In this document: piece after piece, positions 1-64,000 of the stretch
How positions within the stretch are numbered: the first letter of the stretch is position 1
Layout of the letters: every line of letters starts with the position of its first letter
IMG/VR virus record: IMGVR_UViG_3300024243_000006
Coordinates: 62,001-126,000 of that record
Strand: one strand, 5' to 3'
DNA: 64,000 bases
From: a virus
Notes under the pieces: generated by a model
The model's input: the letters and a program-made list of their open reading frames with translations, nothing else
Database searches by the model: none
What the model was told of the DNA's origin: nothing
Program-made: the position numbers and the translations under genes

Positions 1-1
1 T

Positions 2-325
2 CTTGAAGCAGCTTTGAGGCAGCTTGACCAAATGATTGAGAAGCCTGCTCTGAATGACAATTCTGACATAGGATTCCCGGTTAAACTTGAGACAGATGAG
101 AAGTGGCCGGGCATTTGCAAAAACGATTGCCCATTCGACAGAGAGTGCGCAAATGCAGGAAGCGCTGGAGATTATCGTTCTGAAAGCGGACTGACACCCG
201 ACTTTGTTAAAAACGAAGATTCTTCGATTACCTGTCACGGTTGTGGAGATATGGAGGAAGGTATGAGGCTTTTCGATGACAATGGAAGGCCGACAACTTT
301 TTATAAGCATTATAATCATTGGTAA
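2..325 (+). CDS. Hypothetical Cys-rich protein, 5' end outside the window
   Basis: The frame is open to the left edge, so the true start probably lies outside; the first in-window candidate start is a TTG at 14. The product is acidic and carries two cysteine clusters, CKNDC followed by a further Cys, and CHGC near the C-terminus, which could bind zinc. No family is recognised. It is followed after a short gap by the next small gene on the same strand. Confidence 0.55.
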   Translation, partial: LEAALRQLDQMIEKPALNDNSDIGFPVKLETDEKWPGICKNDCPFDRECANAGSAGDYRSESGLTPDFVKNEDSSITCHGCGDMEEGMRLFDDNGRPTTFYKHYNHW

Positions 326-342
326 AGACATAAGGAGTGAGA

Positions 343-645
343 GTGAGTGATTCTGTAACGGATTTTATATATGGGTGTGAGTTGCCCTGGAGACATAGAG
401 ATATGGTTTCCGATTTCGTTATGAACGGGGAGGTTGGTTTCGTATCAACCTATACGTCGCACGAAGATATCTTTTGGTTTGGAATAGGATACGCATCAAA
501 TTCTAATGGATTTAATGATGCGCCAGAACCTCCAAGTGCAGAGCTTATGAGTGAAGTAGACTCTGCTTATGAAGAATTGTCAGATGAACTTAAGGAAGCT
601 TTGAATGGTCGGCCAAGAAATTTGGTACACTCATACGCAGCATGA
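343..645 (+). CDS. Hypothetical protein
   Basis: A 100-residue acidic protein with no recognised domain. The frame also has a GTG at 337, but that codon overlaps the Shine-Dalgarno AAGGAG at 332-337. The GTG at 343 has proper spacing and is preferred. The gene ends seven bases before a tRNA-Asp gene. Confidence 0.6.
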   Translation: MSDSVTDFIYGCELPWRHRDMVSDFVMNGEVGFVSTYTSHEDIFWFGIGYASNSNGFNDAPEPPSAELMSEVDSAYEELSDELKEALNGRPRNLVHSYAA

Positions 646-651
646 AAATTT

Positions 652-728
652 AGGGTATTAGTTTAGTTGGTTAAAACACTGGCTTGTCACGCCAGAGATC
701 GCGAGTTCGAGTCTCGTATATCCTGCCA
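652..728 (+). tRNA. tRNA-Asp(GTC), first copy
   Basis: A 77-nt cloverleaf with encoded CCA. The 7-bp acceptor pairs AGGGTAT with ATATCCT (one G-U pair). The anticodon arm CTGGC/GCCAG has loop TTGTCAC, so the anticodon is GTC. The T arm GCGAG/CTCGT has the canonical loop TTCGAGT. The discriminator is G, as usual for Asp tRNAs. A second, diverged tRNA-Asp lies at 2217. Confidence 0.95.
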
Positions 729-757
729 TAATATGACTGTAATTTTACGGAGACCTA

Positions 758-1189
758 ATGGTTAAAACATTCGAAACTGGAGGATACATTTGGATTTATC
801 CAAATGTGGAAATATTGGATAAAGCTTTGAAAAAGCATAATCGGTTGGGCGGTCTTGATACAGGATTTCTCGCCAATTGCAGACCAGATGTAAGCTTAGC
901 TTATGGCCTTTGGAATGAGAACCTTTACCGATTTGATTGCGAAACGGATCCAGAAGAAAGAATTTATAAGTTTCCAGATACAGAAGTTTCTTTTGTAATT
1001 CGTATAGGAAGTGATGGCCGACACTATATCACGTCACATAACGGATTAACTTTGGAACAATATGGTGCAATGCTATTGGGCTATTCAACGAAACGGTATC
1101 TGGAAATGACAGAATCTGAATTTGAAAAAGAGATTGAAAGGCGCAACGAGCCTCCCTCTTCTTCTTTTGAAAACGATTTTCTATTTTAA
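758..1189 (+). CDS. Hypothetical protein
   Basis: A 143-residue soluble acidic protein starting at an ATG with GGAG about 6 bases upstream. No recognised motif. It sits between tRNA-Asp and a cluster of tRNA-like RNAs, which suggests a small accessory gene within the tRNA region. Confidence 0.6.
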   Translation: MVKTFETGGYIWIYPNVEILDKALKKHNRLGGLDTGFLANCRPDVSLAYGLWNENLYRFDCETDPEERIYKFPDTEVSFVIRIGSDGRHYITSHNGLTLEQYGAMLLGYSTKRYLEMTESEFEKEIERRNEPPSSSFENDFLF

Positions 1190-1195
1190 AATTAT

Positions 1196-1281
1196 GGGGG
1201 TATCAGGTCTGTTTCAGACCGATTCCGGGCGGCCCACACGATCAGTGGGACGGGTGAGAGGATTGCTCACTGCCCCCGCCA
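1196..1281 (+). ncRNA. tRNA-like RNA element 1, CCA-ending, non-canonical T loop
   Basis: The 86-nt element closes with a 7-bp acceptor-like stem, GGGGGTA with TGCCCCC, followed by G and CCA. Inside are three hairpins: GGTCTG/CAGACC with a 3-nt loop, CCCAC/GTGGG (1234-1250) with loop ACGATCA, and a T-arm-like GTGAG/CTCAC with loop AGGATTG. Neither the D arm nor the T loop fits a normal tRNA. If the middle hairpin is an anticodon arm, the anticodon would be GAT, but position 33 is C rather than U. Element 2 has the same length, the same GCCA end and a matching T loop. Confidence 0.5.
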
Positions 1282-1286
1282 GTTTT

Positions 1287-1372
1287 GGGAATATATAGGC
1301 CAAGGTACAACGGCCGCTTTCAAAGCAGTATTCATGATATCTGCGCAGGAGAATTACCTGCTATTCCCGCCA
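1287..1372 (+). ncRNA. tRNA-like RNA element 2, CCA-ending, non-canonical T loop
   Basis: The 86-nt element has acceptor-like GGGAATA paired with TATTCCC, then G and CCA. A D-arm-like hairpin GGCC/GGCC has loop AAGGTACAAC, which contains the expected GG. A possible anticodon loop TTTCAAA would give anticodon TCA (opal reading), though its stem has a C-A mismatch. A hairpin GCAG/CTGC follows, then a T-arm-like GCAGG/CCTGC with loop AGAATTA. That loop resembles element 1 (AGRATTR) although the two stems differ in sequence. Only GTTTT separates the element from element 1. Confidence 0.5.
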
Positions 1373-1386
1373 GTTAGATTAGTTTT

Positions 1387-1492
1387 GGGGAGTGGGTGGA
1401 CTGGTTCGAGTCCAGATAGAAAGGTTATACCCTACCCGCATGGCAAAGGATCGCGCGTCCGACTTTAGGTTCGAATCCTAAACTCTCCACCA
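1387..1492 (+). tRNA. tRNA-like gene, isotype uncertain, 106 nt with oversized centre
   Basis: The acceptor GGGGAGT pairs with ACTCTCC (one G-U), followed by discriminator A and CCA. The T arm TTAGG/CCTAA has the canonical loop TTCGAAT. A D-arm-like TGGA/TCCA hairpin with GG in its loop follows the acceptor; the same stretch also reads as a second T-arm-like CTGG-TTCGAGT-CCAG. About 30 nt more than a class I tRNA lie between the arms, and no clean 5-bp anticodon arm can be drawn. It may be a class II tRNA, an interrupted tRNA or a rearranged one. The next gene starts 17 bases downstream. Confidence 0.45.
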
Positions 1493-1508
1493 TTTAAAAA
1501 GGAATTTA

Positions 1509-1775
1509 ATGTTTGTTGTTCACTTCAAATCAGAATCTGGTGACAATTACTACTCAGCTTTCGAAAGAAAGCCTGACGATTACGAATTGAAAGTTTGGAT
1601 CATTTATCATTGGCCTGAATCAATTGAAGATGGCGTCTGCTATATTCATGTTAATAGCGTTACAGAGTGTGAGTTTTATGACGTAGACGAAGGTGATTTG
1701 GATCTCAGAGAGTTGCCGTATCCCGACAAAGTGGAGTGGATGTTGCCGTATCCCGACAAAGTGGAGTGGATGTAA
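1509..1775 (+). CDS. Hypothetical protein ending in a 10-residue tandem repeat
   Basis: An 88-residue acidic protein starting at ATG after AAAGGAA. Its last 20 residues are two exact copies of LPYPDKVEWM, encoded by a perfect 30-bp tandem duplication. Without the duplication the protein would be 78 residues. The stop codon overlaps the next start (TAATG), so translation of the two genes is probably coupled. No family is recognised. Confidence 0.65.
   Translation: MFVVHFKSESGDNYYSAFERKPDDYELKVWIIYHWPESIEDGVCYIHVNSVTECEFYDVDEGDLDLRELPYPDKVEWMLPYPDKVEWM
1713..1772 (+). repeat. Perfect 30-bp tandem duplication
   Basis: Two identical 30-bp units, 1713-1742 and 1743-1772, lie in frame at the 3' end of the preceding gene. 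Each contains GTGGAG, which can serve as ribosome-binding site for the next gene. The duplication therefore duplicates that signal as well. The exact identity suggests a recent event. Confidence 0.95.
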
Positions 1776-2197
1776 TGTACAAAGTTAACCATGATCATTT
1801 TCGATTGAACGCAGAAGAATCTGCTTGTCTTGACAAACAGTTTGAATCACTCATAATTAAGCACGCTCATTTTATTATGAAGAACGGTTTAAGTCATTTT
1901 TTTGTGGTTGCTATTGAGGATAAAGAATTTCGGATAAAGTTTAAGTGGCCAAAGGGTTCCTGGGTTGATGCCGACGATGGACGCGGGAAGAGAATAGCTG
2001 ATGATGCAGTTCCTATTGGGGCGACAATGCAATACAGGGATTATAGAAAAAACGCTTATGATCATGGTGCTGTTGAAAAATATACCTGCTCTGAGTTTTA
2101 CAATAAAACAATGATTGATCTGAATGATATCTTTGGTAGGACGTTGAGAGCACAAATGAGGTATCACGATCATAAATGCAATTTTTGTGAGTCTTGA
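1775..2197 (+). CDS. Hypothetical protein
   Basis: A 140-residue protein whose ATG overlaps the upstream stop (TAATG). The frame extends upstream through the tandem duplication to a GTG at 1736, but that part is only the repeat read in another frame. No domain is recognised; the C-terminus has HDHKCNFC, a possible metal-binding cluster. tRNA-Asp copy 2 follows after 19 bases. Confidence 0.6.
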   Translation: MYKVNHDHFRLNAEESACLDKQFESLIIKHAHFIMKNGLSHFFVVAIEDKEFRIKFKWPKGSWVDADDGRGKRIADDAVPIGATMQYRDYRKNAYDHGAVEKYTCSEFYNKTMIDLNDIFGRTLRAQMRYHDHKCNFCES

Positions 2198-2216
2198 ATA
2201 GTTAGGTTTGAAATAA

Positions 2217-2293
2217 GGGTGGCGTGGTGTAATTGGCTAACACGCTGGACTGTCTATCCGGAATTTGGGGTTCAAATCCCCCGTTGCCCGCCA
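2217..2293 (+). tRNA. tRNA-Asp(GTC), second copy
   Basis: A 77-nt cloverleaf with encoded GCCA end. The acceptor GGGTGGC pairs with GTTGCCC through several G-U pairs. The anticodon arm CTGGA/TCCGG has loop CTGTCTA, giving anticodon GTC. The T loop TTCAAAT is canonical, but the first T-stem pair is a T-C mismatch. The sequence differs widely from the first tRNA-Asp, so the two are not a recent duplication. Confidence 0.9.
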
Positions 2294-2303
2294 AGGAAAT
2301 GTT

Positions 2304-2669
2304 ATGAATGTAACGGAAGTTATATCAAAGATATCAGAGTCTAAGTTTTTCGACATCGAAACAACTCAATATCTGATGATTGTAAACATAAAACGCACAC
2401 ACTTTTATTTTGTTATTGATTATGAATCGTCTCTGTTTTCTCTTTATAACTATGAGCATAATCTTCAAATTAAAAAACCTGATGGTTCATGGGTTAATTT
2501 AAAAGGGGAGCCTATCATCACTCATTGGAGTGTTTTCGACATAACCGAGAAGATGGTAGGAAAATTCTCTCAAAAATACATCGAGGAATTTGAAGAGTTT
2601 GTGATGATAGATCTGCTCTTCATGAGTTCTGAATATAAATTAGAGGAAGCTGAATGGCCAAAGAATTAA
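2304..2669 (+). CDS. Hypothetical protein
   Basis: A 121-residue protein. The open frame begins inside the tRNA, so the ATG at 2304, preceded by AAGGAAA just after the tRNA CCA end, is taken as start. It contains aromatic-rich beta-strand-like segments but no recognised motif. Its end overlaps the next gene by 16 bases. Confidence 0.6.
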   Translation: MNVTEVISKISESKFFDIETTQYLMIVNIKRTHFYFVIDYESSLFSLYNYEHNLQIKKPDGSWVNLKGEPIITHWSVFDITEKMVGKFSQKYIEEFEEFVMIDLLFMSSEYKLEEAEWPKN

Positions 2670-3049
2670 ATTCCGAATACAAATACCTAATCCCTTACTT
2701 ATCTCCCCTTCTTCAGGGTTTTGCAGCCCATTTCCCCCTTGATGAACTTGGCGGTGCAAGACAACTTGAATCCTTTAAAAAGGTTGAAGATTCGGACGGA
2801 GAGTTCGCAATCGCAGTTTCATATTGGATTGAAGGCGGAGATAGCCCGAATATAGAAACGGATTTGTTTTTGGTCTGTGACGAATCTTATGAGAAGCTTG
2901 CCAACTCAATGCTTCAAGATTTTGCCGCCAATAATGAAGAATACTACAAAGTTAAAATAATACACAGCTACGGGAAAGTTGTTCAATTTGTCCCAAAAGC
3001 GGAAAAGATTATACTTGAGAAGGTTAGTTATAACTTTCTTGAAGTGTAA
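2654..3049 (+). CDS. Hypothetical protein
   Basis: A 131-residue acidic soluble protein with an ATG start and GAGGAAG upstream, overlapping the previous gene. No recognised domain. The 103 bases after it hold only short imperfect inverted repeats (GAGC/GCTC, ACCAAG/CTTGGT) before the next gene. Confidence 0.6.
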   Translation: MAKELNSEYKYLIPYLSPLLQGFAAHFPLDELGGARQLESFKKVEDSDGEFAIAVSYWIEGGDSPNIETDLFLVCDESYEKLANSMLQDFAANNEEYYKVKIIHSYGKVVQFVPKAEKIILEKVSYNFLEV

Positions 3050-3152
3050 CGTATATCATAGCGCGAGCCGTAAGCTCATTGATCTTTATAAAAATGCGAC
3101 CAAGTTAGTATGAGCTATGACGGAAACCTTGGTTTGAGGAACGGTGAATTAG

Positions 3153-3848
3153 TTGAGTGATTTCAAAATTTTGATTGGGGATGACTTTTCGGGCATGTCT
3201 GCGGAAGAGATCCGTGCATACTATGACGGCATGACCATTGAGCAAAAAGCAGAGCACAAGGCAGAACAGGATCGTCGCTGGAAAGAGGAAGCGCGTATTC
3301 GAAAGAAAAAGTATGCTGCAAAGCGAGTTGTAATCAACGAATACTACGATTCTTTCAACAAAGTTCTTACCTTGACTGAGGAAGATAAGCGTCACCTTTT
3401 TGAAGGTACCCATCCAAGGTTCAGGTTCAAGTCTGGATATAACAGATATGGTGCAGGTCATAAGTTATCCGCAAAACACTTGGATTGGAAATTTCATCCT
3501 GACGAAACGTACACAGCGAACGTTACGTTCACGGATGGTCACTCAACGTTCACCGTTACTCTTAGAGCAGAGGACAATCCTCACAAAGATGCGATTAAGC
3601 CGTGGCTAAACATGCCAGACGAAATCAAACCGAAATGGGGTGATGATATCATCCCGAAAGAATATAAGAGATTCTCGGTCAGCGAACCGGAACACACGAC
3701 GTATGCACTTTATACGGTGTATGCGAGAGACGAGGATCACCTTCAGGTGCTTCTTGACAATGGAATTCTTGACGATATGGATTCAGAAGATAGAGAGAGT
3801 GGCTATTCTAACGACAAGGTCACATTTAATGAAGATACTAGTTGGTAA
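3153..3848 (+). CDS. Hypothetical protein with basic helical N-terminal part
   Basis: A 231-residue protein with a highly charged, probably helical segment at about residues 28-60 and a more mixed C-terminal half. The start is a TTG about 12 bases after GAGGA; no ATG gives a fuller product. A KOW- or SH3-like fold is not evident and no family is recognised. The SPFH lipoprotein gene follows 23 bases later, probably in the same transcript. Confidence 0.55.
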   Translation: MSDFKILIGDDFSGMSAEEIRAYYDGMTIEQKAEHKAEQDRRWKEEARIRKKKYAAKRVVINEYYDSFNKVLTLTEEDKRHLFEGTHPRFRFKSGYNRYGAGHKLSAKHLDWKFHPDETYTANVTFTDGHSTFTVTLRAEDNPHKDAIKPWLNMPDEIKPKWGDDIIPKEYKRFSVSEPEHTTYALYTVYARDEDHLQVLLDNGILDDMDSEDRESGYSNDKVTFNEDTSW

Positions 3849-3871
3849 CACACAACAAGGAGTTGTTTTAG

Positions 3872-4666
3872 ATGAATTTTAGAAATTTTGTTTTGTTCGC
3901 GGCGCTTACCAGCGTCATTGGTTGCGCCACTGTAGAGCCAGGTAATGCCGGCGTTGTAGTTGATTGGGATGGTGTGCAGGAAATTCCACTTCCAGAAGGC
4001 TTTCATCAGATCAATGTATTCACTGATACGGTAGTCAATTATCCTGTGAAGATTCAGGTTTATAATGCGCCAGCAAGTGCTATGTCGAAGGATATGCAGC
4101 TTGCAAACACACAAGTTACTGTTAATTATAAAGTAGCAATCGCAGATGCTCCCGGACTCTATCAGTCCGTTGGTATGATTGATGACGTTGAGGCTGTCCT
4201 TATCCGACCCAAGGTTCAGGATACTGTCAAGAAGTACACTGCACAGTACGCTGCGGAACAGCTTATTGGTGACAGAGAAGCAGTGACTGTTGCTATCAAA
4301 GAGGAACTTGTTGCGGAGCTTGCGGAACTCGATATCACAGTAACGGAAGTGTCTCTGACTAACTTCAATTTCGCGGAAGAATTCCAGAAAGCGGTTGAGG
4401 ATAAACAGATTGCTGAGCAGCAGGCAAAGACTGCGATGAATCAGGTAGCAATCGAAGAGGCAGAGGCAGCGAAGACTGTGGTTAGAGCAGTTGCTGAAGC
4501 TGAGTCAACCCTTGCATTGGCACGGGCACAGGCAGAGGCTAACAAGCTGCTTGATCGTTCGCTTACCGAGAAGGTGATTCGGTACGAGATGGTTAAGAAG
4601 TGGGACGGTGTCAACTCCAAGGTTGTATCCGGTAACGGTAGCGGCCTCCTTATCTCAGTAGAGTAA
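3872..4666 (+). CDS. SPFH/prohibitin-family lipoprotein
   Basis: The 264-residue product has a short hydrophobic signal and a lipobox VIGC with Cys18, so it should be a lipid-anchored envelope protein. The body matches the SPFH (band 7/prohibitin) pattern: an N-terminal PGxxGVV-type segment, then a long Ala/Glu-rich helical part (about 180-240) containing the EAEA-type coiled coil of these proteins. SPFH proteins form large membrane-bound rings and often partner proteases. A SohB-like protease is encoded at 12908, not adjacent. Start by ATG with AAGGAG upstream. The role in infection is unknown; membrane protection or remodelling is an inference. Confidence 0.85.
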   Translation: MNFRNFVLFAALTSVIGCATVEPGNAGVVVDWDGVQEIPLPEGFHQINVFTDTVVNYPVKIQVYNAPASAMSKDMQLANTQVTVNYKVAIADAPGLYQSVGMIDDVEAVLIRPKVQDTVKKYTAQYAAEQLIGDREAVTVAIKEELVAELAELDITVTEVSLTNFNFAEEFQKAVEDKQIAEQQAKTAMNQVAIEEAEAAKTVVRAVAEAESTLALARAQAEANKLLDRSLTEKVIRYEMVKKWDGVNSKVVSGNGSGLLISVE

Positions 4667-4667
4667 A

Positions 4668-4730
4668 ATGGAAGCATTTATAATCTTGGCAACTATAGCT
4701 ATTTGCCTACTGCTTTTCTTTGACGATTAA
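4668..4730 (+). CDS. Membrane microprotein, 20 residues
   Basis: A very short frame starting two bases after the SPFH stop codon. It encodes an almost purely hydrophobic helix (about residues 3-18) ending in FFDD, as expected of a one-pass membrane peptide. There is no strong ribosome-binding site, so translation could follow from the upstream gene. It resembles the next microprotein in kind, not in sequence. Confidence 0.4.
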   Translation: MEAFIILATIAICLLLFFDD

Positions 4731-4735
4731 AAAAT

Positions 4736-4811
4736 GGAGGCCGTTTATGGCTTGGTATATATGGTTAATCATAGCGATATGTTGCCTCATACTAATCTGC
4801 AAACGGCCTCC
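4736..4811 (+). promoter_or_regulatory. Inverted repeat sequestering a ribosome-binding site
   Basis: A perfect 11-bp inverted repeat, GGAGGCCGTTT at 4736-4746 and its complement at 4801-4811, encloses a 54-nt loop. The left arm contains the GGAGG ribosome-binding site of the micro-ORF at 4747. The right arm lies inside the same ORF near its end. In RNA the site would be paired until a ribosome, helicase or partner opens it. There is no U-run after it, so an ordinary terminator is unlikely. Confidence 0.65.
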
Positions 4812-4821
4812 GCACATTTGA
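4747..4821 (+). CDS. Membrane microprotein, 24 residues, inside a hairpin
   Basis: An ATG follows GGAGG with 6 bases of spacing and opens a 24-residue frame. Residues 3-18 are strongly hydrophobic with three Cys and two Trp residues, followed by a basic tail CKRPPHI. It looks like a one-pass membrane peptide. The whole gene sits in the loop of an 11-bp inverted repeat that pairs its ribosome-binding site with its own 3' part. A toxin-like or holin-regulatory peptide is possible but not shown. Confidence 0.5.
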   Translation: MAWYIWLIIAICCLILICKRPPHI

Positions 4822-4828
4822 GGACCCT

Positions 4829-5065
4829 ATGTCTATTTACGCTGTAATTTTAATTTTGGTTATGATTGGGCTTATCGCCGCAGGGATTAAATTCCTTCCA
4901 GGCTATATTCATAAGATCCAGATGAATGCAAGAAAAGTTGAGCTATTGGATCTTGAGATTGAAAAGAAAAGAAGCCAGCAGGCGGACGAGGAATTGAATA
5001 GTTATCTCAGTGATGACGAGAGAGCCGAAATGCGCCGAAAAGCGGAGCAGGCACAAAGGAGTTAA
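4829..5065 (+). CDS. Membrane-anchored coiled-coil protein
   Basis: A 78-residue protein with one N-terminal transmembrane segment (about residues 4-25), followed by a highly charged helix to the end. This topology fits an inner-membrane anchored coil, as in i-spanins or small membrane tethers, but there is no overlapping o-spanin lipoprotein gene. It follows the SPFH lipoprotein and two membrane micro-ORFs, suggesting a small membrane-protein module. Confidence 0.6.
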   Translation: MSIYAVILILVMIGLIAAGIKFLPGYIHKIQMNARKVELLDLEIEKKRSQQADEELNSYLSDDERAEMRRKAEQAQRS

Positions 5066-5067
5066 AG

Positions 5068-5718
5068 ATGAAAGTAGTATGCATATCAGATACGCACAAC
5101 AAACATGAACAAATTGAGATACCAGAGTGCGATCTGCTTTTGCATACCGGAGACTTTTCGTCCAGAGGCTATAAGCACGAGTTTCAAAACTTTGTCAAGT
5201 GGCTGGACAAACAGCCTGCAAAGCACAAAGTATTTATATCTGGCAATCACGATTACATTTGCCAAAAAGAACGAGAGTTTGTTGCGGAATTCGTAGCAGA
5301 CTACGATGTTCATTACTTGCTTGATAGCTCCGTTGAAATAGAAGGTCTCAAAATCTATGGCAGCCCTTGGCAGCCTTGGTTTCACAATTGGGCCTTCAAC
5401 TTCAATAAGAATGATCATGCTCAGGCTATATCAACTTGGGCTAAAATCCCTGATGATACTGATGTATTACTTACACATGGGCCACCATACAAGGTCCTTG
5501 ATAGAGTGGCGAGAGTCATGCATGCTGGAGAAGATCCGAATGTTGGGTGCAAGTTCCTTTTAGGAAGAGTCATGGAAGTTAAGCCAAAGCTTCATGTTTT
5601 CGGACATATCCACGAGGCTTATGGGCAGCTTGAGCACAACGGAACACTTTTCATTAATGCTGCGAGTTGCACCTTACAATATCAGCCAACTAACTTAGCG
5701 ACAGTAACGGAGCTATGA
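5068..5718 (+). CDS. Calcineurin-like metallophosphoesterase
   Basis: A 216-residue protein with the full metallophosphatase motif series: DTH at 8-10, GDF near 28-30, GNHD near 64-67, a THGPP motif and a C-terminal GHIH. It resembles the MPPED1/2-like class of small phosphoesterases that bind two metal ions. The substrate cannot be told from sequence. ATG start after AAAGGAG, two bases after the upstream gene. It is one of three enzymes of this fold in the window, with 24663 and the SbcD at 47482. Confidence 0.85.
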   Translation: MKVVCISDTHNKHEQIEIPECDLLLHTGDFSSRGYKHEFQNFVKWLDKQPAKHKVFISGNHDYICQKEREFVAEFVADYDVHYLLDSSVEIEGLKIYGSPWQPWFHNWAFNFNKNDHAQAISTWAKIPDDTDVLLTHGPPYKVLDRVARVMHAGEDPNVGCKFLLGRVMEVKPKLHVFGHIHEAYGQLEHNGTLFINAASCTLQYQPTNLATVTEL

Positions 5719-5770
5719 TGTTCTTGATCACAATGGTGAAGACGGTTGATGCCTTATGCAGGGGGAGATA

Positions 5771-6271
5771 ATGAAGACAAGAACATTTCAAGAGTACCAT
5801 AAAGAGATTATGTCTCAGAAAAGGTACGGTGAAGATACATTTAAGGATTTCATTGAAACATGTTTTAAGCATTGTCCTGACCTTTTGGCCATCAGGCTGA
5901 GAGGTTGGACTCCAAGCTTCAATGATGGTGATCCTTGCTATCACTCAGAAGATCTAAAAGTTCTTTTTCGTGACGATGTTTACGGTTTCGATTGGGCAGT
6001 TCATTTTCATGAAAAGTACGAAAGTATTTGCGAAGAAATCTTTTTAATAAAAGCGACCCCGTCTCGTTGGAACGAAAAAGAAATGCACTACGGCGGCATG
6101 AGTCGTGAGGATATCGCTGCTCTTGGAGATTGTCCGAAAAAAAGAGTCCTTTACGCTATTCGAAATCAATTCTATGCGGAACATGCTTATGGCACAGATT
6201 ATGAGTTGATCATCGATAGGACAGAGGAAGGTACGGATATCGAGTACAGACAGTACGAATGTGGTTACTGA
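5771..6271 (+). CDS. Hypothetical protein
   Basis: A 166-residue acidic protein. The frame has an earlier ATG at 5756, but GGGGGAG sits between it and the ATG at 5771, which is therefore preferred. No domain is recognised. It ends convergently against the minus-strand T5orf172-like gene with only two bases between. Confidence 0.6.
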   Translation: MKTRTFQEYHKEIMSQKRYGEDTFKDFIETCFKHCPDLLAIRLRGWTPSFNDGDPCYHSEDLKVLFRDDVYGFDWAVHFHEKYESICEEIFLIKATPSRWNEKEMHYGGMSREDIAALGDCPKKRVLYAIRNQFYAEHAYGTDYELIIDRTEEGTDIEYRQYECGY

Positions 6272-6273
6272 TT

Positions 6274-6561
6274 TTACGAGAGAAGGTCTTCTTCGACAAT
6301 TGATTCTACCATGCATCTAACGTCCCAAAAGAGTGGGGACTTAAACCATTCCCCTCTTTTGACGTACGATGAAACAAGTCTCTGATGGCACTCTTTCTCT
6401 AATTTGTAAACCTTCTCAGAAGGTAATGAATAGATTTCTATCAGTTCCAATGATTCAGAAGAACCAGTTTGTAACTGTTTCAGTCGCTTGGCAGGGTTTT
6501 TGCTAACACCGATTTTAAGGTCAGTGCCATTACTTATGATGTAAAGGTATGAAGTTTCCAT
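6274..6561 (-). CDS. T5orf172/MUG113-like GIY-YIG-superfamily protein
   Basis: A 95-residue product begins METSYLYII and contains KIGVSKNPAKRLKQLQTG. This is the core pattern of the T5orf172 (MUG113) domain, a branch of the GIY-YIG nuclease superfamily. A His and Glu of the later helix (LEKECHQRL) are present. It is one of only two convincing minus-strand genes. The start at 6561 is supported by AGGTG on the minus strand; the frame extends 15 codons further. Orientation and family suggest a separately acquired, mobile-type gene, but nuclease activity is unproven. Confidence 0.75.
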   Translation of the reverse strand: METSYLYIISNGTDLKIGVSKNPAKRLKQLQTGSSESLELIEIYSLPSEKVYKLEKECHQRLVSSYVKRGEWFKSPLFWDVRCMVESIVEEDLLS

Positions 6562-6608
6562 GAGAACACCTAATATTTCGGGTAGGATTGTGAGTGAGGG
6601 TATCATTT

Positions 6609-7022
6609 ATGCAAGAATACGATTCGTTATATGATGAAGCACACGATCTCCTTTGGGGAAATCATTTTACAAGAGTTCTCCGGAACGGAGCCATGATTGA
6701 AGCTGAGCTTCGATGGGGACTACCCGGACCAGAAATAGGAGAAGTCTGCATTGACAAATACGGATGCGACTCTGAAGATATCTTCTATTGGGCGTCGCAA
6801 ACTCTTAATGAATCTTACGCTTTGCCTACGCATGTTGAGAAAGCAATTATGGAATCGGATGAATATGTTTCATTTGCATTGCGTATAGATAAGGTTAATA
6901 AAGAAGTCAAAAGCATTCAGAAAGAGAAGGGTGACAAGAAGTTCTATCAGCAATTTCTTAACGATTTAGAAGACGACCCTGACAATAACAAAGTTATGTT
7001 TCATAAAAGCTTAACTAAATAA
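6609..7022 (+). CDS. Hypothetical protein
   Basis: A 137-residue acidic protein. ATG at 6609 follows GAGGG with about 8 bases spacing; an upstream GTG at 6594 is in frame but less well placed. Its 5' end is divergent from the minus-strand gene ending its reading at 6561, so the 47 bases between should hold promoters for both. No recognised family. tRNA-Leu follows after four bases. Confidence 0.6.
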   Translation: MQEYDSLYDEAHDLLWGNHFTRVLRNGAMIEAELRWGLPGPEIGEVCIDKYGCDSEDIFYWASQTLNESYALPTHVEKAIMESDEYVSFALRIDKVNKEVKSIQKEKGDKKFYQQFLNDLEDDPDNNKVMFHKSLTK

Positions 7023-7026
7023 TCTC

Positions 7027-7112
7027 GGCCCCTTGGTGGAATTGGTTTACACAGCAGGTTCAAATTCTGTGCGCTTATGCGTTTCTCGGTTCGAGTCCGA
7101 GAGGGGCTACCA
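7027..7112 (+). tRNA. tRNA-Leu(CAA)
   Basis: An 86-nt class II tRNA with encoded ACCA end. The acceptor GGCCCCT pairs with AGGGGCT (G-U first pair). The D region TGGTGGAATTGGTTTACACA is typical of Leu tRNAs. The anticodon loop is TTCAAAT (anticodon CAA), the variable arm GCGC-TTAT-GCG, and the T arm CTCGG/CCGAG has loop TTCGAGT. Confidence 0.95.
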
Positions 7113-7125
7113 AAAGGAAATTAAA

Positions 7126-7488
7126 ATGGGATATTACACTGACTTCTCTCTTGAAATGATTGGTTCTGAAAATGATATTCGCAAAGTTCATATCGGATTG
7201 GAAATGCAAAACTGCAATTGTCCAGATAGTCATGCCGATATCTTTAGCACAATAGCTTCCCTTGAATCAGGTGACGCTGTCGGGTGGAAATGGTACAATA
7301 GTAAAGATGATATGGTAACATTTTCAAAGCATTTCCCCAATGTTCTATTCGTTTTAGAAGGCGAGGGAGCAGATAGCGAAGATATGTGGAGACTCTATGT
7401 GAGGGGTGGAAGGTTCTTTGTGGTTGAGCCAGAAATTATCTGGCCAGAATTTGACGAATTAGATATATCGAAACACCTCGGAGAATAA
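7126..7488 (+). CDS. Hypothetical protein
   Basis: A 120-residue acidic protein starting MGYYTDF. The frame is open back into tRNA-Leu, but ATG at 7126 with AAAAGGAAA just upstream is the clear start. It has a beta-rich pattern and no catalytic motif that can be named. It lies two bases upstream of pyrB, so the two are probably co-transcribed. Confidence 0.6.
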   Translation: MGYYTDFSLEMIGSENDIRKVHIGLEMQNCNCPDSHADIFSTIASLESGDAVGWKWYNSKDDMVTFSKHFPNVLFVLEGEGADSEDMWRLYVRGGRFFVVEPEIIWPEFDELDISKHLGE

Positions 7489-7490
7489 AG

Positions 7491-8405
7491 ATGCACCTAA
7501 CGTCAATAGAACAAATTGACCGAGAGACATTAGAGAAGTTATTCCAAAGAGCGGATTACTGGAAAAGAATAAGAACACAAAAGCTTACAACAATTAAGCC
7601 GCTTCAGGGCCGCTTATTGACAAACCTATTTTATGAGCCATCGACAAGGACTGCATCATCGTTCTTTGCGGCGGCTTCTTTTCTTGGTGCCTCTGTTAAT
7701 CAAATTACCAATGTAGCTTTCTCTTCTGTATCAAAAGGCGAAACGTTTGAAGACACCATTCTGACTCTCGCACAATACTCTGACGGAATTATCTTAAGGC
7801 ACCCTGAGAAAGGGTACGCAGACTTAGCCGCCAGTGTGTCTCCTGTCCCCATCATTAATGCTGGGGATGGCACAGGTGAACACCCTACTCAGACGCTACT
7901 TGATTTATATACAATATACTCAGAGCTTGGCAGGATAGATGACTTAGCTGTGGCAATGGTTGGTGATCTTAAAAATGGGCGAACAGTTCATAGTTTAACT
8001 AAAGCGTTTGCAAAGTACGAAACAGAAACCGATCTTATTTTCATCTCTCCAGAAGAGCTTAAGATGCCCGAAGAGTATTGCGAAGTCTCTAAGGTTCTTG
8101 GGATACAAGAAACAGAAGATATGACTTCCGCAATGGAAAATAATCATATCGATGTACTGTATATGACTCGCATACAAAAAGAGCGCTTCAATAATCAAGA
8201 AGATTATAAAAGGTATCATGGCTGCTATGAGCTTACGCCAAAAGAAATGAAGCTCATGCCGGACGAATCATGTGTCCTTCATCCCTTGCCAAGGGTTGGG
8301 GAGATATCGTCAGAGGTTGATCACGACCCAAGGGCTGCATACTTTCGTCAAGTAAAGAATGGTATGTTCATGAGAATGGCGATATTAGAGGCATTAATTT
8401 CTTAA
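7491..8405 (+). CDS. pyrB: Aspartate carbamoyltransferase catalytic chain
   Basis: A 304-residue protein of normal family length. It joins carbamoyl phosphate and aspartate in the first committed step of pyrimidine synthesis. The carbamoyl phosphate loop STRT is at 51-54 within YEPSTRTASSF, the active-site lysine in SKGE at 82, HPTQ at 131-134, and LHPLPR plus DPRAAYF near the C-terminus. No regulatory chain (pyrI) is nearby, so it is likely an unregulated trimer. ATG start two bases after the upstream gene. Its presence in a phage suggests forced pyrimidine supply, along with ThyX at 39847. Motif I reads STRTAS where most enzymes have STRTRx. Confidence 0.93.
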   Translation: MHLTSIEQIDRETLEKLFQRADYWKRIRTQKLTTIKPLQGRLLTNLFYEPSTRTASSFFAAASFLGASVNQITNVAFSSVSKGETFEDTILTLAQYSDGIILRHPEKGYADLAASVSPVPIINAGDGTGEHPTQTLLDLYTIYSELGRIDDLAVAMVGDLKNGRTVHSLTKAFAKYETETDLIFISPEELKMPEEYCEVSKVLGIQETEDMTSAMENNHIDVLYMTRIQKERFNNQEDYKRYHGCYELTPKEMKLMPDESCVLHPLPRVGEISSEVDHDPRAAYFRQVKNGMFMRMAILEALIS

Positions 8406-8427
8406 TTTCCCACAAGATGGTATGTGG
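8396..8427 (+). promoter_or_regulatory. Recurrent promoter-like motif, copy A
   Basis: Matches the six-copy consensus of TTTTCTAA, then TTTCCCACAAG, then a TATA box with fixed spacing. This copy reads TTTCTTAA, TTTCCCACAAG and GGTATG, so its -10-like part is weaker. It overlaps the last codons of pyrB and lies about 65 nt before the ATG at 8491. Confidence 0.55.
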
Positions 8428-8490
8428 AGAAGAACGGTCCCCAAATGGATACCGGATTAAAATCTGGTGTTTCACAGAATAGGAAGCTAA

Positions 8491-9108
8491 ATGAGTTGTT
8501 ACGAATGGGAAGAGGGCTCTATCAAAATACCTGTAAGCCATTGGCCTATGATTAAAAAGGCAGTTAGGGATGCCTATAACAAGCATCAAGAGGCGGAATA
8601 CATGGCGGCTCTTTCGGTGTATAATCGGGTATGCGCCGCCGGTAAGGGGCGACGCAATTTTGATTTTCGAGCAGCAGAGCGCAAGCTGAGCTATGAGAAT
8701 ACGGATCGTTACCTTCTTCCCTGGCTAAAATTCAACGCATCTGAGAAACCGTTAAAACCGAAAAAGAAAGATTTTTCAAAAGCCACAAGCACCTCCACTC
8801 TGTACTCATATGACGAAATCGTTATCGGCTTCGATAACAAGACCCGCTGTATTGAGTGGCGCGTCAGCGAAAACAACCGAGCAGTAGAGCGTGCTCATGG
8901 GCACCCTGTCAGCAAAGCGTTCTTTTCGGAATTGAACAGGGTAAACTGGACCTCCAAAACTGGAGGCGTTTTCGTTGGCAATGATGAGTATAACAGAGAA
9001 GACTATAGTGCCGGTGGTGGTGGAAACTATATAACCAAATACTATGGTGGAATCGGAAAACGAGAAGCTGGTTTTAGTTCAAAACGTTCTTTGTTTAGCG
9101 GTTACTAA
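8491..9108 (+). CDS. Hypothetical protein
   Basis: A 205-residue protein with a helical N-terminal half and a Gly/Tyr-rich C-terminal tail (about residues 165-190, including AGGGGNY). ATG start with AGGAAG upstream. It stands behind promoter-like copy A. A WRVSENN segment with later His residues might be catalytic, but no family can be assigned. Confidence 0.6.
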   Translation: MSCYEWEEGSIKIPVSHWPMIKKAVRDAYNKHQEAEYMAALSVYNRVCAAGKGRRNFDFRAAERKLSYENTDRYLLPWLKFNASEKPLKPKKKDFSKATSTSTLYSYDEIVIGFDNKTRCIEWRVSENNRAVERAHGHPVSKAFFSELNRVNWTSKTGGVFVGNDEYNREDYSAGGGGNYITKYYGGIGKREAGFSSKRSLFSGY

Positions 9109-9118
9109 AAGGATATTT

Positions 9119-9760
9119 ATGCCAGTTTATTACGGAATTCAAACAATCTTTATACACATTCCTAAATGTGCAGGAAGCGGAATGGCTCAAAAGCTATTCG
9201 CCCTTAACGAAAGTGGCGATGGGCTGAGTCAAGAGGTCGATAAGCATGAGAGTGCTTATGCTGTTGCAAATTATCTCAAGTACGATCTGTTCCTTCAGTT
9301 TTTCAAATTTGGATTTGTCAGGAACCCTTACGACAGAATGGTGTCGTGGTTCCATTACTACCAGAAACTATGGAAAAATCCAGACGAAGAACCATGCAGT
9401 CAAGATTGCATTGATCGGTTTCTTGAAATGGATTTTGATACATGGATCAAATCCCTTAAGAGGCATGAGGAAGGCGGGTGTCGTTCAGAAACTGCATGTC
9501 CGTTTCACTTTATCGCCAACCAGTATCAATATTTGATCTGGAGGGATGGAAGAATCTTTGTGGATTTTGTTGGTAAGGTTGAGAATATCGATGAAGACTG
9601 GAGTTATGTTTGCGAAAAGGTTGGCCTTCCTCAAGAGAAGCTGGATGTATCCAATAGATCTGATAGGGAAGACTATCGAACTTATTACACGGAAGAAACT
9701 AAGGCTATTGTCACAGCGCAATATGAAAAAGACTTAGAATATTTTGATTACTCATTCTGA
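9119..9760 (+). CDS. Sulfotransferase-family protein
   Basis: The 213-residue protein begins with FIHIPKCAGSGM (about 10-21), the 5'-phosphosulfate-binding loop of the Sulfotransfer_2 family. It also has GFVRNPYDRMVSWF (about 70-83), which matches the 3'-phosphate-binding motif. Such enzymes move sulfate from PAPS to sugars or proteins. ATG at 9119 with AAAGGAT upstream is chosen; the frame is open further back. Possible targets are host surface glycans or phage virion proteins, which is inference. Enzymes of this family are known in some large and marine phages. Confidence 0.85.
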   Translation: MPVYYGIQTIFIHIPKCAGSGMAQKLFALNESGDGLSQEVDKHESAYAVANYLKYDLFLQFFKFGFVRNPYDRMVSWFHYYQKLWKNPDEEPCSQDCIDRFLEMDFDTWIKSLKRHEEGGCRSETACPFHFIANQYQYLIWRDGRIFVDFVGKVENIDEDWSYVCEKVGLPQEKLDVSNRSDREDYRTYYTEETKAIVTAQYEKDLEYFDYSF

Positions 9761-9771
9761 GAGGTAACATC

Positions 9772-10083
9772 ATGGAAGATACTGTAGGGCATATTCGCCA
9801 CATCAACTACATGGTCCGCAATTTAGAGCGTGAGTTTGTGTTCTCGGATGGGTCTGGGCCAAAAATTATGATCGAAGACTATTGTTCTAAAAATTGGTCT
9901 TATGATCCTGATTCGAAAAAAGTGACCATTTCATTTGTGGGGGGATACTGGAATTCTTTTGAAGTGTTAGATGTGGCAAAAGGATCAGAGGTCACTCTTT
10001 TTTCTGTCAAATATGACACTGACACGCACAATTCTTATTTGGCCGTATCTAACCATAAGGAAAGCCATGAACAGGTTGACTAA
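9772..10083 (+). CDS. Hypothetical protein
   Basis: A 103-residue protein with an ATG start and GAGGTAAC upstream. Sequence suggests a small beta-rich fold. No recognised family. It overlaps the next gene by 17 bases, implying coupled translation. Confidence 0.6.
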   Translation: MEDTVGHIRHINYMVRNLEREFVFSDGSGPKIMIEDYCSKNWSYDPDSKKVTISFVGGYWNSFEVLDVAKGSEVTLFSVKYDTDTHNSYLAVSNHKESHEQVD

Positions 10084-10768
10084 AACTGTAAAGATTGGCA
10101 GAATAGACTTAGAGAAATTGGGTTTAATTCTGTCTCATTTTAGAAATGTAAATTGTAACTCACGAAACTCTGCCCTTCCAATGCTTGAAGAGATATTTGA
10201 TAAGGAATCTGCTGAGGCATTAGCGTACTACATTGAGCCGCCAACTCAGATTAAGAAAGAAGATGTGCAAAAAACCATTGAGCGAGCATATAATGATGGT
10301 GTGTTTTCGCCATACCTTGCCGCCTGTAACATTATTCATATAGATCATATTGGAAATCCGGAACTGTTTATCGGGATTGCTAAGATAATTATGTGTGCTG
10401 TAACTGAAGGTAAAATTACTGAGTTGTTGATATCATTATATGAACTTAGCTTTATTTCGGCCCTATCATTAGACACAAGATCATCGATGATTGCTTGGAT
10501 ATTTTCCAACAGAGAACACTTGACTGACGAAGTGTTGAAGATATGCAGATCGCCTTTCTTTTTTCCATCCGATGCAAGTGCGATGGTGATCCAGTTAATT
10601 AAAATGGAAATGTACGACGAAGCGGTTGAGTTTTCAATCGAGAACGAAGGGGAGCATCTTCGGTACCTGCTTGCGTCGGAGCTTCCTATTGAATATATGG
10701 CTCACTTGATGGACTCACCCGCCAGTGTTATGGAAGTTATTGATGAAAGATTGCAGAACGAAAGCTGA
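10067..10768 (+). CDS. Hypothetical helical protein
   Basis: A 233-residue, mostly alpha-helical protein, possibly with HEAT- or ARM-like repeats, although no clear repeat can be proven by eye. ATG at 10067 with AAGGAAAG upstream lies inside the preceding gene; the open frame upstream of it overlaps that gene and is not coding. A similar helical, unassigned protein is encoded at 33233. Confidence 0.6.
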   Translation: MNRLTKTVKIGRIDLEKLGLILSHFRNVNCNSRNSALPMLEEIFDKESAEALAYYIEPPTQIKKEDVQKTIERAYNDGVFSPYLAACNIIHIDHIGNPELFIGIAKIIMCAVTEGKITELLISLYELSFISALSLDTRSSMIAWIFSNREHLTDEVLKICRSPFFFPSDASAMVIQLIKMEMYDEAVEFSIENEGEHLRYLLASELPIEYMAHLMDSPASVMEVIDERLQNES

Positions 10769-10777
10769 ATGCTTCGA

Positions 10778-10809
10778 AATTTTCTAAAATTCCTGTAGGA
10801 CGTTATAGG
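10778..10809 (+). promoter_or_regulatory. Recurrent promoter-like motif, copy B
   Basis: Reads TTTTCTAA, then ATTCCTGTAGG, then GTTATAGG at the same spacing as the other copies. It lies ten bases after a stop codon and 43 bases before the ATG at 10852. It is also flanked by the inverted pair CTTCGAAA (10772-10779) and TTTCGAAG (10811-10818), which might be an operator. Confidence 0.65.
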
Positions 10810-10851
10810 TTTTCGAAGCGATACTTCAACCCTTAACCAAGGAAATTTAAC

Positions 10852-11094
10852 ATGGGTTTCAATAGAGTTTCGACCAACAAGCCGTGCGACAAGCACTTCT
10901 GTTTTTTCATTCAGGACTTTCGGGAAGGTGATTCCGTTTACGTCATGGTTAATAGGCAGCGCGTCCGAGGGCGAGTTGTGGCAGTTAACAAGCGTGAGAA
11001 CGTAGTTCTGTGGGAGGATGGCGATGGTGTTATCAGCCGCTCAGTTCTTGACGAGTTCTCATTCCTCGGACCTTTCGACAGTGAGTGGGTCTGA
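10852..11094 (+). CDS. Small protein with SH3/Tudor-like pattern
   Basis: An 80-residue protein. Its middle (about residues 23-60) reads FREGDSVYVMVN, RVRGRVVAVNK and VVLWEDGDG, the alternating strand pattern of SH3/KOW/Tudor-like barrels that often bind RNA or DNA. It is the first gene after promoter-like copy B. The fold assignment is by pattern only. Confidence 0.6.
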   Translation: MGFNRVSTNKPCDKHFCFFIQDFREGDSVYVMVNRQRVRGRVVAVNKRENVVLWEDGDGVISRSVLDEFSFLGPFDSEWV

Positions 11095-11111
11095 GAACAC
11101 CAAGGAGATAG

Positions 11112-11357
11112 ATGATAGTTGTCTATGAGAATAGGAAATACTTTTTTCGCGATAAATGGCTTAGCGAAAGTGGTGCGGAGGTTAGCGATATCCTCTCTAA
11201 TTTCCTTAGCGAAAAGGCCATGCAGGATGGAGTCGATCCTGGCCTATTTGCGAGCATTGTGACCCCGGTGCAAACTAGGGTTATCAAGGCAAAACCTAAG
11301 CCAAAGAAGGAAAAAAAGAAATCAACTCTTGAAGTCTTGTTTGACCTTAATTGCTGA
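11112..11357 (+). CDS. Hypothetical protein with basic tail
   Basis: An 81-residue protein with an aromatic N-terminus and a Lys-rich stretch (KAKPKPKKEKKKS) near the C-terminus that could contact nucleic acid. ATG start after AAGGAG. No recognised domain. Confidence 0.55.
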   Translation: MIVVYENRKYFFRDKWLSESGAEVSDILSNFLSEKAMQDGVDPGLFASIVTPVQTRVIKAKPKPKKEKKKSTLEVLFDLNC

Positions 11358-11393
11358 TTTCTTATCCTTATTTTGGATTAGTAAAACAAGTTG

Positions 11394-11415
11394 AGTATCA
11401 TTAATTAACGATACT
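11394..11415 (+). promoter_or_regulatory. 22-bp palindrome, possible operator
   Basis: AGTATC and its complement GATACT flank the self-complementary core TTAATTAA with one mismatched position. The site lies 36 bases before the ATG at 11451 in an AT-rich leader with a TATAAA downstream. It fits an operator for a dimeric repressor better than a terminator. Confidence 0.4.
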
Positions 11416-11450
11416 AATATAAAATTGATAAAACTGAAAAAGGAGTTTAA

Positions 11451-11663
11451 ATGAATTCTAACGAGAATCGGAGCGAGGTTATCGAGTCTACTCGTAATCT
11501 CAAGAACCTTAGTGTGACTGTACGCTCTGGCAGTCTTAGGAAGCAGAGGCTTTCTAACAATGTCTCCCTTACACGTACCCTCGATGGCGGAGAGTTTAGT
11601 ACAAGACTTACCATTAGAGAGGCCCGAGCCCTTCGTGATTTCCTGAACGAAACCCTGGACTGA
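11451..11663 (+). CDS. Hypothetical small protein
   Basis: A 70-residue protein with ATG start after AAAAGGAG. The C-terminal part, TIREARALRDFLNETLD, is probably helical; the middle is Ser/Arg-rich. No recognised family. A 22-bp palindrome lies upstream and a 7-bp hairpin downstream. Confidence 0.55.
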   Translation: MNSNENRSEVIESTRNLKNLSVTVRSGSLRKQRLSNNVSLTRTLDGGEFSTRLTIREARALRDFLNETLD

Positions 11664-11680
11664 ACGAAAAAACGAAAATC

Positions 11681-11700
11681 GTGTTACAGGGGCGTAACAC
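11681..11700 (+). terminator. Short hairpin after the 11451 gene
   Basis: GTGTTAC and GTAACAC pair perfectly over 7 bp with a 6-nt loop AGGGGC, 18 bases after the stop codon. There is no U-run, so termination is uncertain. Confidence 0.3.
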
Positions 11701-11740
11701 ACCGAACCTAACAACGCAAAAAATTAAAGTCAAATAGACT

Positions 11741-11788
11741 TGGCGCAGCATCGGGGGATCCTTCTACAAGGTGAACCCGATCTCGCCA
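11741..11788 (+). promoter_or_regulatory. Structured leader hairpin before the 11805 gene
   Basis: Three nested stems fold this stretch into one long hairpin: TGGCG/CGCCA at the base, ATCGGG/CCCGAT in the middle and CCTT/AAGG at the tip around CTAC. It ends seven bases before the ribosome-binding site GGAG at 11795. It may be a protein-binding translational operator or an RNA-stability element. It does not match a riboswitch class I can name. Confidence 0.45.
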
Positions 11789-11804
11789 TACGTTGGAGCG
11801 TATA

Positions 11805-12107
11805 TTGCCAAGCATTACTATTAGCAAAGAGGCCATTGAAGACATCATGTGGTCATCTGTTGGTCCATCCGATAGCGGAGCATTCATCATTGTGCATGAA
11901 GGCGAGTGGACGCAGGACGGAAAATGTCAGTATCAGGAGATTATCTTCAAAAACACTGGCGACACTAAATGCTACTCATTCAACATTTCACGTTCTGGCT
12001 CTCCATTTACGGATTGGCATTACGACACAGAGTACATGGAAGAAATGACGTGTACCGAAGTTGAAGAAGTAGAGATCATTACCAAAATGTGGAGAGCCGT
12101 AAAGTAG
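11805..12107 (+). CDS. Hypothetical protein, TTG start
   Basis: A 100-residue acidic protein. The TTG at 11805 has GGAG six bases upstream; the earlier TTG at 11793 overlaps that site. No ATG in frame gives a reasonable product before residue 19. No domain is recognised. A strong leader hairpin lies just upstream. Confidence 0.55.
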   Translation: MPSITISKEAIEDIMWSSVGPSDSGAFIIVHEGEWTQDGKCQYQEIIFKNTGDTKCYSFNISRSGSPFTDWHYDTEYMEEMTCTEVEEVEIITKMWRAVK

Positions 12108-12125
12108 CCTCCCAAAGAGGATACC

Positions 12126-12821
12126 ATGGATTCCGCGAAATATCCCAGGTCGCTGCATTGGCCGAGTTCCCCAGGAACTACCTCAGATGACCGTTTCATT
12201 ACACAGGCACAAGCGCTCGCATTTCTAAATGTCGAGACTGTGCTTACCGAAAAGCTTGACGGTGGAAATACTACCATAACGAGAGATGCCTTTTTTGCAA
12301 GGTCTCATGGTGGAGAACCAGCTCACCCGTCATTCAATCTTCTACGCACCCTTCATAAGAATTATCTATGTAGGGCCATTGATAAAAATATATCAGTATT
12401 TGCTGAGTGGTGCTTCGCAGTACACTCAATTAGGTACTCGATGCTTCAAGATTATCTCAACATTATCGCCGTCAGGAATGATGAAACCGGCGAATGGTGG
12501 GATTGGGACGAAGTATGTTTGATGGCTGATCACCTCGGCTTCCCCACTGTACCAGTTCTACTCCGTGGAACGTTTACAGACATAGGCGCCTTGGAAAAAA
12601 CTATGACCACGTTCTCTGGCTTGTCGTCTTTGTACGGCCCAACAAGAGAAGGTGTAGTTCTAAGAAAAGTCAAGGGTGTTGCTGAGATCAAAGACGAGCG
12701 TGGTCTTTGCTTAGATGGTCTTGCTAAGTGGGTAAGAGAAGATCATGTTCAAACGGACGAACATTGGAGCAAGAAGAAAGTTGAAATTCAGCCAACCATA
12801 TCGGCACTGAGTTTTATGTAA
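12126..12821 (+). CDS. RNA ligase family protein
   Basis: A 231-residue protein starting with the KYPRSLHWPSSPGTTSDD signature of a phage and bacterial RNA ligase family. The nucleotidyl-acceptor motif EKLDGGN gives Lys43 as the adenylation site. EGVVLR near 185 is motif IV and the KWVRED segment near 207 is motif V. It should seal RNA ends using ATP. With three tRNAs, tRNA-like RNAs and a tmRNA encoded nearby, repair of cleaved tRNA is a fair inference. No polynucleotide kinase is seen in the window. Confidence 0.85.
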   Translation: MDSAKYPRSLHWPSSPGTTSDDRFITQAQALAFLNVETVLTEKLDGGNTTITRDAFFARSHGGEPAHPSFNLLRTLHKNYLCRAIDKNISVFAEWCFAVHSIRYSMLQDYLNIIAVRNDETGEWWDWDEVCLMADHLGFPTVPVLLRGTFTDIGALEKTMTTFSGLSSLYGPTREGVVLRKVKGVAEIKDERGLCLDGLAKWVREDHVQTDEHWSKKKVEIQPTISALSFM

Positions 12822-12829
12822 TCAGCCTT

Positions 12830-12857
12830 TTGCTTCGTTCTAAAAATTGCGTATATA
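12830..12857 (+). promoter_or_regulatory. Possible sigma70-type promoter before the SohB-like gene
   Basis: TTGCTT at 12830-12835 and TATATA at 12852-12857 are separated by 16 bases. They lie in the 86-base gap before the protease gene. The match is partial and AT-rich sequence makes chance likely. Confidence 0.3.
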
Positions 12858-12907
12858 TCCTAGACAAGAAAGCTAAATCCTGTAAACCTCCATCAAGGAA
12901 GAAATTA

Positions 12908-13828
12908 ATGCTCCGTAGACTATTCAGTATGTTCAGTGGATCCGCTCCTACCATCAAGGCAAGGAACGTGACACATAAGTACCTGTCCAACGCTCAGGTG
13001 TTGGCCAAGGCAATGGGGGATAAGCTTAGGATTAATCCTTCTGCCACCGCCCCCAAGGGAAAGAATCTTTTCATCATCGACTTCTATGGCGATAAGATGG
13101 CTTCCCGCGCAGAATTTCTTGGAGAGGAGATTTCTTCCTTGATGACCGTTGCAAATCCGGAGACTGATGCGGTCCTTATCCGCCTCAATTCTCCTGGTGG
13201 AGCCGCACACGCATACGGATATGCGGCTTCTCAGATTGAAAGACTCAGAAAGCGTGGCCTTCATGTCACTGTGTCTGTAGATCGCGTAGCCGCTTCCGGT
13301 GGTTACTGGATGGCTTGTGTTGCGGATAAGGTTATCGCAGCGCCTTACTCTATCATCGGTTCCATTGGAGTCGTTGCAGAGTTTCCGAACTTCGCAAAGG
13401 TCCTTGAGAATCTCGGAGTTGAGTACAAGCAGTACACTGCTGGTAAGTTTAAGAGAACCGTATCTCCTTTCACCGAGGCAGATGAAGAGGGTGAGGCAGA
13501 GTTTGTTCGATCTCTCAATGAGATTTACGATGACTTCAGAGAGCACGTTATCTCCTTCCGTCCCGACGTTGATGCTGACGAGGTAGCTAACGGTAGAACT
13601 TGGAATGGAACCAGGGCTCTTGAGATTGGCCTTGTTGATGAGGTTCTTACTTCGGAAGAGTTCATCGGGCGTGCTTGCACAGAGTTCTCGGCAATTAAGA
13701 TTGAGTTCATCGGCGAAAGAGATAGTTTGGGCCGCATGATCGGAACTGGCATCGCAACGACTCTGTCTGACATCATCAGCCTTTCGATTGAGAAGCTGTT
13801 TGTCAACATGGGAATGTCGTGGAAGTAG
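12908..13828 (+). CDS. SohB-like S49-family serine protease
   Basis: A 306-residue S49 (SppA/SohB) peptidase. VAASGGYWMACVADK places the nucleophile at Ser130, and TAGKFKRT places the general base at Lys182. The segment AAPYSIIGSIGVVAEFPNF is very close to bacterial SohB. No clear N-terminal transmembrane segment is seen, unlike host SohB, so it may act in the cytosol or at the membrane face. ATG at 12908 follows AAGGAAGAAA; the frame extends upstream without support. Such proteases often work with SPFH proteins, and one is encoded at 3872. Confidence 0.88.
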   Translation: MLRRLFSMFSGSAPTIKARNVTHKYLSNAQVLAKAMGDKLRINPSATAPKGKNLFIIDFYGDKMASRAEFLGEEISSLMTVANPETDAVLIRLNSPGGAAHAYGYAASQIERLRKRGLHVTVSVDRVAASGGYWMACVADKVIAAPYSIIGSIGVVAEFPNFAKVLENLGVEYKQYTAGKFKRTVSPFTEADEEGEAEFVRSLNEIYDDFREHVISFRPDVDADEVANGRTWNGTRALEIGLVDEVLTSEEFIGRACTEFSAIKIEFIGERDSLGRMIGTGIATTLSDIISLSIEKLFVNMGMSWK

Positions 13829-14256
13829 ATAGAATATACAAATACGCCGAACTTCCTCCAGAAAAAGGAGTAGTTAAGTTCGGCTGGGGAGCTACAGAGG
13901 AAATGCCAGAGACAGATTACGTCTTAGGCTATCATTCCCGTTCTAAGTTCGCCACAGAGGAAGAGGTCAGTCTTTCTCGCAAAGAAGGGACTAATGCAGC
14001 CTCCGTGGCTGATTACACAAAGTTTCTGCAAAGCCTTACAGGAAGTACTCCAGAAGCATTCTATGAGAAATGGGATGGAAAAGAGGATGAGCTTAAGGCT
14101 TTTTGGTCAGCAAATTTCAGCAATGCCGATCCCAAACAATATCTATTTGTTTGGAAGCTATCAAGACTGTTAGTCACTGGCAAGAAATTCGTAATGTATA
14201 GTAGGGGATTTAGGCTGGTGAAAAATGAGACAGGAGACACGCCGACAGAGGTATAA
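13819..14256 (+). CDS. Hypothetical protein
   Basis: A 145-residue protein starting at a GTG that overlaps the end of the SohB-like gene, so translation is probably coupled. It contains a KFGWGATEE segment and an acidic middle. No recognised family; no alternative start fits better. Confidence 0.5.
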   Translation: MEVDRIYKYAELPPEKGVVKFGWGATEEMPETDYVLGYHSRSKFATEEEVSLSRKEGTNAASVADYTKFLQSLTGSTPEAFYEKWDGKEDELKAFWSANFSNADPKQYLFVWKLSRLLVTGKKFVMYSRGFRLVKNETGDTPTEV

Positions 14257-14743
14257 TGGGAAAAAGAATGATGCAATTTCTTTACCGCTTAGCATTGTCA
14301 CGGTCAACTTTGATTTTGATGACAATCTTGCTTTCACAATCAGAACCGCTGCTTGCTATGGTGTGGGCACTATTTATGTAATAGGCTCCGTACCGGACAG
14401 AAGTTTTTTGAACTCTCGCTCCGGCAGTCTGTATGACTACGTTGACATCTACTCTTTCTCTCAGCCGAGAGACTTTACAGAGTTTGCAAAGAAGAACGGG
14501 TATAATATAGTGTCGGCCGAGCTTTCGGATGATTCTGTAAGCCTGTTCGATTACAAATTCGACATGGACACGCATACGTGTCTGGTGTTAGGCCATGAAA
14601 CAACTGGCGTACCCATCGAATGTACCTTGAATGGAGATAATGTTTTCATACCAATGCTCGGAGTAGGGTTTTGTTTGAATACGTCCCAGACAGGAACAGC
14701 AATCATGACAGAGTATGTTCGTCAGTATTTGGAGAGAAAATGA
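14225..14743 (+). CDS. SpoU-family RNA 2'-O-methyltransferase
   Basis: A 172-residue protein with the three SpoU motifs: NLAFTIRTAACYGV in motif 1, LGHETTGVP in motif 2 and IPMLGVGFCLNTSQTGTA in motif 3. The fold is the knotted SPOUT type, and such enzymes methylate ribose in tRNA or rRNA from S-adenosylmethionine. Its length is close to the minimal TrmL/TrmH catalytic domain, with no extra RNA-binding domain. It overlaps the previous gene by 32 bases. A role in tRNA protection is inferred from the tRNA-rich context. Confidence 0.85.
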   Translation: MRQETRRQRYNGKKNDAISLPLSIVTVNFDFDDNLAFTIRTAACYGVGTIYVIGSVPDRSFLNSRSGSLYDYVDIYSFSQPRDFTEFAKKNGYNIVSAELSDDSVSLFDYKFDMDTHTCLVLGHETTGVPIECTLNGDNVFIPMLGVGFCLNTSQTGTAIMTEYVRQYLERK

Positions 14744-14883
14744 GGAAGCTTGTTAAGAAGGCGGTGAAGGTTGTTGTTACACCAGTTGCAACAGCCGCTG
14801 TTATGTCACAGTGGGCAATTGTAATTCTTGCCCTTTATGCACAGACAATTCGTCGCAACTATGGATCTAATAAGGAAGACTAA
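14740..14883 (+). CDS. Small membrane protein
   Basis: A 47-residue protein with a basic N-terminus (RKLVKKAVK) and a hydrophobic segment at about 10-35. ATG overlaps the methyltransferase stop (ATGA), and GGAGAG lies upstream. The function is unknown. Confidence 0.5.
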   Translation: MRKLVKKAVKVVVTPVATAAVMSQWAIVILALYAQTIRRNYGSNKED

Positions 14884-14891
14884 TCTAATAA

Positions 14892-14921
14892 TGAAGTGAG
14901 TTATAGTGAACGCTCACTTCA
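14892..14921 (+). terminator. 9-bp hairpin before the fibre-like gene
   Basis: TGAAGTGAG pairs perfectly with CTCACTTCA around a 12-nt loop. No U-run follows and the next start codon is 13 bases away. It may be a terminator, a processing site or a translational control element. Confidence 0.35.
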
Positions 14922-14933
14922 CAGGGATTAGTC

Positions 14934-16121
14934 ATGGGAACAGTAGATAGATATACAGATGATTTAAAAGTAAAGCTCTCGTCAGGAAAGACGTTAACGC
15001 TTGATGCGGATACGGTTGCCTTCACAGGTGATGTGTCAATATCAGGTGCGTTAGGCAACACGACAATCACTGGTAGTTTGTCAGTATCAAGTACGGCAAC
15101 ATTCAGTGGCTCCATAGTGGCCAATGGCGATATCACAAGAGCCGCTACTTTATCGATCACAGCAACCGGTGTTTCTTCGGATCTAACGTTAACATCAGGA
15201 AGGGACATTAACTTAGTCGGAAACGACGATATTAATGTGACTCCAACAAATGATTACGATTTGACTGCTGGAGACGAGGTTAATATAACCTCTGGCACCA
15301 CCTGTGCGGTGATTGCATATTCATCGCTGTCATTGACTGGAGCCTTTGGCCTAACTCAATGTGCGGTAAATATAAGTTCTTCTGGGCTCTTCCTTTCTGG
15401 AACACAAGACTCCACTTATGTGGTGGACCTTTTGAACAGGTCAACGACTGTTGGCTCTGATGTCTTAATGGTTAGAACCTTGACAGAGTCTCCATCTTCC
15501 TCGACAAGATACGCGACATTTGCTTCCGGTGCTGCTCAGACCACAAGAGGTTTGATCAGGGGAGCAGCTACCGCAACATCGAGTGCCTTCTATTCGGAAG
15601 GAACATCTGGAGACTCCGCAGCGTATGGTATTTCACCAGACAATGTAGAAGTCAATAGTACGGGAGACTGCGTATTCGTTTCCGGTTCTGCTGATTATGG
15701 TGAGTTCATTGAGTGTGGCGATTTAAGTGAGTGGCCCGTAGAGGTTCCAGAGGGTGACAAATACCTCGGACTACCAGAGGGCTACATAGTGTATGTAAGG
15801 GATAAGGCATTCTACAAAGAAGGCCCAGGGACACCGATGGTGGTATCTCATAGATCAATCATTGTTGGTAACGAAAGAGTTGACGAAGAATCAGTTGGAC
15901 AGGTAATGTCCTTCATTGGTCAGGTTCCTGTATTGGTTACAGGAGTTGTCAACTCTGGAGACTTGCTCATCCCTACAGGAGATTTCTATGCAGAAGCATT
16001 CTCTCCTGATAACATTACCTTAGCTCAGTATATGAGAGCAATAGGTACAGCGTGGGAGTCTTCTGATAAAGAAGACATGAAGAGGGTCATGTGTTCTGTG
16101 GGTGTAAAAAACACTTATTGA
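14934..16121 (+). CDS. Fibre-like structural protein with C-terminal G2-type domain
   Basis: A 395-residue protein rich in Ser, Thr, Gly and Val with short repeated strand motifs (for example SISGALGNTTITGSLSVSS) through about residue 130. This is the pattern of trimeric beta-helical tail fibres. The C-terminal part has IGQVPVLVTGVVNSGDLLIPTG, which resembles the intramolecular chaperone (peptidase G2-like) domains at the ends of phage fibres. ATG start with CAGGGATTAG upstream. The exact place in the virion cannot be told. Confidence 0.7.
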   Translation: MGTVDRYTDDLKVKLSSGKTLTLDADTVAFTGDVSISGALGNTTITGSLSVSSTATFSGSIVANGDITRAATLSITATGVSSDLTLTSGRDINLVGNDDINVTPTNDYDLTAGDEVNITSGTTCAVIAYSSLSLTGAFGLTQCAVNISSSGLFLSGTQDSTYVVDLLNRSTTVGSDVLMVRTLTESPSSSTRYATFASGAAQTTRGLIRGAATATSSAFYSEGTSGDSAAYGISPDNVEVNSTGDCVFVSGSADYGEFIECGDLSEWPVEVPEGDKYLGLPEGYIVYVRDKAFYKEGPGTPMVVSHRSIIVGNERVDEESVGQVMSFIGQVPVLVTGVVNSGDLLIPTGDFYAEAFSPDNITLAQYMRAIGTAWESSDKEDMKRVMCSVGVKNTY

Positions 16122-16156
16122 TAACAAACATATAATTGAAACTTGTTGAGGTAAAT

Positions 16157-16402
16157 ATGACCACAGAAGATAATGTATATACGTGGATTTGTCTGCGTTA
16201 CGATTCCGTTGGCTTGGTGACTGCTGAGCTTAGATGGGACAATGAAACAGTTGAAACTCTTGGAGGCTCACACTCAAAGTGGACTCCGGTGAAATTTCAT
16301 GCACAGAGCAAATGGGGCAATAGCCTGCCGATTCATTGGCATGGTTACGAGATCCCTGAGGCTGTCAAAATCGATGGAGTCATCGAAGTATCGGAAGACT
16401 GA
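16157..16402 (+). CDS. Hypothetical protein
   Basis: An 81-residue protein with ATG at 16157 and GAGGT upstream. An earlier in-frame TTG has no good ribosome-binding site. The sequence is Trp- and His-rich and beta-like. The next gene begins on its stop codon. Confidence 0.55.
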   Translation: MTTEDNVYTWICLRYDSVGLVTAELRWDNETVETLGGSHSKWTPVKFHAQSKWGNSLPIHWHGYEIPEAVKIDGVIEVSED

Positions 16403-16701
16403 TGACTGACGTAGTAATGTATGATTTACTTGATCAGCCACTGCGTATCGGTGACGAAGTCATTTATGCAAATAGTGGCCGCTTATGGAAAGGCAAGCTC
16501 CTTTATGTAAGCGGCCTCACTTGCGGATCTTGTCAGATAACAGTTCCAGAACTTGGTGGCAGGGTTGTAACGTTGCAACTTAGGAAGAGTAGAACTCCTT
16601 CTTATATCAGGACCTCTCAGCGTAAGCAGATTGAAACTGGTGAGTTTAAGATTAAGAGTTCAAGGTTAATTAAGATAGAGAAAGGTTCTGTGAAAGAGTA
16701 A
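16402..16701 (+). CDS. Small basic protein with SH3-like start
   Basis: A 99-residue protein whose ATG overlaps the upstream stop. RIGDEVIYANSGRLWKGKLLYV suggests an SH3/KOW-like barrel at about residues 15-45; the rest is basic. It ends nine bases before the tmRNA. The function is unknown, although RNA binding would fit. Confidence 0.55.
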   Translation: MTDVVMYDLLDQPLRIGDEVIYANSGRLWKGKLLYVSGLTCGSCQITVPELGGRVVTLQLRKSRTPSYIRTSQRKQIETGEFKIKSSRLIKIEKGSVKE

Positions 16702-16710
16702 TAAAAACTC

Positions 16711-17113
16711 GGGGGCGTTTTGGATTCGACCGGGTAACAGATAGGAATAGTGCAAGCCGATCAAGGTAACTCAGATCGTTATAAGCGTTACAAAAAACAA
16801 ACTAGTTGACGACTATTCATTCGTGTACGCAAACGCAGGCAGAGGCTTCGGCGCTCCTGTAGTAGCATACGCCTAATTCCGATTTAGGCATGTGGACTCT
16901 GTGTTCCATATATCCAAACACAGATAAGTGGTTGAACGCACTGACATAAACATTGTTCAAAAATGGAGTAGCCCGAAAGGGAGGAGGCGTCTATCATTTG
17001 GCGTCAGGGGATAAAATGAATACTTTGCCTATTTAGAGAAATGGGATAAGCTTGTGAACGACTTGAAATTGACGTTATGCGACACGAGGGTTCGACTCCC
17101 TCCGCCTCCACCA
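16711..17113 (+). ncRNA. ssrA: tmRNA
   Basis: The 5' end GGGGGCGTTTTGGATTCGAC is diagnostic of tmRNA. It pairs with the 3' end CGCCTCC, followed by ACCA. The T arm GAGGG/CCCTC has loop TTCGACT. The internal tag frame ends at TAA 16874-16876 with ...GAPVVAYA. If it resumes at GAC 16808 after TAGTT, the tag has 22 residues starting DDYSFVYANAG. The terminal AYA differs from the common LAA end recognised by host proteases. The RNA should rescue stalled ribosomes using host SmpB. An HNH gene follows at once. Confidence 0.95.
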
Positions 17114-17120
17114 TCAAAAC

Positions 17121-17161
17121 TTGCCTGCTCCACCTTAATTGCGTATAATTAAGGTGGAGGG
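17121..17161 (+). promoter_or_regulatory. Consensus promoter embedded in an RBS-blocking hairpin
   Basis: A perfect 13-bp inverted repeat, 17128-17140 with 17147-17159, surrounds GCGTAT. Its right arm contains the HNH gene's ribosome-binding site GGAGGG at 17156-17161. A sigma70-type promoter is superimposed: TTGCCT at 17121-17126, 17 bases, then TATAAT at 17144-17149. A transcript starting about 7 bases later would begin at the ribosome-binding site and lack the left arm, leaving the site free. Read-through RNA from upstream would fold and hide it. Confidence 0.65.
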
Positions 17162-17166
17162 CAAAT

Positions 17167-17760
17167 ATGTCACAAATAGAGTTAACTTGCGAAATATGCG
17201 GAACTACCTTTAGTAGGGCTAAGAAAGAGTACAATAGATCTCTTAAGCTTGACAGGAGAATGTTCTGTTCAAGAAGCTGCACAGGAAAAGGTGTTAAGAA
17301 TAATCTTGGAGACCAATTAGGTATAGGCAGACCTTCTAATTTGAATTCTGGAAATAGACAAGATGAATATTCCCCATTTAGATACTTTGTAAAAAAAGCG
17401 CGTGAAAGAAAGCACAAGTATGATATAGATGTAGAATATCTTAAAGTCTTATGGGAAATACAAGATGGTAGGTGTGCATTGAGCGGGCTAAAGATGGTAT
17501 TGCCAAAGAATGCATCTGTTTGGGAAAAAGATAAAGGCAATCCTTGGAAGCCAAGTCTCGACAGAACGGATCCCTCTGTTGGCTATATGAAGGGCAATGT
17601 TAGATTTGTTTGCAATATTGGAAACCTTTGCAAAAACATTTGGCCAGACGATACCGTGTACCATTTCTGCAAAGAGGTAGCGAAGAATATGGCAAAGCCT
17701 GTGCGTTGCGGCGGATTAGATTATAAGGAGGCAGAGGATGGGCAAGAAAGAAGCTCTTGA
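17167..17760 (+). CDS. HNH-type homing endonuclease, free-standing
   Basis: A 197-residue protein. CEIC at 9-12 and CSRSC near 35-39 form a zinc-finger-like pair. The nuclease core includes DGRCALSGL and SLDRTDPSVGYMKGNVRFVC, the layout of phage HNH-like endonucleases where an Asp-Arg pair and an Asn replace classic HNH residues. It sits directly behind the tmRNA 3' end, a typical landing place for mobile genes. It has its own promoter and hairpin control. The target site is unknown. Confidence 0.82.
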   Translation: MSQIELTCEICGTTFSRAKKEYNRSLKLDRRMFCSRSCTGKGVKNNLGDQLGIGRPSNLNSGNRQDEYSPFRYFVKKARERKHKYDIDVEYLKVLWEIQDGRCALSGLKMVLPKNASVWEKDKGNPWKPSLDRTDPSVGYMKGNVRFVCNIGNLCKNIWPDDTVYHFCKEVAKNMAKPVRCGGLDYKEAEDGQERSS

Positions 17761-17851
17761 AGAGGAAATCAAAAGGTTAGAATTAAAACTTGAGAAACTT
17801 AAATCTGTTGAAAAGTGGATTAGGCCGCTCTCAGATTATTCTGACGAATAG
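17738..17851 (+). CDS. Small coiled-coil protein, 37 residues
   Basis: ATG follows AAGGAGGCAGAGG inside the HNH gene's end and opens a 37-residue frame. Residues 4-25 form a Leu/Glu/Lys heptad-like helix (EEEIKRLELKLEKLK). The strong ribosome-binding site and clean overlap support translation. A short helical adaptor or bundle protein is possible. Confidence 0.5.
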   Translation: MGKKEALEEEIKRLELKLEKLKSVEKWIRPLSDYSDE

Positions 17852-17857
17852 AAGATA

Positions 17858-18022
17858 ATGGAATTTGATTTGCTTTATGGGCAAGCTTTAGAGCATTTAA
17901 ACGAAATAGAGTCTTCAGGATATGCCGATGATGATGCTGCGCATTATATGTTTAAATCCATGATGGATCTGTTATCTCCATTTGATTCTTCAATTTGGGA
18001 CTATTACAATTCATTAACGTAA
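17858..18022 (+). CDS. Hypothetical small protein, 54 residues
   Basis: ATG follows GAAGATA, six bases after the preceding stop. The product is acidic and helical with no recognised motif. It sits in a continuous run of small overlapping genes from 17738 to 20867. Confidence 0.45.
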   Translation: MEFDLLYGQALEHLNEIESSGYADDDAAHYMFKSMMDLLSPFDSSIWDYYNSLT

Positions 18023-18034
18023 TAAGGAGAGAAA

Positions 18035-18298
18035 GTGCTAAGTAGAGCTGAGAAACTTGCTAAGCTATCTGAATGGATAGAGGCTCGTAAGCAATACTCT
18101 AAGGTATGTAACGATGCAATCTCTCTGTTGAAAAAGGACCTTTCGGTAAATTGCGATCATCCAGAGGATTTTGTTTCACCATACAGGTGGGAATGGGATG
18201 ATGGATATGGGAAACAGAAGATGATGGACGGTAAGCGCTGTACCATATGTCTCAAAGTCAAGCGATGGGATAGTAGCAGTATTTGGAGTGATGAGTGA
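18035..18298 (+). CDS. Small protein with possible zinc site
   Basis: An 87-residue protein, GTG start after AAGGAGAG. CDH at about 45 and CTIC near 74 could form a Cys/His metal site, similar in spacing to phage proteins that bind one zinc. No family is recognised. The stop overlaps the next start. Confidence 0.55.
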   Translation: MLSRAEKLAKLSEWIEARKQYSKVCNDAISLLKKDLSVNCDHPEDFVSPYRWEWDDGYGKQKMMDGKRCTICLKVKRWDSSSIWSDE

Positions 18299-18513
18299 TA
18301 CACGTTTTAACTTTTGATATGACATCTGTGTCTGGAGACGAGCATTCGGCTCATATTGTTCTTAACTCAAAAGAGGATGCCGAAAAGGTCCAGAGATATC
18401 TTATTGAGAACAACGTAGTTAATGGCTCATGTCCTTTTCACAATTTTGATATTTCACCTTATGTTCCGGAAAAGTCAATGTCATTTGAAGAATGGAAGGA
18501 AAGGTGGGGATGA
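18295..18513 (+). CDS. Hypothetical protein
   Basis: A 72-residue protein with GTG start overlapping the upstream stop by four bases. It contains a KEDAEKVQRYL helix and CPFHNFDISPY. No recognised family. Confidence 0.5.
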   Translation: MIHVLTFDMTSVSGDEHSAHIVLNSKEDAEKVQRYLIENNVVNGSCPFHNFDISPYVPEKSMSFEEWKERWG

Positions 18514-18686
18514 TCAAACGGTTCATTCTGAAAAAGCTTCTTCCTTTCAGGGAGAGATATTGGGTTATTGTGACTTTTGAGGATCACACAACTGATGAGT
18601 GGCCTGAGGATGTACGGAAATATCATTACGACAGATGTGCTAAGCTGAGAGAGCAGGAAAGACGAAACGAAGGAAGAAAAAAATAA
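18510..18686 (+). CDS. Small basic protein
   Basis: A 58-residue protein. The ATG at 18510 overlaps the preceding stop and has AGGTGGGG upstream; the in-frame ATG at 18492 is earlier but less well placed. Lys- and Arg-rich at both ends (IKRFILKKLL and RRNEGRKK). Confidence 0.5.
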   Translation: MIKRFILKKLLPFRERYWVIVTFEDHTTDEWPEDVRKYHYDRCAKLREQERRNEGRKK

Positions 18687-18688
18687 AA

Positions 18689-18916
18689 ATGCTGGATAGG
18701 AGCTTCATTGCAGACGTGGAAAAAGCTGCTTACGAATCTCTTACGAATAATGAGTCGTTCGAGATTATGGATGTGAGGATTTTCGAAAAATTCGATAGGA
18801 TTTATCTATCAAATGACGGAAAGCTTGAATTTGTAATGAATAGTAATGCTCGTTCAAAAAGGCTTGCGGCGCAAAGGCTATCGATAATTGTGCAGGTTAA
18901 ATTATATTTAGAATGA
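18689..18916 (+). CDS. Hypothetical protein
   Basis: A 75-residue helical protein starting two bases after the previous stop. No strong ribosome-binding site, so coupled translation is likely. No recognised family. Confidence 0.5.
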   Translation: MLDRSFIADVEKAAYESLTNNESFEIMDVRIFEKFDRIYLSNDGKLEFVMNSNARSKRLAAQRLSIIVQVKLYLE

Positions 18917-18931
18917 TAACATGGAGAAAGG

Positions 18932-19111
18932 ATGATTTGGATATTAGAAGTAGATCTTCCATACGAATTCTATTTTGAGAATTACGAAGAGTTGCCATAT
19001 ATTCAGCGAATTCTGCATTTGATTTCTGATGAACTATGTGTGCAGTACATTGGTAAAGACGGAGAAGAACACGTCGCCGTAATTTATATCGAAGAGGAAC
19101 TTAAAAGATGA
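18932..19111 (+). CDS. Hypothetical acidic protein, 59 residues
   Basis: ATG at 18932 with GGAGAAAGG upstream. The product is acidic with aromatic residues, and its stop overlaps the next ATG by four bases. No recognised motif. Confidence 0.5.
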   Translation: MIWILEVDLPYEFYFENYEELPYIQRILHLISDELCVQYIGKDGEEHVAVIYIEEELKR

Positions 19112-19467
19112 AATATGATTTTGTACCAGTAAAGACCAGAGCCCCTAAGTTGATGTGGGAGATTGTAGCAGAGTTTATGCACGGAGATGCAGATCACTAT
19201 TCAAAAGAGAAAGTGAAGTTCGCAGAAGAGGACGACTTTCTTGAGAAGGTAAAGATCTTAAAAGACAGGTTGGCTTATCGTCAGAAGTTCTGGAACGCAG
19301 CGATTGATTCAAACAATGCCTGGGCGGACGAACAAGAGGGTTGGCTGGAAGTGCCATTTGAGTATGGATCAGATAGTAGCTGGAGAGCTGACATTGATGG
19401 CTTTGAATGTTTCTACTATGATGAAAACGGTGTTAAGTTCAAGGTGGTTTTCAATGAAGAAGGTTGA
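19108..19467 (+). CDS. Hypothetical protein
   Basis: A 119-residue acidic protein with several Trp residues; ATG overlaps the preceding stop (ATGA). No recognised family. It overlaps the next gene by 14 bases. Confidence 0.55.
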   Translation: MKYDFVPVKTRAPKLMWEIVAEFMHGDADHYSKEKVKFAEEDDFLEKVKILKDRLAYRQKFWNAAIDSNNAWADEQEGWLEVPFEYGSDSSWRADIDGFECFYYDENGVKFKVVFNEEG

Positions 19468-19675
19468 GCTAAATATTCCTTATGCCCTTAAGGTAAAGGA
19501 CTATCACGATCTATATGATTACGCTAAGATGTTTAAGAACCTTAGTGTGCTTATAGAAATGGAAGAGATCGGATTTGATGGCACTGATTATATCGGCATC
19601 GTCTACATAGATAAAGGTTCAGAGTATGAGGCTTTGAGGCGAGAACTCATTGAGGATACGTGGCAAGTCGTATAG
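19454..19675 (+). CDS. Hypothetical protein
   Basis: A 73-residue protein, ATG at 19454 inside the end of the preceding gene. The frame is open far upstream but that stretch is covered by the other gene. Acidic helix-strand pattern, no motif. Confidence 0.5.
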   Translation: MKKVELNIPYALKVKDYHDLYDYAKMFKNLSVLIEMEEIGFDGTDYIGIVYIDKGSEYEALRRELIEDTWQVV

Positions 19676-19685
19676 AGAGGTAACA

Positions 19686-20255
19686 ATGAATGAGATAACC
19701 ATAGCTGGAGCAAGATTCCTCGTCGGAAAATTGCCGGAGCATCTAACCCTTGACAAGGATGAGTTCGAAAAGCTATGGGAGATTCGTCCGTCACATTTCA
19801 ATGCGATCAGGATGTTTGACAAAGAAGTCTTTATCCCAAGATGGCAACAAGCCTATGGGAAAAATTATTTCTTTTCAAACCAGACAAGCGAAGCGCTGCC
19901 GATCACAAAAGAACTTGAGCCGTTTCTGCTATGGGCACAGACATTCAATCCTGCATATAACGGGTTGCTTCTTAACTGGTACGACTCCGATCTAAAGCAC
20001 TACATAGGTAGGCATACGGATAGCACCACAGGACTCGTAAAGGGCTCGCATATAATTACCGCATCACTTGGTGCAGACAGAGCCTTCCGAATTAGGGAGC
20101 GCGGTAAGGGTAAAGGTTTTGAGGACTATATTGTCTCTAACGGTTCTGTAGTTGTCATACCTTGGGAGACCAACCGCACGCACACGCACGAGGTTCCTTA
20201 TCATGGGAAGTACTCAGGCAAAAGAATTTCTGTAACAGCAAGGGCATTTGTATGA
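19686..20255 (+). CDS. AlkB-like 2-oxoglutarate/Fe(II) dioxygenase
   Basis: A 189-residue protein with the AlkB core. NWYDSDLKHYIGRHTD gives the iron ligands His110 and Asp112, and THTHEVPY supplies the second His (166 or 168). GKRISVTAR provides the RxxxxxR pair (180 and 186) that binds 2-oxoglutarate. AlkB proteins remove methyl damage from DNA or RNA. ATG at 19686 follows AGAGGTAAC. In this phage it may repair DNA or RNA or act on a modified base; the substrate is not known. Confidence 0.85.
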   Translation: MNEITIAGARFLVGKLPEHLTLDKDEFEKLWEIRPSHFNAIRMFDKEVFIPRWQQAYGKNYFFSNQTSEALPITKELEPFLLWAQTFNPAYNGLLLNWYDSDLKHYIGRHTDSTTGLVKGSHIITASLGADRAFRIRERGKGKGFEDYIVSNGSVVVIPWETNRTHTHEVPYHGKYSGKRISVTARAFV

Positions 20256-20629
20256 GAGATGAACTTCAGCAAAAAATATATGACAAGTATCCTGAAATGT
20301 TTAATAATCGTTATCATACAGAAATTCTATGTGGTGATTGCTGGCTTCCAATTGTAGATGCAGCTTGCCAAAAAATAAAGAGACGACTTAAGGGTACAGG
20401 ACACTTTGTAAGGTTTATTTCAATTAGTAGCTTATCGTATCCCCCTTCTCTTGGATTTTTGGGACCAGCGAGACTAAGATTTACTTGGACTTTGGTAAGA
20501 AGAGAATTTTATACACATAATGAACCGAGCAATCAGGGCAAGATTTTGATCGGGGAAGTTAAAGAGATTTTATGCATGGCTACACGTTTGTCTTTGCTGA
20601 TACCAGAGGAGATCATAAATGATCGGTAA
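20252..20629 (+). CDS. Hypothetical protein
   Basis: A 125-residue protein with ATG overlapping the AlkB stop. It contains CGDCW near residue 26 and ends PEEIIND. Pattern resembles small phage proteins of unknown role. It overlaps the next gene by 11 bases. Confidence 0.55.
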   Translation: MRDELQQKIYDKYPEMFNNRYHTEILCGDCWLPIVDAACQKIKRRLKGTGHFVRFISISSLSYPPSLGFLGPARLRFTWTLVRREFYTHNEPSNQGKILIGEVKEILCMATRLSLLIPEEIINDR

Positions 20630-20867
20630 ATTATTCGAGTCTATTAACAAGGTGAGAGAGATTAACTCGGAGCATTGTTATCACAAGGTTCTCGTGTTTG
20701 ATGAGGATGGGCATTACGAAACTCTCATGATGACGGAACACGAGTTATCTGTAATTAGACAGCGCTCAGAGAGGAACCGTGACGAGGAGCTTGTTCCTAA
20801 GTGGCATGACAAGGCTTATGTTTCTGCTGTTTTTTCGGTAAAGAGTCTATTCGCCAAAGTTTTCTAA
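20619..20867 (+). CDS. Hypothetical protein
   Basis: An 82-residue charged protein, ATG start with GAGGAG upstream. Its stop codon lies inside promoter-like copy C. No recognised family. It is the last gene of the small-gene run that begins at 17738. Confidence 0.55.
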   Translation: MIGKLFESINKVREINSEHCYHKVLVFDEDGHYETLMMTEHELSVIRQRSERNRDEELVPKWHDKAYVSAVFSVKSLFAKVF

Positions 20868-20889
20868 ATTTCCCATAAGATGTTATAGG
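20858..20889 (+). promoter_or_regulatory. Recurrent promoter-like motif, copy C
   Basis: Reads TTTTCTAA, TTTCCCATAAG and GTTATAGG at the standard spacing, one of the best copies. Unlike the others it faces the 3' end of the minus-strand gene at 20907. A transcript from it would run antisense through that gene before reaching the + strand gene at 21868. Confidence 0.6.
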
Positions 20890-20906
20890 ATGACGTAGCC
20901 TTTGTT

Positions 20907-21833
20907 TTACGCGATTGAAGCCCACCAAGCTTCGGCGTCAAAGTTCTCATCTTCATCGGCTAATGGCAATTCTTCCGAATCATCAGGCGTAGGCGCCTGC
21001 TGCTCAATAAGGGAAGCAATTGCCATTTGTGCTGTACCGGTAATGAATTCAAGGTTTGGCAGATAAAGAGTCTTCATGAACTTCTCGGCAGGAGCTTCAA
21101 CAGCGAGCCATAGAAGCATAGAGATACCAAAGTCTATTGCGGAGACTGTCAAGCCTCCAATTCCAAGACCTGCGAAATATCCCAATACTGTCGGCATCAA
21201 TAGGAGGATATCTTTAAACCCGTCAAGAAGATTGACGACAAAAGAAATTCCTTCGTCCCACAGTAAGCTGCCAGATTTTGTAAGTTCTACAACGGTTTTG
21301 AGTTCGACTGGAGACTCGGAATACTCTTTAGCTTTGCTCATCATTTTTGCAGGCTGTAGTGTGTCCATCCAGTTAAGGCCAACGTCACCAGATTTACCCT
21401 GTACTTTTTTGAATTCCTGAAAGCCATAATACACATTCTTAATGGCTATTAAGAAACTGAATAGTGGAGCAGCTTTGCCGAGCAGAGCCATAGCTCCTGC
21501 TTCTTTAACAAAGAAATCCTCTGATGTCATATTCATATTTGACATTACAACCCTAAGCTTCTCAGCAGAATCTTTAATATCTTCAGGGTCAGCTTCTTTT
21601 AGCGCCGCTGCATCTTTAAGGTTTTTTGCAGCTTCAACGAGGTATACTATAGCTTTAGTTTGCACCTGAGTTTCGTGAGGACGTTCGATCTCATTGAGAA
21701 CTGCTTTCCACGCCTCAAGGTCTCCGCCAACGATATTTGCAGACTTGATTAGCAAGTGCGTAAGCTCGTCGGCTTCGCGGTTAAGGTTGGCTTCTTTTAG
21801 GATATCAATAAGGTATTTAAGTTCTTTGTCCAC
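20907..21833 (-). CDS. Membrane protein with L-x2-L...AD N-terminal motif
   Basis: A 308-residue protein, the longer of two minus-strand genes. It starts MDKELKYLIDILKEANL, followed by READELTHLL, a helical motif that also occurs inside the proteins at 28052 and 29611. Hydrophobic segments near 118-133 and 205-245 could cross a membrane. The C-terminus is acidic (DEDENFDAEAWW). Start by ATG with AGGAGC on the minus strand. A virion or injected protein is possible, given the shared motif with probable structural proteins. No named family. Confidence 0.65.
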   Translation of the reverse strand: MDKELKYLIDILKEANLNREADELTHLLIKSANIVGGDLEAWKAVLNEIERPHETQVQTKAIVYLVEAAKNLKDAAALKEADPEDIKDSAEKLRVVMSNMNMTSEDFFVKEAGAMALLGKAAPLFSFLIAIKNVYYGFQEFKKVQGKSGDVGLNWMDTLQPAKMMSKAKEYSESPVELKTVVELTKSGSLLWDEGISFVVNLLDGFKDILLLMPTVLGYFAGLGIGGLTVSAIDFGISMLLWLAVEAPAEKFMKTLYLPNLEFITGTAQMAIASLIEQQAPTPDDSEELPLADEDENFDAEAWWASIA

Positions 21834-21867
21834 TGACTGCTCCTAAGCATAAAGGTTTTATTAGTAA

Positions 21868-22992
21868 ATGAATATAATTCAAGCCAGTAATGCTAACGTA
21901 GTAAGGGTTGCGGAGTATTTCCTACCAAAGGAAATTACAAATCAAAACTTAATAATAGCAGGTGGGTTTGCTACGTGGCTGCTATATTTGCATAAGACCG
22001 TAGAAGATTGGGATAAGTTTTTTGCAGACTTAGATGTGAGTCTCATAAATCTTGAGGATAAACGGTTAAAGGATGAAGCGACAAAAGGTATTGCGAAATT
22101 TGGAGATATAGATATCTGGATTCCGGAGAACCATTCTTTAAGAAAGATGAAAATAATCACAAGTCAGGAGCTTTATCCCTTTGGCCTTAAAGAAAACGCA
22201 GGACTTGTGGAGAAAAGTCTTGCTTCCGAGAAATCATTTGAGAAAAGCTTCGGCATTTCCTCTGACCTTCTGAAGGTTAGCAGATTCGCACACACATATA
22301 GGCTTGAGCATACAGTTAAACTTTTAGGAAAAATAGCGGTTCCGTCAGTGTTCGGCTTGTTTGAGCCAATTGTAATTCCGTATAGAAAGCGAATTAAAAT
22401 GAGGAATGCTTTTCAGATTATAAGAAGAACCTGTGATTCGTTAGAGGAAGTTTTTTCTACATTTGATTTTCACCATACAAGAGCAGCCTACTACAATGGC
22501 TTACTACACTTTACAAAAAAAGCTGAGAGGACTTTCGAAGAGAAGACAATCTTTCCGACAAAGAGTTTCCTTGAGCGACACGATAGCATATCTATTAACT
22601 CTGCCTGTAGAGCATTTAAGTATATGGAGAGGTACGGATTTGGCTTCTCAGAAGACTTGGCAGATAAGATTGCGGACCTGTATCTTCAAGTTGGAATAGC
22701 AGAGGATACTGCGGATTATGTTGGCCCTCCAAAATATGCCATCATCAATTTATTCAATGCAACGAATCTCACCCCAGAGTATGATCCAGATTATTTAATC
22801 TTTTTTTCAGAGATCACTCCAGAAACCTTGAGTAAGGTTAAAGGTATTTATCTTAAAAGATTTCTAACATCATTTAAGACATTTTCGAGAATGTCATGCT
22901 TTAAAGATGAGTATATAGGTTTGTTGCTATGTTGCGACATGGAAGAAATAAGTAAAGTAATCGAGAGGCGACTATATGAACAATCCGACTGA
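21868..22992 (+). CDS. Nucleotidyltransferase-like protein
   Basis: A 374-residue protein. IIAGGFATWLL (GG at 32-33) followed by FGDIDIWI (Asp80 and Asp82) is the core signature of the polymerase-beta nucleotidyltransferase fold. FDFHHTRAAYYNG and a C-terminal SACRAFKYMERYGF helix resemble phage and giant-virus relatives of unknown substrate. The start ATG has only a weak upstream site. It is divergent from the minus-strand gene with 34 bases between them. Activity is not proven. Confidence 0.6.
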   Translation: MNIIQASNANVVRVAEYFLPKEITNQNLIIAGGFATWLLYLHKTVEDWDKFFADLDVSLINLEDKRLKDEATKGIAKFGDIDIWIPENHSLRKMKIITSQELYPFGLKENAGLVEKSLASEKSFEKSFGISSDLLKVSRFAHTYRLEHTVKLLGKIAVPSVFGLFEPIVIPYRKRIKMRNAFQIIRRTCDSLEEVFSTFDFHHTRAAYYNGLLHFTKKAERTFEEKTIFPTKSFLERHDSISINSACRAFKYMERYGFGFSEDLADKIADLYLQVGIAEDTADYVGPPKYAIINLFNATNLTPEYDPDYLIFFSEITPETLSKVKGIYLKRFLTSFKTFSRMSCFKDEYIGLLLCCDMEEISKVIERRLYEQSD

Positions 22993-23311
22993 ACTAAGAA
23001 ATTACATTTACTCTGTTGATGACGAAGAAACATTGGTCACTCTCAATGGAATGTTTCGTGACGCTTTGACTATCATTGATGTAGAGAGGAAGCTTCAGGA
23101 GCTAAAAGACAGCCTGTTCGACGGAGCCAGGATGGAGCACATGATGACATTAGCTCCATTTGAAGACGAAGAAGAGGTCATTCATATGGCGGTTACAGTC
23201 TTGAAGGGTAAGCTCAATGTGATTGAGGAAAGAAAGAAGGAAGAAGTAGCCGCCGAGCCTGAGGAACAAAAGCCCGAAGCTGTTCAGGAGGACTCAAAAA
23301 CCGAGGATTGA
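22976..23311 (+). CDS. Hypothetical acidic protein
   Basis: A 111-residue protein overlapping the previous gene by 17 bases. Mostly helical, with a very acidic, Glu/Pro-rich tail (about 84-111). Such tails are common in small phage assembly or inhibitor proteins, but no function can be given. Confidence 0.55.
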   Translation: MNNPTELRNYIYSVDDEETLVTLNGMFRDALTIIDVERKLQELKDSLFDGARMEHMMTLAPFEDEEEVIHMAVTVLKGKLNVIEERKKEEVAAEPEEQKPEAVQEDSKTED

Positions 23312-23360
23312 TACTAATATCATGAAGCTCATGTGAATACCCAAATCTGGAGACTATCAC

Positions 23361-24311
23361 ATGGATAGAAAGATTAGAAAATCCCTTTTAGAGGACTTGA
23401 TCAAAGCTGCTCAAGAGACTGATGATGATGAAGATGTAAGCTCTTTCATGGGCGATTTCCTCCCTTATGATGAGGGTCAGTTCGGAAACCATGAAGTCTT
23501 TATGGAAGACTTCACCACAAGGTTTAGGCCGAAAGATATCAATCAGGCAATCGCTATGTCTAATAATTCCAATTGGATCACGATTCCAGAGGTAGCAAGA
23601 AGAAAAGGTTTTCCTCACCTATATGTCCTTGACCCAGGAAAGGCAACTCCTTATGAAAGATACTTTGGAGTTAAGACTGAGTACGGGTATTTGGACACAC
23701 CAGCTACAGCGGCGCTCAGAGCAGCAGTGTTCAACCCTGGTAAGGTGCATCGTTTTGAGGCTAACCAACCAATGCTTGAGATTCCACCAGATTACTCATC
23801 TTTACCATCTGGAACAAAGTTTATGATATTGGATCCGCAGGCTGAGCAGTCTGTGATTGCGAATGCTTCAAGAATTATGGAAGGTGCGCAAGGGCGACCA
23901 GAACATATCAGAAGGGTTAAGATTGACGAAACTGGCGCAGGAGAGTTTACCTCTACTCATGGCGGAGACAGACCTAAGTTAACGCCAGGAATGGCAGAGA
24001 ATGATCCCGAACTTGATTCTAAGCTAAAGCATCTTGACACCGCAATCGATCGTTTCTATAAGGAAGATAAGGACGGTGGGATGCAACTTCGAAGGCTGCA
24101 CTCTACAGTTGCAAGATTGAGACAAATCCTCGATTCGAAAATTGATGGTTTGGTGTCAGAACAAAGGGATAAGAATAGGGCTTTGAGATTCGAATTCAAG
24201 AAAGAAGAGTATGATGATCTAATTAAGCAAGCGCTTCTAAGAATCATTATCGCAGAGCTTACAGGCGAAGGTTCGCCATTCGAGGGGACAGACCTCGGAT
24301 TGCTTCAATGA
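23361..24311 (+). CDS. Hypothetical protein, possibly structural
   Basis: A 316-residue protein, ATG start after TGGAG with longer spacing. The N-terminus is charged; the middle has RFRPKDINQAIAMSNN and YVLDPGKATPYERYFG segments; the C-terminal third (about 225-300) is helical. No recognised family. The next gene starts on its stop codon. Confidence 0.55.
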   Translation: MDRKIRKSLLEDLIKAAQETDDDEDVSSFMGDFLPYDEGQFGNHEVFMEDFTTRFRPKDINQAIAMSNNSNWITIPEVARRKGFPHLYVLDPGKATPYERYFGVKTEYGYLDTPATAALRAAVFNPGKVHRFEANQPMLEIPPDYSSLPSGTKFMILDPQAEQSVIANASRIMEGAQGRPEHIRRVKIDETGAGEFTSTHGGDRPKLTPGMAENDPELDSKLKHLDTAIDRFYKEDKDGGMQLRRLHSTVARLRQILDSKIDGLVSEQRDKNRALRFEFKKEEYDDLIKQALLRIIIAELTGEGSPFEGTDLGLLQ

Positions 24312-24652
24312 ACATAGAGTTTGAAAAAGATGAAATGATGATAGTGGATGGTCACAGTAAAACCGTTGATGGTTATGTTGTAAAGGACTTTCCAGTATTC
24401 GGAATAGCTAAATACAAGTTAAAAGACTCGGGAGCCCAGCCTAATTGGCAATGGAGCATTATCCATATCCCGTCAGAAGATATCTTTTCGGATATCTTCA
24501 GAACCAAGAAGAGTGCGGAGGAATGGCTGGACATTTTCTTGGAGGAAACTCAAGGACCAAAACAAATTCTGCTTACGGTCCCTGGTGTAAGATTGATTAG
24601 AATTGATTTTGCAGAAGAGATTAGGACAACATTCGCAGAATGGAATAGATAG
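24308..24652 (+). CDS. Hypothetical protein
   Basis: A 114-residue acidic protein whose ATG overlaps the previous stop (ATGA). Strand-rich with conserved-looking Trp residues. No recognised domain. Confidence 0.55.
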   Translation: MNIEFEKDEMMIVDGHSKTVDGYVVKDFPVFGIAKYKLKDSGAQPNWQWSIIHIPSEDIFSDIFRTKKSAEEWLDIFLEETQGPKQILLTVPGVRLIRIDFAEEIRTTFAEWNR

Positions 24653-24662
24653 GGACAAATAA

Positions 24663-25367
24663 ATGAAGAGAGTCGTCATATCCGACATTCACATTGGCAG
24701 CCAATATTTTAAGGCGGTTGAGCTTTTGCGTTTTTTAAGTGAAGTCGAATATGATGAGTTAATTTTAGCAGGGGACATTATTGATTTCATCAAGGTCCCT
24801 GAGTTTACTGACCGTGCTTTAGCAATCGCACGCACAGTTGATTACTCAAAGACTATCATTTATGTTGTTGGAAATCACGATACCCCGCTCAGAGGGTTTA
24901 TTGGCAAAGAATTCTTCGGCATCAAATTTGTTGACAAATATGAATTTGAAGAAGGCGGAAGAAAGTTTAGGGTTGAGCATGGGGATGCCTACGATCATCC
25001 TATTCTTCAGAACAAAATATTTATGACGCTACTGTCTATCGTTCACGATGCGATTGAAAAGATCACAGAGTTCGATATAACTACTTGGTGGTCAGATTAC
25101 AAGATTAAAAAGAGAAAGCTACGACGTATCTGGGATATTTTGAAAAAGAATAAAGACGTTGACGTATTTATAATGGGGCATTCGCACCATCCAGAGTTTG
25201 TAATTTGGGGACTTCCTGATAAGGATGATATTTCTATCAAGACTTATGTAAACACTGGAGATTGGGTCTCGCATCAGACCTATGTTGAAATCATTGACGG
25301 AATTGTGAGGTTGAAAGATTATGGAGCAGGAAACACTGATATTGGATCGGACGAATTTACCGATTAA
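24663..25367 (+). CDS. LpxH-like metallophosphoesterase
   Basis: A 234-residue protein with SDIHIGS at 7-13, AGDIIDF near 36-42, GNHD near 72-75, HGDAYDH and GHSHHPE. These residues bind two metals in calcineurin-like phosphoesterases. Order and spacing resemble UDP-2,3-diacylglucosamine hydrolase (LpxH), though the substrate may differ. ATG start after GGGAC. The end overlaps the methyltransferase gene by 47 bases. Confidence 0.83.
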   Translation: MKRVVISDIHIGSQYFKAVELLRFLSEVEYDELILAGDIIDFIKVPEFTDRALAIARTVDYSKTIIYVVGNHDTPLRGFIGKEFFGIKFVDKYEFEEGGRKFRVEHGDAYDHPILQNKIFMTLLSIVHDAIEKITEFDITTWWSDYKIKKRKLRRIWDILKKNKDVDVFIMGHSHHPEFVIWGLPDKDDISIKTYVNTGDWVSHQTYVEIIDGIVRLKDYGAGNTDIGSDEFTD

Positions 25368-26010
25368 CGAGTGGCTTAATTACATAGACAGTGAGGGCTG
25401 CGGATTAGATTTAGTCATTACCGACCCTCCATATCCATTCGATAACAAAAATGGCTCAGGGAGACACTCCTATCATGAAGGTGCCGACCTCATGTATCAT
25501 AGGATGGACTGGAAGGAACTTCAGAGTGTTTTTGTCAAGATTAAAGATTTAATGAATGATGGTGGAAGAATCTATGTTTTCTCCAATCGTGATGGATATG
25601 AAAAGACGAAACAGCTCATGCTCGATGCAGGCTATCGTTACCTTAATACTATCGTTTGGGATAAAGAAAGGTTTGGTGGCGGGTATCACTGGAGGAATTC
25701 AGTCGAGTACATCCATTATTTCTGCAAGCCAAAGAAGCCAGCAGTCCTTGTCAAAGGTGCTCGCAATGTGTTTGAGTATAAGAAGCCTACAAAGAAGTGT
25801 GCTATTCCTGAGATTGGTTATGACCCAGCGTCCAATGACTCTCCGAAGCCTCACGAAATATGGAGAGACATCATATTGCATGGCGGAGCAGAGGGTGATG
25901 TAGTAGCAGACCCATTTGCCGGCTCTGACCCATTGTCAGCAGCACTACTTTTGAACGACGAACTTGCAGAGAAGGTAAGTAGAGCATATACAAATTCTTT
26001 TGATGTTTAA
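25321..26010 (+). CDS. DNA adenine- or cytosine-N4-type methyltransferase
   Basis: A 229-residue protein with the catalytic TDPPY at 34-38 and the AdoMet loop DPFAGSDPLSAALL near the C-terminus. This gives the order catalytic motif first, AdoMet motif last (beta class). The usual FxGxG is changed to FAGSD. It is short, with a small target-recognition part. No restriction partner is nearby, so protection of phage DNA or gene control are likely roles. The start lies 47 bases inside the preceding gene. Confidence 0.8.
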   Translation: MEQETLILDRTNLPINEWLNYIDSEGCGLDLVITDPPYPFDNKNGSGRHSYHEGADLMYHRMDWKELQSVFVKIKDLMNDGGRIYVFSNRDGYEKTKQLMLDAGYRYLNTIVWDKERFGGGYHWRNSVEYIHYFCKPKKPAVLVKGARNVFEYKKPTKKCAIPEIGYDPASNDSPKPHEIWRDIILHGGAEGDVVADPFAGSDPLSAALLLNDELAEKVSRAYTNSFDV

Positions 26011-26076
26011 ATAGTTTTTAATCTACCCGAAACGTAAAAATGGTTGGAACCTTTTATGTTCTATGGAGATTAAAAC

Positions 26077-27678
26077 ATGGGAAAAGTTGTAAAGATTGGA
26101 CCTGAAGCAAGAAAAGAAATGCTTCAAGGTGTAGATATTTTAGCAAACGCCGTTAAGGCCACTCTTGGTCCGCGAGGAAGAAACGTTGCTATCGAAAGGG
26201 AATGGGGTCACCCGCTTATTACAAAAGATGGTGTGACTGTAGCTCGACAGATCAGATTGGATGATAGAATTCAGAACATGGGAGCACAGTTGGTGCGTTC
26301 GGTTGCAGCCGCAGCAAATAGCGCGGCAGGAGACGGGACAACAACTGCAACTGTTCTCGCTCAGGCAATCTACTCCAAAGGCTTAGTTCTTGTAGACGAA
26401 GAGGGACTCAACCCTGTTCTTCTTAGACGCGGCATTGACCTTGCTGTGACAAAACTTTCAAGTAGACTGAAGGGCTTATCTGCATCTGTAAGCGATGAAG
26501 CAAGCATGAGAAGTGTTGCTGTAATCTCTGCAAATAATGATAAGGTTCTCGGTGCCAAAATCGCAGAAGCTATCGCGGCAGTTGGTCAGCACGGAGTCAT
26601 TTCCGTTGAGGAAGCGACTGGAAGATCAACTGAGGTGTTCTACTCGGAAGGTATCAAGCTCGATAAGGGATGGACCTCTGAGCATTTCGTGACAAATTCT
26701 GCAAGATTTACGGCAGAATTTGATGATTGTCTTATATTTCCTTATGATGGGGCGATTTCCAGCATCACTGATGTAAGGGAAATTTTTGAGGAATTAGCCG
26801 AGCAATCCAAACCCGTTCTTTTGGTTGTAAAGCAGATCACAGATGAAGCTATTGCTCATCTTGTCTACAACAAGATTCAGGGAAATATTAGAATCGCGGT
26901 AGTTCGTTCTCCTGGGTTTGGTGATTCGAGACGTGCATTCCTCGAAGACCTTGCCATTGTTTCTGGCGGAAAGATGTTCTGTGATAATGACGGAATCGGT
27001 CTTGACGGAGCAACAGTTGCTGATCTTGGGACCGCACGCAGGGTCATCGTAAGCCAGAACAGCACAACTATAATTGAAGGTGGGGCAGATCCCAAAGATG
27101 TTGAGGCGAGAGCCATTCAGATTAAAGAGCAGCTTACTGCTGGTGGTCAACATGATTATCAGCTTGAGATTCTAAAAAGCAGACTTGCAAGAATCACTGG
27201 CTCGGCAGCGATTTTTAAGGTCGGCGGAAAATCTGAAGCTGAAATGAGAGAGAGAAAGGACAGAGTGGAAGATGCTATCAACGCTGTACGTTCAGCGCTT
27301 GAAGAAGGTGTAGTTCCCGGTGGTGGCTCCGCACTAATTCATGCCCTTCCAGTCCTTGACGAGATTGAGACAGATGGCCTTCTTCCTGAAGAGGTGGCCG
27401 GCATTGGAATTATCAGAGAGGCAGTTAAGGCCCCATTTTATCAGATTCTTGATAACGCCGGAGTCACTGGTGCTGATGATTTTGTTGAGCAGATTTTGAA
27501 TTCTGATGAGCCAAGCGGTTATGATGCTCTTAATCTTGAGTTTGTAACTAACATGTTAGACAATGGGATTATGGATCCTTGTAAAGTTGTAAGAAGCTCT
27601 TTGGAGCATGCTGCATCAGCCAGTGGAACACTGCTGACGACAGAGGTTGCAATTTACGAAACTGAAACGGAGAGATAA
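26077..27678 (+). CDS. groEL: GroEL-type chaperonin
   Basis: A 533-residue protein of near-normal length. It has the ATP site DGTTTATVLAQ and the signature ALEEGVVPGGGSAL preceded by the conserved Asp of VEDAINA. The apical and intermediate domains are present. The C-terminal Gly-Gly-Met repeat of host GroEL is missing. No groES-like gene is next to it; the gene overlapping its stop codes for an unrelated 94-residue protein. Phage chaperonins help fold capsid or other virion proteins. ATG follows ATGGAGA. The leader contains no clear copy of the recurrent promoter motif. Confidence 0.95.
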   Translation: MGKVVKIGPEARKEMLQGVDILANAVKATLGPRGRNVAIEREWGHPLITKDGVTVARQIRLDDRIQNMGAQLVRSVAAAANSAAGDGTTTATVLAQAIYSKGLVLVDEEGLNPVLLRRGIDLAVTKLSSRLKGLSASVSDEASMRSVAVISANNDKVLGAKIAEAIAAVGQHGVISVEEATGRSTEVFYSEGIKLDKGWTSEHFVTNSARFTAEFDDCLIFPYDGAISSITDVREIFEELAEQSKPVLLVVKQITDEAIAHLVYNKIQGNIRIAVVRSPGFGDSRRAFLEDLAIVSGGKMFCDNDGIGLDGATVADLGTARRVIVSQNSTTIIEGGADPKDVEARAIQIKEQLTAGGQHDYQLEILKSRLARITGSAAIFKVGGKSEAEMRERKDRVEDAINAVRSALEEGVVPGGGSALIHALPVLDEIETDGLLPEEVAGIGIIREAVKAPFYQILDNAGVTGADDFVEQILNSDEPSGYDALNLEFVTNMLDNGIMDPCKVVRSSLEHAASASGTLLTTEVAIYETETER

Positions 27679-27962
27679 TGGATGATTTTTTGCTGGTCAA
27701 TGCAGGACTCAATCTTCAGAAGTTCGAGAACAATAAGCATTTCTCATTGGAAGAGCACCCTGAGATTATGGAAGCACTTAATGTATTTCCAAATGGGGAG
27801 ATTTGCGGAATTCGACTTGAAGCAATCGAAGAGGTCTTAAACGACACAGAAGTTGACAACATTCGCAATGAACTCAAGGCAGCCCCAAAGCATGTAGAGA
27901 TTAGATCAGCAAGAGATTTCTTAAAGGTCATAGCATACTACATTGATATTGAAGAATATTGA
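27678..27962 (+). CDS. Hypothetical protein coupled to GroEL
   Basis: A 94-residue acidic helical protein whose ATG shares a base with the groEL stop (TAATG). It has no similarity to GroES that can be seen: no mobile loop and no barrel pattern. The tight coupling suggests a functional link to the chaperonin. A terminator follows. Confidence 0.6.
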   Translation: MDDFLLVNAGLNLQKFENNKHFSLEEHPEIMEALNVFPNGEICGIRLEAIEEVLNDTEVDNIRNELKAAPKHVEIRSARDFLKVIAYYIDIEEY

Positions 27963-27978
27963 CCTTAGCAAATAGTTC

Positions 27979-28012
27979 AAAAGCCTGATAGCAATTTAGC
28001 TGTCGGGCTTTT
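27979..28012 (+). terminator. Rho-independent terminator after groEL operon
   Basis: A 14-bp stem, AAAAGCCTGATAGC with GCTGTCGGGCTTTT (two G-U pairs), around AATTTA. It ends in TTTT and sits 16 bases after the stop of the GroEL-coupled gene. Confidence 0.85.
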
Positions 28013-28051
28013 GTCATTTCTAATAATATAGTTTGTTTGATTGAGGTGAAC

Positions 28052-29611
28052 GTGCGTAAGCTTGCAGACTTAGAAGTTACAGAGAAGACAGATCCTGCTA
28101 CCGGAAATAAAATCCGTATTAGCACGACTGCTCGTCTTGCGTTGAGAATTATGTTTCCAAAGTTTACTGAAGAAAGGAATGCGAGACTAAATGATCGAAT
28201 GGCATTCATGTTCAGTAATTCAGCAGGCAACGTTGTTCACCGTTTCAAATTAGGGAACAAAGATACCGGAGCATGGCGCCCAGCGGAACCAGATTCTGGT
28301 GAACAGAATAATAGAGAAGTTGCTGAAATTAGGTCAGGCCCAGGCGGAGACTTTTTCTTCATTTCTGCTATTAGGCAGGGATACATTGATATCTTAACAT
28401 TACAAGATAATTGGAAGCAGGGAAAGCCTAATCAAGGTGGATCAAAAGGTGCTGGCGCAGGAGCCGGTGATGGAGATGTATCTTTGGCGAGTCTGAATAT
28501 CGACATGAGTATATTCGGAGCTACTAATAAAACGAATTTGGACAGAAACAGGAGACATAACATGTCAGCATTGCGCATTCTTGCAGATTTAGCAAACAAG
28601 TTGGACAGTTTTGGTGAGACCAAGGCTGCTGATGAAGTAACCAAGATGATAGAGAAGAGAGCTAGGTGGCCTTTTGGAAAGGCGGACGAAGAGGAAGAAT
28701 TTCCTGCTGCCCCTCCAGTCCCTAAGCCTCCTGTGTCTCCACAGTCTTCTCCATTTTTAAGAGGAACAATTCCTCCTGCGCCGCCTATGAACCCTGTTGT
28801 TACGACCAGTCCGGAAGGTTTCAGCGATGCTCCAGTTGCTGAACCAGCAGAGTCAAGAGTAGTTGGAAAGCTTGGTCCGATTAGGCCAGACAAAGATCCT
28901 TACTCTTACGAATTCCTTCCTTCCGAAGGTGTCTTCAGAGTTTCCAGCTACACTTATGGGCCAGGAGCGGCCCCTAACCCAAGGGCAGAGAGAGCCGTTG
29001 GCGCACATATTACAAGAGAAAATGCAAGAGCTTGGGCTGTATTGTCCGAGTATGTTCCAGAAGGGGACAAGTCCCCTTCCGAAGGGAGACATCTTCTCAC
29101 AGAGTCTACAGGTGATCCTGCAAGAGACTGGAAAGAAGCACAGCTTCAGTTTGCTGGCTGGGTTAACTCAGGACACTTTGGTACTGAACTTCAGAAGAAG
29201 TTTAGACTTGCAGACCCGGGTATGCCAATGCGTCAGCTTATGGATGCAGAGCTTTCTCCAGAGAGTGCGGGATTCCTTGTTGAAAGGTTTGAGGCAATGA
29301 TTGCTGGAAATGTTCTTTCGGATCTAAAAGATCCTGAGACTCTCCTCAGATATGCTCTTGAGCTTCAGAACTATGCTCATCTTGCTAACAGGGCAAGGGC
29401 AGTAGGTCAGCAGTCAATGAGAGAATCTGAGACGGTCATGTCTCCGGGTGGATACCCATCATCATACCCATCATCATCAGAGGCTGAAGATTTCACACTG
29501 GCATCTATGGACTCAATAGAGGATATAAGAAAGAAGGCATCTGCTAACGTAGATAGGCTTGCAGCACTTTTCACAGTCCCAGGTGGAAGCGGTCCTTTCG
29601 GAAGGGACTGA
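28052..29611 (+). CDS. Probable structural protein with internal start site
   Basis: A 519-residue product if started at GTG 28052, which follows GAGG with five bases spacing. Residues about 131-142 are Gly/Ala-rich, and about 215-260 Pro-rich. Within the frame, ATG at 28562 follows AGGAGA with six bases spacing and begins MSALRILADLANKLD, a motif shared with the proteins at 29611 and 20907. A shorter product may therefore also be made. The size, composition and coupling to the next gene suggest a virion or assembly protein; no family is recognised. Confidence 0.6.
   Translation: MRKLADLEVTEKTDPATGNKIRISTTARLALRIMFPKFTEERNARLNDRMAFMFSNSAGNVVHRFKLGNKDTGAWRPAEPDSGEQNNREVAEIRSGPGGDFFFISAIRQGYIDILTLQDNWKQGKPNQGGSKGAGAGAGDGDVSLASLNIDMSIFGATNKTNLDRNRRHNMSALRILADLANKLDSFGETKAADEVTKMIEKRARWPFGKADEEEEFPAAPPVPKPPVSPQSSPFLRGTIPPAPPMNPVVTTSPEGFSDAPVAEPAESRVVGKLGPIRPDKDPYSYEFLPSEGVFRVSSYTYGPGAAPNPRAERAVGAHITRENARAWAVLSEYVPEGDKSPSEGRHLLTESTGDPARDWKEAQLQFAGWVNSGHFGTELQKKFRLADPGMPMRQLMDAELSPESAGFLVERFEAMIAGNVLSDLKDPETLLRYALELQNYAHLANRARAVGQQSMRESETVMSPGGYPSSYPSSSEAEDFTLASMDSIEDIRKKASANVDRLAALFTVPGGSGPFGRD
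28550..28564 (+). promoter_or_regulatory. Internal ribosome-binding site and start codon
   Basis: AGGAGA, six bases, ATG, in frame within the larger gene. The encoded N-terminus matches the start motif of the minus-strand gene at 20907. A product of about 349 residues would result. Confidence 0.45.
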
Positions 29612-31188
29612 TGGAGAAAAAGACGCCGGGGTTTTCATTAGATGATTTAGTTCCATCTGAAGAAGCTGCGTCAGGCATGCACGTTCCTGTAGGGGAGATG
29701 ATGTTTGCAATCCCGAATAAAGCAGATGATGAAGAGATTGAGGAGGAAGGTATGGAAAAGGAAGCCTTAGGCTTGACCAGTATGCCTCAATCTTTATATG
29801 GCGGCGAAGTTCTTGACCTGCCAGGAAGTCCTCAGCCTTCTGGACTCAGCAGAGAACAGGGCGAGGATGAAGAGACTGAATTTTTTGGAGCTAAAGAGGA
29901 GGGCGTAGATCTTCCTCCAGAACATTACAAAACTCAGAAGAAACAGGGAATCTCAGAAGATGATGAAACAGATGAAGAATTCTTTGACTTCTTATTTACT
30001 AACAAAAGTCACAACTTCCTGAGAGAGGAATCAAACATGAGACACTTAATTGAGAAATTAGCCGAAGGGTTAGATAAGGTTGGAGAAAAGGACGCAGCAC
30101 TTGTTGCATTGGCACTTACCGACGATAGAATAAACTATTCGGAGTCTGTAAAACCTCCTGCACCTGATAATTCTGCCCCTGATTCGAGAAAAGATGAAAT
30201 CTATAAAAAATTAGTATATGATTTTGGGATGATTACAGATTGGCTTTATCGCCCAGACGGTGAATTTACACCCAACAAATTAGAGAAAATGTGGGAAATG
30301 CTCAAGCAGCGCAAGCCTGCGCTGAGTGATGACAGAAAAGCGGAATTTATGAGTCTTGCAAAAGAGTGGGGGATGCAAGATCGTTATGGGGAAAGTTCTG
30401 CGGAAGAAGTTTCGACCGGCGAAGGAGTGCTTGCAAAGCCAGCAGAGCAGCCGTCTGGCGGAGTAACTCCGGTAGCTAAGCCAAGATCCGGCTGGGAAGG
30501 TTACTTCGCAAATGGTGGACCAAAAGGCATGAAAGCCGCCTGGGAAGCATGGGTGGCAGCCAACCCTAATCAGGGATATGATGCGTCTTTCTTGTCATGG
30601 GTTAAGTGGTACAGGAAGCAGGTTACAGATAGAACCATTCCGTCTGGAGGTAATGTAGATGCTGTTCTTAGACTATTAGGAGGGGCTGCTCCCGCAGCGC
30701 CAGCCGCAAAAACAGATGAGGCAGCTAAGCCTGCTGAGGATACTGAGCCACCTATTGCAGAAGAGGGTAAGCCTCCAAGAGAGGCAATGGAAGAATACTT
30801 CAGAGCTATTTCTTCTAAGACAAGAGAAGCGAGAATCGCAGGTCCGTTAAGACTAAGAAACGCAAGAGTCAGAAGAAGAATCAGAAGACTCGGAGATCCA
30901 GCAGCGGCAGTAGAAGCTGTTCTCTCTTTCAGAGGCGGAGGCGATGTTGAGAAGGGTCTTGCGCTTTATGATAGTTATGATCAGACACAGACACCTGAAG
31001 GAACAGAAGAGCGCGGTGGCAAAACCGTATCAACCTACAAGATGTCTGAGTTCCAAAACAAGGCAGTCAGTGATATCCTTACTCTGAAAGTAAGGGATTA
31101 TAGAGCTGGCAGAGGACGTACCAGAAGAAGCGTGGCTTTTGAGGACAGACAAGATCAGCTTCTAAAGATGGCAGCAGAAAATTCCTAA
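29611..31188 (+). CDS. Probable structural protein with internal start site
   Basis: A 525-residue acidic protein; ATG shares a base with the preceding stop. The first 140 residues are low-complexity and very acidic. ATG at 30037, after GAGAGGAA, starts MRHLIEKLAEGLDKVGEKDAA, the same motif as in the preceding gene. The middle has GWEGYFANGGPKGMKAAWEAW and FLSWVKWYRKQV. The C-terminal part is strongly basic (about 405-430 and 505-520), which would suit DNA contact inside a capsid. No recognised family. Confidence 0.6.
   Translation: MEKKTPGFSLDDLVPSEEAASGMHVPVGEMMFAIPNKADDEEIEEEGMEKEALGLTSMPQSLYGGEVLDLPGSPQPSGLSREQGEDEETEFFGAKEEGVDLPPEHYKTQKKQGISEDDETDEEFFDFLFTNKSHNFLREESNMRHLIEKLAEGLDKVGEKDAALVALALTDDRINYSESVKPPAPDNSAPDSRKDEIYKKLVYDFGMITDWLYRPDGEFTPNKLEKMWEMLKQRKPALSDDRKAEFMSLAKEWGMQDRYGESSAEEVSTGEGVLAKPAEQPSGGVTPVAKPRSGWEGYFANGGPKGMKAAWEAWVAANPNQGYDASFLSWVKWYRKQVTDRTIPSGGNVDAVLRLLGGAAPAAPAAKTDEAAKPAEDTEPPIAEEGKPPREAMEEYFRAISSKTREARIAGPLRLRNARVRRRIRRLGDPAAAVEAVLSFRGGGDVEKGLALYDSYDQTQTPEGTEERGGKTVSTYKMSEFQNKAVSDILTLKVRDYRAGRGRTRRSVAFEDRQDQLLKMAAENS
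30024..30039 (+). promoter_or_regulatory. Internal ribosome-binding site and start codon
   Basis: AGAGGAA, six bases, ATG, in frame within the larger gene, again followed by the shared Leu-rich helical motif. A product of about 383 residues would result. Confidence 0.45.
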
Positions 31189-31208
31189 GCCAATTTAGAA
31201 TGGAGCAG

Positions 31209-31237
31209 AAACAAGGAGGGCTTAGCCTTCCTTGTTT
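31209..31237 (+). terminator. Terminator hairpin before promoter-like copy D
   Basis: AAACAAGGAGGG pairs with CCTTCCTTGTTT over 12 bp (one G-U) around CTTAG. It lies 20 bases after the stop of the structural gene and 11 bases before promoter-like copy D. Confidence 0.75.
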
Positions 31238-31248
31238 GCGTTAGAGCA

Positions 31249-31281
31249 TATTTTTCCAAATTTCCCACAGGGTGGTATAAG
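31249..31281 (+). promoter_or_regulatory. Recurrent promoter-like motif, copy D
   Basis: Reads TTTTTCCAA, TTTCCCACAGG and GGTATAAG at the standard spacing. It is placed between a terminator and the PurA-family gene, with about 73 nt of leader, an ideal position for a promoter. Confidence 0.7.
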
Positions 31282-31354
31282 GGAGCATGTCCGTAGCTCT
31301 TAGTAGTTGCCTTGTATTCGCTTCGGTACTATTATCGCTCATGGAGGAATTTAC

Positions 31355-32365
31355 ATGTTGTTATCCGCAGATGTTGTAGTGGGGCTCGCTTGGGGCGATG
31401 AAGCAAAAGGAAAGATCACCTCAGCCTTGGCAGCTACAGGGCAGTACGACGCCGTGGCTCGCTGGGCCGGAGGCAATAACGCAGGCCATACGGTCTACGT
31501 CAATGGCGAAAAATACAAAACACACCTTGTTCCAAGCGGCGTATTCCACGGAATGCTTTCCATCGTTGGTCCCGGCTGTGTATTGCATCCAGAAGAATTT
31601 GAAAAAGAATTGGCTTACCTCGCAGGACACGGATTCGATACCTCTCTTGTGAAGGTATCTCCGAATTGCCACATTGTTCAAGACGAGCATATTGAGTTTG
31701 ACAAGCAGAACCTTGCAAAGAAGCTTGGCACAACCTCAAAAGGTATTGCACCGAGTTACGCAGCTAAGGCGGCAAGAACAGGTCTTCTTGCCAAAGACTA
31801 TTACGAAGGCAGTGACATCCTATGGGACGGTCAGCTTAGCGGTGTATTATTGTGTGAAGGAGCGCAGGGGGCTTGGTTAGATATTGATCACGGGAATTAT
31901 CCCTATGTGACCTCAAGCATTACACTTGCCTATGGAGCTTGCAGTATAGGCTTCGCACCACAGCTCATTAAGAGCATCTGGGGCGCTGCCAAAATTTATG
32001 ACACAAGAAGCGGAGAAGATCCTATTTTTCCTGCGTCACTACTTGATGACCCTATGCTGTCAAAGGTTGGGGAAATTGGGGCCGAATATGGTGTGACCAC
32101 AGGGCGCAGAAGAAAGGTAAATTGGCTTGATGTTGATATGCTGATTAAGTCTATCAATTTGACTGGATGCACACACGTTGTTGTTAGCAAATGTGATGTA
32201 TTGGAAGAGGCCGGAGTTTACAGGATGTATTGTAGAGGGATTCAGAACGAGCTTTCTGAGTTCGAAAGCATTACCGATATGACCGGAGTGCTGGAGACTC
32301 TTCTTAGAAAGAATTGTTCCCTTCTCAAGAGAGTGATCTTTTCCTCTTCACCGGAGAATATATGA
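31355..32365 (+). CDS. purA: Adenylosuccinate synthetase family enzyme (PurA/PurZ-like)
   Basis: A 336-residue protein, about 90 shorter than bacterial PurA and close to archaeal PurA and phage PurZ forms. GLAWGDEAKGK holds the catalytic Asp15. NNAGHT, TSKGIAPSYAAK, CEGAQGAWLDIDHG and TTGRRRK follow in family order. PurA joins IMP and aspartate; phage PurZ uses dGMP to make the 2-aminoadenine precursor. The Asp is kept as in PurA and the PurZ0-type enzymes. ATG at 31355 follows GGAGG. An IMPDH/GMPR-family gene is at 34758 and an HD hydrolase at 61829. Confidence 0.88.
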   Translation: MLLSADVVVGLAWGDEAKGKITSALAATGQYDAVARWAGGNNAGHTVYVNGEKYKTHLVPSGVFHGMLSIVGPGCVLHPEEFEKELAYLAGHGFDTSLVKVSPNCHIVQDEHIEFDKQNLAKKLGTTSKGIAPSYAAKAARTGLLAKDYYEGSDILWDGQLSGVLLCEGAQGAWLDIDHGNYPYVTSSITLAYGACSIGFAPQLIKSIWGAAKIYDTRSGEDPIFPASLLDDPMLSKVGEIGAEYGVTTGRRRKVNWLDVDMLIKSINLTGCTHVVVSKCDVLEEAGVYRMYCRGIQNELSEFESITDMTGVLETLLRKNCSLLKRVIFSSSPENI

Positions 32366-33198
32366 GTAAAAGAAGTATGTTGATATATCATGCCAATTGC
32401 CCTGACGGCTTTGGCGCGGCATATGCATTTTGGAAAAAATACGGATATGGTATTGATTACTGTGCAGTAAAGCATGGTGATCCGATACCGGATGATATTG
32501 ACGACAGAGATATCTGGATAGTAGATTTCTGTTTTAAGTTTCCAGAAATGGATGAAGTGATTGAAAGAGCTAAGAGCGTGGTCGTTATCGATCACCACAT
32601 TACGGCTATGGAATCGATGGAGGGCGTTACTCGTCCGAATCTTGAAACCATATTTAAAATGGATAACTCAGGCGCGGTGTTGGCATGGAAATACCTTTTC
32701 CCTGACGAAGACGTTCCAAAGATTCTTCAGTACATTGAAGATAGAGATATTCATAAGTGGGAGCTAGAGGGTGCCGAAGCACTTTTGGCTAATCTTGATT
32801 CTAATGAAAAGAATCTTGAAATCTGGGATGATTTTGCTCAAGACATTGAGACCTCAAGAGGTTTGATGAATCAGATTAAGGGCGGAAGAATTCTTCTTGA
32901 TTACAAAAAGGAGATCAGTGATTCCATTAAGAGAGGCATGTATTACATGACTATCCGAGGAATTGAGTTCCCTGTCATTAACACCGCAGTGATATTCCGT
33001 GGAGACATCCTTTCGGAGATTGCTGATAGTACAGATTTTGGCGTAGCGGCTGCTTATAATTTTGACGGAAAGCATTATGTCTTCTCGTTAAGGTCGAGAG
33101 GCGAAGTCGATGTTGCTAAGATTGCGGAATCGTTCCCCGGTGGTGGCGGGCACAAAGGAGCCGCAGGGTTTTCGGTCCTTACTATGGAGGACCTTTAG
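32362..33198 (+). CDS. DHH-family phosphoesterase
   Basis: A 278-residue protein. HANCPDGFGAAYAF, WIVDF and VIDHHITA give the DHH domain metal ligands. FPGGGGHKGAAGF near the C-terminus is the DHHA1 domain. Relatives include NrnA-type oligoribonucleases and RecJ-like enzymes, so it may recycle short RNA or DNA or cyclic-nucleotide products. ATG overlaps the PurA stop (ATGA). Confidence 0.85.
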   Translation: MSKRSMLIYHANCPDGFGAAYAFWKKYGYGIDYCAVKHGDPIPDDIDDRDIWIVDFCFKFPEMDEVIERAKSVVVIDHHITAMESMEGVTRPNLETIFKMDNSGAVLAWKYLFPDEDVPKILQYIEDRDIHKWELEGAEALLANLDSNEKNLEIWDDFAQDIETSRGLMNQIKGGRILLDYKKEISDSIKRGMYYMTIRGIEFPVINTAVIFRGDILSEIADSTDFGVAAAYNFDGKHYVFSLRSRGEVDVAKIAESFPGGGGHKGAAGFSVLTMEDL

Positions 33199-33232
33199 CT
33201 CTTCACAATACCCGGAGTGAAAAATTTAATAT

Positions 33233-33979
33233 ATGGAGATAAACAAGAGAACACCTCAAAGTATTCTTGAAGAGTTAGCGAATTACAAAGATGCGACAAT
33301 GTGGAATTTTATCAAATGCTTTTCTAAATTATCCCTTGGCAAAGAGGAGATAAGAAGTTGCTATACAACTTATTACCACATTGGCGGAGAAGAGAATAAT
33401 TCGTTAAGTTTTCGAAAAATCATTGAGAAGATGGGGCCAGGGTCAGGAGGAAGTTTTATTAAACTTTGTTTCACAGTTTACCCTGAGTTATTAGACGAGG
33501 TTTTTAGCGACGATCTTGATGACGGAATTATTGGGGCATACGGAATTAATTGGATCCGACTGCTGCTCGCGCAAAGTGGTTATGTCAGAACGATAAATAT
33601 ATACGATAAGTTGACTGACAGTTCTGACCCATACCTTTATCTGTTCGCGTTGGAGGTATGTTCGATTGATAAATTAAAAGAACATAAAAGTCACGAGTCA
33701 AAGAAGGCACGAAAAATTGTGTTCAGTAGACTTGGTCCTGTGGAATGTTTGAACGATATGCTTCAGGACGGTACGAAAGATATACGGGCGCTCGGGGTCA
33801 GATTCGCCCCGATGCATTGCGAAATGTTTAACGAAATGAGTGAGGAGGCGGCTTTACAAATTTGCAACAATTTGCTAAAAAAAGGTGATGACGAACTAAT
33901 CGTCATGTTAATGGGAAACAAAAACAACAAGAGCAATGCCTTTTCTGGTTTGCTTAATTTTAGAATAGAAGAGATGTAA
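33233..33979 (+). CDS. Hypothetical helical protein
   Basis: A 248-residue helical protein starting at ATG 33233. No strong ribosome-binding site, but GGAGTG lies 18 bases upstream. Repeated helix pairs suggest a HEAT-like fold, as in the protein at 10067. No named family. Confidence 0.55.
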   Translation: MEINKRTPQSILEELANYKDATMWNFIKCFSKLSLGKEEIRSCYTTYYHIGGEENNSLSFRKIIEKMGPGSGGSFIKLCFTVYPELLDEVFSDDLDDGIIGAYGINWIRLLLAQSGYVRTINIYDKLTDSSDPYLYLFALEVCSIDKLKEHKSHESKKARKIVFSRLGPVECLNDMLQDGTKDIRALGVRFAPMHCEMFNEMSEEAALQICNNLLKKGDDELIVMLMGNKNNKSNAFSGLLNFRIEEM

Positions 33980-33981
33980 TT

Positions 33982-34167
33982 ATGGCATACGACAAATCAC
34001 ATTACGGTCCGAAACTCAAAGTCAAAGTCACCAATAGTATTGGTGGCAGAGTAGATTATCACGAAGGTCTTACTAAATTTGATATTGATTGGATTAAATC
34101 TAATCCCAACCTCCAAGTAGAGGTTCTCGAAGTAAGAAATGGAAGACGTAGGCAGCTTAAGAGATGA
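33982..34167 (+). CDS. Small basic protein
   Basis: A 61-residue protein ending VRNGRRRQLKR; beta-rich start. Starts two bases after the previous stop and overlaps the next start. A small nucleic-acid-binding role is possible but not shown. Confidence 0.5.
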   Translation: MAYDKSHYGPKLKVKVTNSIGGRVDYHEGLTKFDIDWIKSNPNLQVEVLEVRNGRRRQLKR

Positions 34168-34751
34168 ACAAAGGGAGAGTTATATTTGTGCTCTCCCTTC
34201 TTGTTACGTTTCTGGTGGGGTTCAAAACAATGACTCCAGCTTATAACAAACTATCAGATGTGTCGTTTACTGTTCACGATGTGTGGGCCAATACAAGTGT
34301 TCCATTGGGAACGAGGTACATATATCATGGGCAGGATTCGGCGCTTTCTGATAAAGAAGTTGAGAGGGTGATTAAGAAGACGGAAATAGCTATCCAACAT
34401 TACTCCAAAGAAAAGGGCTATCCAATGGAGCAATGCAGAACAATCGACACCTTAGAGATTTATTATGTGAGGCAGGATGAGTTGAACAAAAGAGGAAGAT
34501 TTCCTATTTTTATGAATGAAAACCTTAGCCCCAATGATGTTGTGTGGGGAGTTTACGATCCTGTAAGCCAAAGCCCTCATTACGCTGTTTTGATGATATC
34601 GAATCCAGGCGGAACCAAGACTGAAGAGACTCAAGCGCATGAGTTGTATCACTATTGGTATGACAGATTTTGTTGGGAGCGGCATCACCCTGGAGATCCA
34701 GAGTCTGCTGCCCTTGAATTTGAAACCTTTTATGAATTAAACTATATGTGA
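34164..34751 (+). CDS. Exported zinc metalloprotease-like protein
   Basis: A 195-residue protein with a hydrophobic N-terminal signal or anchor (about 5-20). QAHELYHYW contains HExxH with His159, Glu160 and His163. Glu185 or Glu187 in AALEFE could be the third zinc ligand, as in gluzincins. It should act outside the cytoplasm. The target may be cell-envelope protein or, if carried by the virion, a host barrier. The ATG overlaps the preceding stop. No family name is assigned. Confidence 0.65.
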   Translation: MNKGRVIFVLSLLVTFLVGFKTMTPAYNKLSDVSFTVHDVWANTSVPLGTRYIYHGQDSALSDKEVERVIKKTEIAIQHYSKEKGYPMEQCRTIDTLEIYYVRQDELNKRGRFPIFMNENLSPNDVVWGVYDPVSQSPHYAVLMISNPGGTKTEETQAHELYHYWYDRFCWERHHPGDPESAALEFETFYELNYM

Positions 34752-34757
34752 GTTAAG

Positions 34758-35801
34758 ATGAAATTAAGAAGAGCTTTAGCATTTGATGACGTGCTTCTTG
34801 TTCCAAGAAAATCAGAGATACCTTCCAGGCTTGCCGTTGATCCTTCAGTAGACGTTGGTGGAATCAAATTAGGCATTCCCCTTATTTCCTCTCCAATGGA
34901 TACTGTAACAGAAGGACTTATGGCAAAACAACTTGGGCTGCTTGGCGGTCTGGGGATAATTCATAGGTACTGTTCTGTTAGTGAACAAATTGCTCACTTA
35001 AGAATACCAATTGCTGCCGGAGTATATGGAGGCTTTGCAATCGGAGTTGGAGCAGAAGCGGAAGAAAGATTCTCCATGATTCTGGAAGAATATGGCAGCA
35101 GCCTTGATGTTGTATGCATTGACATTGCGAATGGCCATAGCACGCTTATGGAGAGGACCATTAAGAAAGTTAGAGATATGGCTCCAGATATTTCAATCAT
35201 GGCAGGAAATGTTGCTACCAGAGACGGATACAGGTTTCTCGCAGATCTCGGAGTAAATTCTGTCAGGGTAGGTATCGGCGGAGGAAGCATCTGCAAAACG
35301 CGAATTCAGACAGGGTTCGGCGTTCCTACATTTTCTTCTCTTCTTTGGGCCGCAGACGCTAAAGAGTCTGGTAAATACGAGGCGTCCATCATTGCAGATG
35401 GAGGCATTAGGCACCCCGGAGATTTAGCTAAAAGCATTGCGGCCGGCGCAGATGCTGTTATCTGTGGTAGCATCTTTGCTGGGAGCAAAGAAGCCCCTGG
35501 TGATGTAATCACATGGACAGATGGCATTGCCTATAAGAAATACAGGGGAATGGCATCGGAAGAGATTCAGGTAGAGAAGAGGGGCGGAATGAAGCCGGGA
35601 ACCTGCGCAGAAGGAACGTCTACTCTTGTTAGATATGAAGGCTCCATGAAGAGAGTCACTGAGGAGTTTGAGGGCGGAATTAGGTCCGCCTTAACTTACA
35701 ACGGTTCTTGGGATATTCCACATTTCCAGGTGACCGCAGAATTTATTGAGATTACAGATTCTGGATTAAGAGAGTCTCACTCTCACGGAACAAGGAAATA
35801 A
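34758..35801 (+). CDS. guaB: IMP dehydrogenase / GMP reductase family enzyme
   Basis: A 347-residue TIM-barrel enzyme. It begins LAFDDVLLVP, has ISSPMDTVTE, and holds the catalytic Cys179 in GIGGGSICKTR. Both CBS domains of most IMPDH are absent, giving the length of GMP reductase. KYRGMAS is closer to IMPDH, while the GGIRSALTY segment is closer to GMP reductase. It therefore either makes XMP from IMP or returns GMP to IMP; the sequence alone does not decide, so the symbol is provisional. ATG start after GAGTTAAG. Confidence 0.82.
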   Translation: MKLRRALAFDDVLLVPRKSEIPSRLAVDPSVDVGGIKLGIPLISSPMDTVTEGLMAKQLGLLGGLGIIHRYCSVSEQIAHLRIPIAAGVYGGFAIGVGAEAEERFSMILEEYGSSLDVVCIDIANGHSTLMERTIKKVRDMAPDISIMAGNVATRDGYRFLADLGVNSVRVGIGGGSICKTRIQTGFGVPTFSSLLWAADAKESGKYEASIIADGGIRHPGDLAKSIAAGADAVICGSIFAGSKEAPGDVITWTDGIAYKKYRGMASEEIQVEKRGGMKPGTCAEGTSTLVRYEGSMKRVTEEFEGGIRSALTYNGSWDIPHFQVTAEFIEITDSGLRESHSHGTRK

Positions 35802-35802
35802 T

Positions 35803-36132
35803 ATGAGCGAAGATAAAAAGTTACCATCAGTAGAAGAGGTGCTGGAAGAGTTTAGAGTTCTTAAGGGAAGGATTGGAGGTATTCAGAAATATCTGGCAGG
35901 GCTCCATGCTGAGGAAGAAGGCAGGGCTGGCAGTGTCGAGTCAGAGGAGCCTGAGGAGACTTATATTACATATAGTAGAGCCGAAGAGGTGCTCCACATA
36001 ACCCAAATGATTACAGAACAGTTAAAAATTATGCACAACTTCTCTGATCACGAAATACAAATGGATGTTTCAAAAACTTCCGCCCGAGTGATCAAGGTAC
36101 ACAGCCGAATCTTAGACCACCTAGAGAAATAA
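35803..36132 (+). CDS. Hypothetical helical protein
   Basis: A 109-residue acidic, coiled-coil-like protein one base after the previous stop. No recognised family. Its stop codon overlaps the start of promoter-like copy E. Confidence 0.55.
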   Translation: MSEDKKLPSVEEVLEEFRVLKGRIGGIQKYLAGLHAEEEGRAGSVESEEPEETYITYSRAEEVLHITQMITEQLKIMHNFSDHEIQMDVSKTSARVIKVHSRILDHLEK

Positions 36133-36163
36133 TTTTTCTAAGCTACTCGTAGGAGGTTATAGG
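36131..36163 (+). promoter_or_regulatory. Recurrent promoter-like motif, copy E
   Basis: Reads TTTTTCTAA, GCTACTCGTAGG and GTTATAGG at the standard spacing. The central part is diverged, as in copy B. It precedes the MoxR-type ATPase gene by about 57 nt. Confidence 0.65.
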
Positions 36164-36219
36164 AGGTCGTGCAGGAAATGCGTCTTCATCCCCCTACTCA
36201 CAAAGGAGTTATATAGCTT

Positions 36220-37293
36220 ATGGCAACAATTAAAAGTACACTTGATTCATTACTATCTATGCCGAATGACCAGTCGATTCTGATTATCTCGCCGCACGGA
36301 ATGGGCAAGTCAAGCTTAGTTAAACAGGCATCTAAAATGTTAGGTGCTGAATTTCATGATGTTAGACTTTCTCAGTGTGAGGTTGGAGACATCAAAGGTC
36401 TGCCATTCCTAAATGAGGAAACACGGACTACGGAGTTCTTCAAACCACGTTGGTGGCCAAGAGATATGAGTAGCTCTGGCTACCTATTTTTCGATGAGCT
36501 TAACCGAGCTAACAATGAGGTGCAGCAGGCTGTTTTCGAGATCGTTCTTGATAGAAGGCTTGATGGAGATTATCTTCCTGACGGATGGAGAGTTGTTGTT
36601 GCAATCAACGGCGACGAAAGATATCAGGTCAGCGAGCTTGATCCAGCCCTTTTTGACAGATTCTATATCGTTGATTTCCATCCGGAAGTAAACGAGTGGC
36701 TTGACTGGGCAGAGGAAGCCGGCATTCACGGCTCTATCCTACAGTTCATTCAGTCTAGCCCAGAGTATCTTGACCCTCCAAAGGATCTGAAGCAGGGTAT
36801 GGTATATCCTTCTCGTAGAAGTTGGGATAAGTTTAATCAGGCTATGACTCATCTTGGTCTTTGGGAGTCAAAGGATCCTGGCAAAATCACAGAGTTGTGT
36901 CTTGGTTGGATTGGCAGAGCGGCAGGAATTAGATTTACCGAATTCTATCTCAAGGATTTCAAGCTTATCAGCGGTGATGACATTCTGAATAAATTTGATG
37001 AGATCAGAGAGGATCTTGACAGAATGAAGGGTGACCCTTCGGCTATGGCGACAATTGCGAGAGGTCTTGGTAGAGCTATCTCTACTATGGACAAGGACAT
37101 TCTGCCTGAGCAGTTGGAGAACCTGAAGAAGGCTCTGAGAATACTTCCGAGAGAGATTGCGTCATCCGTATGGATGGAAGCTGGTCGATCAAAGTCAATT
37201 AGAAAGCATCTTTCTCAGATGAGGAAAACCGATCCTGATTTCGTGAAATTTGTAACAAAGCTTTATGCGACCAACAGAAAAAAGGATGCGTAA
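36220..37293 (+). CDS. MoxR-type AAA+ ATPase
   Basis: A 357-residue protein with Walker A SPHGMGKSS (GKS at 29-31), Walker B YLFFDELNRA and a sensor AINGDE. The C-terminal half is helical. MoxR ATPases act as chaperones that load or remodel VWA-domain partners, and such a partner is encoded directly downstream. ATG start with AAAGGAG upstream, behind promoter-like copy E. Confidence 0.85.
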   Translation: MATIKSTLDSLLSMPNDQSILIISPHGMGKSSLVKQASKMLGAEFHDVRLSQCEVGDIKGLPFLNEETRTTEFFKPRWWPRDMSSSGYLFFDELNRANNEVQQAVFEIVLDRRLDGDYLPDGWRVVVAINGDERYQVSELDPALFDRFYIVDFHPEVNEWLDWAEEAGIHGSILQFIQSSPEYLDPPKDLKQGMVYPSRRSWDKFNQAMTHLGLWESKDPGKITELCLGWIGRAAGIRFTEFYLKDFKLISGDDILNKFDEIREDLDRMKGDPSAMATIARGLGRAISTMDKDILPEQLENLKKALRILPREIASSVWMEAGRSKSIRKHLSQMRKTDPDFVKFVTKLYATNRKKDA

Positions 37294-38568
37294 ATGAGTG
37301 AAATGGAAAAGACAGAGCTGGAAGAAAACGAAGAGAAGGTAAGGCTTCAAAAGGAGTTGCTTGCGGCAAGAAGGGTTATGTCCCGAGAGGGGCTTGAGAG
37401 ACTTGAAATTGGAATCTCAAGATTAACTTTATCTTTTCCACTCTTTTACATTCCCCTCATTAACCTTAGAAAGGTTGAGTCATGGAACATTCCAACGATG
37501 GGTGTTGGTCCGGTCAATAAGATTGAACTCGGACTATACTATAACCCCGAGTTTACGCTTAGTCTAAATCCTATTGAGTTGCGAGCAGTATTACAGCATG
37601 AAGCCATGCACATTCTGCTTCAGCACCTTACCAGAGGTAGAGACTTCGGTTCCAATTTCAAGATGTATAACATTGCGGCTGATTTGACCATCAATCCCAA
37701 GCTCGAAGGTATTCCGAGTTGGGCTTATTTCCCCGAAAAGGAAGGTCTTCCTTCGAATGAATCGGCAGAACTTTACTACAAGCTCCTAAAAGAGCGACGT
37801 GAAGAGATGACGAAGAGAATGAAGAAGCAGATGGAGGGTATGACTGACGAACAAATCGCTGATGCATTCTTTAAGTCCCTTGAGGGAGAGGCACTTGACG
37901 ACCACTCTATGTGGGAAGATATGACTCAGACTCAGAAGGATATCATCAAAGAGAAGATTCGTAACTTATCAGAAGAGGCTATGAGGGCGCAGGATGCTGT
38001 CGGTTGGGGAAAGGTTCCGGGGAATTTGCATGAAGAGATTATGGCGGCGAATAAGCCGTTAGTAAATTGGAAAAGAGAGCTTAAGTTCTTTATTGGGCAG
38101 GTTGTCTCATGCGGGAGGAAGAGTACAAGGCTGCGTCCCAACAGGCGCTACAAGTATCTCCAGCCTGGAACGAAAAGGAGTTATACCAGTAAGCTTCTAA
38201 TCGCATTGGATTGCTCCGGCTCAGTATCTGATAAAGAGCTTCAGATGTTTATTGATGAAGTGACGGGAATGGTAGGTAAGGTTCAGGTTGATGTAATTCC
38301 ATTCGATGCGGTATGTCATGGAGAACCTCAGAAATTCACAAGGAAAAATGCCAGCATCAAAGTGCATGGCAGAGGCGGAACCGATTTCGGTCCCCCTATC
38401 AGAATGGCTGATGATCTTAAGTATGATGGACTAATCGTAATGACAGATGGAGAGTGCAGTTTCCCTGTCGCTCCACGCTGTAGAATGATGTGGGTTCTGT
38501 CGCGCAATTCGTCATGGGCTGACCCGCCCCCTTACGGAAGGGTTATACAGCTTAATGAATTAGGTTGA
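37294..38568 (+). CDS. VWA-domain putative metallopeptidase (DUF2201-like)
   Basis: A 424-residue protein. VLQHEAMHILLQH holds a zinc site HExxH at His102, Glu103 and His106. The C-terminal third is a von Willebrand A domain with the metal-binding motif LDCSGSVSDKE and later VMTDGE. This arrangement is seen in DUF2201-type proteins that are paired with MoxR ATPases. The start directly abuts the ATPase stop. The client protein is unknown. A strong terminator follows, so the pair forms one transcription unit. Confidence 0.8.
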   Translation: MSEMEKTELEENEEKVRLQKELLAARRVMSREGLERLEIGISRLTLSFPLFYIPLINLRKVESWNIPTMGVGPVNKIELGLYYNPEFTLSLNPIELRAVLQHEAMHILLQHLTRGRDFGSNFKMYNIAADLTINPKLEGIPSWAYFPEKEGLPSNESAELYYKLLKERREEMTKRMKKQMEGMTDEQIADAFFKSLEGEALDDHSMWEDMTQTQKDIIKEKIRNLSEEAMRAQDAVGWGKVPGNLHEEIMAANKPLVNWKRELKFFIGQVVSCGRKSTRLRPNRRYKYLQPGTKRSYTSKLLIALDCSGSVSDKELQMFIDEVTGMVGKVQVDVIPFDAVCHGEPQKFTRKNASIKVHGRGGTDFGPPIRMADDLKYDGLIVMTDGECSFPVAPRCRMMWVLSRNSSWADPPPYGRVIQLNELG

Positions 38569-38572
38569 GTAC

Positions 38573-38606
38573 AAAGGGGTAGAGACTTCCGGGTCTCTAC
38601 CCCTTT
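38573..38606 (+). terminator. Strong terminator hairpin after MoxR/VWA operon
   Basis: A perfect 14-bp stem, AAAGGGGTAGAGAC with GTCTCTACCCCTTT, around TTCCGG. A second hairpin CCCCGC/GCGGGG (38607-38624) follows at once. Confidence 0.8.
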
Positions 38607-38624
38607 CCCCGCTTGAGGGCGGGG
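38607..38624 (+). other. Second GC-rich hairpin
   Basis: CCCCGC pairs with GCGGGG around TTGAGG, directly after the terminator and 29 bases before the M16 gene. It may strengthen termination or protect the downstream RNA 5' end. Confidence 0.5.
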
Positions 38625-38653
38625 TGAAAAACAATACATTTACGGAGTGAAAA

Positions 38654-39850
38654 ATGTTGCAAATTTATGAAAAGGTTCCGAGTAAGATGGCTACCATCAT
38701 GGTCACATTTGATGGTGGAGCAAGAGCAGAAGGGGATAAGTTTTCTCCTGGTTTAGCACACATGTTAGAGCACATGATGTTTAAAGGTACGGAGACGAGG
38801 ACCAGTATTGAGATACCAAGAGAGATTGCCCTTTTAGGCGGAAGCACTAATGCTTTTACCTCGAATGAGATGGTTAGTTACTTCATCACAGTGCCTTATG
38901 AGAACCTTGAGCAGGCCATGGCTATCTTGTCCGACATCACCACCAACTCTACTTTCCCAGAGGATGAATTCTTGAAGGAAAGAGAGGTCGTTCTTGAGGA
39001 GGAAGCGGAGGGGCAGGCAAGTATTGACACTTTCCTTTGGGACTCCTTTGCTGGAGACTTCTTCACTGGCAGATTATCCTCTACAGTCATTGGAACTAAG
39101 GAGTCAATCGAAGGATTTACTCTTCCAGAGCTTAAGAAGTTCTACAAGAAATTCTACAGCAGAAGGAATGCTGTTGTTGCGATGAGTTCCTGCCTTGGCA
39201 AGAGAGAGGCCGGAAAGCTGATGAGAAAATACTTCGGAAGAAATTCGAAAAATGTAGCTCATAATGTTCCTGTTTACTCTCCGGAATATGGAGGGGCAAG
39301 GCAGATGAATCTCACAAGGCCATTGATCGAGCACGCATATGTATGGATGTGTTATCCTGGCAGAACCTATGGTACTGATAACGAGGCAGCAGACTCCGTT
39401 ATGCTTTCAATCCTTGGAAGTGGAATGGACAGCAGACTCTTTGAGAATATAAGAGAGAAGCATGGTCTATGCTATGGCATTCATGCAGGAGGTGTTGCGT
39501 TTAGAGATCAGGGATCTATCGTTATCAATTCCTCAACAAGGGCGGAGAATGTCGATAAACTCGTTGGACTTGTGAATGACGAAGTTGAAAAGATGCAGAA
39601 TGAATTAATCACCGAAGAGGAGCTTCTTCGTTCTCAAAATCAGTTTAGAGCACAGACATATTCTTTGGCAGAAAATAGCAAGAGTGCAGTTAGTTGGGCA
39701 ACCAAGAGGGCCTTCTTTGGGCTCAGCGATATTGATGCAGTCTCAGAGGGCGTAGCTGCCTTAACCAGAGAGGACATCAGAGAGTCTGCTCAGAGATATT
39801 TTGATAGAGAGAAAGAACTCTTGATGGTAGTTAGACCGGAGGAATCATGA
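38654..39850 (+). CDS. M16-family zinc metallopeptidase
   Basis: A 398-residue protein with the inverted zinc motif HMLEH (His36, Glu39, His40) and the downstream Glu-rich REVVLEEEAEG that supplies the third ligand. The half-size length equals one M16B unit such as PqqF/YmxG-type or processing peptidases. These cut small proteins or peptides inside the cell. ATG follows CGGAG. It is rare in phages, and the substrate might be phage propeptides or host peptides. The thyX gene starts on its stop. Confidence 0.87.
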   Translation: MLQIYEKVPSKMATIMVTFDGGARAEGDKFSPGLAHMLEHMMFKGTETRTSIEIPREIALLGGSTNAFTSNEMVSYFITVPYENLEQAMAILSDITTNSTFPEDEFLKEREVVLEEEAEGQASIDTFLWDSFAGDFFTGRLSSTVIGTKESIEGFTLPELKKFYKKFYSRRNAVVAMSSCLGKREAGKLMRKYFGRNSKNVAHNVPVYSPEYGGARQMNLTRPLIEHAYVWMCYPGRTYGTDNEAADSVMLSILGSGMDSRLFENIREKHGLCYGIHAGGVAFRDQGSIVINSSTRAENVDKLVGLVNDEVEKMQNELITEEELLRSQNQFRAQTYSLAENSKSAVSWATKRAFFGLSDIDAVSEGVAALTREDIRESAQRYFDREKELLMVVRPEES

Positions 39851-40833
39851 AGTTAAAGGTAACAGGGGATGTTGATTTCATTGCTCACTCTGCATGGATA
39901 TCAACCGTAAATGAGATGCGCGCAAACGCACGCACGCATGAGGATAAGATTCGAGTTGTGCAGTTCCTTGTGGAACATCATCACACCTCTCCTTTAGAGG
40001 GAATAACTCTTACGTTCACTGACTTTGTAGATGCTGAGAATAGAGAGGTAGAAGATGTTTTTCTTGATTTCGCAGTAAACAAATTTGCGAAATTTACATT
40101 AGAAGATGATGACGCTATTGCAACAATCGATCTTTTGAATTTCTGCAAGATGACCCTTACACCAAGAGAGGACGATGATGTTGATTTTGGAATACTTTGG
40201 GACGCTTTTGCAGAGCAACGCCCAGAACTTGCTCTGATTCTCACCAGCTTTGGTCCAATTGAGGAACACTTCGCAGAAGAGTTGGAGGCCGATCTTTTAG
40301 GCGAGCATAACATGTCCGTTCAGTTGGTACAGTTTCACGACGGTGGTTCCAGAGAACATAGTCGAGCATCATGGAGAGTGAAGTGTCCGCTGTCGATCTC
40401 AGTGCAGATCCTGCGCCACAGGAGCGGTTCATATAATCAGGTGAGCGGCAGGTACAAGACGATTAGGCAGGAATTGTTCGAGACGCCTGACGATTGTGCA
40501 GAGATCGCTGCACGTATGGGAGAAAACCTCGATAAGTATATGGGTTCTGCTGAGGCATGTATCGCAAGATATCTACAATTTATGAGAAAAGCAAAGAAAT
40601 CTCGTGATGATGAGGTAATATCTAATGATGAGTATAAGAGGATGCGAGAGGTAGCCAGATTCATTCTTCCAGAAGGGCGGATGACGGAACTCTACATCAC
40701 TTATTACTTAGATGACTTTTATGATAATTATCTAAGACTAAGGGATTCTGAACATGCACAAACCGAACATATTTGGATTGCTCAAGAAATGCGTAAGACG
40801 CTTGAGCAACATAAAACAGAGGATCAAGAATGA
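39847..40833 (+). CDS. thyX: Flavin-dependent thymidylate synthase
   Basis: A 328-residue protein with the ThyX motif RHRSGSYNQVSGR (starting Arg190), which makes dTMP from dUMP using FAD and folate. The early HHHTSPLEG segment is also typical. An acidic stretch of about 100 residues (about 60-165) lies between the N-terminal part and the motif, so it is longer than usual family members. ATG overlaps the previous stop. Together with PyrB it points to phage-directed pyrimidine supply. Confidence 0.93.
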   Translation: MKLKVTGDVDFIAHSAWISTVNEMRANARTHEDKIRVVQFLVEHHHTSPLEGITLTFTDFVDAENREVEDVFLDFAVNKFAKFTLEDDDAIATIDLLNFCKMTLTPREDDDVDFGILWDAFAEQRPELALILTSFGPIEEHFAEELEADLLGEHNMSVQLVQFHDGGSREHSRASWRVKCPLSISVQILRHRSGSYNQVSGRYKTIRQELFETPDDCAEIAARMGENLDKYMGSAEACIARYLQFMRKAKKSRDDEVISNDEYKRMREVARFILPEGRMTELYITYYLDDFYDNYLRLRDSEHAQTEHIWIAQEMRKTLEQHKTEDQE

Positions 40834-41494
40834 CTTAACGTTTGATCTCAGTTTAGCGGAGGAAGATTTTGCGATTGATGCGATGGATTTCGCTGACGGC
40901 GTAGAGTCTCACGAGCTACCCGTTAATTCGGTTAGCGGAGAGCAGTTAGCCAAATTGTTCTACGATAACTATCAACATTTGCTTCCGCAAACTAAAGAGC
41001 CTGGGCCGCCATGGGGAGAGATTTCTGAGGCTAACAGGCTTCATTTAGTTAGGACCAGCGAAAAAGTGTTGGAGCAGCTCTTTGATGTTAAGATTGATAT
41101 AGATGAGAAGTATCCAGACGATTTAATGATAGACCTCATTCCTGTTAAGAATTTTTTCGATGAATATGTCGGTGCGATAATTGCTGATTACTCAGCCTTC
41201 GCTGATGATGTTGAGGATCTCGCAGAGGACATTTGCCCTGCCGTGATCGATTCGACTTCTATTAAAGGTAACGCTTTATATATCAAGCTATCCGAAGTAA
41301 ACGGAGGCTTTAAGGGTTATCTAAGATTGGAACCTACAAGAGAAGGTGAGTTTGCCCAACGCTACTCAGAAGATGAAGAGATTTGGGCTTCAAGATATAG
41401 GATTTTATTGTACGGTGGCTCTGCCATTGAATACCTAGATTCGAACCTTGAAGGTACGGCGTTATTTGTTGATAATCAAAAGGAAAACACATGA
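40754..41494 (+). CDS. Hypothetical acidic protein
   Basis: A 246-residue protein. The ATG at 40754, preceded by AAGGGA, lies 80 bases inside thyX in another frame and gives a basic N-terminal helix (LKKCVRRLSNIKQRIK). A later start near 40880 is possible but lacks a good site. The rest is acidic. No recognised family. The end overlaps the next gene. Confidence 0.5.
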   Translation: MHKPNIFGLLKKCVRRLSNIKQRIKNDLTFDLSLAEEDFAIDAMDFADGVESHELPVNSVSGEQLAKLFYDNYQHLLPQTKEPGPPWGEISEANRLHLVRTSEKVLEQLFDVKIDIDEKYPDDLMIDLIPVKNFFDEYVGAIIADYSAFADDVEDLAEDICPAVIDSTSIKGNALYIKLSEVNGGFKGYLRLEPTREGEFAQRYSEDEEIWASRYRILLYGGSAIEYLDSNLEGTALFVDNQKENT

Positions 41495-41814
41495 CATTTG
41501 TTAACCTAATATTGTTTATTCTTATTGGCACAGGTATAACTAATGTTGTGGTTAACGCATCAATCCTTGACAGGGTTAGAGATATGTTGACAAGTAAGTC
41601 TGATTTTCTGTCCGGCTTATTGGGATGCATGCTTTGCTCTGGTTTTTGGGTAGGAGCCTTACTATCACTTGGCTACACAGGCATTGGCTTAATTGCTGGT
41701 GGCGCAGTAGTTAGTTTACTGAGTTATACATTTGGGAGTGTTATGGAATATCTCCATGCATCAATCACTGTAAAGGAAGCTCAGGTTGAATACATAGATG
41801 ATGAGGAAGAATAA
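41491..41814 (+). CDS. DUF1360-like membrane protein
   Basis: A 107-residue protein with two or three transmembrane segments and the signature LLGCMLCSGFWVG, as in DUF1360 proteins of bacteria and phages. The C-terminus is acidic and cytoplasmic by charge. The function of the family is unknown. ATG overlaps the previous stop, and its own stop overlaps the next start. Confidence 0.7.
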   Translation: MTFVNLILFILIGTGITNVVVNASILDRVRDMLTSKSDFLSGLLGCMLCSGFWVGALLSLGYTGIGLIAGGAVVSLLSYTFGSVMEYLHASITVKEAQVEYIDDEEE

Positions 41815-42305
41815 TGAGATATTCGGTTCCCGAAAAAGTAATGAGATTATTGTGGGAAGATGACAAATTTTTTAATGTGACCTGCAAGTCGGCCAGGGTT
41901 TCTGTAAATTGTTTTCCAAAGAATGACCAGTGGGTTGATGAAAGAGGTTTTAATATGTCTTTTGCGCTTGCCGGATACGGTCCAAAAGACCTTTTGGTAC
42001 AAATCGCATCGAGCACCTTGACTATTTCCAGTAACGGAATTGCTGAGGTATCACCTGAGCAGCCAGTTATTAAAGAGAGCGATGATGCTATGGATGAATA
42101 TACAAAAACTGCTAAGCAGGTTATTCAGAAGGGCGCCATTTCGAGAGGAATTGCTCGCAGAAGCTTCAAAGTTAGTCATGCTATTTCAGATGCATTTGAT
42201 TGTTATAAAGCTATGGCCAGCATTGAGCATGGCTTGCTTCACATAGTAATCCCACCCAAAGAATCCATTGGGGTAAAAGTTGTGGATATCATGGAGAACG
42301 GATGA
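41814..42305 (+). CDS. Hypothetical protein
   Basis: A 163-residue protein with mixed strands followed by a helix-rich, basic segment (about 95-130). ATG shares a base with the preceding stop. No recognised family; the KH protein gene starts on its stop codon, so a shared RNA-related role is possible. Confidence 0.55.
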   Translation: MRYSVPEKVMRLLWEDDKFFNVTCKSARVSVNCFPKNDQWVDERGFNMSFALAGYGPKDLLVQIASSTLTISSNGIAEVSPEQPVIKESDDAMDEYTKTAKQVIQKGAISRGIARRSFKVSHAISDAFDCYKAMASIEHGLLHIVIPPKESIGVKVVDIMENG

Positions 42306-42556
42306 TGTTATCGATCAGAGAATTAGTCGAAGGTGTGGTGTCCTCAATTGTTGACAACACAGACACGGTAGAGATTGTCGAGGAAGAAACTGACAGTGGA
42401 CTTCTGTTCACGATTACTGTAGGCAAAGACGATGTCGGTAAGCTTATAGGTAAGGAAGGTCGCGTGGCAAGCGCCCTCCGCACAGTTGTGAAGGCAGCGG
42501 GTGCAAAGAAGGGTCAGAGAGTCCTCGTTAACGTAAATAATAAACCGTTAGGGTAA
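42302..42556 (+). CDS. KH-domain RNA-binding protein (KhpA-like)
   Basis: An 84-residue protein whose second half is a single KH domain: VGKDDVGKLIGKEGR with the GxxG loop GKEG at 50-53, then ASALRTVVKAAGAKKGQRV. Size and layout match bacterial KhpA (YlqC), a small RNA chaperone. The phage copy may affect stability of phage or host RNA. ATG overlaps the upstream stop. Confidence 0.85.
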   Translation: MMLSIRELVEGVVSSIVDNTDTVEIVEEETDSGLLFTITVGKDDVGKLIGKEGRVASALRTVVKAAGAKKGQRVLVNVNNKPLG

Positions 42557-42561
42557 GGATT

Positions 42562-42765
42562 ATGATGATGTCTGAAAGCAAACTCGATGTCTTGACGAAG
42601 AAGATCATCAAGATGTATAAGAACTACGGTTTAGATGTATCGAATATGTCTGATGAAGAAATTTCTCGAATTCGCGAGAAGTATGAAAAGATGGGATCGA
42701 ATATAGATAACGACTTGAAAAAGTCTGAAAAGTATTCAGGTAATTTTTCAGACCATATTCTATAA
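42562..42765 (+). CDS. Hypothetical small protein
   Basis: A 67-residue charged helical protein starting five bases after the KH gene, with TAAGGA upstream. No recognised motif. The 35 bases after it are AT-rich and contain TTGCCTGCT. Confidence 0.5.
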   Translation: MMMSESKLDVLTKKIIKMYKNYGLDVSNMSDEEISRIREKYEKMGSNIDNDLKKSEKYSGNFSDHIL

Positions 42766-42800
42766 ATGTTTTATTGCCTGCTGTATTGGTTGTGTAAAAT

Positions 42801-43277
42801 ATGAAAGTTTGCAAAAAATGTGGCGAACCAAAGCCATTAGAAAATTATTACCGTTCTGGTAAAGGAAAAAGAAGAGGAACCTGTGTTGGTTGCTACAGAG
42901 ATCATAGAAAGGTTTCTGACCATAAACCCGAAAGTAGATTTAAAAAATACAAGAGGGACGCACGCCGCAGAAGTTTAGAGTTTAAACTTAGCAGAGAACA
43001 GTTCTTTTCCTTTCACGGTAAGTCTTGCCGATACTGCGGAGTAAGCGTTACTCCGATTAGTTTAGACAGAATAGACAACAACCAAGGCTACTTGATAGAA
43101 AATGTTGATGCGTGTTGTCATTGGTGCAATAGATTAAAGCACATTTTTGGCGAGACAGATTTTCTAACGCATATTGAAAAGATATGTAATTATCAAATAG
43201 GAAAAAATGATGATAAACAAGAAAGTCTTAGCCAAAAAGTTAGCGAAAAGCACACTCCTAACACAGAAAGAGGCTGA
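42801..43277 (+). CDS. HNH endonuclease
   Basis: A 158-residue protein with zinc-binding CKKCGEPKP and CVGCYRDH, followed by the nuclease core CRYCGVSVTPISLDRIDNNQGY, NVDACCHWCNRLK. This is the typical small phage HNH endonuclease. No ribosome-binding site precedes the ATG. TTGCCTGCT at 42774 is also found before the HNH gene at 17167. Its 3' end overlaps the HU gene by 71 bases, suggesting insertion just upstream of HU. Confidence 0.85.
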   Translation: MKVCKKCGEPKPLENYYRSGKGKRRGTCVGCYRDHRKVSDHKPESRFKKYKRDARRRSLEFKLSREQFFSFHGKSCRYCGVSVTPISLDRIDNNQGYLIENVDACCHWCNRLKHIFGETDFLTHIEKICNYQIGKNDDKQESLSQKVSEKHTPNTERG

Positions 43278-43512
43278 TCAGGTAGTGGATAAACTCTTCA
43301 GCATTGTGCTTGAAGAACTGAAGAAGGGACAGGACATCTCAATCGTAGGATTTGGAAAGTTTTATTTGTACGAGCATAAGTCACGTCCTGTTCGAAATCC
43401 AAAAAATCAAGAAGAGATGATGCTTAAGCCTTATAAGTCAATGAGGTTTAAGACGAGCAACGTTGTGAAAAAACTACTAAAAGATCTGTCTTATAGTGAA
43501 GATTCAGAATAA
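43207..43512 (+). CDS. HU/IHF-family DNA-binding protein
   Basis: A 101-residue protein matching bacterial HU: LAKKLAKSTLLTQKEADQVVDKL helix pair (given here only in part as two helices), then ISIVGFGKFYLYEHKSR and the DNA-binding arm RPVRNPKNQEEM. It should bend and compact DNA. ATG with AGGAAAAA upstream lies inside the HNH gene. A short acidic C-terminal tail (SYSEDSE) is extra to the family. Confidence 0.9.
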   Translation: MMINKKVLAKKLAKSTLLTQKEADQVVDKLFSIVLEELKKGQDISIVGFGKFYLYEHKSRPVRNPKNQEEMMLKPYKSMRFKTSNVVKKLLKDLSYSEDSE

Positions 43513-43533
43513 GACTGAAGAGGTAGGATTACT

Positions 43534-44835
43534 ATGGCAACAGACAGCTCAACTAAATTGACAAAATTTGTAAGGTCACAGACCATCGTAACCGCAGACT
43601 TCGCCAACGCAATGTATGGCGGACTGTACGGCACGACGGAAGGTGATGCATTGGACGCAGATGATCCTCGCGTAGCAGGACACGTCCATGATGGGGAGAA
43701 TGCCGATGGTCATTCTCAGAAAGTACATCTTGTAAATCACGTTACCGACCAGTTAACGAATTCGAACTTAGCTGATGATGCGGTTACGAAAAGAAATGTT
43801 GCAAGTTTCACAGATGCCTCAGATGCCATTCCGGAATCGGAAGTCATCGATGGGACAACGTATTACTACCTTGACATCGATCAACCCATTGGTTATTCGA
43901 CACTACAACTCTCGGCAGATGGAGGCTCGGTTTCAGGCGATGGTGCCGGAGACATTGAAGCAGATTCATCTGAAGATACGGTTAATATCAAAGCTGGTTC
44001 CGGAATTGATATTCTCACAGACTTAACAAATGATTCGCTTACAATTAGCAGCACTGCACAGAGTTTTGGAATTGTGGCCATGGGAGCAACGTCCGGAGAG
44101 ACGGGACAGTTTTCAGGAACAGGCCCTCTTGAGTCGGATCTTGCGAGAGATACCGTAACTCTTGAAGCTGGTTATGGTATGGACATCACTGGTGACGCAT
44201 CAGGTGACATAGTTAAGTTTAGAGCACAACACTCTATGACGTATCAGCTTCTTGGTCTTGACGCTTGGGTTAATGGTAATTCGCCGGCCGGATGGGGCAC
44301 AGTACAGACAAGACATTATACAGATGGTGGCGGCAGTGATTTGTCATATACCTATCAGATCGTTGCTGATGATGATTATGTTTATGCGACTGTACCTATT
44401 CCGGAGAATGCATTTGGAGATAGGCCAGATAAGGTTGTGTTTAAATCATACTTCATTGCAGCAGATCAGGGAACAGCTTATCTCGCAGCACTAAATCCTG
44501 ATCCTACTTTTACAATCAGTTTGGAAATAGGTTCTAATGAGACCCAAGCAGACAACGTTGATAAAGGAACGATTGAAGATGACCAAGATATTACCGCTTC
44601 CGGTATGAATCTTTGGACAACAGGTATCGCGGTGGCTTCCACTGCTGTAACAGGGCCTAACAGATATTACATTCTGACTTGGCCGGAGCAGACTTTAGGC
44701 AAAAGTGGTGTCGGACTTTTAAGTATAAGAATGACTGGAACTACAGGTTTCTCATCTGGCATTGGTGACTTTGATAATGGTACTAACAGGGGTCGGGCTG
44801 AATTTATCAAAGCAGAACTAACCTGGTATTACTAA
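43534..44835 (+). CDS. Fibre-like or decoration structural protein
   Basis: A 433-residue protein. It has the HVHDGENADGHSQKVHL pattern common near the N-termini of phage fibre and head-decoration proteins. Gly/Ser/Thr/Asp-rich strand repeats then run to about residue 230. The C-terminal 200 residues look like a compact beta domain. ATG start after AGAGGTAGG. The exact position in the virion is unknown. Confidence 0.65.
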   Translation: MATDSSTKLTKFVRSQTIVTADFANAMYGGLYGTTEGDALDADDPRVAGHVHDGENADGHSQKVHLVNHVTDQLTNSNLADDAVTKRNVASFTDASDAIPESEVIDGTTYYYLDIDQPIGYSTLQLSADGGSVSGDGAGDIEADSSEDTVNIKAGSGIDILTDLTNDSLTISSTAQSFGIVAMGATSGETGQFSGTGPLESDLARDTVTLEAGYGMDITGDASGDIVKFRAQHSMTYQLLGLDAWVNGNSPAGWGTVQTRHYTDGGGSDLSYTYQIVADDDYVYATVPIPENAFGDRPDKVVFKSYFIAADQGTAYLAALNPDPTFTISLEIGSNETQADNVDKGTIEDDQDITASGMNLWTTGIAVASTAVTGPNRYYILTWPEQTLGKSGVGLLSIRMTGTTGFSSGIGDFDNGTNRGRAEFIKAELTWYY

Positions 44836-44860
44836 GATATCTTTGCCTACGAATGAGCGA

Positions 44861-44892
44861 AGTTTTCTAAATTTCCCACAAGGGGTTATAAG
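44861..44892 (+). promoter_or_regulatory. Recurrent promoter-like motif, copy F
   Basis: Reads TTTTCTAA, TTTCCCACAAG and GTTATAAG, the best match to the consensus. It lies 25 bases after a structural gene and about 45 bases before the GTG at 44937, at the head of the replication block. Confidence 0.7.
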
Positions 44893-44936
44893 TATGCAGG
44901 TAAGGTTTTTCGCCCCTGCTGGCCAAGGGGAGCAAC

Positions 44937-45281
44937 GTGGAAAAATTAGAAGCATATTTGATCCTCGGATGCAATGGACACTGCGGAAAAGATGGGTTCA
45001 TCAACTGTACGGGGATATCAAATGTCGTTATAGACCTTGAAGAGCTTGGCGACGGAACTTATGCTAGGCTATTACAATTCCTCGAAGGCCCATGTGAATT
45101 ATTTGAAAAGGCCATGTATAATAGGAATAAGGTTGCTAATACATTAGCAATGATACATCGGGATTATGGTGCTATACCACAGAAGATGCTTTTCAACATA
45201 CAGGGTTTTATGCAAATGCATAGAAAATGTGGGCACTACATGATTTTAATTATGAAAGAGGATTACACTAAACATGGCTGA
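44937..45281 (+). CDS. Hypothetical protein
   Basis: A 114-residue protein with GTG start after AAGGGGAG. Cys residues near the start (GCNGHCGKDGFINC) may bind metal. No recognised family. It is the first gene after promoter-like copy F and overlaps the next gene. Confidence 0.55.
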   Translation: MEKLEAYLILGCNGHCGKDGFINCTGISNVVIDLEELGDGTYARLLQFLEGPCELFEKAMYNRNKVANTLAMIHRDYGAIPQKMLFNIQGFMQMHRKCGHYMILIMKEDYTKHG

Positions 45282-45648
45282 AACACCAAGCTCCAAATAT
45301 ATGGAGTCAAAAAAAATTAGAGACGCCCAAACAGATATGCTGAGGGCGATTGATGAATACAAAGCTGTCCTTAAAGATAGCGTTCATCCAGACAATCAGA
45401 ACGTAGCCTACAAGAAAAGAGAGCAACACGCTCTTGATAAGATGATTAGAGGCGCAAGCGATTTGGATTCTCTGATGGATGAGCCGGGAGCAGGAATATT
45501 CGGGCTCATTAGTTTATTGTTCCGCTCAAATCTTTATCTCAAAAATGAGATCATAAAAGTGAGGAAGGAGCTTAAGCAGAATGAAGTAAAGCTTATGAAA
45601 CTTCAGGCCAATGCTAAGGGTGCAAAGAAAAGAACGAAGGCAAAGTAA
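45274..45648 (+). CDS. Hypothetical helical protein
   Basis: A 124-residue protein, helical and basic at the C-terminus (GAKKRTKAK), possibly coiled-coil from about 85. No recognised family. The next ATG shares a base with its stop. Confidence 0.55.
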   Translation: MAETPSSKYMESKKIRDAQTDMLRAIDEYKAVLKDSVHPDNQNVAYKKREQHALDKMIRGASDLDSLMDEPGAGIFGLISLLFRSNLYLKNEIIKVRKELKQNEVKLMKLQANAKGAKKRTKAK

Positions 45649-45878
45649 TGACCCTTAGTGAGTTCTATAGAATAACTGAGGCGCAACATAATCAGCAACA
45701 AGAGAAGATCAACGAATATGTCGCTCTTGCTAAAAATGCTGGTGTTGCGGAAGAAGAATACAAGAAGGACACTGTTTACATTGCGCTTGTTACCGAAGCT
45801 GAAAAATATAGATTTGCAAAGAATCTTATAATGCAGCACATTAAACCAAAGGATAAGAACACCTTTTTCAAACGTTAA
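45648..45878 (+). CDS. Hypothetical small helical protein
   Basis: A 76-residue helical protein with start/stop overlap to the previous gene. No recognised motif. It precedes the FtsK-like gene by 15 bases. Confidence 0.5.
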   Translation: MTLSEFYRITEAQHNQQQEKINEYVALAKNAGVAEEEYKKDTVYIALVTEAEKYRFAKNLIMQHIKPKDKNTFFKR

Positions 45879-45893
45879 AGGAGATGAAGACTC

Positions 45894-46952
45894 TTGAATT
45901 CTAAAGCTGTTGAATTTGAAAAATTGCTTGAGTTAGCCAAAATTAAAGTTGATAACATTACATTAGAAGAGACACCCTTCATCGACAAATACGAAGTCAG
46001 ATTGATGGATGGAGTGAAGTATTCTAAGTTAGAAAAAGTCCTGCCGGAACTCGGCATGACATTAAAAGCCAAAGCTTGCCCAATCGGTTATCCGGTTATG
46101 GAACGAGGCATTTATCGCATTGAGGTGCAGAAGGTATCTTTAGCGTCCACTCCATATGCGGAGCTTAGGAGTATCAGAGGGGAAGGCTACGCGCCTGTCT
46201 CCTTGGGTGTAGATAATTGTGGCATGCCTTTTGGTATCGACCTTCAGACTCTGCCGAACCTTTTAATAGGAGGCACTCCAGGCGCAGGCAAGAGCATGCT
46301 TTTGCACTCCATCATCCTGTCTCTAATAGAGAAGAACTCCAAACTATACTTGGTAGATCCCAAGATGGTAGAGTTTAATATGTACGAGGATCTCAGAACC
46401 GTTTCGGGCATTGAGCATAGTGTTAAGGGTGTTTATGGCATTATTAATTCGGTTACGGAGATAATGAATAATAGGTTCGAGCGCCTCAGAGATAAAGGTT
46501 ATCGAGATGTAATGTCATATAACTCGAACGCACGCACGCCTATGCGTCCTGTGGTCATAGTTGTAGATGAGTGGGCCGATATCATCTTACAGGATAAGAA
46601 GATTCAGAAGCCTCTCTGTGTCATCGCTCAGAAAGGTAGGGCTGCTGGGATCTCAGTTATCTTGGCTACTCAGAGGCCATCATCAGAAGTAATCCCAGGA
46701 TTGATCAAAGCTAATTTCTCGGGTAGGATAGCCCTAAGGGTGGCGTCGTACAGGGATAGCATGATTATCCTTGACAAGAAAGGTGCAGAGAAGCTACGTG
46801 ATGTGGGTACTGGTTTATATATGGATCATCGCCGCGCCACCCCAATGTTATTTAGAAGTCCATATATCGGGAATTTGGCAGAAGCCAAAAAGGTTTCTTT
46901 AGATATCTACAAAGAAATTAATCCTTCGGTATGGAAAAGGTTATTTGGATGA
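45894..46952 (+). CDS. FtsK/SpoIIIE-like DNA translocase
   Basis: A 352-residue protein. Walker A GGTPGAGKS is at 126-134, Walker B VVIVVDEWAD follows, then AQKGRAAGISVILATQRPS, the FtsK signature. It lacks the membrane domain and the C-terminal winged helix (gamma) of FtsK, so it is a bare motor. It might move phage DNA during packaging, segregation or replication. TTG start after AAAGGAGATG. It is followed by recombination and primase-type genes, favouring a DNA-handling role over packaging. Confidence 0.87.
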   Translation: MNSKAVEFEKLLELAKIKVDNITLEETPFIDKYEVRLMDGVKYSKLEKVLPELGMTLKAKACPIGYPVMERGIYRIEVQKVSLASTPYAELRSIRGEGYAPVSLGVDNCGMPFGIDLQTLPNLLIGGTPGAGKSMLLHSIILSLIEKNSKLYLVDPKMVEFNMYEDLRTVSGIEHSVKGVYGIINSVTEIMNNRFERLRDKGYRDVMSYNSNARTPMRPVVIVVDEWADIILQDKKIQKPLCVIAQKGRAAGISVILATQRPSSEVIPGLIKANFSGRIALRVASYRDSMIILDKKGAEKLRDVGTGLYMDHRRATPMLFRSPYIGNLAEAKKVSLDIYKEINPSVWKRLFG

Positions 46953-47485
46953 AGAAATTTGCGAGCAAACAAGACATCATAAAGACTGTTAGCATTGTTA
47001 AGCTCGCAGAAGAGGCCGGTCTCTCAATGGAAGACTGTGTATCTGGAAACTTTGACCTGAGATGTAAGTGTCCTGCAAAGGATCACAAGGGTGGCAACGA
47101 AAGGACAGCCTCTTTATACATCGATAGCAACAATAACAACTTTTATTGCTACGGATGTGGCGCATCATCCAATGTCCTTGATTTTTATATGCTGGTAAAC
47201 AATATAGAATTCGGAGAAGCCTTCAGAACTTTGAGAGAGAGGGCAATCCCCTCTGGTGAAAAAACCACCTTCATTGGGAAAGCTTCGAACTTCGTTGTAT
47301 TGATGGAAATATCTGAATTTTTTAGAGTCCAAATGTTGAAAAACAGTAAGGATTTGAAGTGGATAAGCGGTATAATGAAGAAGACAGATAAGTATTTGGA
47401 AGGCATAGAATCCACTGATGTGGCGAAAACAAGAGCCCTTCTGATTTCACTCAAAAAGACATTTAAGAAGAGGTATTCTATATGA
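46949..47485 (+). CDS. Stand-alone CHC2 zinc domain protein (primase N-terminal type)
   Basis: A 178-residue protein. RCKCPAKDHKGG, NERTASLYID and NNFYCYGCGASSNVLDF form the DnaG-type zinc-binding domain that reads template sequence. The TOPRIM catalytic domain of DnaG is missing, and the C-terminal half is helical without motif. The catalytic primase must be elsewhere. ATG overlaps the FtsK-like stop. Confidence 0.8.
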   Translation: MKKFASKQDIIKTVSIVKLAEEAGLSMEDCVSGNFDLRCKCPAKDHKGGNERTASLYIDSNNNNFYCYGCGASSNVLDFYMLVNNIEFGEAFRTLRERAIPSGEKTTFIGKASNFVVLMEISEFFRVQMLKNSKDLKWISGIMKKTDKYLEGIESTDVAKTRALLISLKKTFKKRYSI

Positions 47486-48669
47486 GAGTAGCAATCCTGG
47501 GGGATACTCACATCGGTGCTATTTTTGGATTAGGTAGCTCTAAGCCCGAAGGTGGAAACACAAGGGTCGATGACTACAAGGCAACACTTAATTATATTGT
47601 AGACTACTGCATTGATAGTGGTATTGATTTGTTCATACAAACTGGTGATGTATTTGAATCAAGAAATCCATCGCCAGAGCATATGTCAATCTTTAATGAT
47701 GCGCTCAGGCGCCTATCCTTAGCTGGCGTAGCGGTTGCTGTAATCATGGGCAATCACGACTATCGTAGAAGTGGTAACACTTTCACAAGTGCGATCTCTT
47801 CTATGGCTGCTGTGTATTATCCGAACGTTAAGATTGCACTTGAGCCGGAGATTCTTGAGTTAAAGAAGGGCGGAGAACACCTACAGGTTGTGCTCATCCC
47901 TTACAGAGATAGAAAAATGTACGAAGGATCCACAACGGAGGAAGACTCATTGCTGTATGAGCAAGAGGTTAAGGAACTGGTTTCAGCTTGTGATCCAGAT
48001 AGTCCAATCATCGCCGTTGGTCATAATTTTTTCAAAGAGAACTCCTACAATGATTATGGCGGTTTAGAAGTTTTGCCAAGCTTTAACGCTTTCGATGGTT
48101 GTGACATGGTGACGATGGGTCACTATCATGGTTTCAAGATTCTGAGGAAAATAAAGCCTATTGCAATCTATGCAGGTTCGATGGAGAAGTCGAACTTCGG
48201 GGATGAAAAGGTTAAGAAGTATTTCGTAGAGTACGACACTGCGAAGAAGAAAGTGAAATTCATAAAAACTCCTGTTCGCGAACTGCTCAATGGCACTACT
48301 GATCTGTCAATGTATGACACCGAGCACTTCTGGAAAGCACTGAAAGATGAATTTTCGAAAGTAGATTTCAAGGATAAGATTGTAAGATACAATATCGCCT
48401 TACAGGGCAAGATTCTTCCGACGATTAAGAGGACAGACATCAGAGATATGCTCTATGATCTTGGTGCCTACTTCGTTTCGAAGGTGACGCTTGAGCCTAT
48501 TTTTAATAGGATGGTCAGAGACAGTGCTGTCCTTGAGCATAAGGACGATATGTCAAGAACTCAGGCTTTTATTGATAGCCAGCCATACGATGACGAGCTA
48601 AAAGCAAAGCTCCTCAAAGAGGCAAAACTTATTGTAGGAACGAATGACTCCACTATTTCTGAAACTTGA
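47482..48669 (+). CDS. sbcD: SbcD/Mre11-type nuclease subunit (gp47-like)
   Basis: A 395-residue protein with phosphoesterase motifs GDTHIGA, TGDVFESRN, GNHDYR and GHYHG in order. It forms the nuclease of the SbcCD (T4 gp46/47) complex that trims DNA ends for recombination-dependent replication. It overlaps both neighbours, the CHC2 protein and SbcC, by a few bases. Confidence 0.92.
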   Translation: MRVAILGDTHIGAIFGLGSSKPEGGNTRVDDYKATLNYIVDYCIDSGIDLFIQTGDVFESRNPSPEHMSIFNDALRRLSLAGVAVAVIMGNHDYRRSGNTFTSAISSMAAVYYPNVKIALEPEILELKKGGEHLQVVLIPYRDRKMYEGSTTEEDSLLYEQEVKELVSACDPDSPIIAVGHNFFKENSYNDYGGLEVLPSFNAFDGCDMVTMGHYHGFKILRKIKPIAIYAGSMEKSNFGDEKVKKYFVEYDTAKKKVKFIKTPVRELLNGTTDLSMYDTEHFWKALKDEFSKVDFKDKIVRYNIALQGKILPTIKRTDIRDMLYDLGAYFVSKVTLEPIFNRMVRDSAVLEHKDDMSRTQAFIDSQPYDDELKAKLLKEAKLIVGTNDSTISET

Positions 48670-50749
48670 AAACTTCTTCTCCCATAAGGAGAGCGAGATT
48701 GACTTTACACAGTTCAATTCTGCACTTCTTATTGGTAACGTAGAGGGAGATTACGACGTATCGAATGGTTGCGGTAAAAGCGCCATCTTCGAAGGGTTGC
48801 TGTGGTGCCTTTTTAATAAGTCAAGAGCCGCAGCTATGAATGATATAATCATGTGGGGAGAGAATGAGTGCATGGTCACTATGACATTCTCTCATGATCT
48901 GGAGACTTACAGGATTCGTAGACTTAGAAGCCGAGTGTCATCGACATCCACTGTTGCTTTCGACATTCAAGATGAATGTGGCGAATGGATGGATATATCT
49001 CGTTCTACTTCTAAGCTCACGAATGAAGAGATTATGAAGAGAATTAAATTCGACTATAAAACCTTCATCAACTCGGCCTATTTTAGACAGAATGATATCT
49101 CGGAATTTGCAGAGTCTGACCCAGGAAGGAGAAAGGAAATCCTTAAGTCGATTATCGACATTTCAAAATGGGACGAATATGAGGTAGAGACTAAGTCAAA
49201 GCTTAGAGTTGCAAAAGGTGAGGCGAAAGTCCTTGAGGCCCTTTGTAAAGATTATGATAAGCTCGTAGAGGACCTTGTTGAGTATGAGGAATTGTATGAA
49301 GAAGCGGCAGTTGCCGCTAAGCAAGATTCTAAGGAACGTTCTGACGTAGAGAAGAAGGTTGATAAATTCGCTAAGGCTTACAGCAAGATGAAAGAGAACC
49401 TTGATACTGACCAATGGGATAAGGTATCTGGAGATATCGATAGGCTTAAAAGGAAGCTTGCAGATAAAAATATTAAGGCAAAGGATCTCGCAAGAAAGGT
49501 TGCGAAGTTCGAACAGGAAGTTGCAGGTCTTGAAAGAAGAGAGTCTGATATTCAGCGGCAGGCTGACTCCATCATCCTTGTCGATAATGCAGAGAAGCTT
49601 CTTGAGGAGCTTAGAAAAGAAGTAACGACTCATAAAGCTGAGTCGTCATCTGCAAGGGATAGGCTTTCTGATCTTAAAAATACTCATATCCTTGATGGAG
49701 AATGTCACGTTTGTGGCAGCGTCGTGGACGCAGACGTACACGCACGCCTTGTAAGTGAGCATGAAGATGCGGTCACGTTATATAGGCGCAAAAAGGTTTT
49801 TGCAGACAATAAGCTGAGGGAGTTAACAGTCCGTTCAGAAACTTATGAAAAGTCCCTTCGTGACAAAAGAAAGAAGGACTCTCTGCTCAACACTATCAAG
49901 AACGTATTGATGCAGGGAAAGATTGCTAAAGAGCACCTTATTGCAATTTCCGAACAGCACGAAGAGGCTGTCGGCTCCGTTGAAAAAAATCGTGAATCAA
50001 TTGTAACCAACGAACGCATCCTGGCATCGTTAAGGAGCGACGACTTCAACAACCTGCGCAAGCAGATTGAGGAGCTAAGGATTCGCAAAACGGCCCTGGA
50101 TGCCTCTCTTGCTAAGGTTAACATGAGCGTTGGCATTTATCAGGAAAAGGTAGCTACCTGCAAGGTTAAGATTAAAGAGATGGAAGAGTCAAAGGTTGAG
50201 CTTTCGATCAAAAGAGATAGAATTGATGTTTTGACCAAACTCTATAAAATCTTTGGCAAAAACGGAATCCAGACCATCCTTCTGAATGCCGTTATTCGAG
50301 ACCTTGAGAACACCTGTAATAAGATTCTGAACTCGATATGTACAGATCATTTTGAAATCATCATTGAAACTCAGAGAGTTGGTTCTGATGGAGTTACTAT
50401 GGTTGATACTTTAGATCTCAGAGTGAAAAAGGATGGCGTGGTCCAGCACTTCAAGTCGCTGAGCGGGGGTGAAAAATTTCGCGTATCCCTCGCCATCCGT
50501 ATCGCATTAAGCGAAATATCGTCGAGACATGGAGGCTCTGCATTAGAATTTCTCCTTCTTGATGAGATTAATTCACCGCTTGACAGGCATGGTATCGAGA
50601 CACTATTCATCAATGTCATTAAGTCATTGGAGGATCGTTACAAAATCATGGTAATTACTCATGATGATACACTAAAGGAACGATTTGATAGTATTATCGA
50701 TGTGACAAAATCAAGTGGCGAAAGTACAGTTAATTTTATTACGAGGTAA
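48644..50749 (+). CDS. sbcC: SbcC/Rad50-type ATPase subunit (gp46-like)
   Basis: A 701-residue protein. The N-terminal ATP loop reads NGCGKS within a slightly altered Walker A. A long coiled coil carries the zinc hook CHVCG. The C-terminal half has LSGGEKFRVSLAIRIAL and LLLDEINSPLD. It partners SbcD, whose gene it overlaps by 26 bases. Together they process DNA ends during replication and repair. Confidence 0.93.
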   Translation: MTPLFLKLENFFSHKESEIDFTQFNSALLIGNVEGDYDVSNGCGKSAIFEGLLWCLFNKSRAAAMNDIIMWGENECMVTMTFSHDLETYRIRRLRSRVSSTSTVAFDIQDECGEWMDISRSTSKLTNEEIMKRIKFDYKTFINSAYFRQNDISEFAESDPGRRKEILKSIIDISKWDEYEVETKSKLRVAKGEAKVLEALCKDYDKLVEDLVEYEELYEEAAVAAKQDSKERSDVEKKVDKFAKAYSKMKENLDTDQWDKVSGDIDRLKRKLADKNIKAKDLARKVAKFEQEVAGLERRESDIQRQADSIILVDNAEKLLEELRKEVTTHKAESSSARDRLSDLKNTHILDGECHVCGSVVDADVHARLVSEHEDAVTLYRRKKVFADNKLRELTVRSETYEKSLRDKRKKDSLLNTIKNVLMQGKIAKEHLIAISEQHEEAVGSVEKNRESIVTNERILASLRSDDFNNLRKQIEELRIRKTALDASLAKVNMSVGIYQEKVATCKVKIKEMEESKVELSIKRDRIDVLTKLYKIFGKNGIQTILLNAVIRDLENTCNKILNSICTDHFEIIIETQRVGSDGVTMVDTLDLRVKKDGVVQHFKSLSGGEKFRVSLAIRIALSEISSRHGGSALEFLLLDEINSPLDRHGIETLFINVIKSLEDRYKIMVITHDDTLKERFDSIIDVTKSSGESTVNFITR

Positions 50750-50751
50750 TT

Positions 50752-50970
50752 ATGACAGTAAAAGAACTAATAGAAGAGTTGAAAGGGTTGGAGCAAGATA
50801 AGGTGCTTCTTGTTTCTGAAGAGAATCAGACGGGATATGTCAGAATGGATATTGATTCGACACTTATGAACTTCAGAAAAGAAGAAACGTCTTGGGGTGG
50901 CGAATATTTCGCAGAAGATGAAGATGGTGAGTTTGAAGCTTATTTTCTCTATATCAGAGATTTCATCTAA
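50752..50970 (+). CDS. Hypothetical acidic protein
   Basis: A 72-residue acidic protein two bases after SbcC, starting MTVKELIEELKGLEQDK, a helix seen at the start of many small phage proteins. No further assignment. Confidence 0.55.
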   Translation: MTVKELIEELKGLEQDKVLLVSEENQTGYVRMDIDSTLMNFRKEETSWGGEYFAEDEDGEFEAYFLYIRDFI

Positions 50971-51013
50971 ATCTACTAATAAAAGTCGTTTCCTAGTTGA
51001 GGATCAATAAAAA

Positions 51014-51898
51014 ATGACTTTACTTCTTACAATGACAGAGAGTGATAGCTCAATTATATCTGGTGTACCAGAGTACGTTGAGTTTGAGACCAATGAACCG
51101 GCCACTGTTTTCTATACAGTGGACGGGACCGGACCAGATGCTGCGGATTTAATCGCGGTTGGCAAGGTATATCTTCCGACTCATGGTCAAGCATTCACTT
51201 TAAGTGCTGTGGCTATTTCTGGTTCAGAGGAATCTGATATCCTTGAGGAGGATTACTCAACGGATTCTTCGGCTTTGGCGAGGACGAGGAATGTAAGTGG
51301 TGAAGGTATCGTTATTCTTCCGGCAGGAGAGTATGACAATTTTGTTGATCACCTCTCTGAGGACACTAATGGTCAGGAGTCTCAAAGAACCACTATAGAG
51401 TTTTTAGATCTTATGATCATAACAAGCACTACCAATAGTCTTGGAGAGCCATTAGCCAGCGGTAGTTTGAGTACTGAAACGACTCATGATTTCATCAACA
51501 TTCCAGATAGGAGTGGTGGCACGGAGATACCTGATATCTCTTCGGTTCATGACAGCGATTTTTTCCCTAATGCAAAGGTGATAGTTATCGATGGTTCGAC
51601 TGAGGCTCTTTTAGATTCTCAAGCTGTTAGAATCATTAATAGGCCACACGGTACGATTGACCCATCGAGTAGTTTTTACAACGATCACATCATTGAGCGT
51701 CCATTGGTTTCTGGCAATTTTGTTAGAGCGATGTACAATCCGAAAACAGGGAAAGCGGTTTTTTATTATAGAGAGAGTCGAGACAATAGGTGGATTAAAT
51801 CTGTTCAATCGGTTCAGCCAAAATGTATAAAAGCCGAGTCCAAACCGGGATTTGTTTTCAAGTGGATTGAGAGCAGATCGATGTCCAAGATTTATTGA
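51014..51898 (+). CDS. Probable structural protein with Ig-like start
   Basis: A 294-residue protein. VEFETNEPATVFYTVDGTGPD near the N-terminus is typical of chitobiase/Fn3-like beta domains found in phage fibres and neck proteins. The rest is Ser/Thr-rich with a compact C-terminal part. It lies among replication genes, an unusual place for a virion gene. ATG start with a weak upstream site. Confidence 0.55.
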   Translation: MTLLLTMTESDSSIISGVPEYVEFETNEPATVFYTVDGTGPDAADLIAVGKVYLPTHGQAFTLSAVAISGSEESDILEEDYSTDSSALARTRNVSGEGIVILPAGEYDNFVDHLSEDTNGQESQRTTIEFLDLMIITSTTNSLGEPLASGSLSTETTHDFINIPDRSGGTEIPDISSVHDSDFFPNAKVIVIDGSTEALLDSQAVRIINRPHGTIDPSSSFYNDHIIERPLVSGNFVRAMYNPKTGKAVFYYRESRDNRWIKSVQSVQPKCIKAESKPGFVFKWIESRSMSKIY

Positions 51899-51906
51899 GG
51901 AAAAAC

Positions 51907-52683
51907 ATGTTAAAGTTATCAGCATCATCAATTGGGTGTTTTCAAAAATGCCCAAAGCAGTATCACTATAGATACATCGTTAAGCCAGACATTGAGGCAA
52001 AGGACTGGTCTTTCCTTGAGTTTGGTAAATGCGCTCACGAAGCGTTAGAAAATTTCCATAAGTATTTAATGGACAACGTTGTGGAACCTGAGAAGTACAA
52101 GTATCTCATGAGAGACTCTTTGAAGGCCGCAGTTAAGAATTACAATGCGCAGATTCTTAAGCCAGATTTTCCCGAACTTAAGCAAGTGCTTCAGAATTAC
52201 CTGGACATGATTAAGAGAGAGGGGCTGCCACCTGTAGTTGATGTGGAGCGAAGTTTCAAATTTAAGCTCGACGGCAACCTATTAAGAGGATTCATCGATA
52301 GGACCGATGTGATCGAGCCGGGCTACTACCATGTAGTTGACTATAAAACAAACAAAAACCCGAAATACCTAAAGCCTTTTCAGTTACTCTTATATGGCTT
52401 GGCATTGAAGGAACTCTACCCAGATGTAGAACGGATAAGAGGTTCGTATTGCTTACTCAAGCACAACTCAAGATTGAAAACCTGGGAGTTCTCAGAGCGA
52501 GATCTTCAGAAGACTCGGGAGACGATTGCCAAAGTCGGAACCGATATCACTCTTGGGGAGAATTGGGAAAAGAAACCAACCATCCTCTGCAACTGGTGCG
52601 ATTACCAATCAATTTGCCAAGGCCCATCCTTAGAGTTAGACACAGCAGGCCAAAATTGGGTAGGGGACAACATTTTCAAGTAG
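51907..52683 (+). CDS. RecB/Cas4-like PD-(D/E)XK nuclease
   Basis: A 258-residue protein starting LSASSIGCFQKCPKQYHYRYI (here as LSASS and CFQKCPKQY), with FIDRTDVI and VVDYKTNK as nuclease core and CNWCDYQSIC at the C-terminus. The Cys residues at both ends are set for an iron-sulfur cluster, as in AddB and Cas4. It may resect DNA ends or replace an exonuclease. ATG at 51907 follows TGAGGA. Confidence 0.85.
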   Translation: MLKLSASSIGCFQKCPKQYHYRYIVKPDIEAKDWSFLEFGKCAHEALENFHKYLMDNVVEPEKYKYLMRDSLKAAVKNYNAQILKPDFPELKQVLQNYLDMIKREGLPPVVDVERSFKFKLDGNLLRGFIDRTDVIEPGYYHVVDYKTNKNPKYLKPFQLLLYGLALKELYPDVERIRGSYCLLKHNSRLKTWEFSERDLQKTRETIAKVGTDITLGENWEKKPTILCNWCDYQSICQGPSLELDTAGQNWVGDNIFK

Positions 52684-52691
52684 GAGAATAA

Positions 52692-53459
52692 ATGGACGAG
52701 TTAACAGAAGAATTGAACGAAGAGCTGAATAAGATTGAGAACGAAATAGAGGTTGCTAAAGAAGGGAAGAAAGCTTCTTTCGAGGGCATAGTTAGAGTAT
52801 ATGACGAGACGTTCTATGTGAACACCGAAACCGGTGTTGGTTTGGATAGCGTGCTAAAGAAGATTGAGCCGCTCTTGAATAAGATGTCTTCCAAGACATA
52901 TATTGCTGGATATACCTTTGAGGATATCAAACAAGAATTAACCATTATGGCGATCCAGGGGGTCTGTTCTTACAACCCTGCACGAGGAACAAAGCTTAGT
53001 TCATTCCTTCAGACTCATCTTAAGAATAAGCTTATCTCTAAGTTAAGAAGCGTTAATAAAATGTCCAATGATTCTTTTGCGCTATATGAGAAGAAGGGTT
53101 CTAATGTTGGTGGCGGTAAGATCAGAAAGGTAAGGGAAGAGATTCTGTTTAGTGCCTGTACCCCAGATAGTGTTGTAGACCCATCTATGATGTTCGAGAA
53201 TACTGTCGCAGAGGAAGAGGGACTGTACGGAAAGACTGGACCATCGTTTGCTGATAAGGATTTTCAGCTTGCGCTTGAAAGTCTTGAGGGTGAAATTGAT
53301 GAAGACACTATCACTATCATGAAGCTCATCTATTACGAAGATTACCCAATTAAAAAGGCAGCAGCAGTTGTAGGATTGACGGGATGGGCCGCAAGTATGC
53401 GACTCAAGAAGCTTACTGAGAACGAGTGCTTCATGGATGCCTTCGGAGATATGGTATAA
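52692..53459 (+). CDS. Phage sigma-70-family sigma factor
   Basis: A 255-residue protein. The region around 76-120 (FEDIKQELTIMAIQGV, FLQTHLKNKLISKLR) matches sigma region 2. The C-terminal DTITIMKLIYYEDYPIKKAA, AVVGLTGWAASMRLKKL matches region 4 with its helix-turn-helix. Regions 1.1 and 3 are not evident, as in T4 gp55-like late sigma factors. It is the best candidate to read the six recurrent promoter-like motifs of the window. ATG start after GGAGAATAA. Confidence 0.83.
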   Translation: MDELTEELNEELNKIENEIEVAKEGKKASFEGIVRVYDETFYVNTETGVGLDSVLKKIEPLLNKMSSKTYIAGYTFEDIKQELTIMAIQGVCSYNPARGTKLSSFLQTHLKNKLISKLRSVNKMSNDSFALYEKKGSNVGGGKIRKVREEILFSACTPDSVVDPSMMFENTVAEEEGLYGKTGPSFADKDFQLALESLEGEIDEDTITIMKLIYYEDYPIKKAAAVVGLTGWAASMRLKKLTENECFMDAFGDMV

Positions 53460-53465
53460 AAGTGA

Positions 53466-54860
53466 ATGGCCGTAGTAACAGACAACGACATCTTGAGGTA
53501 CATAGATACTGAAAAAGATCTTTCCAGGTTCAATATAAAGACCCTAGAAAGGCTTAAGGATATCTCAGCCTCCAAGAGACGAATTCTCGAAATAGAAAGA
53601 GAGTTCGTTTCTCTTCCATTGGATCAATGGGAGTTTGAGGATGTCGCGGATGTTGCTGCGGCCATTTCTATTTATAGGTCTTCTCGTAGCCTTTTCTATA
53701 AAACCTATGGAGTGAAGAAGCCAAAAAGCCTTACCAAGAAAGAATTGGCAGAAAGGTTGAATATTAAAATTGACTTCATTCAAGATGCTGCCAACGAGTT
53801 CACAGGTAGAAAGGTTGAAGAGATTAATCTTGTTCAGGATGAGGAGCTTTTTTATGAACTCGGCAAGCACATGGCGCGACGGGGGAGAAAAAGGTTACAA
53901 ACCGTTGTGAAGGAACTTGAGCCGCTTTCATTAGATGAGCTTAATAAGCTGGAACCAATAATGATCTCTAAAGATAGAGCAAGAAGACAAGCGACCCTAT
54001 ACTCCCTTGGTCTATACTTCAGAGAAGAACTGTCCAAAATTAAAATTGAAGCTTCGTTAACGAAGGAAAGTCTTATGTCGTGGATTGATAGATTGGATTC
54101 TATAATGGATAATGTTCCTGCCAACCTTTTCAAAAACTATAACGTTTCTCTTGAAATGCTTCCGTCAGAATTTGATTCCGGAATGGGTCAGAATAGTTAT
54201 TTTCGAAAGACTCATCGTCTAAGGAACATTTTAGATTTTGATAATATGGTAAGAGACCTGTCGGATGCTCCTTCCTTATTTAACAATGGCGATTTCGACT
54301 TCGCAGAGCCTATGGTGGGCAGGCTCACTCCGGACGAGAAGAAGGTTATAGGTGCGGGCTTTTCAAAAGAGAAAAGAAGGAAATCAAAAACTAAAACCTT
54401 CGGAGTTATGCTGCCTATTCCGAGATTAGGAAATGAGAAAATGAGCCTCATGCACGCACACATACGCGCGTGTGGACAAAATATAACCCCTCTTTTTGAT
54501 GAATGTATTTCAAACATCAGGGTTTCGTATGAAGATGAGCAAGTCTATTTTAAAGCTTTAATGATGAAACCTTTATGGACAGTCTTGGATTCTTCTTCTA
54601 ATAACGTAAGATATGGTATGGTACTGTCCAGACTTATCGGTTATGAGTTTCGGCATGTTGAAGAGTTTGATAAGGTAAAGGTCATCGATTTGGTTAATGA
54701 ATGCAGAAGCGATTTTATGTCTCTTGACTTAGGCAGTGTAGCTTTTGTTCCAAAGACCAGATCCGAAGAAGATGCTTTTCATAAAATCAAACCATGGATC
54801 AATGAGATAGCCTCCCAGCTCAGGGATGACTATTACACTACTACTAATGATAGTTGTTAG
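53466..54860 (+). CDS. Hypothetical helical protein
   Basis: A 464-residue, charged, mainly helical protein starting six bases after the sigma factor stop. No recognised motif. The position between a sigma factor and a giant protein could mean a transcription or virion role, but neither can be shown. Confidence 0.55.
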   Translation: MAVVTDNDILRYIDTEKDLSRFNIKTLERLKDISASKRRILEIEREFVSLPLDQWEFEDVADVAAAISIYRSSRSLFYKTYGVKKPKSLTKKELAERLNIKIDFIQDAANEFTGRKVEEINLVQDEELFYELGKHMARRGRKRLQTVVKELEPLSLDELNKLEPIMISKDRARRQATLYSLGLYFREELSKIKIEASLTKESLMSWIDRLDSIMDNVPANLFKNYNVSLEMLPSEFDSGMGQNSYFRKTHRLRNILDFDNMVRDLSDAPSLFNNGDFDFAEPMVGRLTPDEKKVIGAGFSKEKRRKSKTKTFGVMLPIPRLGNEKMSLMHAHIRACGQNITPLFDECISNIRVSYEDEQVYFKALMMKPLWTVLDSSSNNVRYGMVLSRLIGYEFRHVEEFDKVKVIDLVNECRSDFMSLDLGSVAFVPKTRSEEDAFHKIKPWINEIASQLRDDYYTTTNDSC

Positions 54861-54896
54861 ATTGAATATTTTTATTCTGACATAAGGCGAATTAAT

Positions 54897-57800
54897 ATGC
54901 ACAAAATTGCTAATGAAGTTACTTTTGCAAATCAGCAAATGGTTGAAAGAATCTTTTCTCGCATGAGAGACGGAGAGTACGCAGATACGGTAGCTACTCT
55001 TTCAGCCATTCATGACCTAATGTCGCAGCAAGCAGACCTTAGCGTCATTGATGCGACCAAGGAAGTTATTGGAGACAATAACTTCGTTCAGGGATTTGCA
55101 CGATACATTACACATTATATTGGAGAAGGACAGTTCAGGGGAGTACCTTTTGAAAGTCTGTCAGAATCTCTATATGCATTCAGAGCACCTGCGGCTATCC
55201 CTGAAGGGGAACAGGTTCCGGAGGCGGCGACTACAGAGCCGGCAGAAGAAGAAGGCTTAAGCAAGCCTGACTTTGCAGAAGACCTTGAGAGAATCAAGAC
55301 GCAAAAATACCCTGAAGCTGAGAGGGAAAGGGTTATGATGTCCTTTAAGAACCTCGGCCTTCATTTAAAGAAGCTTCACGAAGCTACAGAAGAAGGTGAT
55401 GTTGAGCTTTATGCTGAGCAAATCAGGGGAACTATTGAGTTCTTAGATTCTTTAGTTAAGTATGCCCCTCTTGACAAGAAGGATGAATCGGATCCGGATA
55501 GCAAGAAGAAAGGGCCTAGCAAAAAAAGGGGATCAAAAGTTGTTAAAGCTGGAGAGACGAATCTTTCAGAAGAAGATGTCGCAAACAGAATGGACACAAG
55601 GGTTCGTGTACAAGAGATTCCTGCAACGTTGAGCATGGAGACTTTGGGGTCTCATGCAATTGTAAGGGGAATCGAAATTGTTTCCGAGACAGGTTTGACC
55701 ACGGAAACCATCCGCCAGACAGAGGAGTCTCTTGTTCAGGTTATGAACAATGCAAAGAAAGCTTTTGTTCATTTTGAACAACTTACTTCTGGAATGATTG
55801 AACGGCATCGACAGACCAGAACAAAAGGTAAGGGCTCAGACAAAGCTGATTCAAAGGTTAGTAATAGCGTACTTATCGATTTTAACAATTTGATTTACGC
55901 AATCAAGGGTGTTGATCTTTTTGTTAAGAAAGCAATTAGGGCAGCAATTATGGATCCAGAGAATTCAATTTCTGGAGTGGAACTTGCTGGACTTAGAGAT
56001 AAATTGCTTGTGCCACAATTTGTTGCGGATAAGGCGTTCTTCAGTGAGACAATTGTGCTTGGATTATCGTACCTTGCAGTTAGAGATGTAGGTCTGCTAT
56101 ACGCCGGTATAAAAACATGGGGAGACTTCGAAGGCGACACATACTCTTCAGTTGTTGAGGACTATGGAAAGGATCTTCATGGCGGACGAAGCTTAGAAGA
56201 TGATACTACTGAATACATTTTTAAACTTATGTGGTCAAAGTTCAGAAGGATGCTCTCTGCGACATCAACAGATCAGGCAGTAAACGATTCAGATCCGATG
56301 AAGAACTTCATTAGTAATGTTTTATTCCAGAAAGGCTTTGTTGCGCAAAACCTTAGAAGAGATCTTCGTTCATCTGAAAGCAGCAAGGTTAACATTGCTA
56401 AATGCCCCACATGTACTCGTCCAATTAAATGGTCCGGCAAACCCCTTAAGGATTTGGATCTAATCCAGTCTAGAGGCGCATACCTTCCTATGTATTCTTT
56501 TGTAGGAAAGCGCTTAAAAGATGATGGCCGAAAAACATCATTTATCATAACTGAGAGACACTTAGAGGAGGGAGGTCCTTATCCTGCTCCGGATTCTTCA
56601 AAAATTGGAAACGCTTCTCAGATGAATGAGACTAAAGCTGATGGCTCTTTGACGAACAAAGCTAAGCTCCTAAAGAGGACTCGTTCTGTCATTGATAGCT
56701 ACGAAGGTTCCAAAACATGGTCAGAAATCCTTGAGTTACTTTATTCCAATGAGCCTGCCGAGCATGAAGAAGGACTTCAGAGAAGAGCCGGAGCATTAGC
56801 TCATCTTGGCGCGGTACGGTTACGGCACAAAAGAAAGGGAGGCGCAGGCGTCCCAGTCATGACGGACATTAGTACGATCATGTATGCTTGCCCATTCCAG
56901 AAGGAAGAGGCAGAAACGGGATTTTCGAAAAGCGACATATTCAGTCCAAAAGATGAGATTACAAAAATTAAAACAGAGCTTCAGTATCCTGACGATCCAG
57001 AGACTCAAGCCGCTGTTGGTGCAATTTTTGACAAAATTGATGAACTTAATCTGTCATTTGCAGAAGCTGTGATGAACGATCCGGATATCGAGGCTCTCAT
57101 TCGTGGAGAACTCGAAGAAGCATTCGATCAGGCTTATGATCTTGCAGGCGTAGTTAGGGGCGAAGATGAAGCAGAAGAAGAGGGAGAGGTTGGTCCTGCA
57201 TTTTCTCCATCTGGCTGTGGCTTGAAGTTGTCGCCTTACGAAGATGATCCGTCAAAGATGACTTATGGTTCCAATTCTAATCCAAATGTGTTACAGTATA
57301 CATGGAACCCTCGTGAATTTGATGAAACACAAGAAGCTGCGGCACAGAAGAGCCTGTCTGGAGGATACAAGTTCTCTAAGACGATCTTTAGGTGTCCGGC
57401 AAGAATCGTTGATCCATCATCCACAGATCTTATAAAATATAAAAACGTTGCAATTCCGAAGTCTGGACCGTCTGGCATTGGGAGTGGAGCCTATGTTCCG
57501 CCTACAAACGCATCAGGATATGCGGCTTATGATGAGATCGAAAATGGGACTTTCTCTTACCTTGTATGTGGCGCCTCAACTTCCCTCTCCGCTTTTGATA
57601 AAACTTCTGGAGGAGAAGGCTCTATCTATACCATTTTAAGAAACCTTCTTAATGTAATTAAGGGTTCCAGCGCAACAGGGGAGAGTGTTACTAACTCCCA
57701 GAAGAATGCAGCAAAAAACATAATCGACTTCCTTATTCTTGAAGGAATTGACTACATGGACCTCATCAAAGCATTAGAGGTTGCAGACGCTCCAGAGCCA

Positions 57801-60800
57801 GAACTTGCTACAACCGCCCGTTTGAAGAAATGCAGAATAAAAAAGATAGAAAAAATGCTCGTTACAGCAGCAAGACAGCTTCCGTCTCAGTTCTCTGAGA
57901 TTGAAGAGCTTGTTCTTGTGTGTCCTCACGGTCATAGGTTTTCACTTAAGCAGTCTGTAGGGTTCAGCGAGACCCACGTTTCTGTAAGAATGTCGGGCGC
58001 CAATAAAGGATATGCTGCGGCCAAAGAACTTTATGCTTTGACCGGAATTGAAAGCCTTGAGGCTGCAAAAAGGATTGGAGTTATTGTTAGAGCTGTTGAC
58101 GAAGAAGAGTTGAAGACTTTTGAGGATATTGGTAGCGAGAATCACAGTGTTGAAGAGTTAGCATTTGTAATCCCTGATGAGTTGGGGAACCCAGTCAGAT
58201 GGAAGTTTTCACCCCGTATTACTGATCTTATCAAGAAGAATGCATTCTCTGAGTACCCTGGTGCTGGACAGGAAGATATTCCTTCATCAATCGAGTATTC
58301 AAAAGTGAAATTTGGTGGGCAATTTTTGGCGGACCTTATCAAGGAGGGGGCTGGTTCAGGGAGTGAGGAAGAAATCGCTGCTGGAAAACAAGCTGCTGCG
58401 GATTATCGCAGAGATGAAGATGCCGGAAGCGAAACTCTTTCCAGAGCAATCGAGGGCATTGACTCTAAGGACCTCGCGAGCAACATTGAGGCTTTGGCAA
58501 GATCCCTTAGGGGCGCTCTTAAGATTGTAATCACTTGGAATAATAGAGCTATTGAGCCTGAGTTTTTCAACAAAGTTGTTGCAAACTCGGATTTCTCAAT
58601 CGAAGGAGTACCCGAAGAAATTCTTAGTATCGATGGATTATTCTACACTGAAGATGACGGTTTGGACTCAGCAGCACTGAGCGCCGTATTAACAGCTTTC
58701 GCCCCAAGGCTCAAGACCTATATCGTAGCGACAAATGCTTTCCAAGGAGAGGACTACGTTGGTTCAGCAACAGCTTTAGCTACAGCGGCATTGGTTGATG
58801 CTGTAGTTCAAGTTGCAAATGATACGGAACACGATATCGAATTCGATCTCGATCTCGACTCTGACAATACAGAATTTGAGTTTGTCTATGCAAAACTTGC
58901 TTCATTCTTTGAAGATTATAGAGCAGATTTTCAGAAGCTAATTCCTTACATCACTCATAGTGATGAAAGATATGTGGCTAAAGCGCAAGAGATTGCCTCT
59001 AAGACACCAGTTCTTTCAATTTTTTACACGATTGCATCTTACCGCACCGAGAAAAAAGGTCAGGAGAGAACAAGACTTCGTGAAGCATACGGAAAGAAAA
59101 TATTCTTGGTCGCATACGCAAGATATCTTGCAAATGCAATCGCAGTTGTTTATAATGAATGCATGGCGCCAGGAAGATGTATTCCAGGGGCATACATCGG
59201 ATATAACATTGGAGTAGATCTGTCTACAACTGACAAAGTATTAGCTTTGACTAGTGGTGATCTCAGAATAATTGAAGATAACCCGAATCTTCGGGGTGCA
59301 AATCACGGGATTGTTCTCAGAAATGTTGTAGCAGCATATAATGGTATTATCGCAAGAATGTCTATTGCAAGAAATATGGCAATTTCTCCAATTGGTTTGG
59401 CCGAAGCTAAGAAAGAACTTCTTAGGCAGTCCGGAACATCTGGTGACCCGTTGGCTCATGCAGTTTTCTCTTCTGCTTTCCCAATGCAAACTGTTGATTT
59501 CGGAATGGAGAACCTTACTTATGGTTCAGGGAATATTCCAAATGCATTCGGCATTAGGGCTGGCAAAGGAAGAGCTTTACCTTCTGAGCTTCATGAGTCA
59601 GAAGAAGAAGGTGTTGAACCGGCAGTATTGCCGCCAGCAATGCTACCGGTAACAAGGAGGGACGGCTCCCCTGTTCTTGACAGAGCGGGGCAGCAGAAAG
59701 TCATTCCAGCATATCTTCATCCAGATTCAGGTTTCGATAGTTCGAAATTCCAGATTGGCATGTGTATGGGTAAGACAGGCAAATCCCTTACTTGGCCTCT
59801 CGATCATGCAAGTGATTTCGTAGGGTTCCCGCTTCCATTCAACAGAGATAAAACTGCCACAGTAACAAGAGCGGCAGATGCTGCCGTTTATGATTTCAGA
59901 TTCGTAATCGATATCGAAGGGGTACCTCAAGATATTTCTTTCCTCTTTAGAAGAGGAAGAATGACAAAGGAGGAAGATGGGGAAAGAAAAAATAAGTATC
60001 TCCCAATTTTGCGAGAACTTTATTCTAAACTTGATACTTTTGAAGATCAAAGAGGTGATGCACTTGAGGATGCTAAGAATAGCGAAGAAGAGGATGCAAT
60101 CAATAATCATTTTGATGACGCTATTAGAGAAACTCAGTCTGCTCTAAAGCAGATTCCTCTATTCATAAAAGCAGGAAAGTCTTATGTGAGAAATAAAGCT
60201 TCCCTCGGTTCTTCTGAGCCAAAATGGATTTCCGAAGCTCATCCGACAGCACTTCTTGTAGCTCCGAATGAGGCTCTCAACCTTATCAAAAATGTTGAGA
60301 GATTCGCTGGCATGCTTTCTGTTGCTCCAAACCAAGAACTATTAGAAAGGTTTGTAATTCAGGTGTATGGACTTGGGGTTGTTAGGGATATTGTTCAAGA
60401 AGCACAGAACAAGTACACAGACGAAATTGCCGAAATTAGGGCTGAAGATATTTTCGACACTCACATCGATGGAAACACTTCCTCTGGGAAAAAGATGCTT
60501 TCGCATATCAATAGTAGCCTTTCAAAGGTTTACTCTGAGCATCTTGGGCAGTACTATGATCTCATTCCTTCTGGCGCAGACGGAACCGGTTCTAACTTGG
60601 TATTGCTCGAAGCGTCTGTACCTTCGTTTAAGGAGAATAGAAGATCCGAATCCGGATTTGAAGTCGTCCCTGATGAAGGATTAGGAACACCACCTTCTAT
60701 TGGCAAACTGGCATCAAGAATGAATAAGAATAATTCAATCTCAGATTTCTTTGGACGTGGCGCTGAAGGTGATGTTGGCATGACTTATTTGCAGAAGGCT

Positions 60801-60980
60801 CAAGAGTCTATGATCGAATACGTTAAGGGGCATGCATCCGGGGAGCTTGGCTCCCACACAACGGAGGCGTCATTGAAGACCGAATATTTGAAGAAGATCG
60901 CTAAGAGGCGCAAGTCTTGGGAGCGTATGATGTTAACGATGGGTGAGGCCGACATAGAGGTCGATGACCTCGTCGGCTGA
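54897..60980 (+). CDS. Giant protein of unknown function, 2027 residues
   Basis: The largest gene in the window, with no internal stop. It has scattered Cys clusters that could form zinc ribbons: CPTCTRP near 502, YACPF near 663, and VCPHGH near 1006. Other parts are acidic and helical (for example about 100-230 and 1700-1760). No polymerase, protease, nuclease or fibre motif was found. ATG start with AAGGCG upstream. A large virion protein is possible because phages of this size carry such proteins, but the zinc-like clusters are unusual for one. Confidence 0.6.
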   Translation: MHKIANEVTFANQQMVERIFSRMRDGEYADTVATLSAIHDLMSQQADLSVIDATKEVIGDNNFVQGFARYITHYIGEGQFRGVPFESLSESLYAFRAPAAIPEGEQVPEAATTEPAEEEGLSKPDFAEDLERIKTQKYPEAERERVMMSFKNLGLHLKKLHEATEEGDVELYAEQIRGTIEFLDSLVKYAPLDKKDESDPDSKKKGPSKKRGSKVVKAGETNLSEEDVANRMDTRVRVQEIPATLSMETLGSHAIVRGIEIVSETGLTTETIRQTEESLVQVMNNAKKAFVHFEQLTSGMIERHRQTRTKGKGSDKADSKVSNSVLIDFNNLIYAIKGVDLFVKKAIRAAIMDPENSISGVELAGLRDKLLVPQFVADKAFFSETIVLGLSYLAVRDVGLLYAGIKTWGDFEGDTYSSVVEDYGKDLHGGRSLEDDTTEYIFKLMWSKFRRMLSATSTDQAVNDSDPMKNFISNVLFQKGFVAQNLRRDLRSSESSKVNIAKCPTCTRPIKWSGKPLKDLDLIQSRGAYLPMYSFVGKRLKDDGRKTSFIITERHLEEGGPYPAPDSSKIGNASQMNETKADGSLTNKAKLLKRTRSVIDSYEGSKTWSEILELLYSNEPAEHEEGLQRRAGALAHLGAVRLRHKRKGGAGVPVMTDISTIMYACPFQKEEAETGFSKSDIFSPKDEITKIKTELQYPDDPETQAAVGAIFDKIDELNLSFAEAVMNDPDIEALIRGELEEAFDQAYDLAGVVRGEDEAEEEGEVGPAFSPSGCGLKLSPYEDDPSKMTYGSNSNPNVLQYTWNPREFDETQEAAAQKSLSGGYKFSKTIFRCPARIVDPSSTDLIKYKNVAIPKSGPSGIGSGAYVPPTNASGYAAYDEIENGTFSYLVCGASTSLSAFDKTSGGEGSIYTILRNLLNVIKGSSATGESVTNSQKNAAKNIIDFLILEGIDYMDLIKALEVADAPEPELATTARLKKCRIKKIEKMLVTAARQLPSQFSEIEELVLVCPHGHRFSLKQSVGFSETHVSVRMSGANKGYAAAKELYALTGIESLEAAKRIGVIVRAVDEEELKTFEDIGSENHSVEELAFVIPDELGNPVRWKFSPRITDLIKKNAFSEYPGAGQEDIPSSIEYSKVKFGGQFLADLIKEGAGSGSEEEIAAGKQAAADYRRDEDAGSETLSRAIEGIDSKDLASNIEALARSLRGALKIVITWNNRAIEPEFFNKVVANSDFSIEGVPEEILSIDGLFYTEDDGLDSAALSAVLTAFAPRLKTYIVATNAFQGEDYVGSATALATAALVDAVVQVANDTEHDIEFDLDLDSDNTEFEFVYAKLASFFEDYRADFQKLIPYITHSDERYVAKAQEIASKTPVLSIFYTIASYRTEKKGQERTRLREAYGKKIFLVAYARYLANAIAVVYNECMAPGRCIPGAYIGYNIGVDLSTTDKVLALTSGDLRIIEDNPNLRGANHGIVLRNVVAAYNGIIARMSIARNMAISPIGLAEAKKELLRQSGTSGDPLAHAVFSSAFPMQTVDFGMENLTYGSGNIPNAFGIRAGKGRALPSELHESEEEGVEPAVLPPAMLPVTRRDGSPVLDRAGQQKVIPAYLHPDSGFDSSKFQIGMCMGKTGKSLTWPLDHASDFVGFPLPFNRDKTATVTRAADAAVYDFRFVIDIEGVPQDISFLFRRGRMTKEEDGERKNKYLPILRELYSKLDTFEDQRGDALEDAKNSEEEDAINNHFDDAIRETQSALKQIPLFIKAGKSYVRNKASLGSSEPKWISEAHPTALLVAPNEALNLIKNVERFAGMLSVAPNQELLERFVIQVYGLGVVRDIVQEAQNKYTDEIAEIRAEDIFDTHIDGNTSSGKKMLSHINSSLSKVYSEHLGQYYDLIPSGADGTGSNLVLLEASVPSFKENRRSESGFEVVPDEGLGTPPSIGKLASRMNKNNSISDFFGRGAEGDVGMTYLQKAQESMIEYVKGHASGELGSHTTEASLKTEYLKKIAKRRKSWERMMLTMGEADIEVDDLVG

Positions 60981-61020
60981 TTCTCAGCAAGCTGAAAAAC
61001 AATTGAAATAGGAACTGAAA

Positions 61021-61437
61021 ATGACTGAAGGAACACTTGATGAGGTACTCGTTGATCTGTCTGAGAAGAAGGAGATTACTCCGGAAGCAATTCGCAGATT
61101 TTACAAAGAACTTGGAGAAGTAACGGAGACGATAAAGGCTGCTCGTGATGCCTTAAAAGAAGCGGTAAGTGACAACGAAGAGATCACCGGGATTGATGAA
61201 GAGATTGCGACCCTTAAGGAGCGCAGAAAAGAGATCATTGAGACAAATCCCGTACTCGTCGGGTACAAGGGCGAGCTTGACGATGCCACTGGTGACCGCA
61301 AGGATTTAGTGGCTGACGCTAAGCGCGACGGAATCCCCAGGAAGGAGATCACCACGGCAGAAAAAATGCTCAAGGGCGACATCGATCCTGAGGTCACCAC
61401 CGAGGTATATCTCAACATTGCCGACTTGGTTGGCTAA
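61021..61437 (+). CDS. Coiled-coil protein
   Basis: A 138-residue acidic protein with a long coiled coil at about 25-75 (IDEEIATLKERRKEII). ATG start after TAGGAACTG. Such small coiled-coil proteins occur in phage replication and scaffold modules. No further assignment. Confidence 0.6.
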   Translation: MTEGTLDEVLVDLSEKKEITPEAIRRFYKELGEVTETIKAARDALKEAVSDNEEITGIDEEIATLKERRKEIIETNPVLVGYKGELDDATGDRKDLVADAKRDGIPRKEITTAEKMLKGDIDPEVTTEVYLNIADLVG

Positions 61438-61457
61438 ATCAATTTTCGGAGAAACAA

Positions 61458-61832
61458 ATGAATGATTTCTTTTTGACTCGTTACGTGATCTGTGATTTAT
61501 TTACCGAGGAAGATGTCGTATTTTTTTCTGATTCAGATTATCATTGGGATTCAGGAGTTGCTTACGATGAGTTTGATGAATCTGCCCTTTTCAAAACTGA
61601 AGAGGAAGCAGATGAGGCGCTTAGAAAAATTCAAGATGATTTCATTAATAGCGGGACTCCGTCTAGCGAGTTAGATTTCACAATCCTTGAAATCAATCTT
61701 CTGCATGGTATTGCAGCAGAAATTAGAAAAGAAATGGTTTCTATTTACGGTTCATCCTTAACGGAATATTCTGCTGACGTAGATATGGCTATTGCTATTG
61801 TGAAGTTGTTAAGAAAAAAGAAGATATTATGA
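61458..61832 (+). CDS. Hypothetical acidic protein
   Basis: A 124-residue acidic protein with ATG after CGGAGAAAC. Strand-rich N-terminal part and helical C-terminal part, no motif. Its stop overlaps the HD hydrolase start. Confidence 0.55.
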   Translation: MNDFFLTRYVICDLFTEEDVVFFSDSDYHWDSGVAYDEFDESALFKTEEEADEALRKIQDDFINSGTPSSELDFTILEINLLHGIAAEIRKEMVSIYGSSLTEYSADVDMAIAIVKLLRKKKIL

Positions 61833-62374
61833 GTTGGTGCCAAACATATACCGGCCAAATATCATACCCATTGGAGCCGGAGCGTGAGCAGGTTATATCC
61901 TTAGAAGATATAGCTCATGCTCTGGCGCACCAATGTAGGTATAATGGACACTGCAAAAGCTTCTATTCTGTTGCTGAGCATTCAGTTTATGTTGCAGAAG
62001 AGATATATCGCAAGACGAGCAGCTACGAAGACGCCATGAAGGGCTTGTTACATGATGCGACGGAAGCATACCTTGGCGATATGCCGAGACCGATCAAGGC
62101 TTTGATCCCTCAGTTTCAGGAAATTGAGGCAGAGTGGCATAAGAAAATCTTTGCTCATTTCAAATTAAGTGAAGAGATGCCGTCGATTGTAAAAGAGGTT
62201 GACATTCAGTTGCTTTACACTGAAGCTCAACAGATCATGGTTTGGCCACCGCCACAATCATGGTATTTTCCAGATAACATACAAGGAATTGACGTACAAA
62301 TTGAGTGCGTAAGTCCCGAAAGGGCAGAGAGAATGTTCTTAAATCACTTCTCTCGATACAATAAAAATCTCTAA
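61829..62374 (+). CDS. HD-domain phosphohydrolase (YfbR/DatZ-like)
   Basis: A 181-residue protein. SVAEHSVYVAEE gives the first His, LLHDATEAYLGDMPRPIK the HD pair, and VDIQLLYTEA the distal Asp. The fold resembles YfbR-type 5'-nucleotidases and phage DatZ, which removes dATP in 2-aminoadenine phages. It therefore probably cuts a (deoxy)nucleotide. ATG overlaps the previous stop and the gene lies directly before the DNA polymerase gene. Confidence 0.83.
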   Translation: MSWCQTYTGQISYPLEPEREQVISLEDIAHALAHQCRYNGHCKSFYSVAEHSVYVAEEIYRKTSSYEDAMKGLLHDATEAYLGDMPRPIKALIPQFQEIEAEWHKKIFAHFKLSEEMPSIVKEVDIQLLYTEAQQIMVWPPPQSWYFPDNIQGIDVQIECVSPERAERMFLNHFSRYNKNL

Positions 62375-62410
62375 ATTGATAGAGTACACGAAAACTAAGG
62401 AAGTTTAACC

Positions 62411-64000
62411 ATGGGTTCTTCAGGCAAAGCAGCGCCGTTCGTGTCATTACATAACCATACTGAATTGGGTTCCCCATTAGACGGGATGAATGACACCCAC
62501 GATTTATTCGTGAGGGCAAAAGAAATCGATCATGCAGCAGTGGCTGTCACTGATCACGGTACTATGACCGCAATATTCGATGCATGGGAAGCGTCAAAGA
62601 AAACGGGTGTACAGTTAATCCCAGGTATGGAAGCGTATTTCGCTAACGATTTATCAGTAAGGAAGAGTAACCATATGGTCTTCCTTGCCAAGAATGAAAT
62701 AGGATACAAAAACCTCTTGAGGCTTAGCTATGAGTCCTTCAAGAATCAGGTAAACAGCTACATGGGCAAAAAGGTTCCGAGAGTATCTTGGAAACACATT
62801 GAGAAGTGGAATGAAGGTGTCATTTGCCTTACTGCTTGCTCCAATGGACTTATCGCCAAAACATTGATTACAGAAGAAGATGAGGCCAAAGCTATTTGCC
62901 ATATGAATAGGCTTAACAATATCTTCAAAGATAATTTTTATCTTGAAATCCAGCCGCACTCCCTATATCACACGAATAAAAATGGAAGTGTTATTGATCA
63001 AGGCGCTTTGAATTCTGCAATGGTTCGCCTATCTCACGATATGGGGATTCCATACGTCGTCACTTGCGATGCTCATTACAGAGATGCAGAGCACGCTAAG
63101 TATCATGATTTCATGCTTGCTGTGAAAGATAAAGCGGCTGTAGATGATCCTGACAGATTCCGTTACGGAGTTCAGGACATGTATCTTAAGACTCACGAAG
63201 AGATTGTCTCTCACTTTGGTCCTGCTATCGCACAGAAAGGAATGGATAATTCGATGAAGATCCTTGCCGAGTGTGAGAATCCAACATATCTTGAGCCAAA
63301 AGGACCGATCCTTCCAAAGTTTCCTGTTAGAGATGAGCCTGACTATAAGGCATTCTCTGGTTGGAGAGAAAAGAAGGCTGCTCATGTCGAAGAGGATAAA
63401 GCGTATCTTCGTTACAAGTGCATGGAAGGGTTCAAAAACATATTCCCAATGTTGCCACTTGAGCAAAAAAGAGAATATTGGGACAGAGTTAAAAAGGAGC
63501 TTGTCATCCTTGAAGATAAGGATTTCTCTTCTTACATGCTCATTGTTGCAGACTACACAAATTGGGCAAAAGAGCATATGCCTGTCGGACCAGCGAGAGG
63601 CTGTTTAGTTGGAAAAACTCATGTTATTATGAAAAATGAAGTCAAAAGGCTTGATCATATAGAAGTAGGTGACGAGCTATTTTCTCATAGCGGAAAGATT
63701 CGAAAAGTTACAGATACTATGAAGTATGAGGTAGACGAAAACCTTTTAGAAATAGAGACATACTACGGAGATTCAGACCCCCTTGTATTAACAAAAGATC
63801 ATAAGGTTTTTGCCCAAAAGGCTTTGCGTCCTGATAATTACAATAATTGGGCTGATTCCACTAAAAAAGCGAGAGCTTCTTGGAAGAAGCCGACTTCGGA
63901 TATTGAAGAGATTAGCGCAGAAGACTTAAGGGTTGGGGACTGGATATTTTACCCAAATTTGGATTTTAAAGGTGAAAACAACCTGACTTGGAATATTAAA
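62411..64000 (+). CDS. dnaE: DNA polymerase III alpha subunit, partial, interrupted by an intein
   Basis: The open frame runs from ATG 62411 to the window edge. The N-terminus is the PHP domain (VSLHNHTELGSPLDG, TDHGTM, CDAHYRD), followed by the start of the C-family polymerase core (MLIVADYTNWAKE, VGPARG). The polymerase should replicate the phage genome. At the expected glycine-rich loop the frame turns into an intein at Cys398. The catalytic Asp residues and C-terminal domains lie beyond the window. Ribosome-binding site AAGGAAG. No PolA-type polymerase is in the window. Confidence 0.92.
   Translation, partial: MGSSGKAAPFVSLHNHTELGSPLDGMNDTHDLFVRAKEIDHAAVAVTDHGTMTAIFDAWEASKKTGVQLIPGMEAYFANDLSVRKSNHMVFLAKNEIGYKNLLRLSYESFKNQVNSYMGKKVPRVSWKHIEKWNEGVICLTACSNGLIAKTLITEEDEAKAICHMNRLNNIFKDNFYLEIQPHSLYHTNKNGSVIDQGALNSAMVRLSHDMGIPYVVTCDAHYRDAEHAKYHDFMLAVKDKAAVDDPDRFRYGVQDMYLKTHEEIVSHFGPAIAQKGMDNSMKILAECENPTYLEPKGPILPKFPVRDEPDYKAFSGWREKKAAHVEEDKAYLRYKCMEGFKNIFPMLPLEQKREYWDRVKKELVILEDKDFSSYMLIVADYTNWAKEHMPVGPARGCLVGKTHVIMKNEVKRLDHIEVGDELFSHSGKIRKVTDTMKYEVDENLLEIETYYGDSDPLVLTKDHKVFAQKALRPDNYNNWADSTKKARASWKKPTSDIEEISAEDLRVGDWIFYPNLDFKGENNLTWNIK
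63602..64000 (+). other. Intein N-terminal part inside dnaE
   Basis: Starts at the Cys that follows VGPARG. Block A features are CLVGKTHVI and IEVGDELFSHSGKIRKV; block B is DPLVLTKDHKVFA with the conserved Thr and His. The 133 residues seen are the splicing N-region; whether an endonuclease domain follows cannot be seen. Normal DnaE has Ser-x-x-G after VGPGRG, so the insertion is in the catalytic loop. Confidence 0.88.

Follow-up and report, generated by a model that had tools for sequence, protein, structure and literature searches.

Phage T4 carries in its tRNA cluster the stable RNAs C and D (species 1 and 2), which are not tRNAs and whose function is unknown. The reason for the many tRNAs of phages is still under debate. 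As far as the available part of its description goes, the array of jumbo phage XacN1, like the one studied here, combines many tRNAs with a CCA-adding enzyme, an amber suppressor tRNA and tRNA-processing genes (PMC5852040), and the accessible portions of two further reports describe phage tRNAs that counter tRNA-targeting defences (PMC10264068, PMC11555353). Irregular tRNA-like genes are also already known, including polycistrons from soil metatranscriptomes; according to the available portion of the source, these were not charged by E. coli synthetases in vitro and are of unknown function (PMC7609411).

The locus described here, three tandem tRNA-like elements, lies in a 64,000-nt stretch of DNA (the window) that corresponds to bases 62001 to 126000 of a 149,317-nt virus record. 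The window is 99.99% identical across 12.4 kb to a 395,127-nt contig (IMGVR_UViG_3300024252_000004; G001 in the coordinates below) and represents the same phage, which is therefore a jumbo phage of at least 395 kb. ARAGORN finds 44 tRNAs and one tmRNA in G001, and the tRNA array is redundant, with several isoacceptors at two to three copies. PolyA_pol (CCA-adding enzyme) domains occur twice in the contig, the phage enzymes lying at 200710 and 390054, and RNA ligase domains likewise occur twice. The contig also encodes a RecA with relatives in about 50 other viral contigs, mostly at 42 to 58% identity. One RNA ligase domain (PF09414, 84.8 bits; window 12234-12692, G001:320736-321194, plus strand) and the tmRNA gene (16711-17113, plus strand) fall within the window and are given for context only.

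Several features apart from the three elements were also noted. The predicted tmRNA tag, DDYSFVYANAGRGFGAPVVAYA, is without the usual ALAA end, which is kept in the tmRNAs of related phages. An amber-type tRNA (cta; G001 302460-302537) is called Pyl by ARAGORN, and the TAG stop is rare in this phage (5 of 64 long ORFs). An ORF at G001 149048-149389 has a GSGGQ motif in its translation and looks release-factor-like by eye, and a DNA polymerase III alpha-like ORF (L007 36-3686) contains a putative, intein-like stretch, CLVGKTHVIMKNEVKRLDHIEVGDELF.

Structure and setting of the three elements

Elements 1 to 3 fill a 319-nt noncoding gap between an ORF stop at 1189 and the next ORF start at 1509. 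Their array neighbours are an ordinary tRNA-Asp(gtc) gene upstream (652-728, plus strand) and a second tRNA-Asp(gtc) gene downstream (2217-2293, plus strand), and G+C content rises from about 0.35 to 0.41 to reach 0.47 to 0.57 at the elements. The ORF that follows (1509-1775) carries a 30-bp tandem duplication near its end (1711-1772), so that LPYPDKVEWM occurs twice.

Element 1 (1196-1281, plus strand, 86 nt) has a 7-bp acceptor (1196-1202/1271-1277), a D-like hairpin (1206-1220), a linker (1221-1232), a second hairpin (1233-1249) with the loop ACGATCA, a T-like arm (1254-1270) with the loop AGGATTG (1259-1265) and a GCCA end (1278-1281). After a 5-nt spacer, GTTTT (1282-1286, plus strand), element 2 (1287-1372, plus strand, 86 nt) has its acceptor at 1287-1293/1362-1368, a D-like hairpin at 1298-1315 with the loop AAGGTACAAC, a second hairpin at 1325-1344 in which a 7-nt loop, TTCATGA (1331-1337), is possible, a T-like arm at 1345-1361 with the loop AGAATTA (1350-1356) and again a GCCA end (1369-1372). 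A 14-nt spacer, GTTAGATTAGTTTT (1373-1386), which starts with GTT and ends with GTTTT ahead of GGG, leads to element 3 (1387-1492, plus strand), an irregular gene of 106 nt with its acceptor at 1387-1393/1482-1488, a T-arm (1465-1481) bearing the loop TTCGAAT, and an ACCA end (1489-1492).

Every element has all 7 acceptor pairs, all 5 T-stem pairs (scored as a 7/5 acceptor/T-stem arrangement), a 7-nt T loop and an NCCA end. The initial annotation had placed three tandem CCA-ended tRNA-like structures here, and these were found where it put them; the shared 86-nt length, 7-bp acceptor and GCCA end that it gave for elements 1 and 2 were all borne out, as was their common AGRATTR T loop (AGGATTG and AGAATTA) in place of TTCRANY. 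For element 3, the canonical T loop and the odd centre stood. The second T-arm-like hairpin reported in that centre (1397-1414, TGGACT-GGTTCG-AGTCCA) takes the place of a D-arm, and a D-arm of 6 bp with GG in the loop is a possible reading of it. Minimum-free-energy folds of the elements were cloverleaf-like, but with a linker of 9 to 12 nt between the first and second hairpins.

As a control for chance, we counted acceptor/T-arm/NCCA structures of the same quality on the plus strand of 200 dinucleotide shuffles of the window. The shuffles gave a mean of 0.135 matches per 64-kb strand, against 5 in the real window, namely, two ARAGORN tRNAs and elements 1 to 3, and only 1 of the 200 shuffles held two matches no more than 150 nt apart. 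In the whole 395-kb contig, AGRATTR-loop structures of such quality were limited to elements 1 and 2. The AGRATTR string itself is common in the window (52 occurrences observed, 62 expected), and the loop is therefore informative only at its position in the structure. That the elements are chance structures of an intergenic gap could be argued from the weak free-energy z-scores of elements 1 (-1.58) and 3 (-0.26); that of element 2 was moderate (-2.67, computed one base off, at 1286-1371), and ordinary tRNAs of the phage range from 0.08 to -1.83. Against chance stand the expectation of 0.135 per 64-kb strand, when three lie within 300 nt, together with the intergenic location, the tight packing and the setting in a tRNA array, and we give this explanation almost no weight. 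Elements 1 to 3 are confirmed as real structures, and their structure and location support their being discrete, tRNA-like RNA genes with CCA ends.

Elements 1 and 2 compared, and the search for relatives

When the acceptors and T-arms of elements 1 and 2 were aligned, all 12 pairs formed in both; 5 were changed on both sides, 1 on one side and 6 not at all. Sliding the partners gave 0 or 1 double changes and 42 to 67% pairing. This covariation is that of two sequences, and 13 of 500 letter shuffles reached the observed values. The T loops are two transitions apart, a likeness with p of ~0.0024 among chance hairpin pairs. It had been proposed that the T-arm stems differ completely yet stay paired. 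The pairing is indeed kept, but the first and last T-stem pairs (both G-C) are unchanged, so that, with 2 of 5 T-stem pairs and 6 of 12 pairs overall the same, "completely" was an overstatement. The two elements also have in common TTYCRRR, located between their first and second hairpins, and the remaining sequence is unrelated. A 3-bp pairing of the linker TYC with the T-loop GRA would have a single changed pair between the two sequences as its basis, and we make no claim for it. No canonical tRNA of the same phage is a clear parent of either element.

Searches for homologues found none. BLASTN against phage genomes gave no real match to elements 1 and 2 and matched element 3 only to canonical T-arm tails. 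A degenerate T-arm/acceptor/CCA pattern run over 2.9 million IMG/VR viral contigs hit this phage only, and a looser pattern hit 39 other IMG/VR stretches, none with a full T-stem and acceptor; in 84,980 GTDB prokaryote genomes, the strict pattern gave 2 chance matches without stems. A covariance model of elements 1 and 2, run on 44 phage records (this phage and 43 related ones), recovered only itself, with weak next matches that included ordinary tRNAs. Searches with flanking proteins returned the same phage only, and a PyrB search returned one relative at 48% identity, without tRNA-like elements in 16 kb. A distant relative whose stems and loop are dissimilar would have escaped these searches, and fragments make up many of the related records. 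Elements 1 and 2, with their 5 of 12 double-changed pairs, are therefore all the covariation there is, and long-term conservation cannot be shown, since no homologue was found outside the phage. The proposal of a distinct RNA class, drawn from a kept loop on different stems, was thus not upheld: no homologue turned up in IMG/VR, the GTDB genomes or the 43 related phage records, which goes part of the way towards the outcome that the initial annotation itself named as refuting, an absence of homologues with covarying stems.

A related 340-kb phage (IMGVR_UViG_3300012931_000759) has irregularities of another sort: six tRNAs, mostly without an encoded CCA, carry inserts of 21 to 55 nt around the anticodon (L111 8583-8700, 11024-11139, 12872-12979, 12982-13117 and 13988-14126; L112 6085-6207). 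The insert of its Ala tRNA encloses a 7-bp plus T-arm minihelix with the loop TTCGATT, and those of the Pro, Gly, Lys and Val tRNAs have a common CTCGGTTC...GAACCA...GAAGC-like motif, a strict form of which turned up in no other viral contig.

Within G001 itself, we found five further irregular tRNA-like elements, all with 7/7 acceptors, four ending CCA and one TCA. They lie at 193248-193341 (94 nt, T loop GCCCGATC, CCA), 211151-211221 (71 nt, T loop TTAAAGT, CCA; RF00005 25.2 bits, below the cut-off of 29), 211379-211451 (73 nt, CCA; anticodon and T loops enlarged, by eye), 211461-211553 (93 nt, TCA; by eye, one more hairpin that resembles a T-arm) and 293858-293921 (64 nt, CCA; too short for a normal anticodon arm; 29.7 bits). 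Most of these came from a scan in which an intact acceptor was a requirement, so that their intactness is in part a product of selection by the scan. Given five such elements with differing T loops, elements 1 to 3 look like one end of a continuum of irregular tRNAs. The acceptor is fully paired in 41 of the 44 ARAGORN tRNAs. The exceptions include tRNA-Asn(att) at 211265 (5/7) and the tRNA at 214615 (6/7), which look like ordinary decay. Departures from the normal tRNA are thus of two kinds, a normal core with a broken acceptor and a broken core with a sound acceptor, and elements 1 to 3 are of the second kind. Decayed and irregular tRNA-like elements cluster at G001 211100-211750 (L051 13100-13750); one of them has an anticodon loop of 9 nt and another a second T-arm-like hairpin. 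Directly after tRNA-Arg(tct), a tRNA-like fold (G001 159431-159521; L049 1031-1121) has a T-like loop GGAAGAT and ends ACAC; it is not above chance background.

Possible explanations: decoding, decay or presentation of the acceptor

Of the features of a canonical tRNA, the 7-bp acceptor, 5-bp T-stem and NCCA end occur in all three elements, the TTCRANY T loop occurs in element 3 only and an anticodon arm with U33 at the right spacing occurs in none. Element 3 has no recognisable anticodon arm. RF00005 did not match elements 1 to 3 at its gathering score or at E<=10; elements 1 and 2 were unmatched by the Rfam tRNA models even at E 10, including RF01852 (tRNA-Sec), which gave element 3 only 14 bits (E 4.6) against a gathering score of 47. 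Divergent tRNAs that nevertheless decode would be a quite improbable explanation. Seven-nucleotide loops can be drawn, TTCATGA (CAT) in element 2 and ACGATCA (GAT) in element 1, and an elbow-less form would recall tRNA-Pyl and type II mitochondrial tRNAs, tRNAs without the TPsiC motif being functional elsewhere (PMC7609411). Yet element 1 has C33 in place of U33, its 12-nt linker and the 9-nt linker of element 2 split the D-like from the anticodon-like arm, element 2 requires a bulge in that arm, elements 1 and 2 match no tRNA model, and the phage has Ile(gat) and Met(cat) tRNAs already, two of each. The evidence speaks against the TCA anticodon once suggested for element 2. Of 64 long ORFs, 26 stop at TGA, so that UGA is a normal stop in this phage and a TCA tRNA is unlikely, and the required arm is poorly paired. 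ARAGORN reports this reading only when its threshold is lowered, and then with mismatches in the stems. We also rejected an Arg-CCG anticodon reading, for which the stems are poor (CGG is the rarest Arg codon), and an intron-bearing tRNA in element 3, for which ARAGORN gives low-scoring fits only.

The explanation that we tentatively favour is that elements 1 to 3 are tRNA-derived, CCA-ended, non-decoding RNAs, mimics that present an acceptor minihelix, for example, as enzyme bait. As tRNA-derived genes within the array, they would probably be transcribed with it and trimmed like tRNAs, giving CCA-ended RNAs of 86, 86 and 106 nt. The acceptor/T-stem half is kept intact, no usable anticodon arm is recognisable, and in elements 1 and 2 the T loop that normally contacts the D loop is gone as well; for these reasons, decoding is unlikely. 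Their most likely use would be to show a 12-bp acceptor minihelix and CCA end to host enzymes that read that part alone. In support are pairing far above chance, five double-sided changes against 0 or 1 when slid, the gap-filling spacing of 5 and 14 nt, the five further irregular elements with sound acceptors, the retained tRNA machinery, the failure of Rfam tRNA models to match elements 1 and 2, and the precedents of FaRel2 and of counter-defence phage tRNAs. Against it, broken tRNAs occur in the same phage and no homologue was found elsewhere. In addition, elements 1 and 2 lack the elbow on which RNase P and CCA-adding enzymes normally rely.

The main rival, and a serious one even though we rate it as somewhat unlikely, is that these are decaying tRNA genes or recombination remnants, a redundant array tolerating duplicated, rearranged, non-decoding copies whose acceptor pairing reflects recent inheritance. 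The redundancy of the array is real, a broken acceptor or a missing CCA is seen in further tRNAs of the phage, T loop and core vary widely among the irregular elements, no homologues were found elsewhere and the recurrence of GCCAGTT...GTTTTGGG at the junctions may be a sign of tandem duplication. Simple decay, however, would leave mismatches, and elements 1 and 2, diverged at most positions and with no clear parent among the canonical tRNAs, keep 12 of 12 acceptor and T-stem pairs, five of them compensated. The position of the cluster directly upstream of the ORF at 1509-1775 could instead point to a tRNA-mimicking leader that regulates this ORF, for instance, by binding a synthetase or other tRNA-binding protein, and tRNA-like folds are known in mRNA leaders. 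A leader would have no obvious need of a CCA encoded at each 3' end, a feature that suits separate tRNA-like products, and three tandem copies inside a tRNA array suit processed RNAs better, making this very improbable.

Returning to non-decoding mimics, toxSAS-type CCA pyrophosphorylases are a described example of acceptor-reading enzymes: the toxSAS FaRel2 pyrophosphorylates a bare acceptor minihelix, selecting by its acceptor pairs (PMC11559606). By analogy, a decoy for such enzymes would be attractive because they are implicated in antiphage defence, and both of the roles raised by the initial annotation, decoy and RNA ligase substrate, are possible; the phage does have an RNA ligase. A bolder version, which we doubt, is that elements 1 and 2 are the founders of a class of acceptor-helix RNAs, phage-specific, elbow-less and CCA-ended, that evolved as bait or alternative substrate for acceptor-reading host enzymes or toxins, the other irregular elements following the same strategy. 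If the elements are non-decoding RNAs with a sound acceptor, they would be direct evidence of a nontranslational role for part of a phage tRNA array and would offer a simple way to test acceptor-decoy counter-defence; decaying copies would, in turn, show how a large tRNA array erodes.

Comparison with known systems

The T4 stable RNAs C and D are longer than elements 1 to 3. Nowhere in the literature searched did we find elbow-less, CCA-ended elements described from a phage array, although this does not prove that none has been reported. For XacN1, the available part of the report mentions one tRNA pseudogene and describes no elements that combine an intact acceptor/T-stem with a noncanonical T loop (PMC5852040). 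The allo-tRNA-like and irregular tRNA polycistrons of soil metatranscriptomes (Mukai et al. 2017, via PMC7609411) are likewise tandem irregular genes with extra features; in the accessible portion of that source, they mostly have 8/4 acceptor/T-stems, and 8/4 or 9/3 is the arrangement expected of allo-tRNAs. The elements here were identified as 7/5, have the AGRATTR T loop (elements 1 and 2) and are carried by a jumbo phage. tRNA-Pyl and type II mitochondrial tRNAs are likewise without the G18G19/TPsiC elbow motifs, but they decode, and their arm spacing is unlike that of the elements here (PMC7609411). The counter-defence phage tRNAs are phage encoded and act against host tRNA-targeting defence; as far as the available text of the two reports goes, they are functional tRNAs and not elbow-less mimics (PMC10264068, PMC11555353).

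Follow-up and report, generated by a model that had tools for sequence, protein, structure and literature searches.

Hairpins that hide the ribosome-binding site (RBS) of an endonuclease gene, together with internal promoters, have been described for I-TevI, I-TevII, and I-TevIII and for the free-standing genes segB of T4 and mobE of phage Aeh1 (PMC2988022). Separately, group I introns have been reported in the T-loop of tmRNA, with HEGs in 36 of 883 and LAGLIDADG genes in some (PMC11915505). Here, we analyzed a 64-kb stretch of viral DNA (the window) in which a free-standing HNH endonuclease gene follows a tmRNA gene. As in the case of T4 I-TevI (and I-TevII and I-TevIII), a stable hairpin is predicted to sequester the endonuclease RBS in read-through RNA, and an internal start would free it; however, the host of I-TevI is a protein gene whereas here it is a tmRNA, and I-TevI is served by an internal late promoter whereas the candidate here is TATAATTA, with a putative start and no late motif. 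Like the window gene, for which the promoter is a candidate, segB and mobE are free-standing endonuclease genes with a promoter and an RBS-hiding hairpin, mobE also being of the HNH type and segB lying among the T4 tRNA genes (PMC2988022), but segB is a GIY-YIG gene, mobE is found in nrd genes, and neither is linked to tmRNA. An earlier note on this DNA had extended the I-TevI logic to a free-standing endonuclease; a free-standing case is not new, such gating having already been reported for T4 segB and Aeh1 mobE (PMC2988022). A tmRNA-linked HNH family, free-standing or antisense in introns, was on the other hand not found in the open literature searched. The tmRNA T-loop introns of PMC11915505 share with this family the target gene and the intron subsite region GGGTT|CGA, and several HNH relatives of the window gene reside inside such introns; but the endonucleases reported in that work are of the LAGLIDADG type, it describes neither HNH members nor antisense placement nor free-standing copies downstream, and the window tmRNA is intron-free.

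Our preferred reading, to which we give a probability of about 0.6, is that a free-standing HNH endonuclease would home on tmRNA genes and be placed just downstream of its target. Transcripts begun at upstream phage promoters would cross the tmRNA and continue into the HNH gene, and in this read-through RNA the left hairpin arm, which carries a CTCCAC copy, would pair with the Shine-Dalgarno (SD) sequence and block translation. A second RNA, driven by TATAATTA at 17144, would start inside the hairpin, without the left arm, and would be translated. Active homing, a transcript start at ~17156, and the translational effect are what we infer from the computed features presented below.

An HNH gene immediately downstream of an intact tmRNA gene

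The window is part of a 149-kb virus record, and a near-identical stretch is found in an IMG/VR phage genome of 395 kb (G001, with window base 1 at G001 308503), whose gene content includes GroEL and many tRNAs. The features of the locus are as follows.

10776..10809, + strand: nearest upstream phage promoter motif, with GTTATA at 10802 (next motif at 20882)
16711..17113, + strand: tmRNA gene, tag DDYSFVYANAGRGFGAPVVAYA, uninterrupted (ARAGORN; Rfam RF00023, 81 bits)
17106..17111, + strand: CTCCAC copy 1, the tmRNA 3' end (paired HTCCAY copies in relatives)
17121..17125, + strand: TTGCC, lower-stem extension pairing with GGCAA, which also makes up all but the last base of the proposed -35 TTGCCT (sequence, folding)
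17128..17140, + strand: left (anti-SD) arm CTCCACCTTAATT, starting with CTCCAC copy 2 (inverted repeat, folding)
17144..17151, + strand: TATAATTA, candidate -10 in the loop and right arm, 23 nt upstream of the ATG (8-mer positional bias)
17147..17159, + strand: right arm AATTAAGGTGGAG, holding most of the SD (inverted repeat, folding)
17156..17161, + strand: SD GGAGGG, with the predicted transcript start, 17156, on it (sequence; accessibility by RNA start)
17160..17164, + strand: GGCAA, lower-stem partner of TTGCC (folding)
17167..17760, + strand: HNH endonuclease gene, 197 aa (PHROG endonuclease 1.4e-19; AlphaFold; family alignments)

The window HNH gene is a nuclease-fold gene outside introns and inteins with an intact tmRNA immediately upstream (PHROG, fold, ARAGORN, Rfam). 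Because this tmRNA is uninterrupted by both ARAGORN and Rfam, the gene does not lie inside a tmRNA group I intron, and the position that such an intron occupies in the joined relatives (GGGTT|CGA, 17092/17093) is empty. The N terminus of the protein carries a C-x2-C...C-x3-C zinc-ribbon-like motif. Its AlphaFold model (pLDDT 80.7) gave weak PDB matches, mostly to HNH nucleases and headed by Gme HNH and PacI, suggestive of the same fold, and the family was not recognized by Pfam or NCBIfam models. At the DNA level the locus has only near-identical relatives (three copies), with no arm covariation to read, and phage DNA records held no match to it. The related phage G002 (GroEL 53% identical) does not have the tmRNA region, and no SD-hiding hairpins were seen at its HNH genes. 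Elsewhere in the window, a PurZ-like 2-aminoadenylosuccinate synthetase homologue (31307-32365) hints at modified (Z) DNA in the phage.

A hairpin over the SD

The hairpin arms are 100% complementary over 13 bp with a 6-nt loop, and the stem reaches 18 bp when the TTGCC/GGCAA extension beyond a 2-nt TG bulge is counted. With an MFE of -25.5 kcal/mol, it lies at z -5 to -6 against dinucleotide shuffles, none of which folded as well. In first-order (Markov) shuffles of the window, 12-bp repeats came up 0.05 times per 64 kb and repeats of at least 13 bp did not occur, whereas the real window has two inverted repeats of at least 13 bp, in the HNH leader and at 38573. Among the 12 strong SD-hiding leaders found in 381 scored genes of the 395-kb genome, the HNH leader is the most stable. 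The hairpin is beyond chance; the two-hexamer promoter match discussed below is, taken alone, within chance. The second exceptional hairpin, a 14-bp perfect stem at window 38573-38606 followed by GGGGTGAAAAAC, is directly 3' of gene 37294-38568 (PHROG HNH endonuclease family).

The earlier note had proposed that a 13-bp inverted repeat masks GGAGGG before the HNH gene and that an RNA beginning at GGAGGG, without the left arm, frees it. Folding agrees with both parts, as the repeat is perfect and GGAGGG is predicted to be ~1% open in read-through RNAs with a 5' end at or before 17121, compared with ~60-70% (over its first five bases) when the 5' end is at 17156. For 5' ends at 17134-17153, the predicted opening of GGAGGG is only partial; the SD-freeing logic therefore holds only for a start very near 17156.

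Such leaders are concentrated at endonuclease genes of this phage. With homing-endonuclease-like genes assigned by protein profile, similarity to the window HNH, or motif (one LAGLIDADG gene), and an SD counted as hidden when its pairing with upstream sequence had P>0.95, the SD was hidden in 5 of 9 scored homing-endonuclease-like genes versus 15 of 372 others (Fisher 2.6e-5), or in 4 of 8 when the window gene was excluded (Fisher 2.8e-4), the absolute counts being approximate because gene calls came from a simple script. The phage thus has RBS-hiding hairpins at several homing-endonuclease-like genes, namely the window HNH gene and those at 230844, 378661, 207920, and 294609. Of these, 294609(-) repeats the window anatomy (AACCTCA-TATAATTACA-TGAGGT), with TATAATTA in the loop of its SD-hiding hairpin. 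In the HNH gene at G001 378661-379386 (L004), a long stem of the leader covers GAGG (P paired 0.999); this gene lies immediately ahead of an apparent second GroEL-like gene.

A family of HNH genes linked to tmRNA

Relatives of the window HNH were gathered by protein similarity alone and then screened for RNAs and for script-joined intron flanks, a procedure that in the control gave 1 tmRNA call in 873 joins. tmRNA linkage was found in 25 of 28 distinct relatives, the exceptions being L051, L054/L095, and L109; L097/L099, which match the N-terminal zinc ribbon only and sit on a long branch, were left out of the count. The linked genes fall into three placements.

Type 1, same strand, just downstream of tmRNA: window, L076/77, L078, L080, L082, L089, L092, L093, L103, L104, L105, L107, L108
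Type 2, downstream of tmRNA, opposite strand: L081, L085, L087, L088, L091
Type 3, antisense in a T-loop group I intron at GGGTT|CGA: L052, L053 (crAss-like phages), L079, L090, L094, L100, L102

Where a type 3 member had no ARAGORN call, it was assigned from its group I intron, its CGAnTCC...CTCCAC 3' exon, and, if the sequence covered it, the T-arm 5' exon. The tree places the window gene with L076/77 (85/57) and L078, and type 2 is one clade. The nearest relatives, L076/L077, lie 60 nt after a tmRNA, and a hairpin of -33.8 kcal covers both their SD and their AUG. In L089, L108, and L078, the tmRNA has a T-loop group I intron and the HNH gene is 3' of the 3' exon. The pattern TATAATTAAGGNGGAGG occurs in 21 stretches of viral contigs. 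Members of the family, some in tmRNA introns and others free-standing, come from Firmicutes, cyanobacteria, a Neisseriaceae MAG, a huge phage, and crAss-like phages. Together, these data suggest a mobile endonuclease family specialized on tmRNA, which the earlier note had missed and of which the window gene is a member, and they suggest that these HNH endonucleases have their dedicated home at tmRNA, a gene present in nearly all bacteria. For homing itself, the linkage of the relatives is indirect support only. A homing target may lie near GGGTTCGA...CTCCACC in the tmRNA 3' region.

Hairpins follow orientation within this family. Scored as present when a structure with z < -2.5 covered the RBS or start codon, the hairpin was found in 8 of 11 type 1 (co-directional) members versus 0 of 12 type 2 and 3 (antisense) members (Fisher 3e-4), and by lineage in 5 of 7 versus 0 of 5 (p 0.028); the co-directional L080, L082, and L108 have no strong hairpin. 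Because only type 1 genes are in the path of tmRNA read-through, this bias is what one would expect if the hairpin protects against translation of read-through RNA. The hairpin of the cyanobacterial members resembles a tmRNA terminator, which would be another way to stop read-through. Co-directional and antisense copies thus provide a natural comparison in which RBS hairpins track read-through exposure, and this opens the idea of I-TevI gating to tests in systems other than T4.

The terminator-like cases raise the possibility that the window stem-loop is itself a terminator or a tmRNA 3'-end processing signal that covers the SD only through its closeness to the gene. Terminator-like hairpins accompanied by T runs occupy the same place in L103, L105, L106, and L107, and L089 and L108 have terminators between the 3' exon and the HNH gene. 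However, the + strand has no T run after the window stem, L089 has a separate SD-hiding hairpin past its terminator, and SD-hiding hairpins also occur at endonuclease-like genes of the phage away from tmRNA, so that we regard this explanation as improbable.

The leaders also contain conserved HTCCAY copies near the gene start that echo the CTCCAC of the tmRNA 3' end. Paired copies, 15-28 nt apart, were found in 6 of 9 type 1 and 5 of 5 type 2 leaders, compared with ~0.05 in shuffles and with 2 of the 521 genes of the phage. The anti-SD arm of the window leader is copy 2 itself, a role open to this copy because CTCCAC is complementary to the SD. The conservation of the pair before genes of either orientation, and the autorepression of I-TevI via an operator that is similar to the site at which it homes (PMC2988022), would agree with a palindrome that is mainly a DNA operator, i.e. 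the binding site of the endonuclease near its own promoter, with RNA folding secondary. But the antisense members retain HTCCAY without a hairpin, and stem sequences vary among members while burial of the RBS recurs, and an operator as the main function therefore seems to us improbable as well. A combined and tentative view, for which the odds are clearly against but less steeply, is that an HNH homing family specialized on the tmRNA 3' end has moved between intron-borne and free-standing forms and that its leader target copy serves as both a DNA operator and the anti-SD arm of an RNA switch; the operator role is speculative.

A candidate promoter inside the hairpin

In the preferred reading, the short RNA would come from a promoter nested in the hairpin, which the earlier note had placed at TTGCCT-17-TATAAT (17121-17149, a 10/12 sigma70-type match). 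Such matches are not above shuffles in the window (10 versus 9.6 expected) and are not enriched between genes: intergenic DNA makes up 9.5% of the genome and contains 5 of the 58 plus-strand sites that score 10/12 or better. The -35 half found no support, as TTGCCT is not common to other TATAATTA sites and its bases are accounted for by stem pairing with GGCAA. The -10 half fared better: TATAATTA, which spans it, is the most over-represented 8-mer 18-28 nt before phage starts (6 of 22 copies, expected 0.16, p 2e-8) and, at 20-26 nt before the ATG, a significant positional motif in the phage. The 8-mer stands before 3 of 10 homing-endonuclease-like genes, compared with 3 of the 372 others (p 2.5e-4), and two of these genes, 293900(-) and 294609(-), are HNH genes antisense among tRNA genes, a position for which an own promoter is expected. 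The transcript start inside the hairpin is therefore putative and half supported; TATAATTA could instead be an AT-rich translation element. A start on the SD would imply a leader of ~11 nt, shorter than those implied by the TACTAATA sites of the phage.

The main promoter-like motif of the phage, AAnTTTTCTAAATTTCTCATAGGATGTTATAGG, has 54 sites, 52 of them on the + strand, located in the window at 10776-10809, 20856-20889, 31248-31281, 36130-36163, and 44859-44892 and with ~49 more in G001. The motifs nearest to the locus, at 10802 and 20882, place the tmRNA and HNH genes in one read-through stretch, and between the 10776-10809 motif and the HNH gene the + strand holds one weak terminator-like match (14350), below the shuffle mean. 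The late-type motif TACTAATA lies 30-45 nt before starts in 11 of 15 cases (p 3e-17) and resembles T4 in its -10-only style; TACTAATA boxes are seen 33-60 nt before starts on both strands, in the window at 4790, 21866(-), 23312, 28522, and 50974, with others in G001. Both were considered as the hairpin promoter and rejected, the main motif having no match there and TACTAATA being absent from the leader, which gives no indication of a late promoter. The phage encodes a sigma-70 region 2 protein (window 52692-53459), and no RNA polymerase Rpb1 domain was found in G001 or G002.

The hairpin might also block translation without a dedicated promoter, the translated RNA arising by RNase processing of the tmRNA precursor, such as a cut inside the hairpin, or the gene being nearly silent. 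In favor of this, the hairpin starts 7 nt 3' of the tmRNA CCA, a place where one expects processing; the phage shows no enrichment of sigma70-type sites; and the site scores far below the main phage promoter motif. Against this are the position bias of TATAATTA, its presence ahead of the two antisense HNH genes, and the -10-like hexamers also found in the hairpin loops of L089, L092, and L093. We rate this explanation as unlikely, if the most serious of the three rivals, and retain the promoter-driven short RNA as the preferred source.

Other sites in the phage have related layouts. Two 9-bp hairpins, at window 14892-14921 and 34171-34199, lie at or shortly ahead of predicted gene starts, have GTTATA at their loops, and resemble the promoter-in-hairpin arrangement. 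At G001 141-162 kb, dense GGGG[AT]GAAAA repeats occur after strong hairpins and ahead of CTAAGTAACTCATAAGATGTTATAG promoter-like sites, and these repeat units are possibly early-gene control units.
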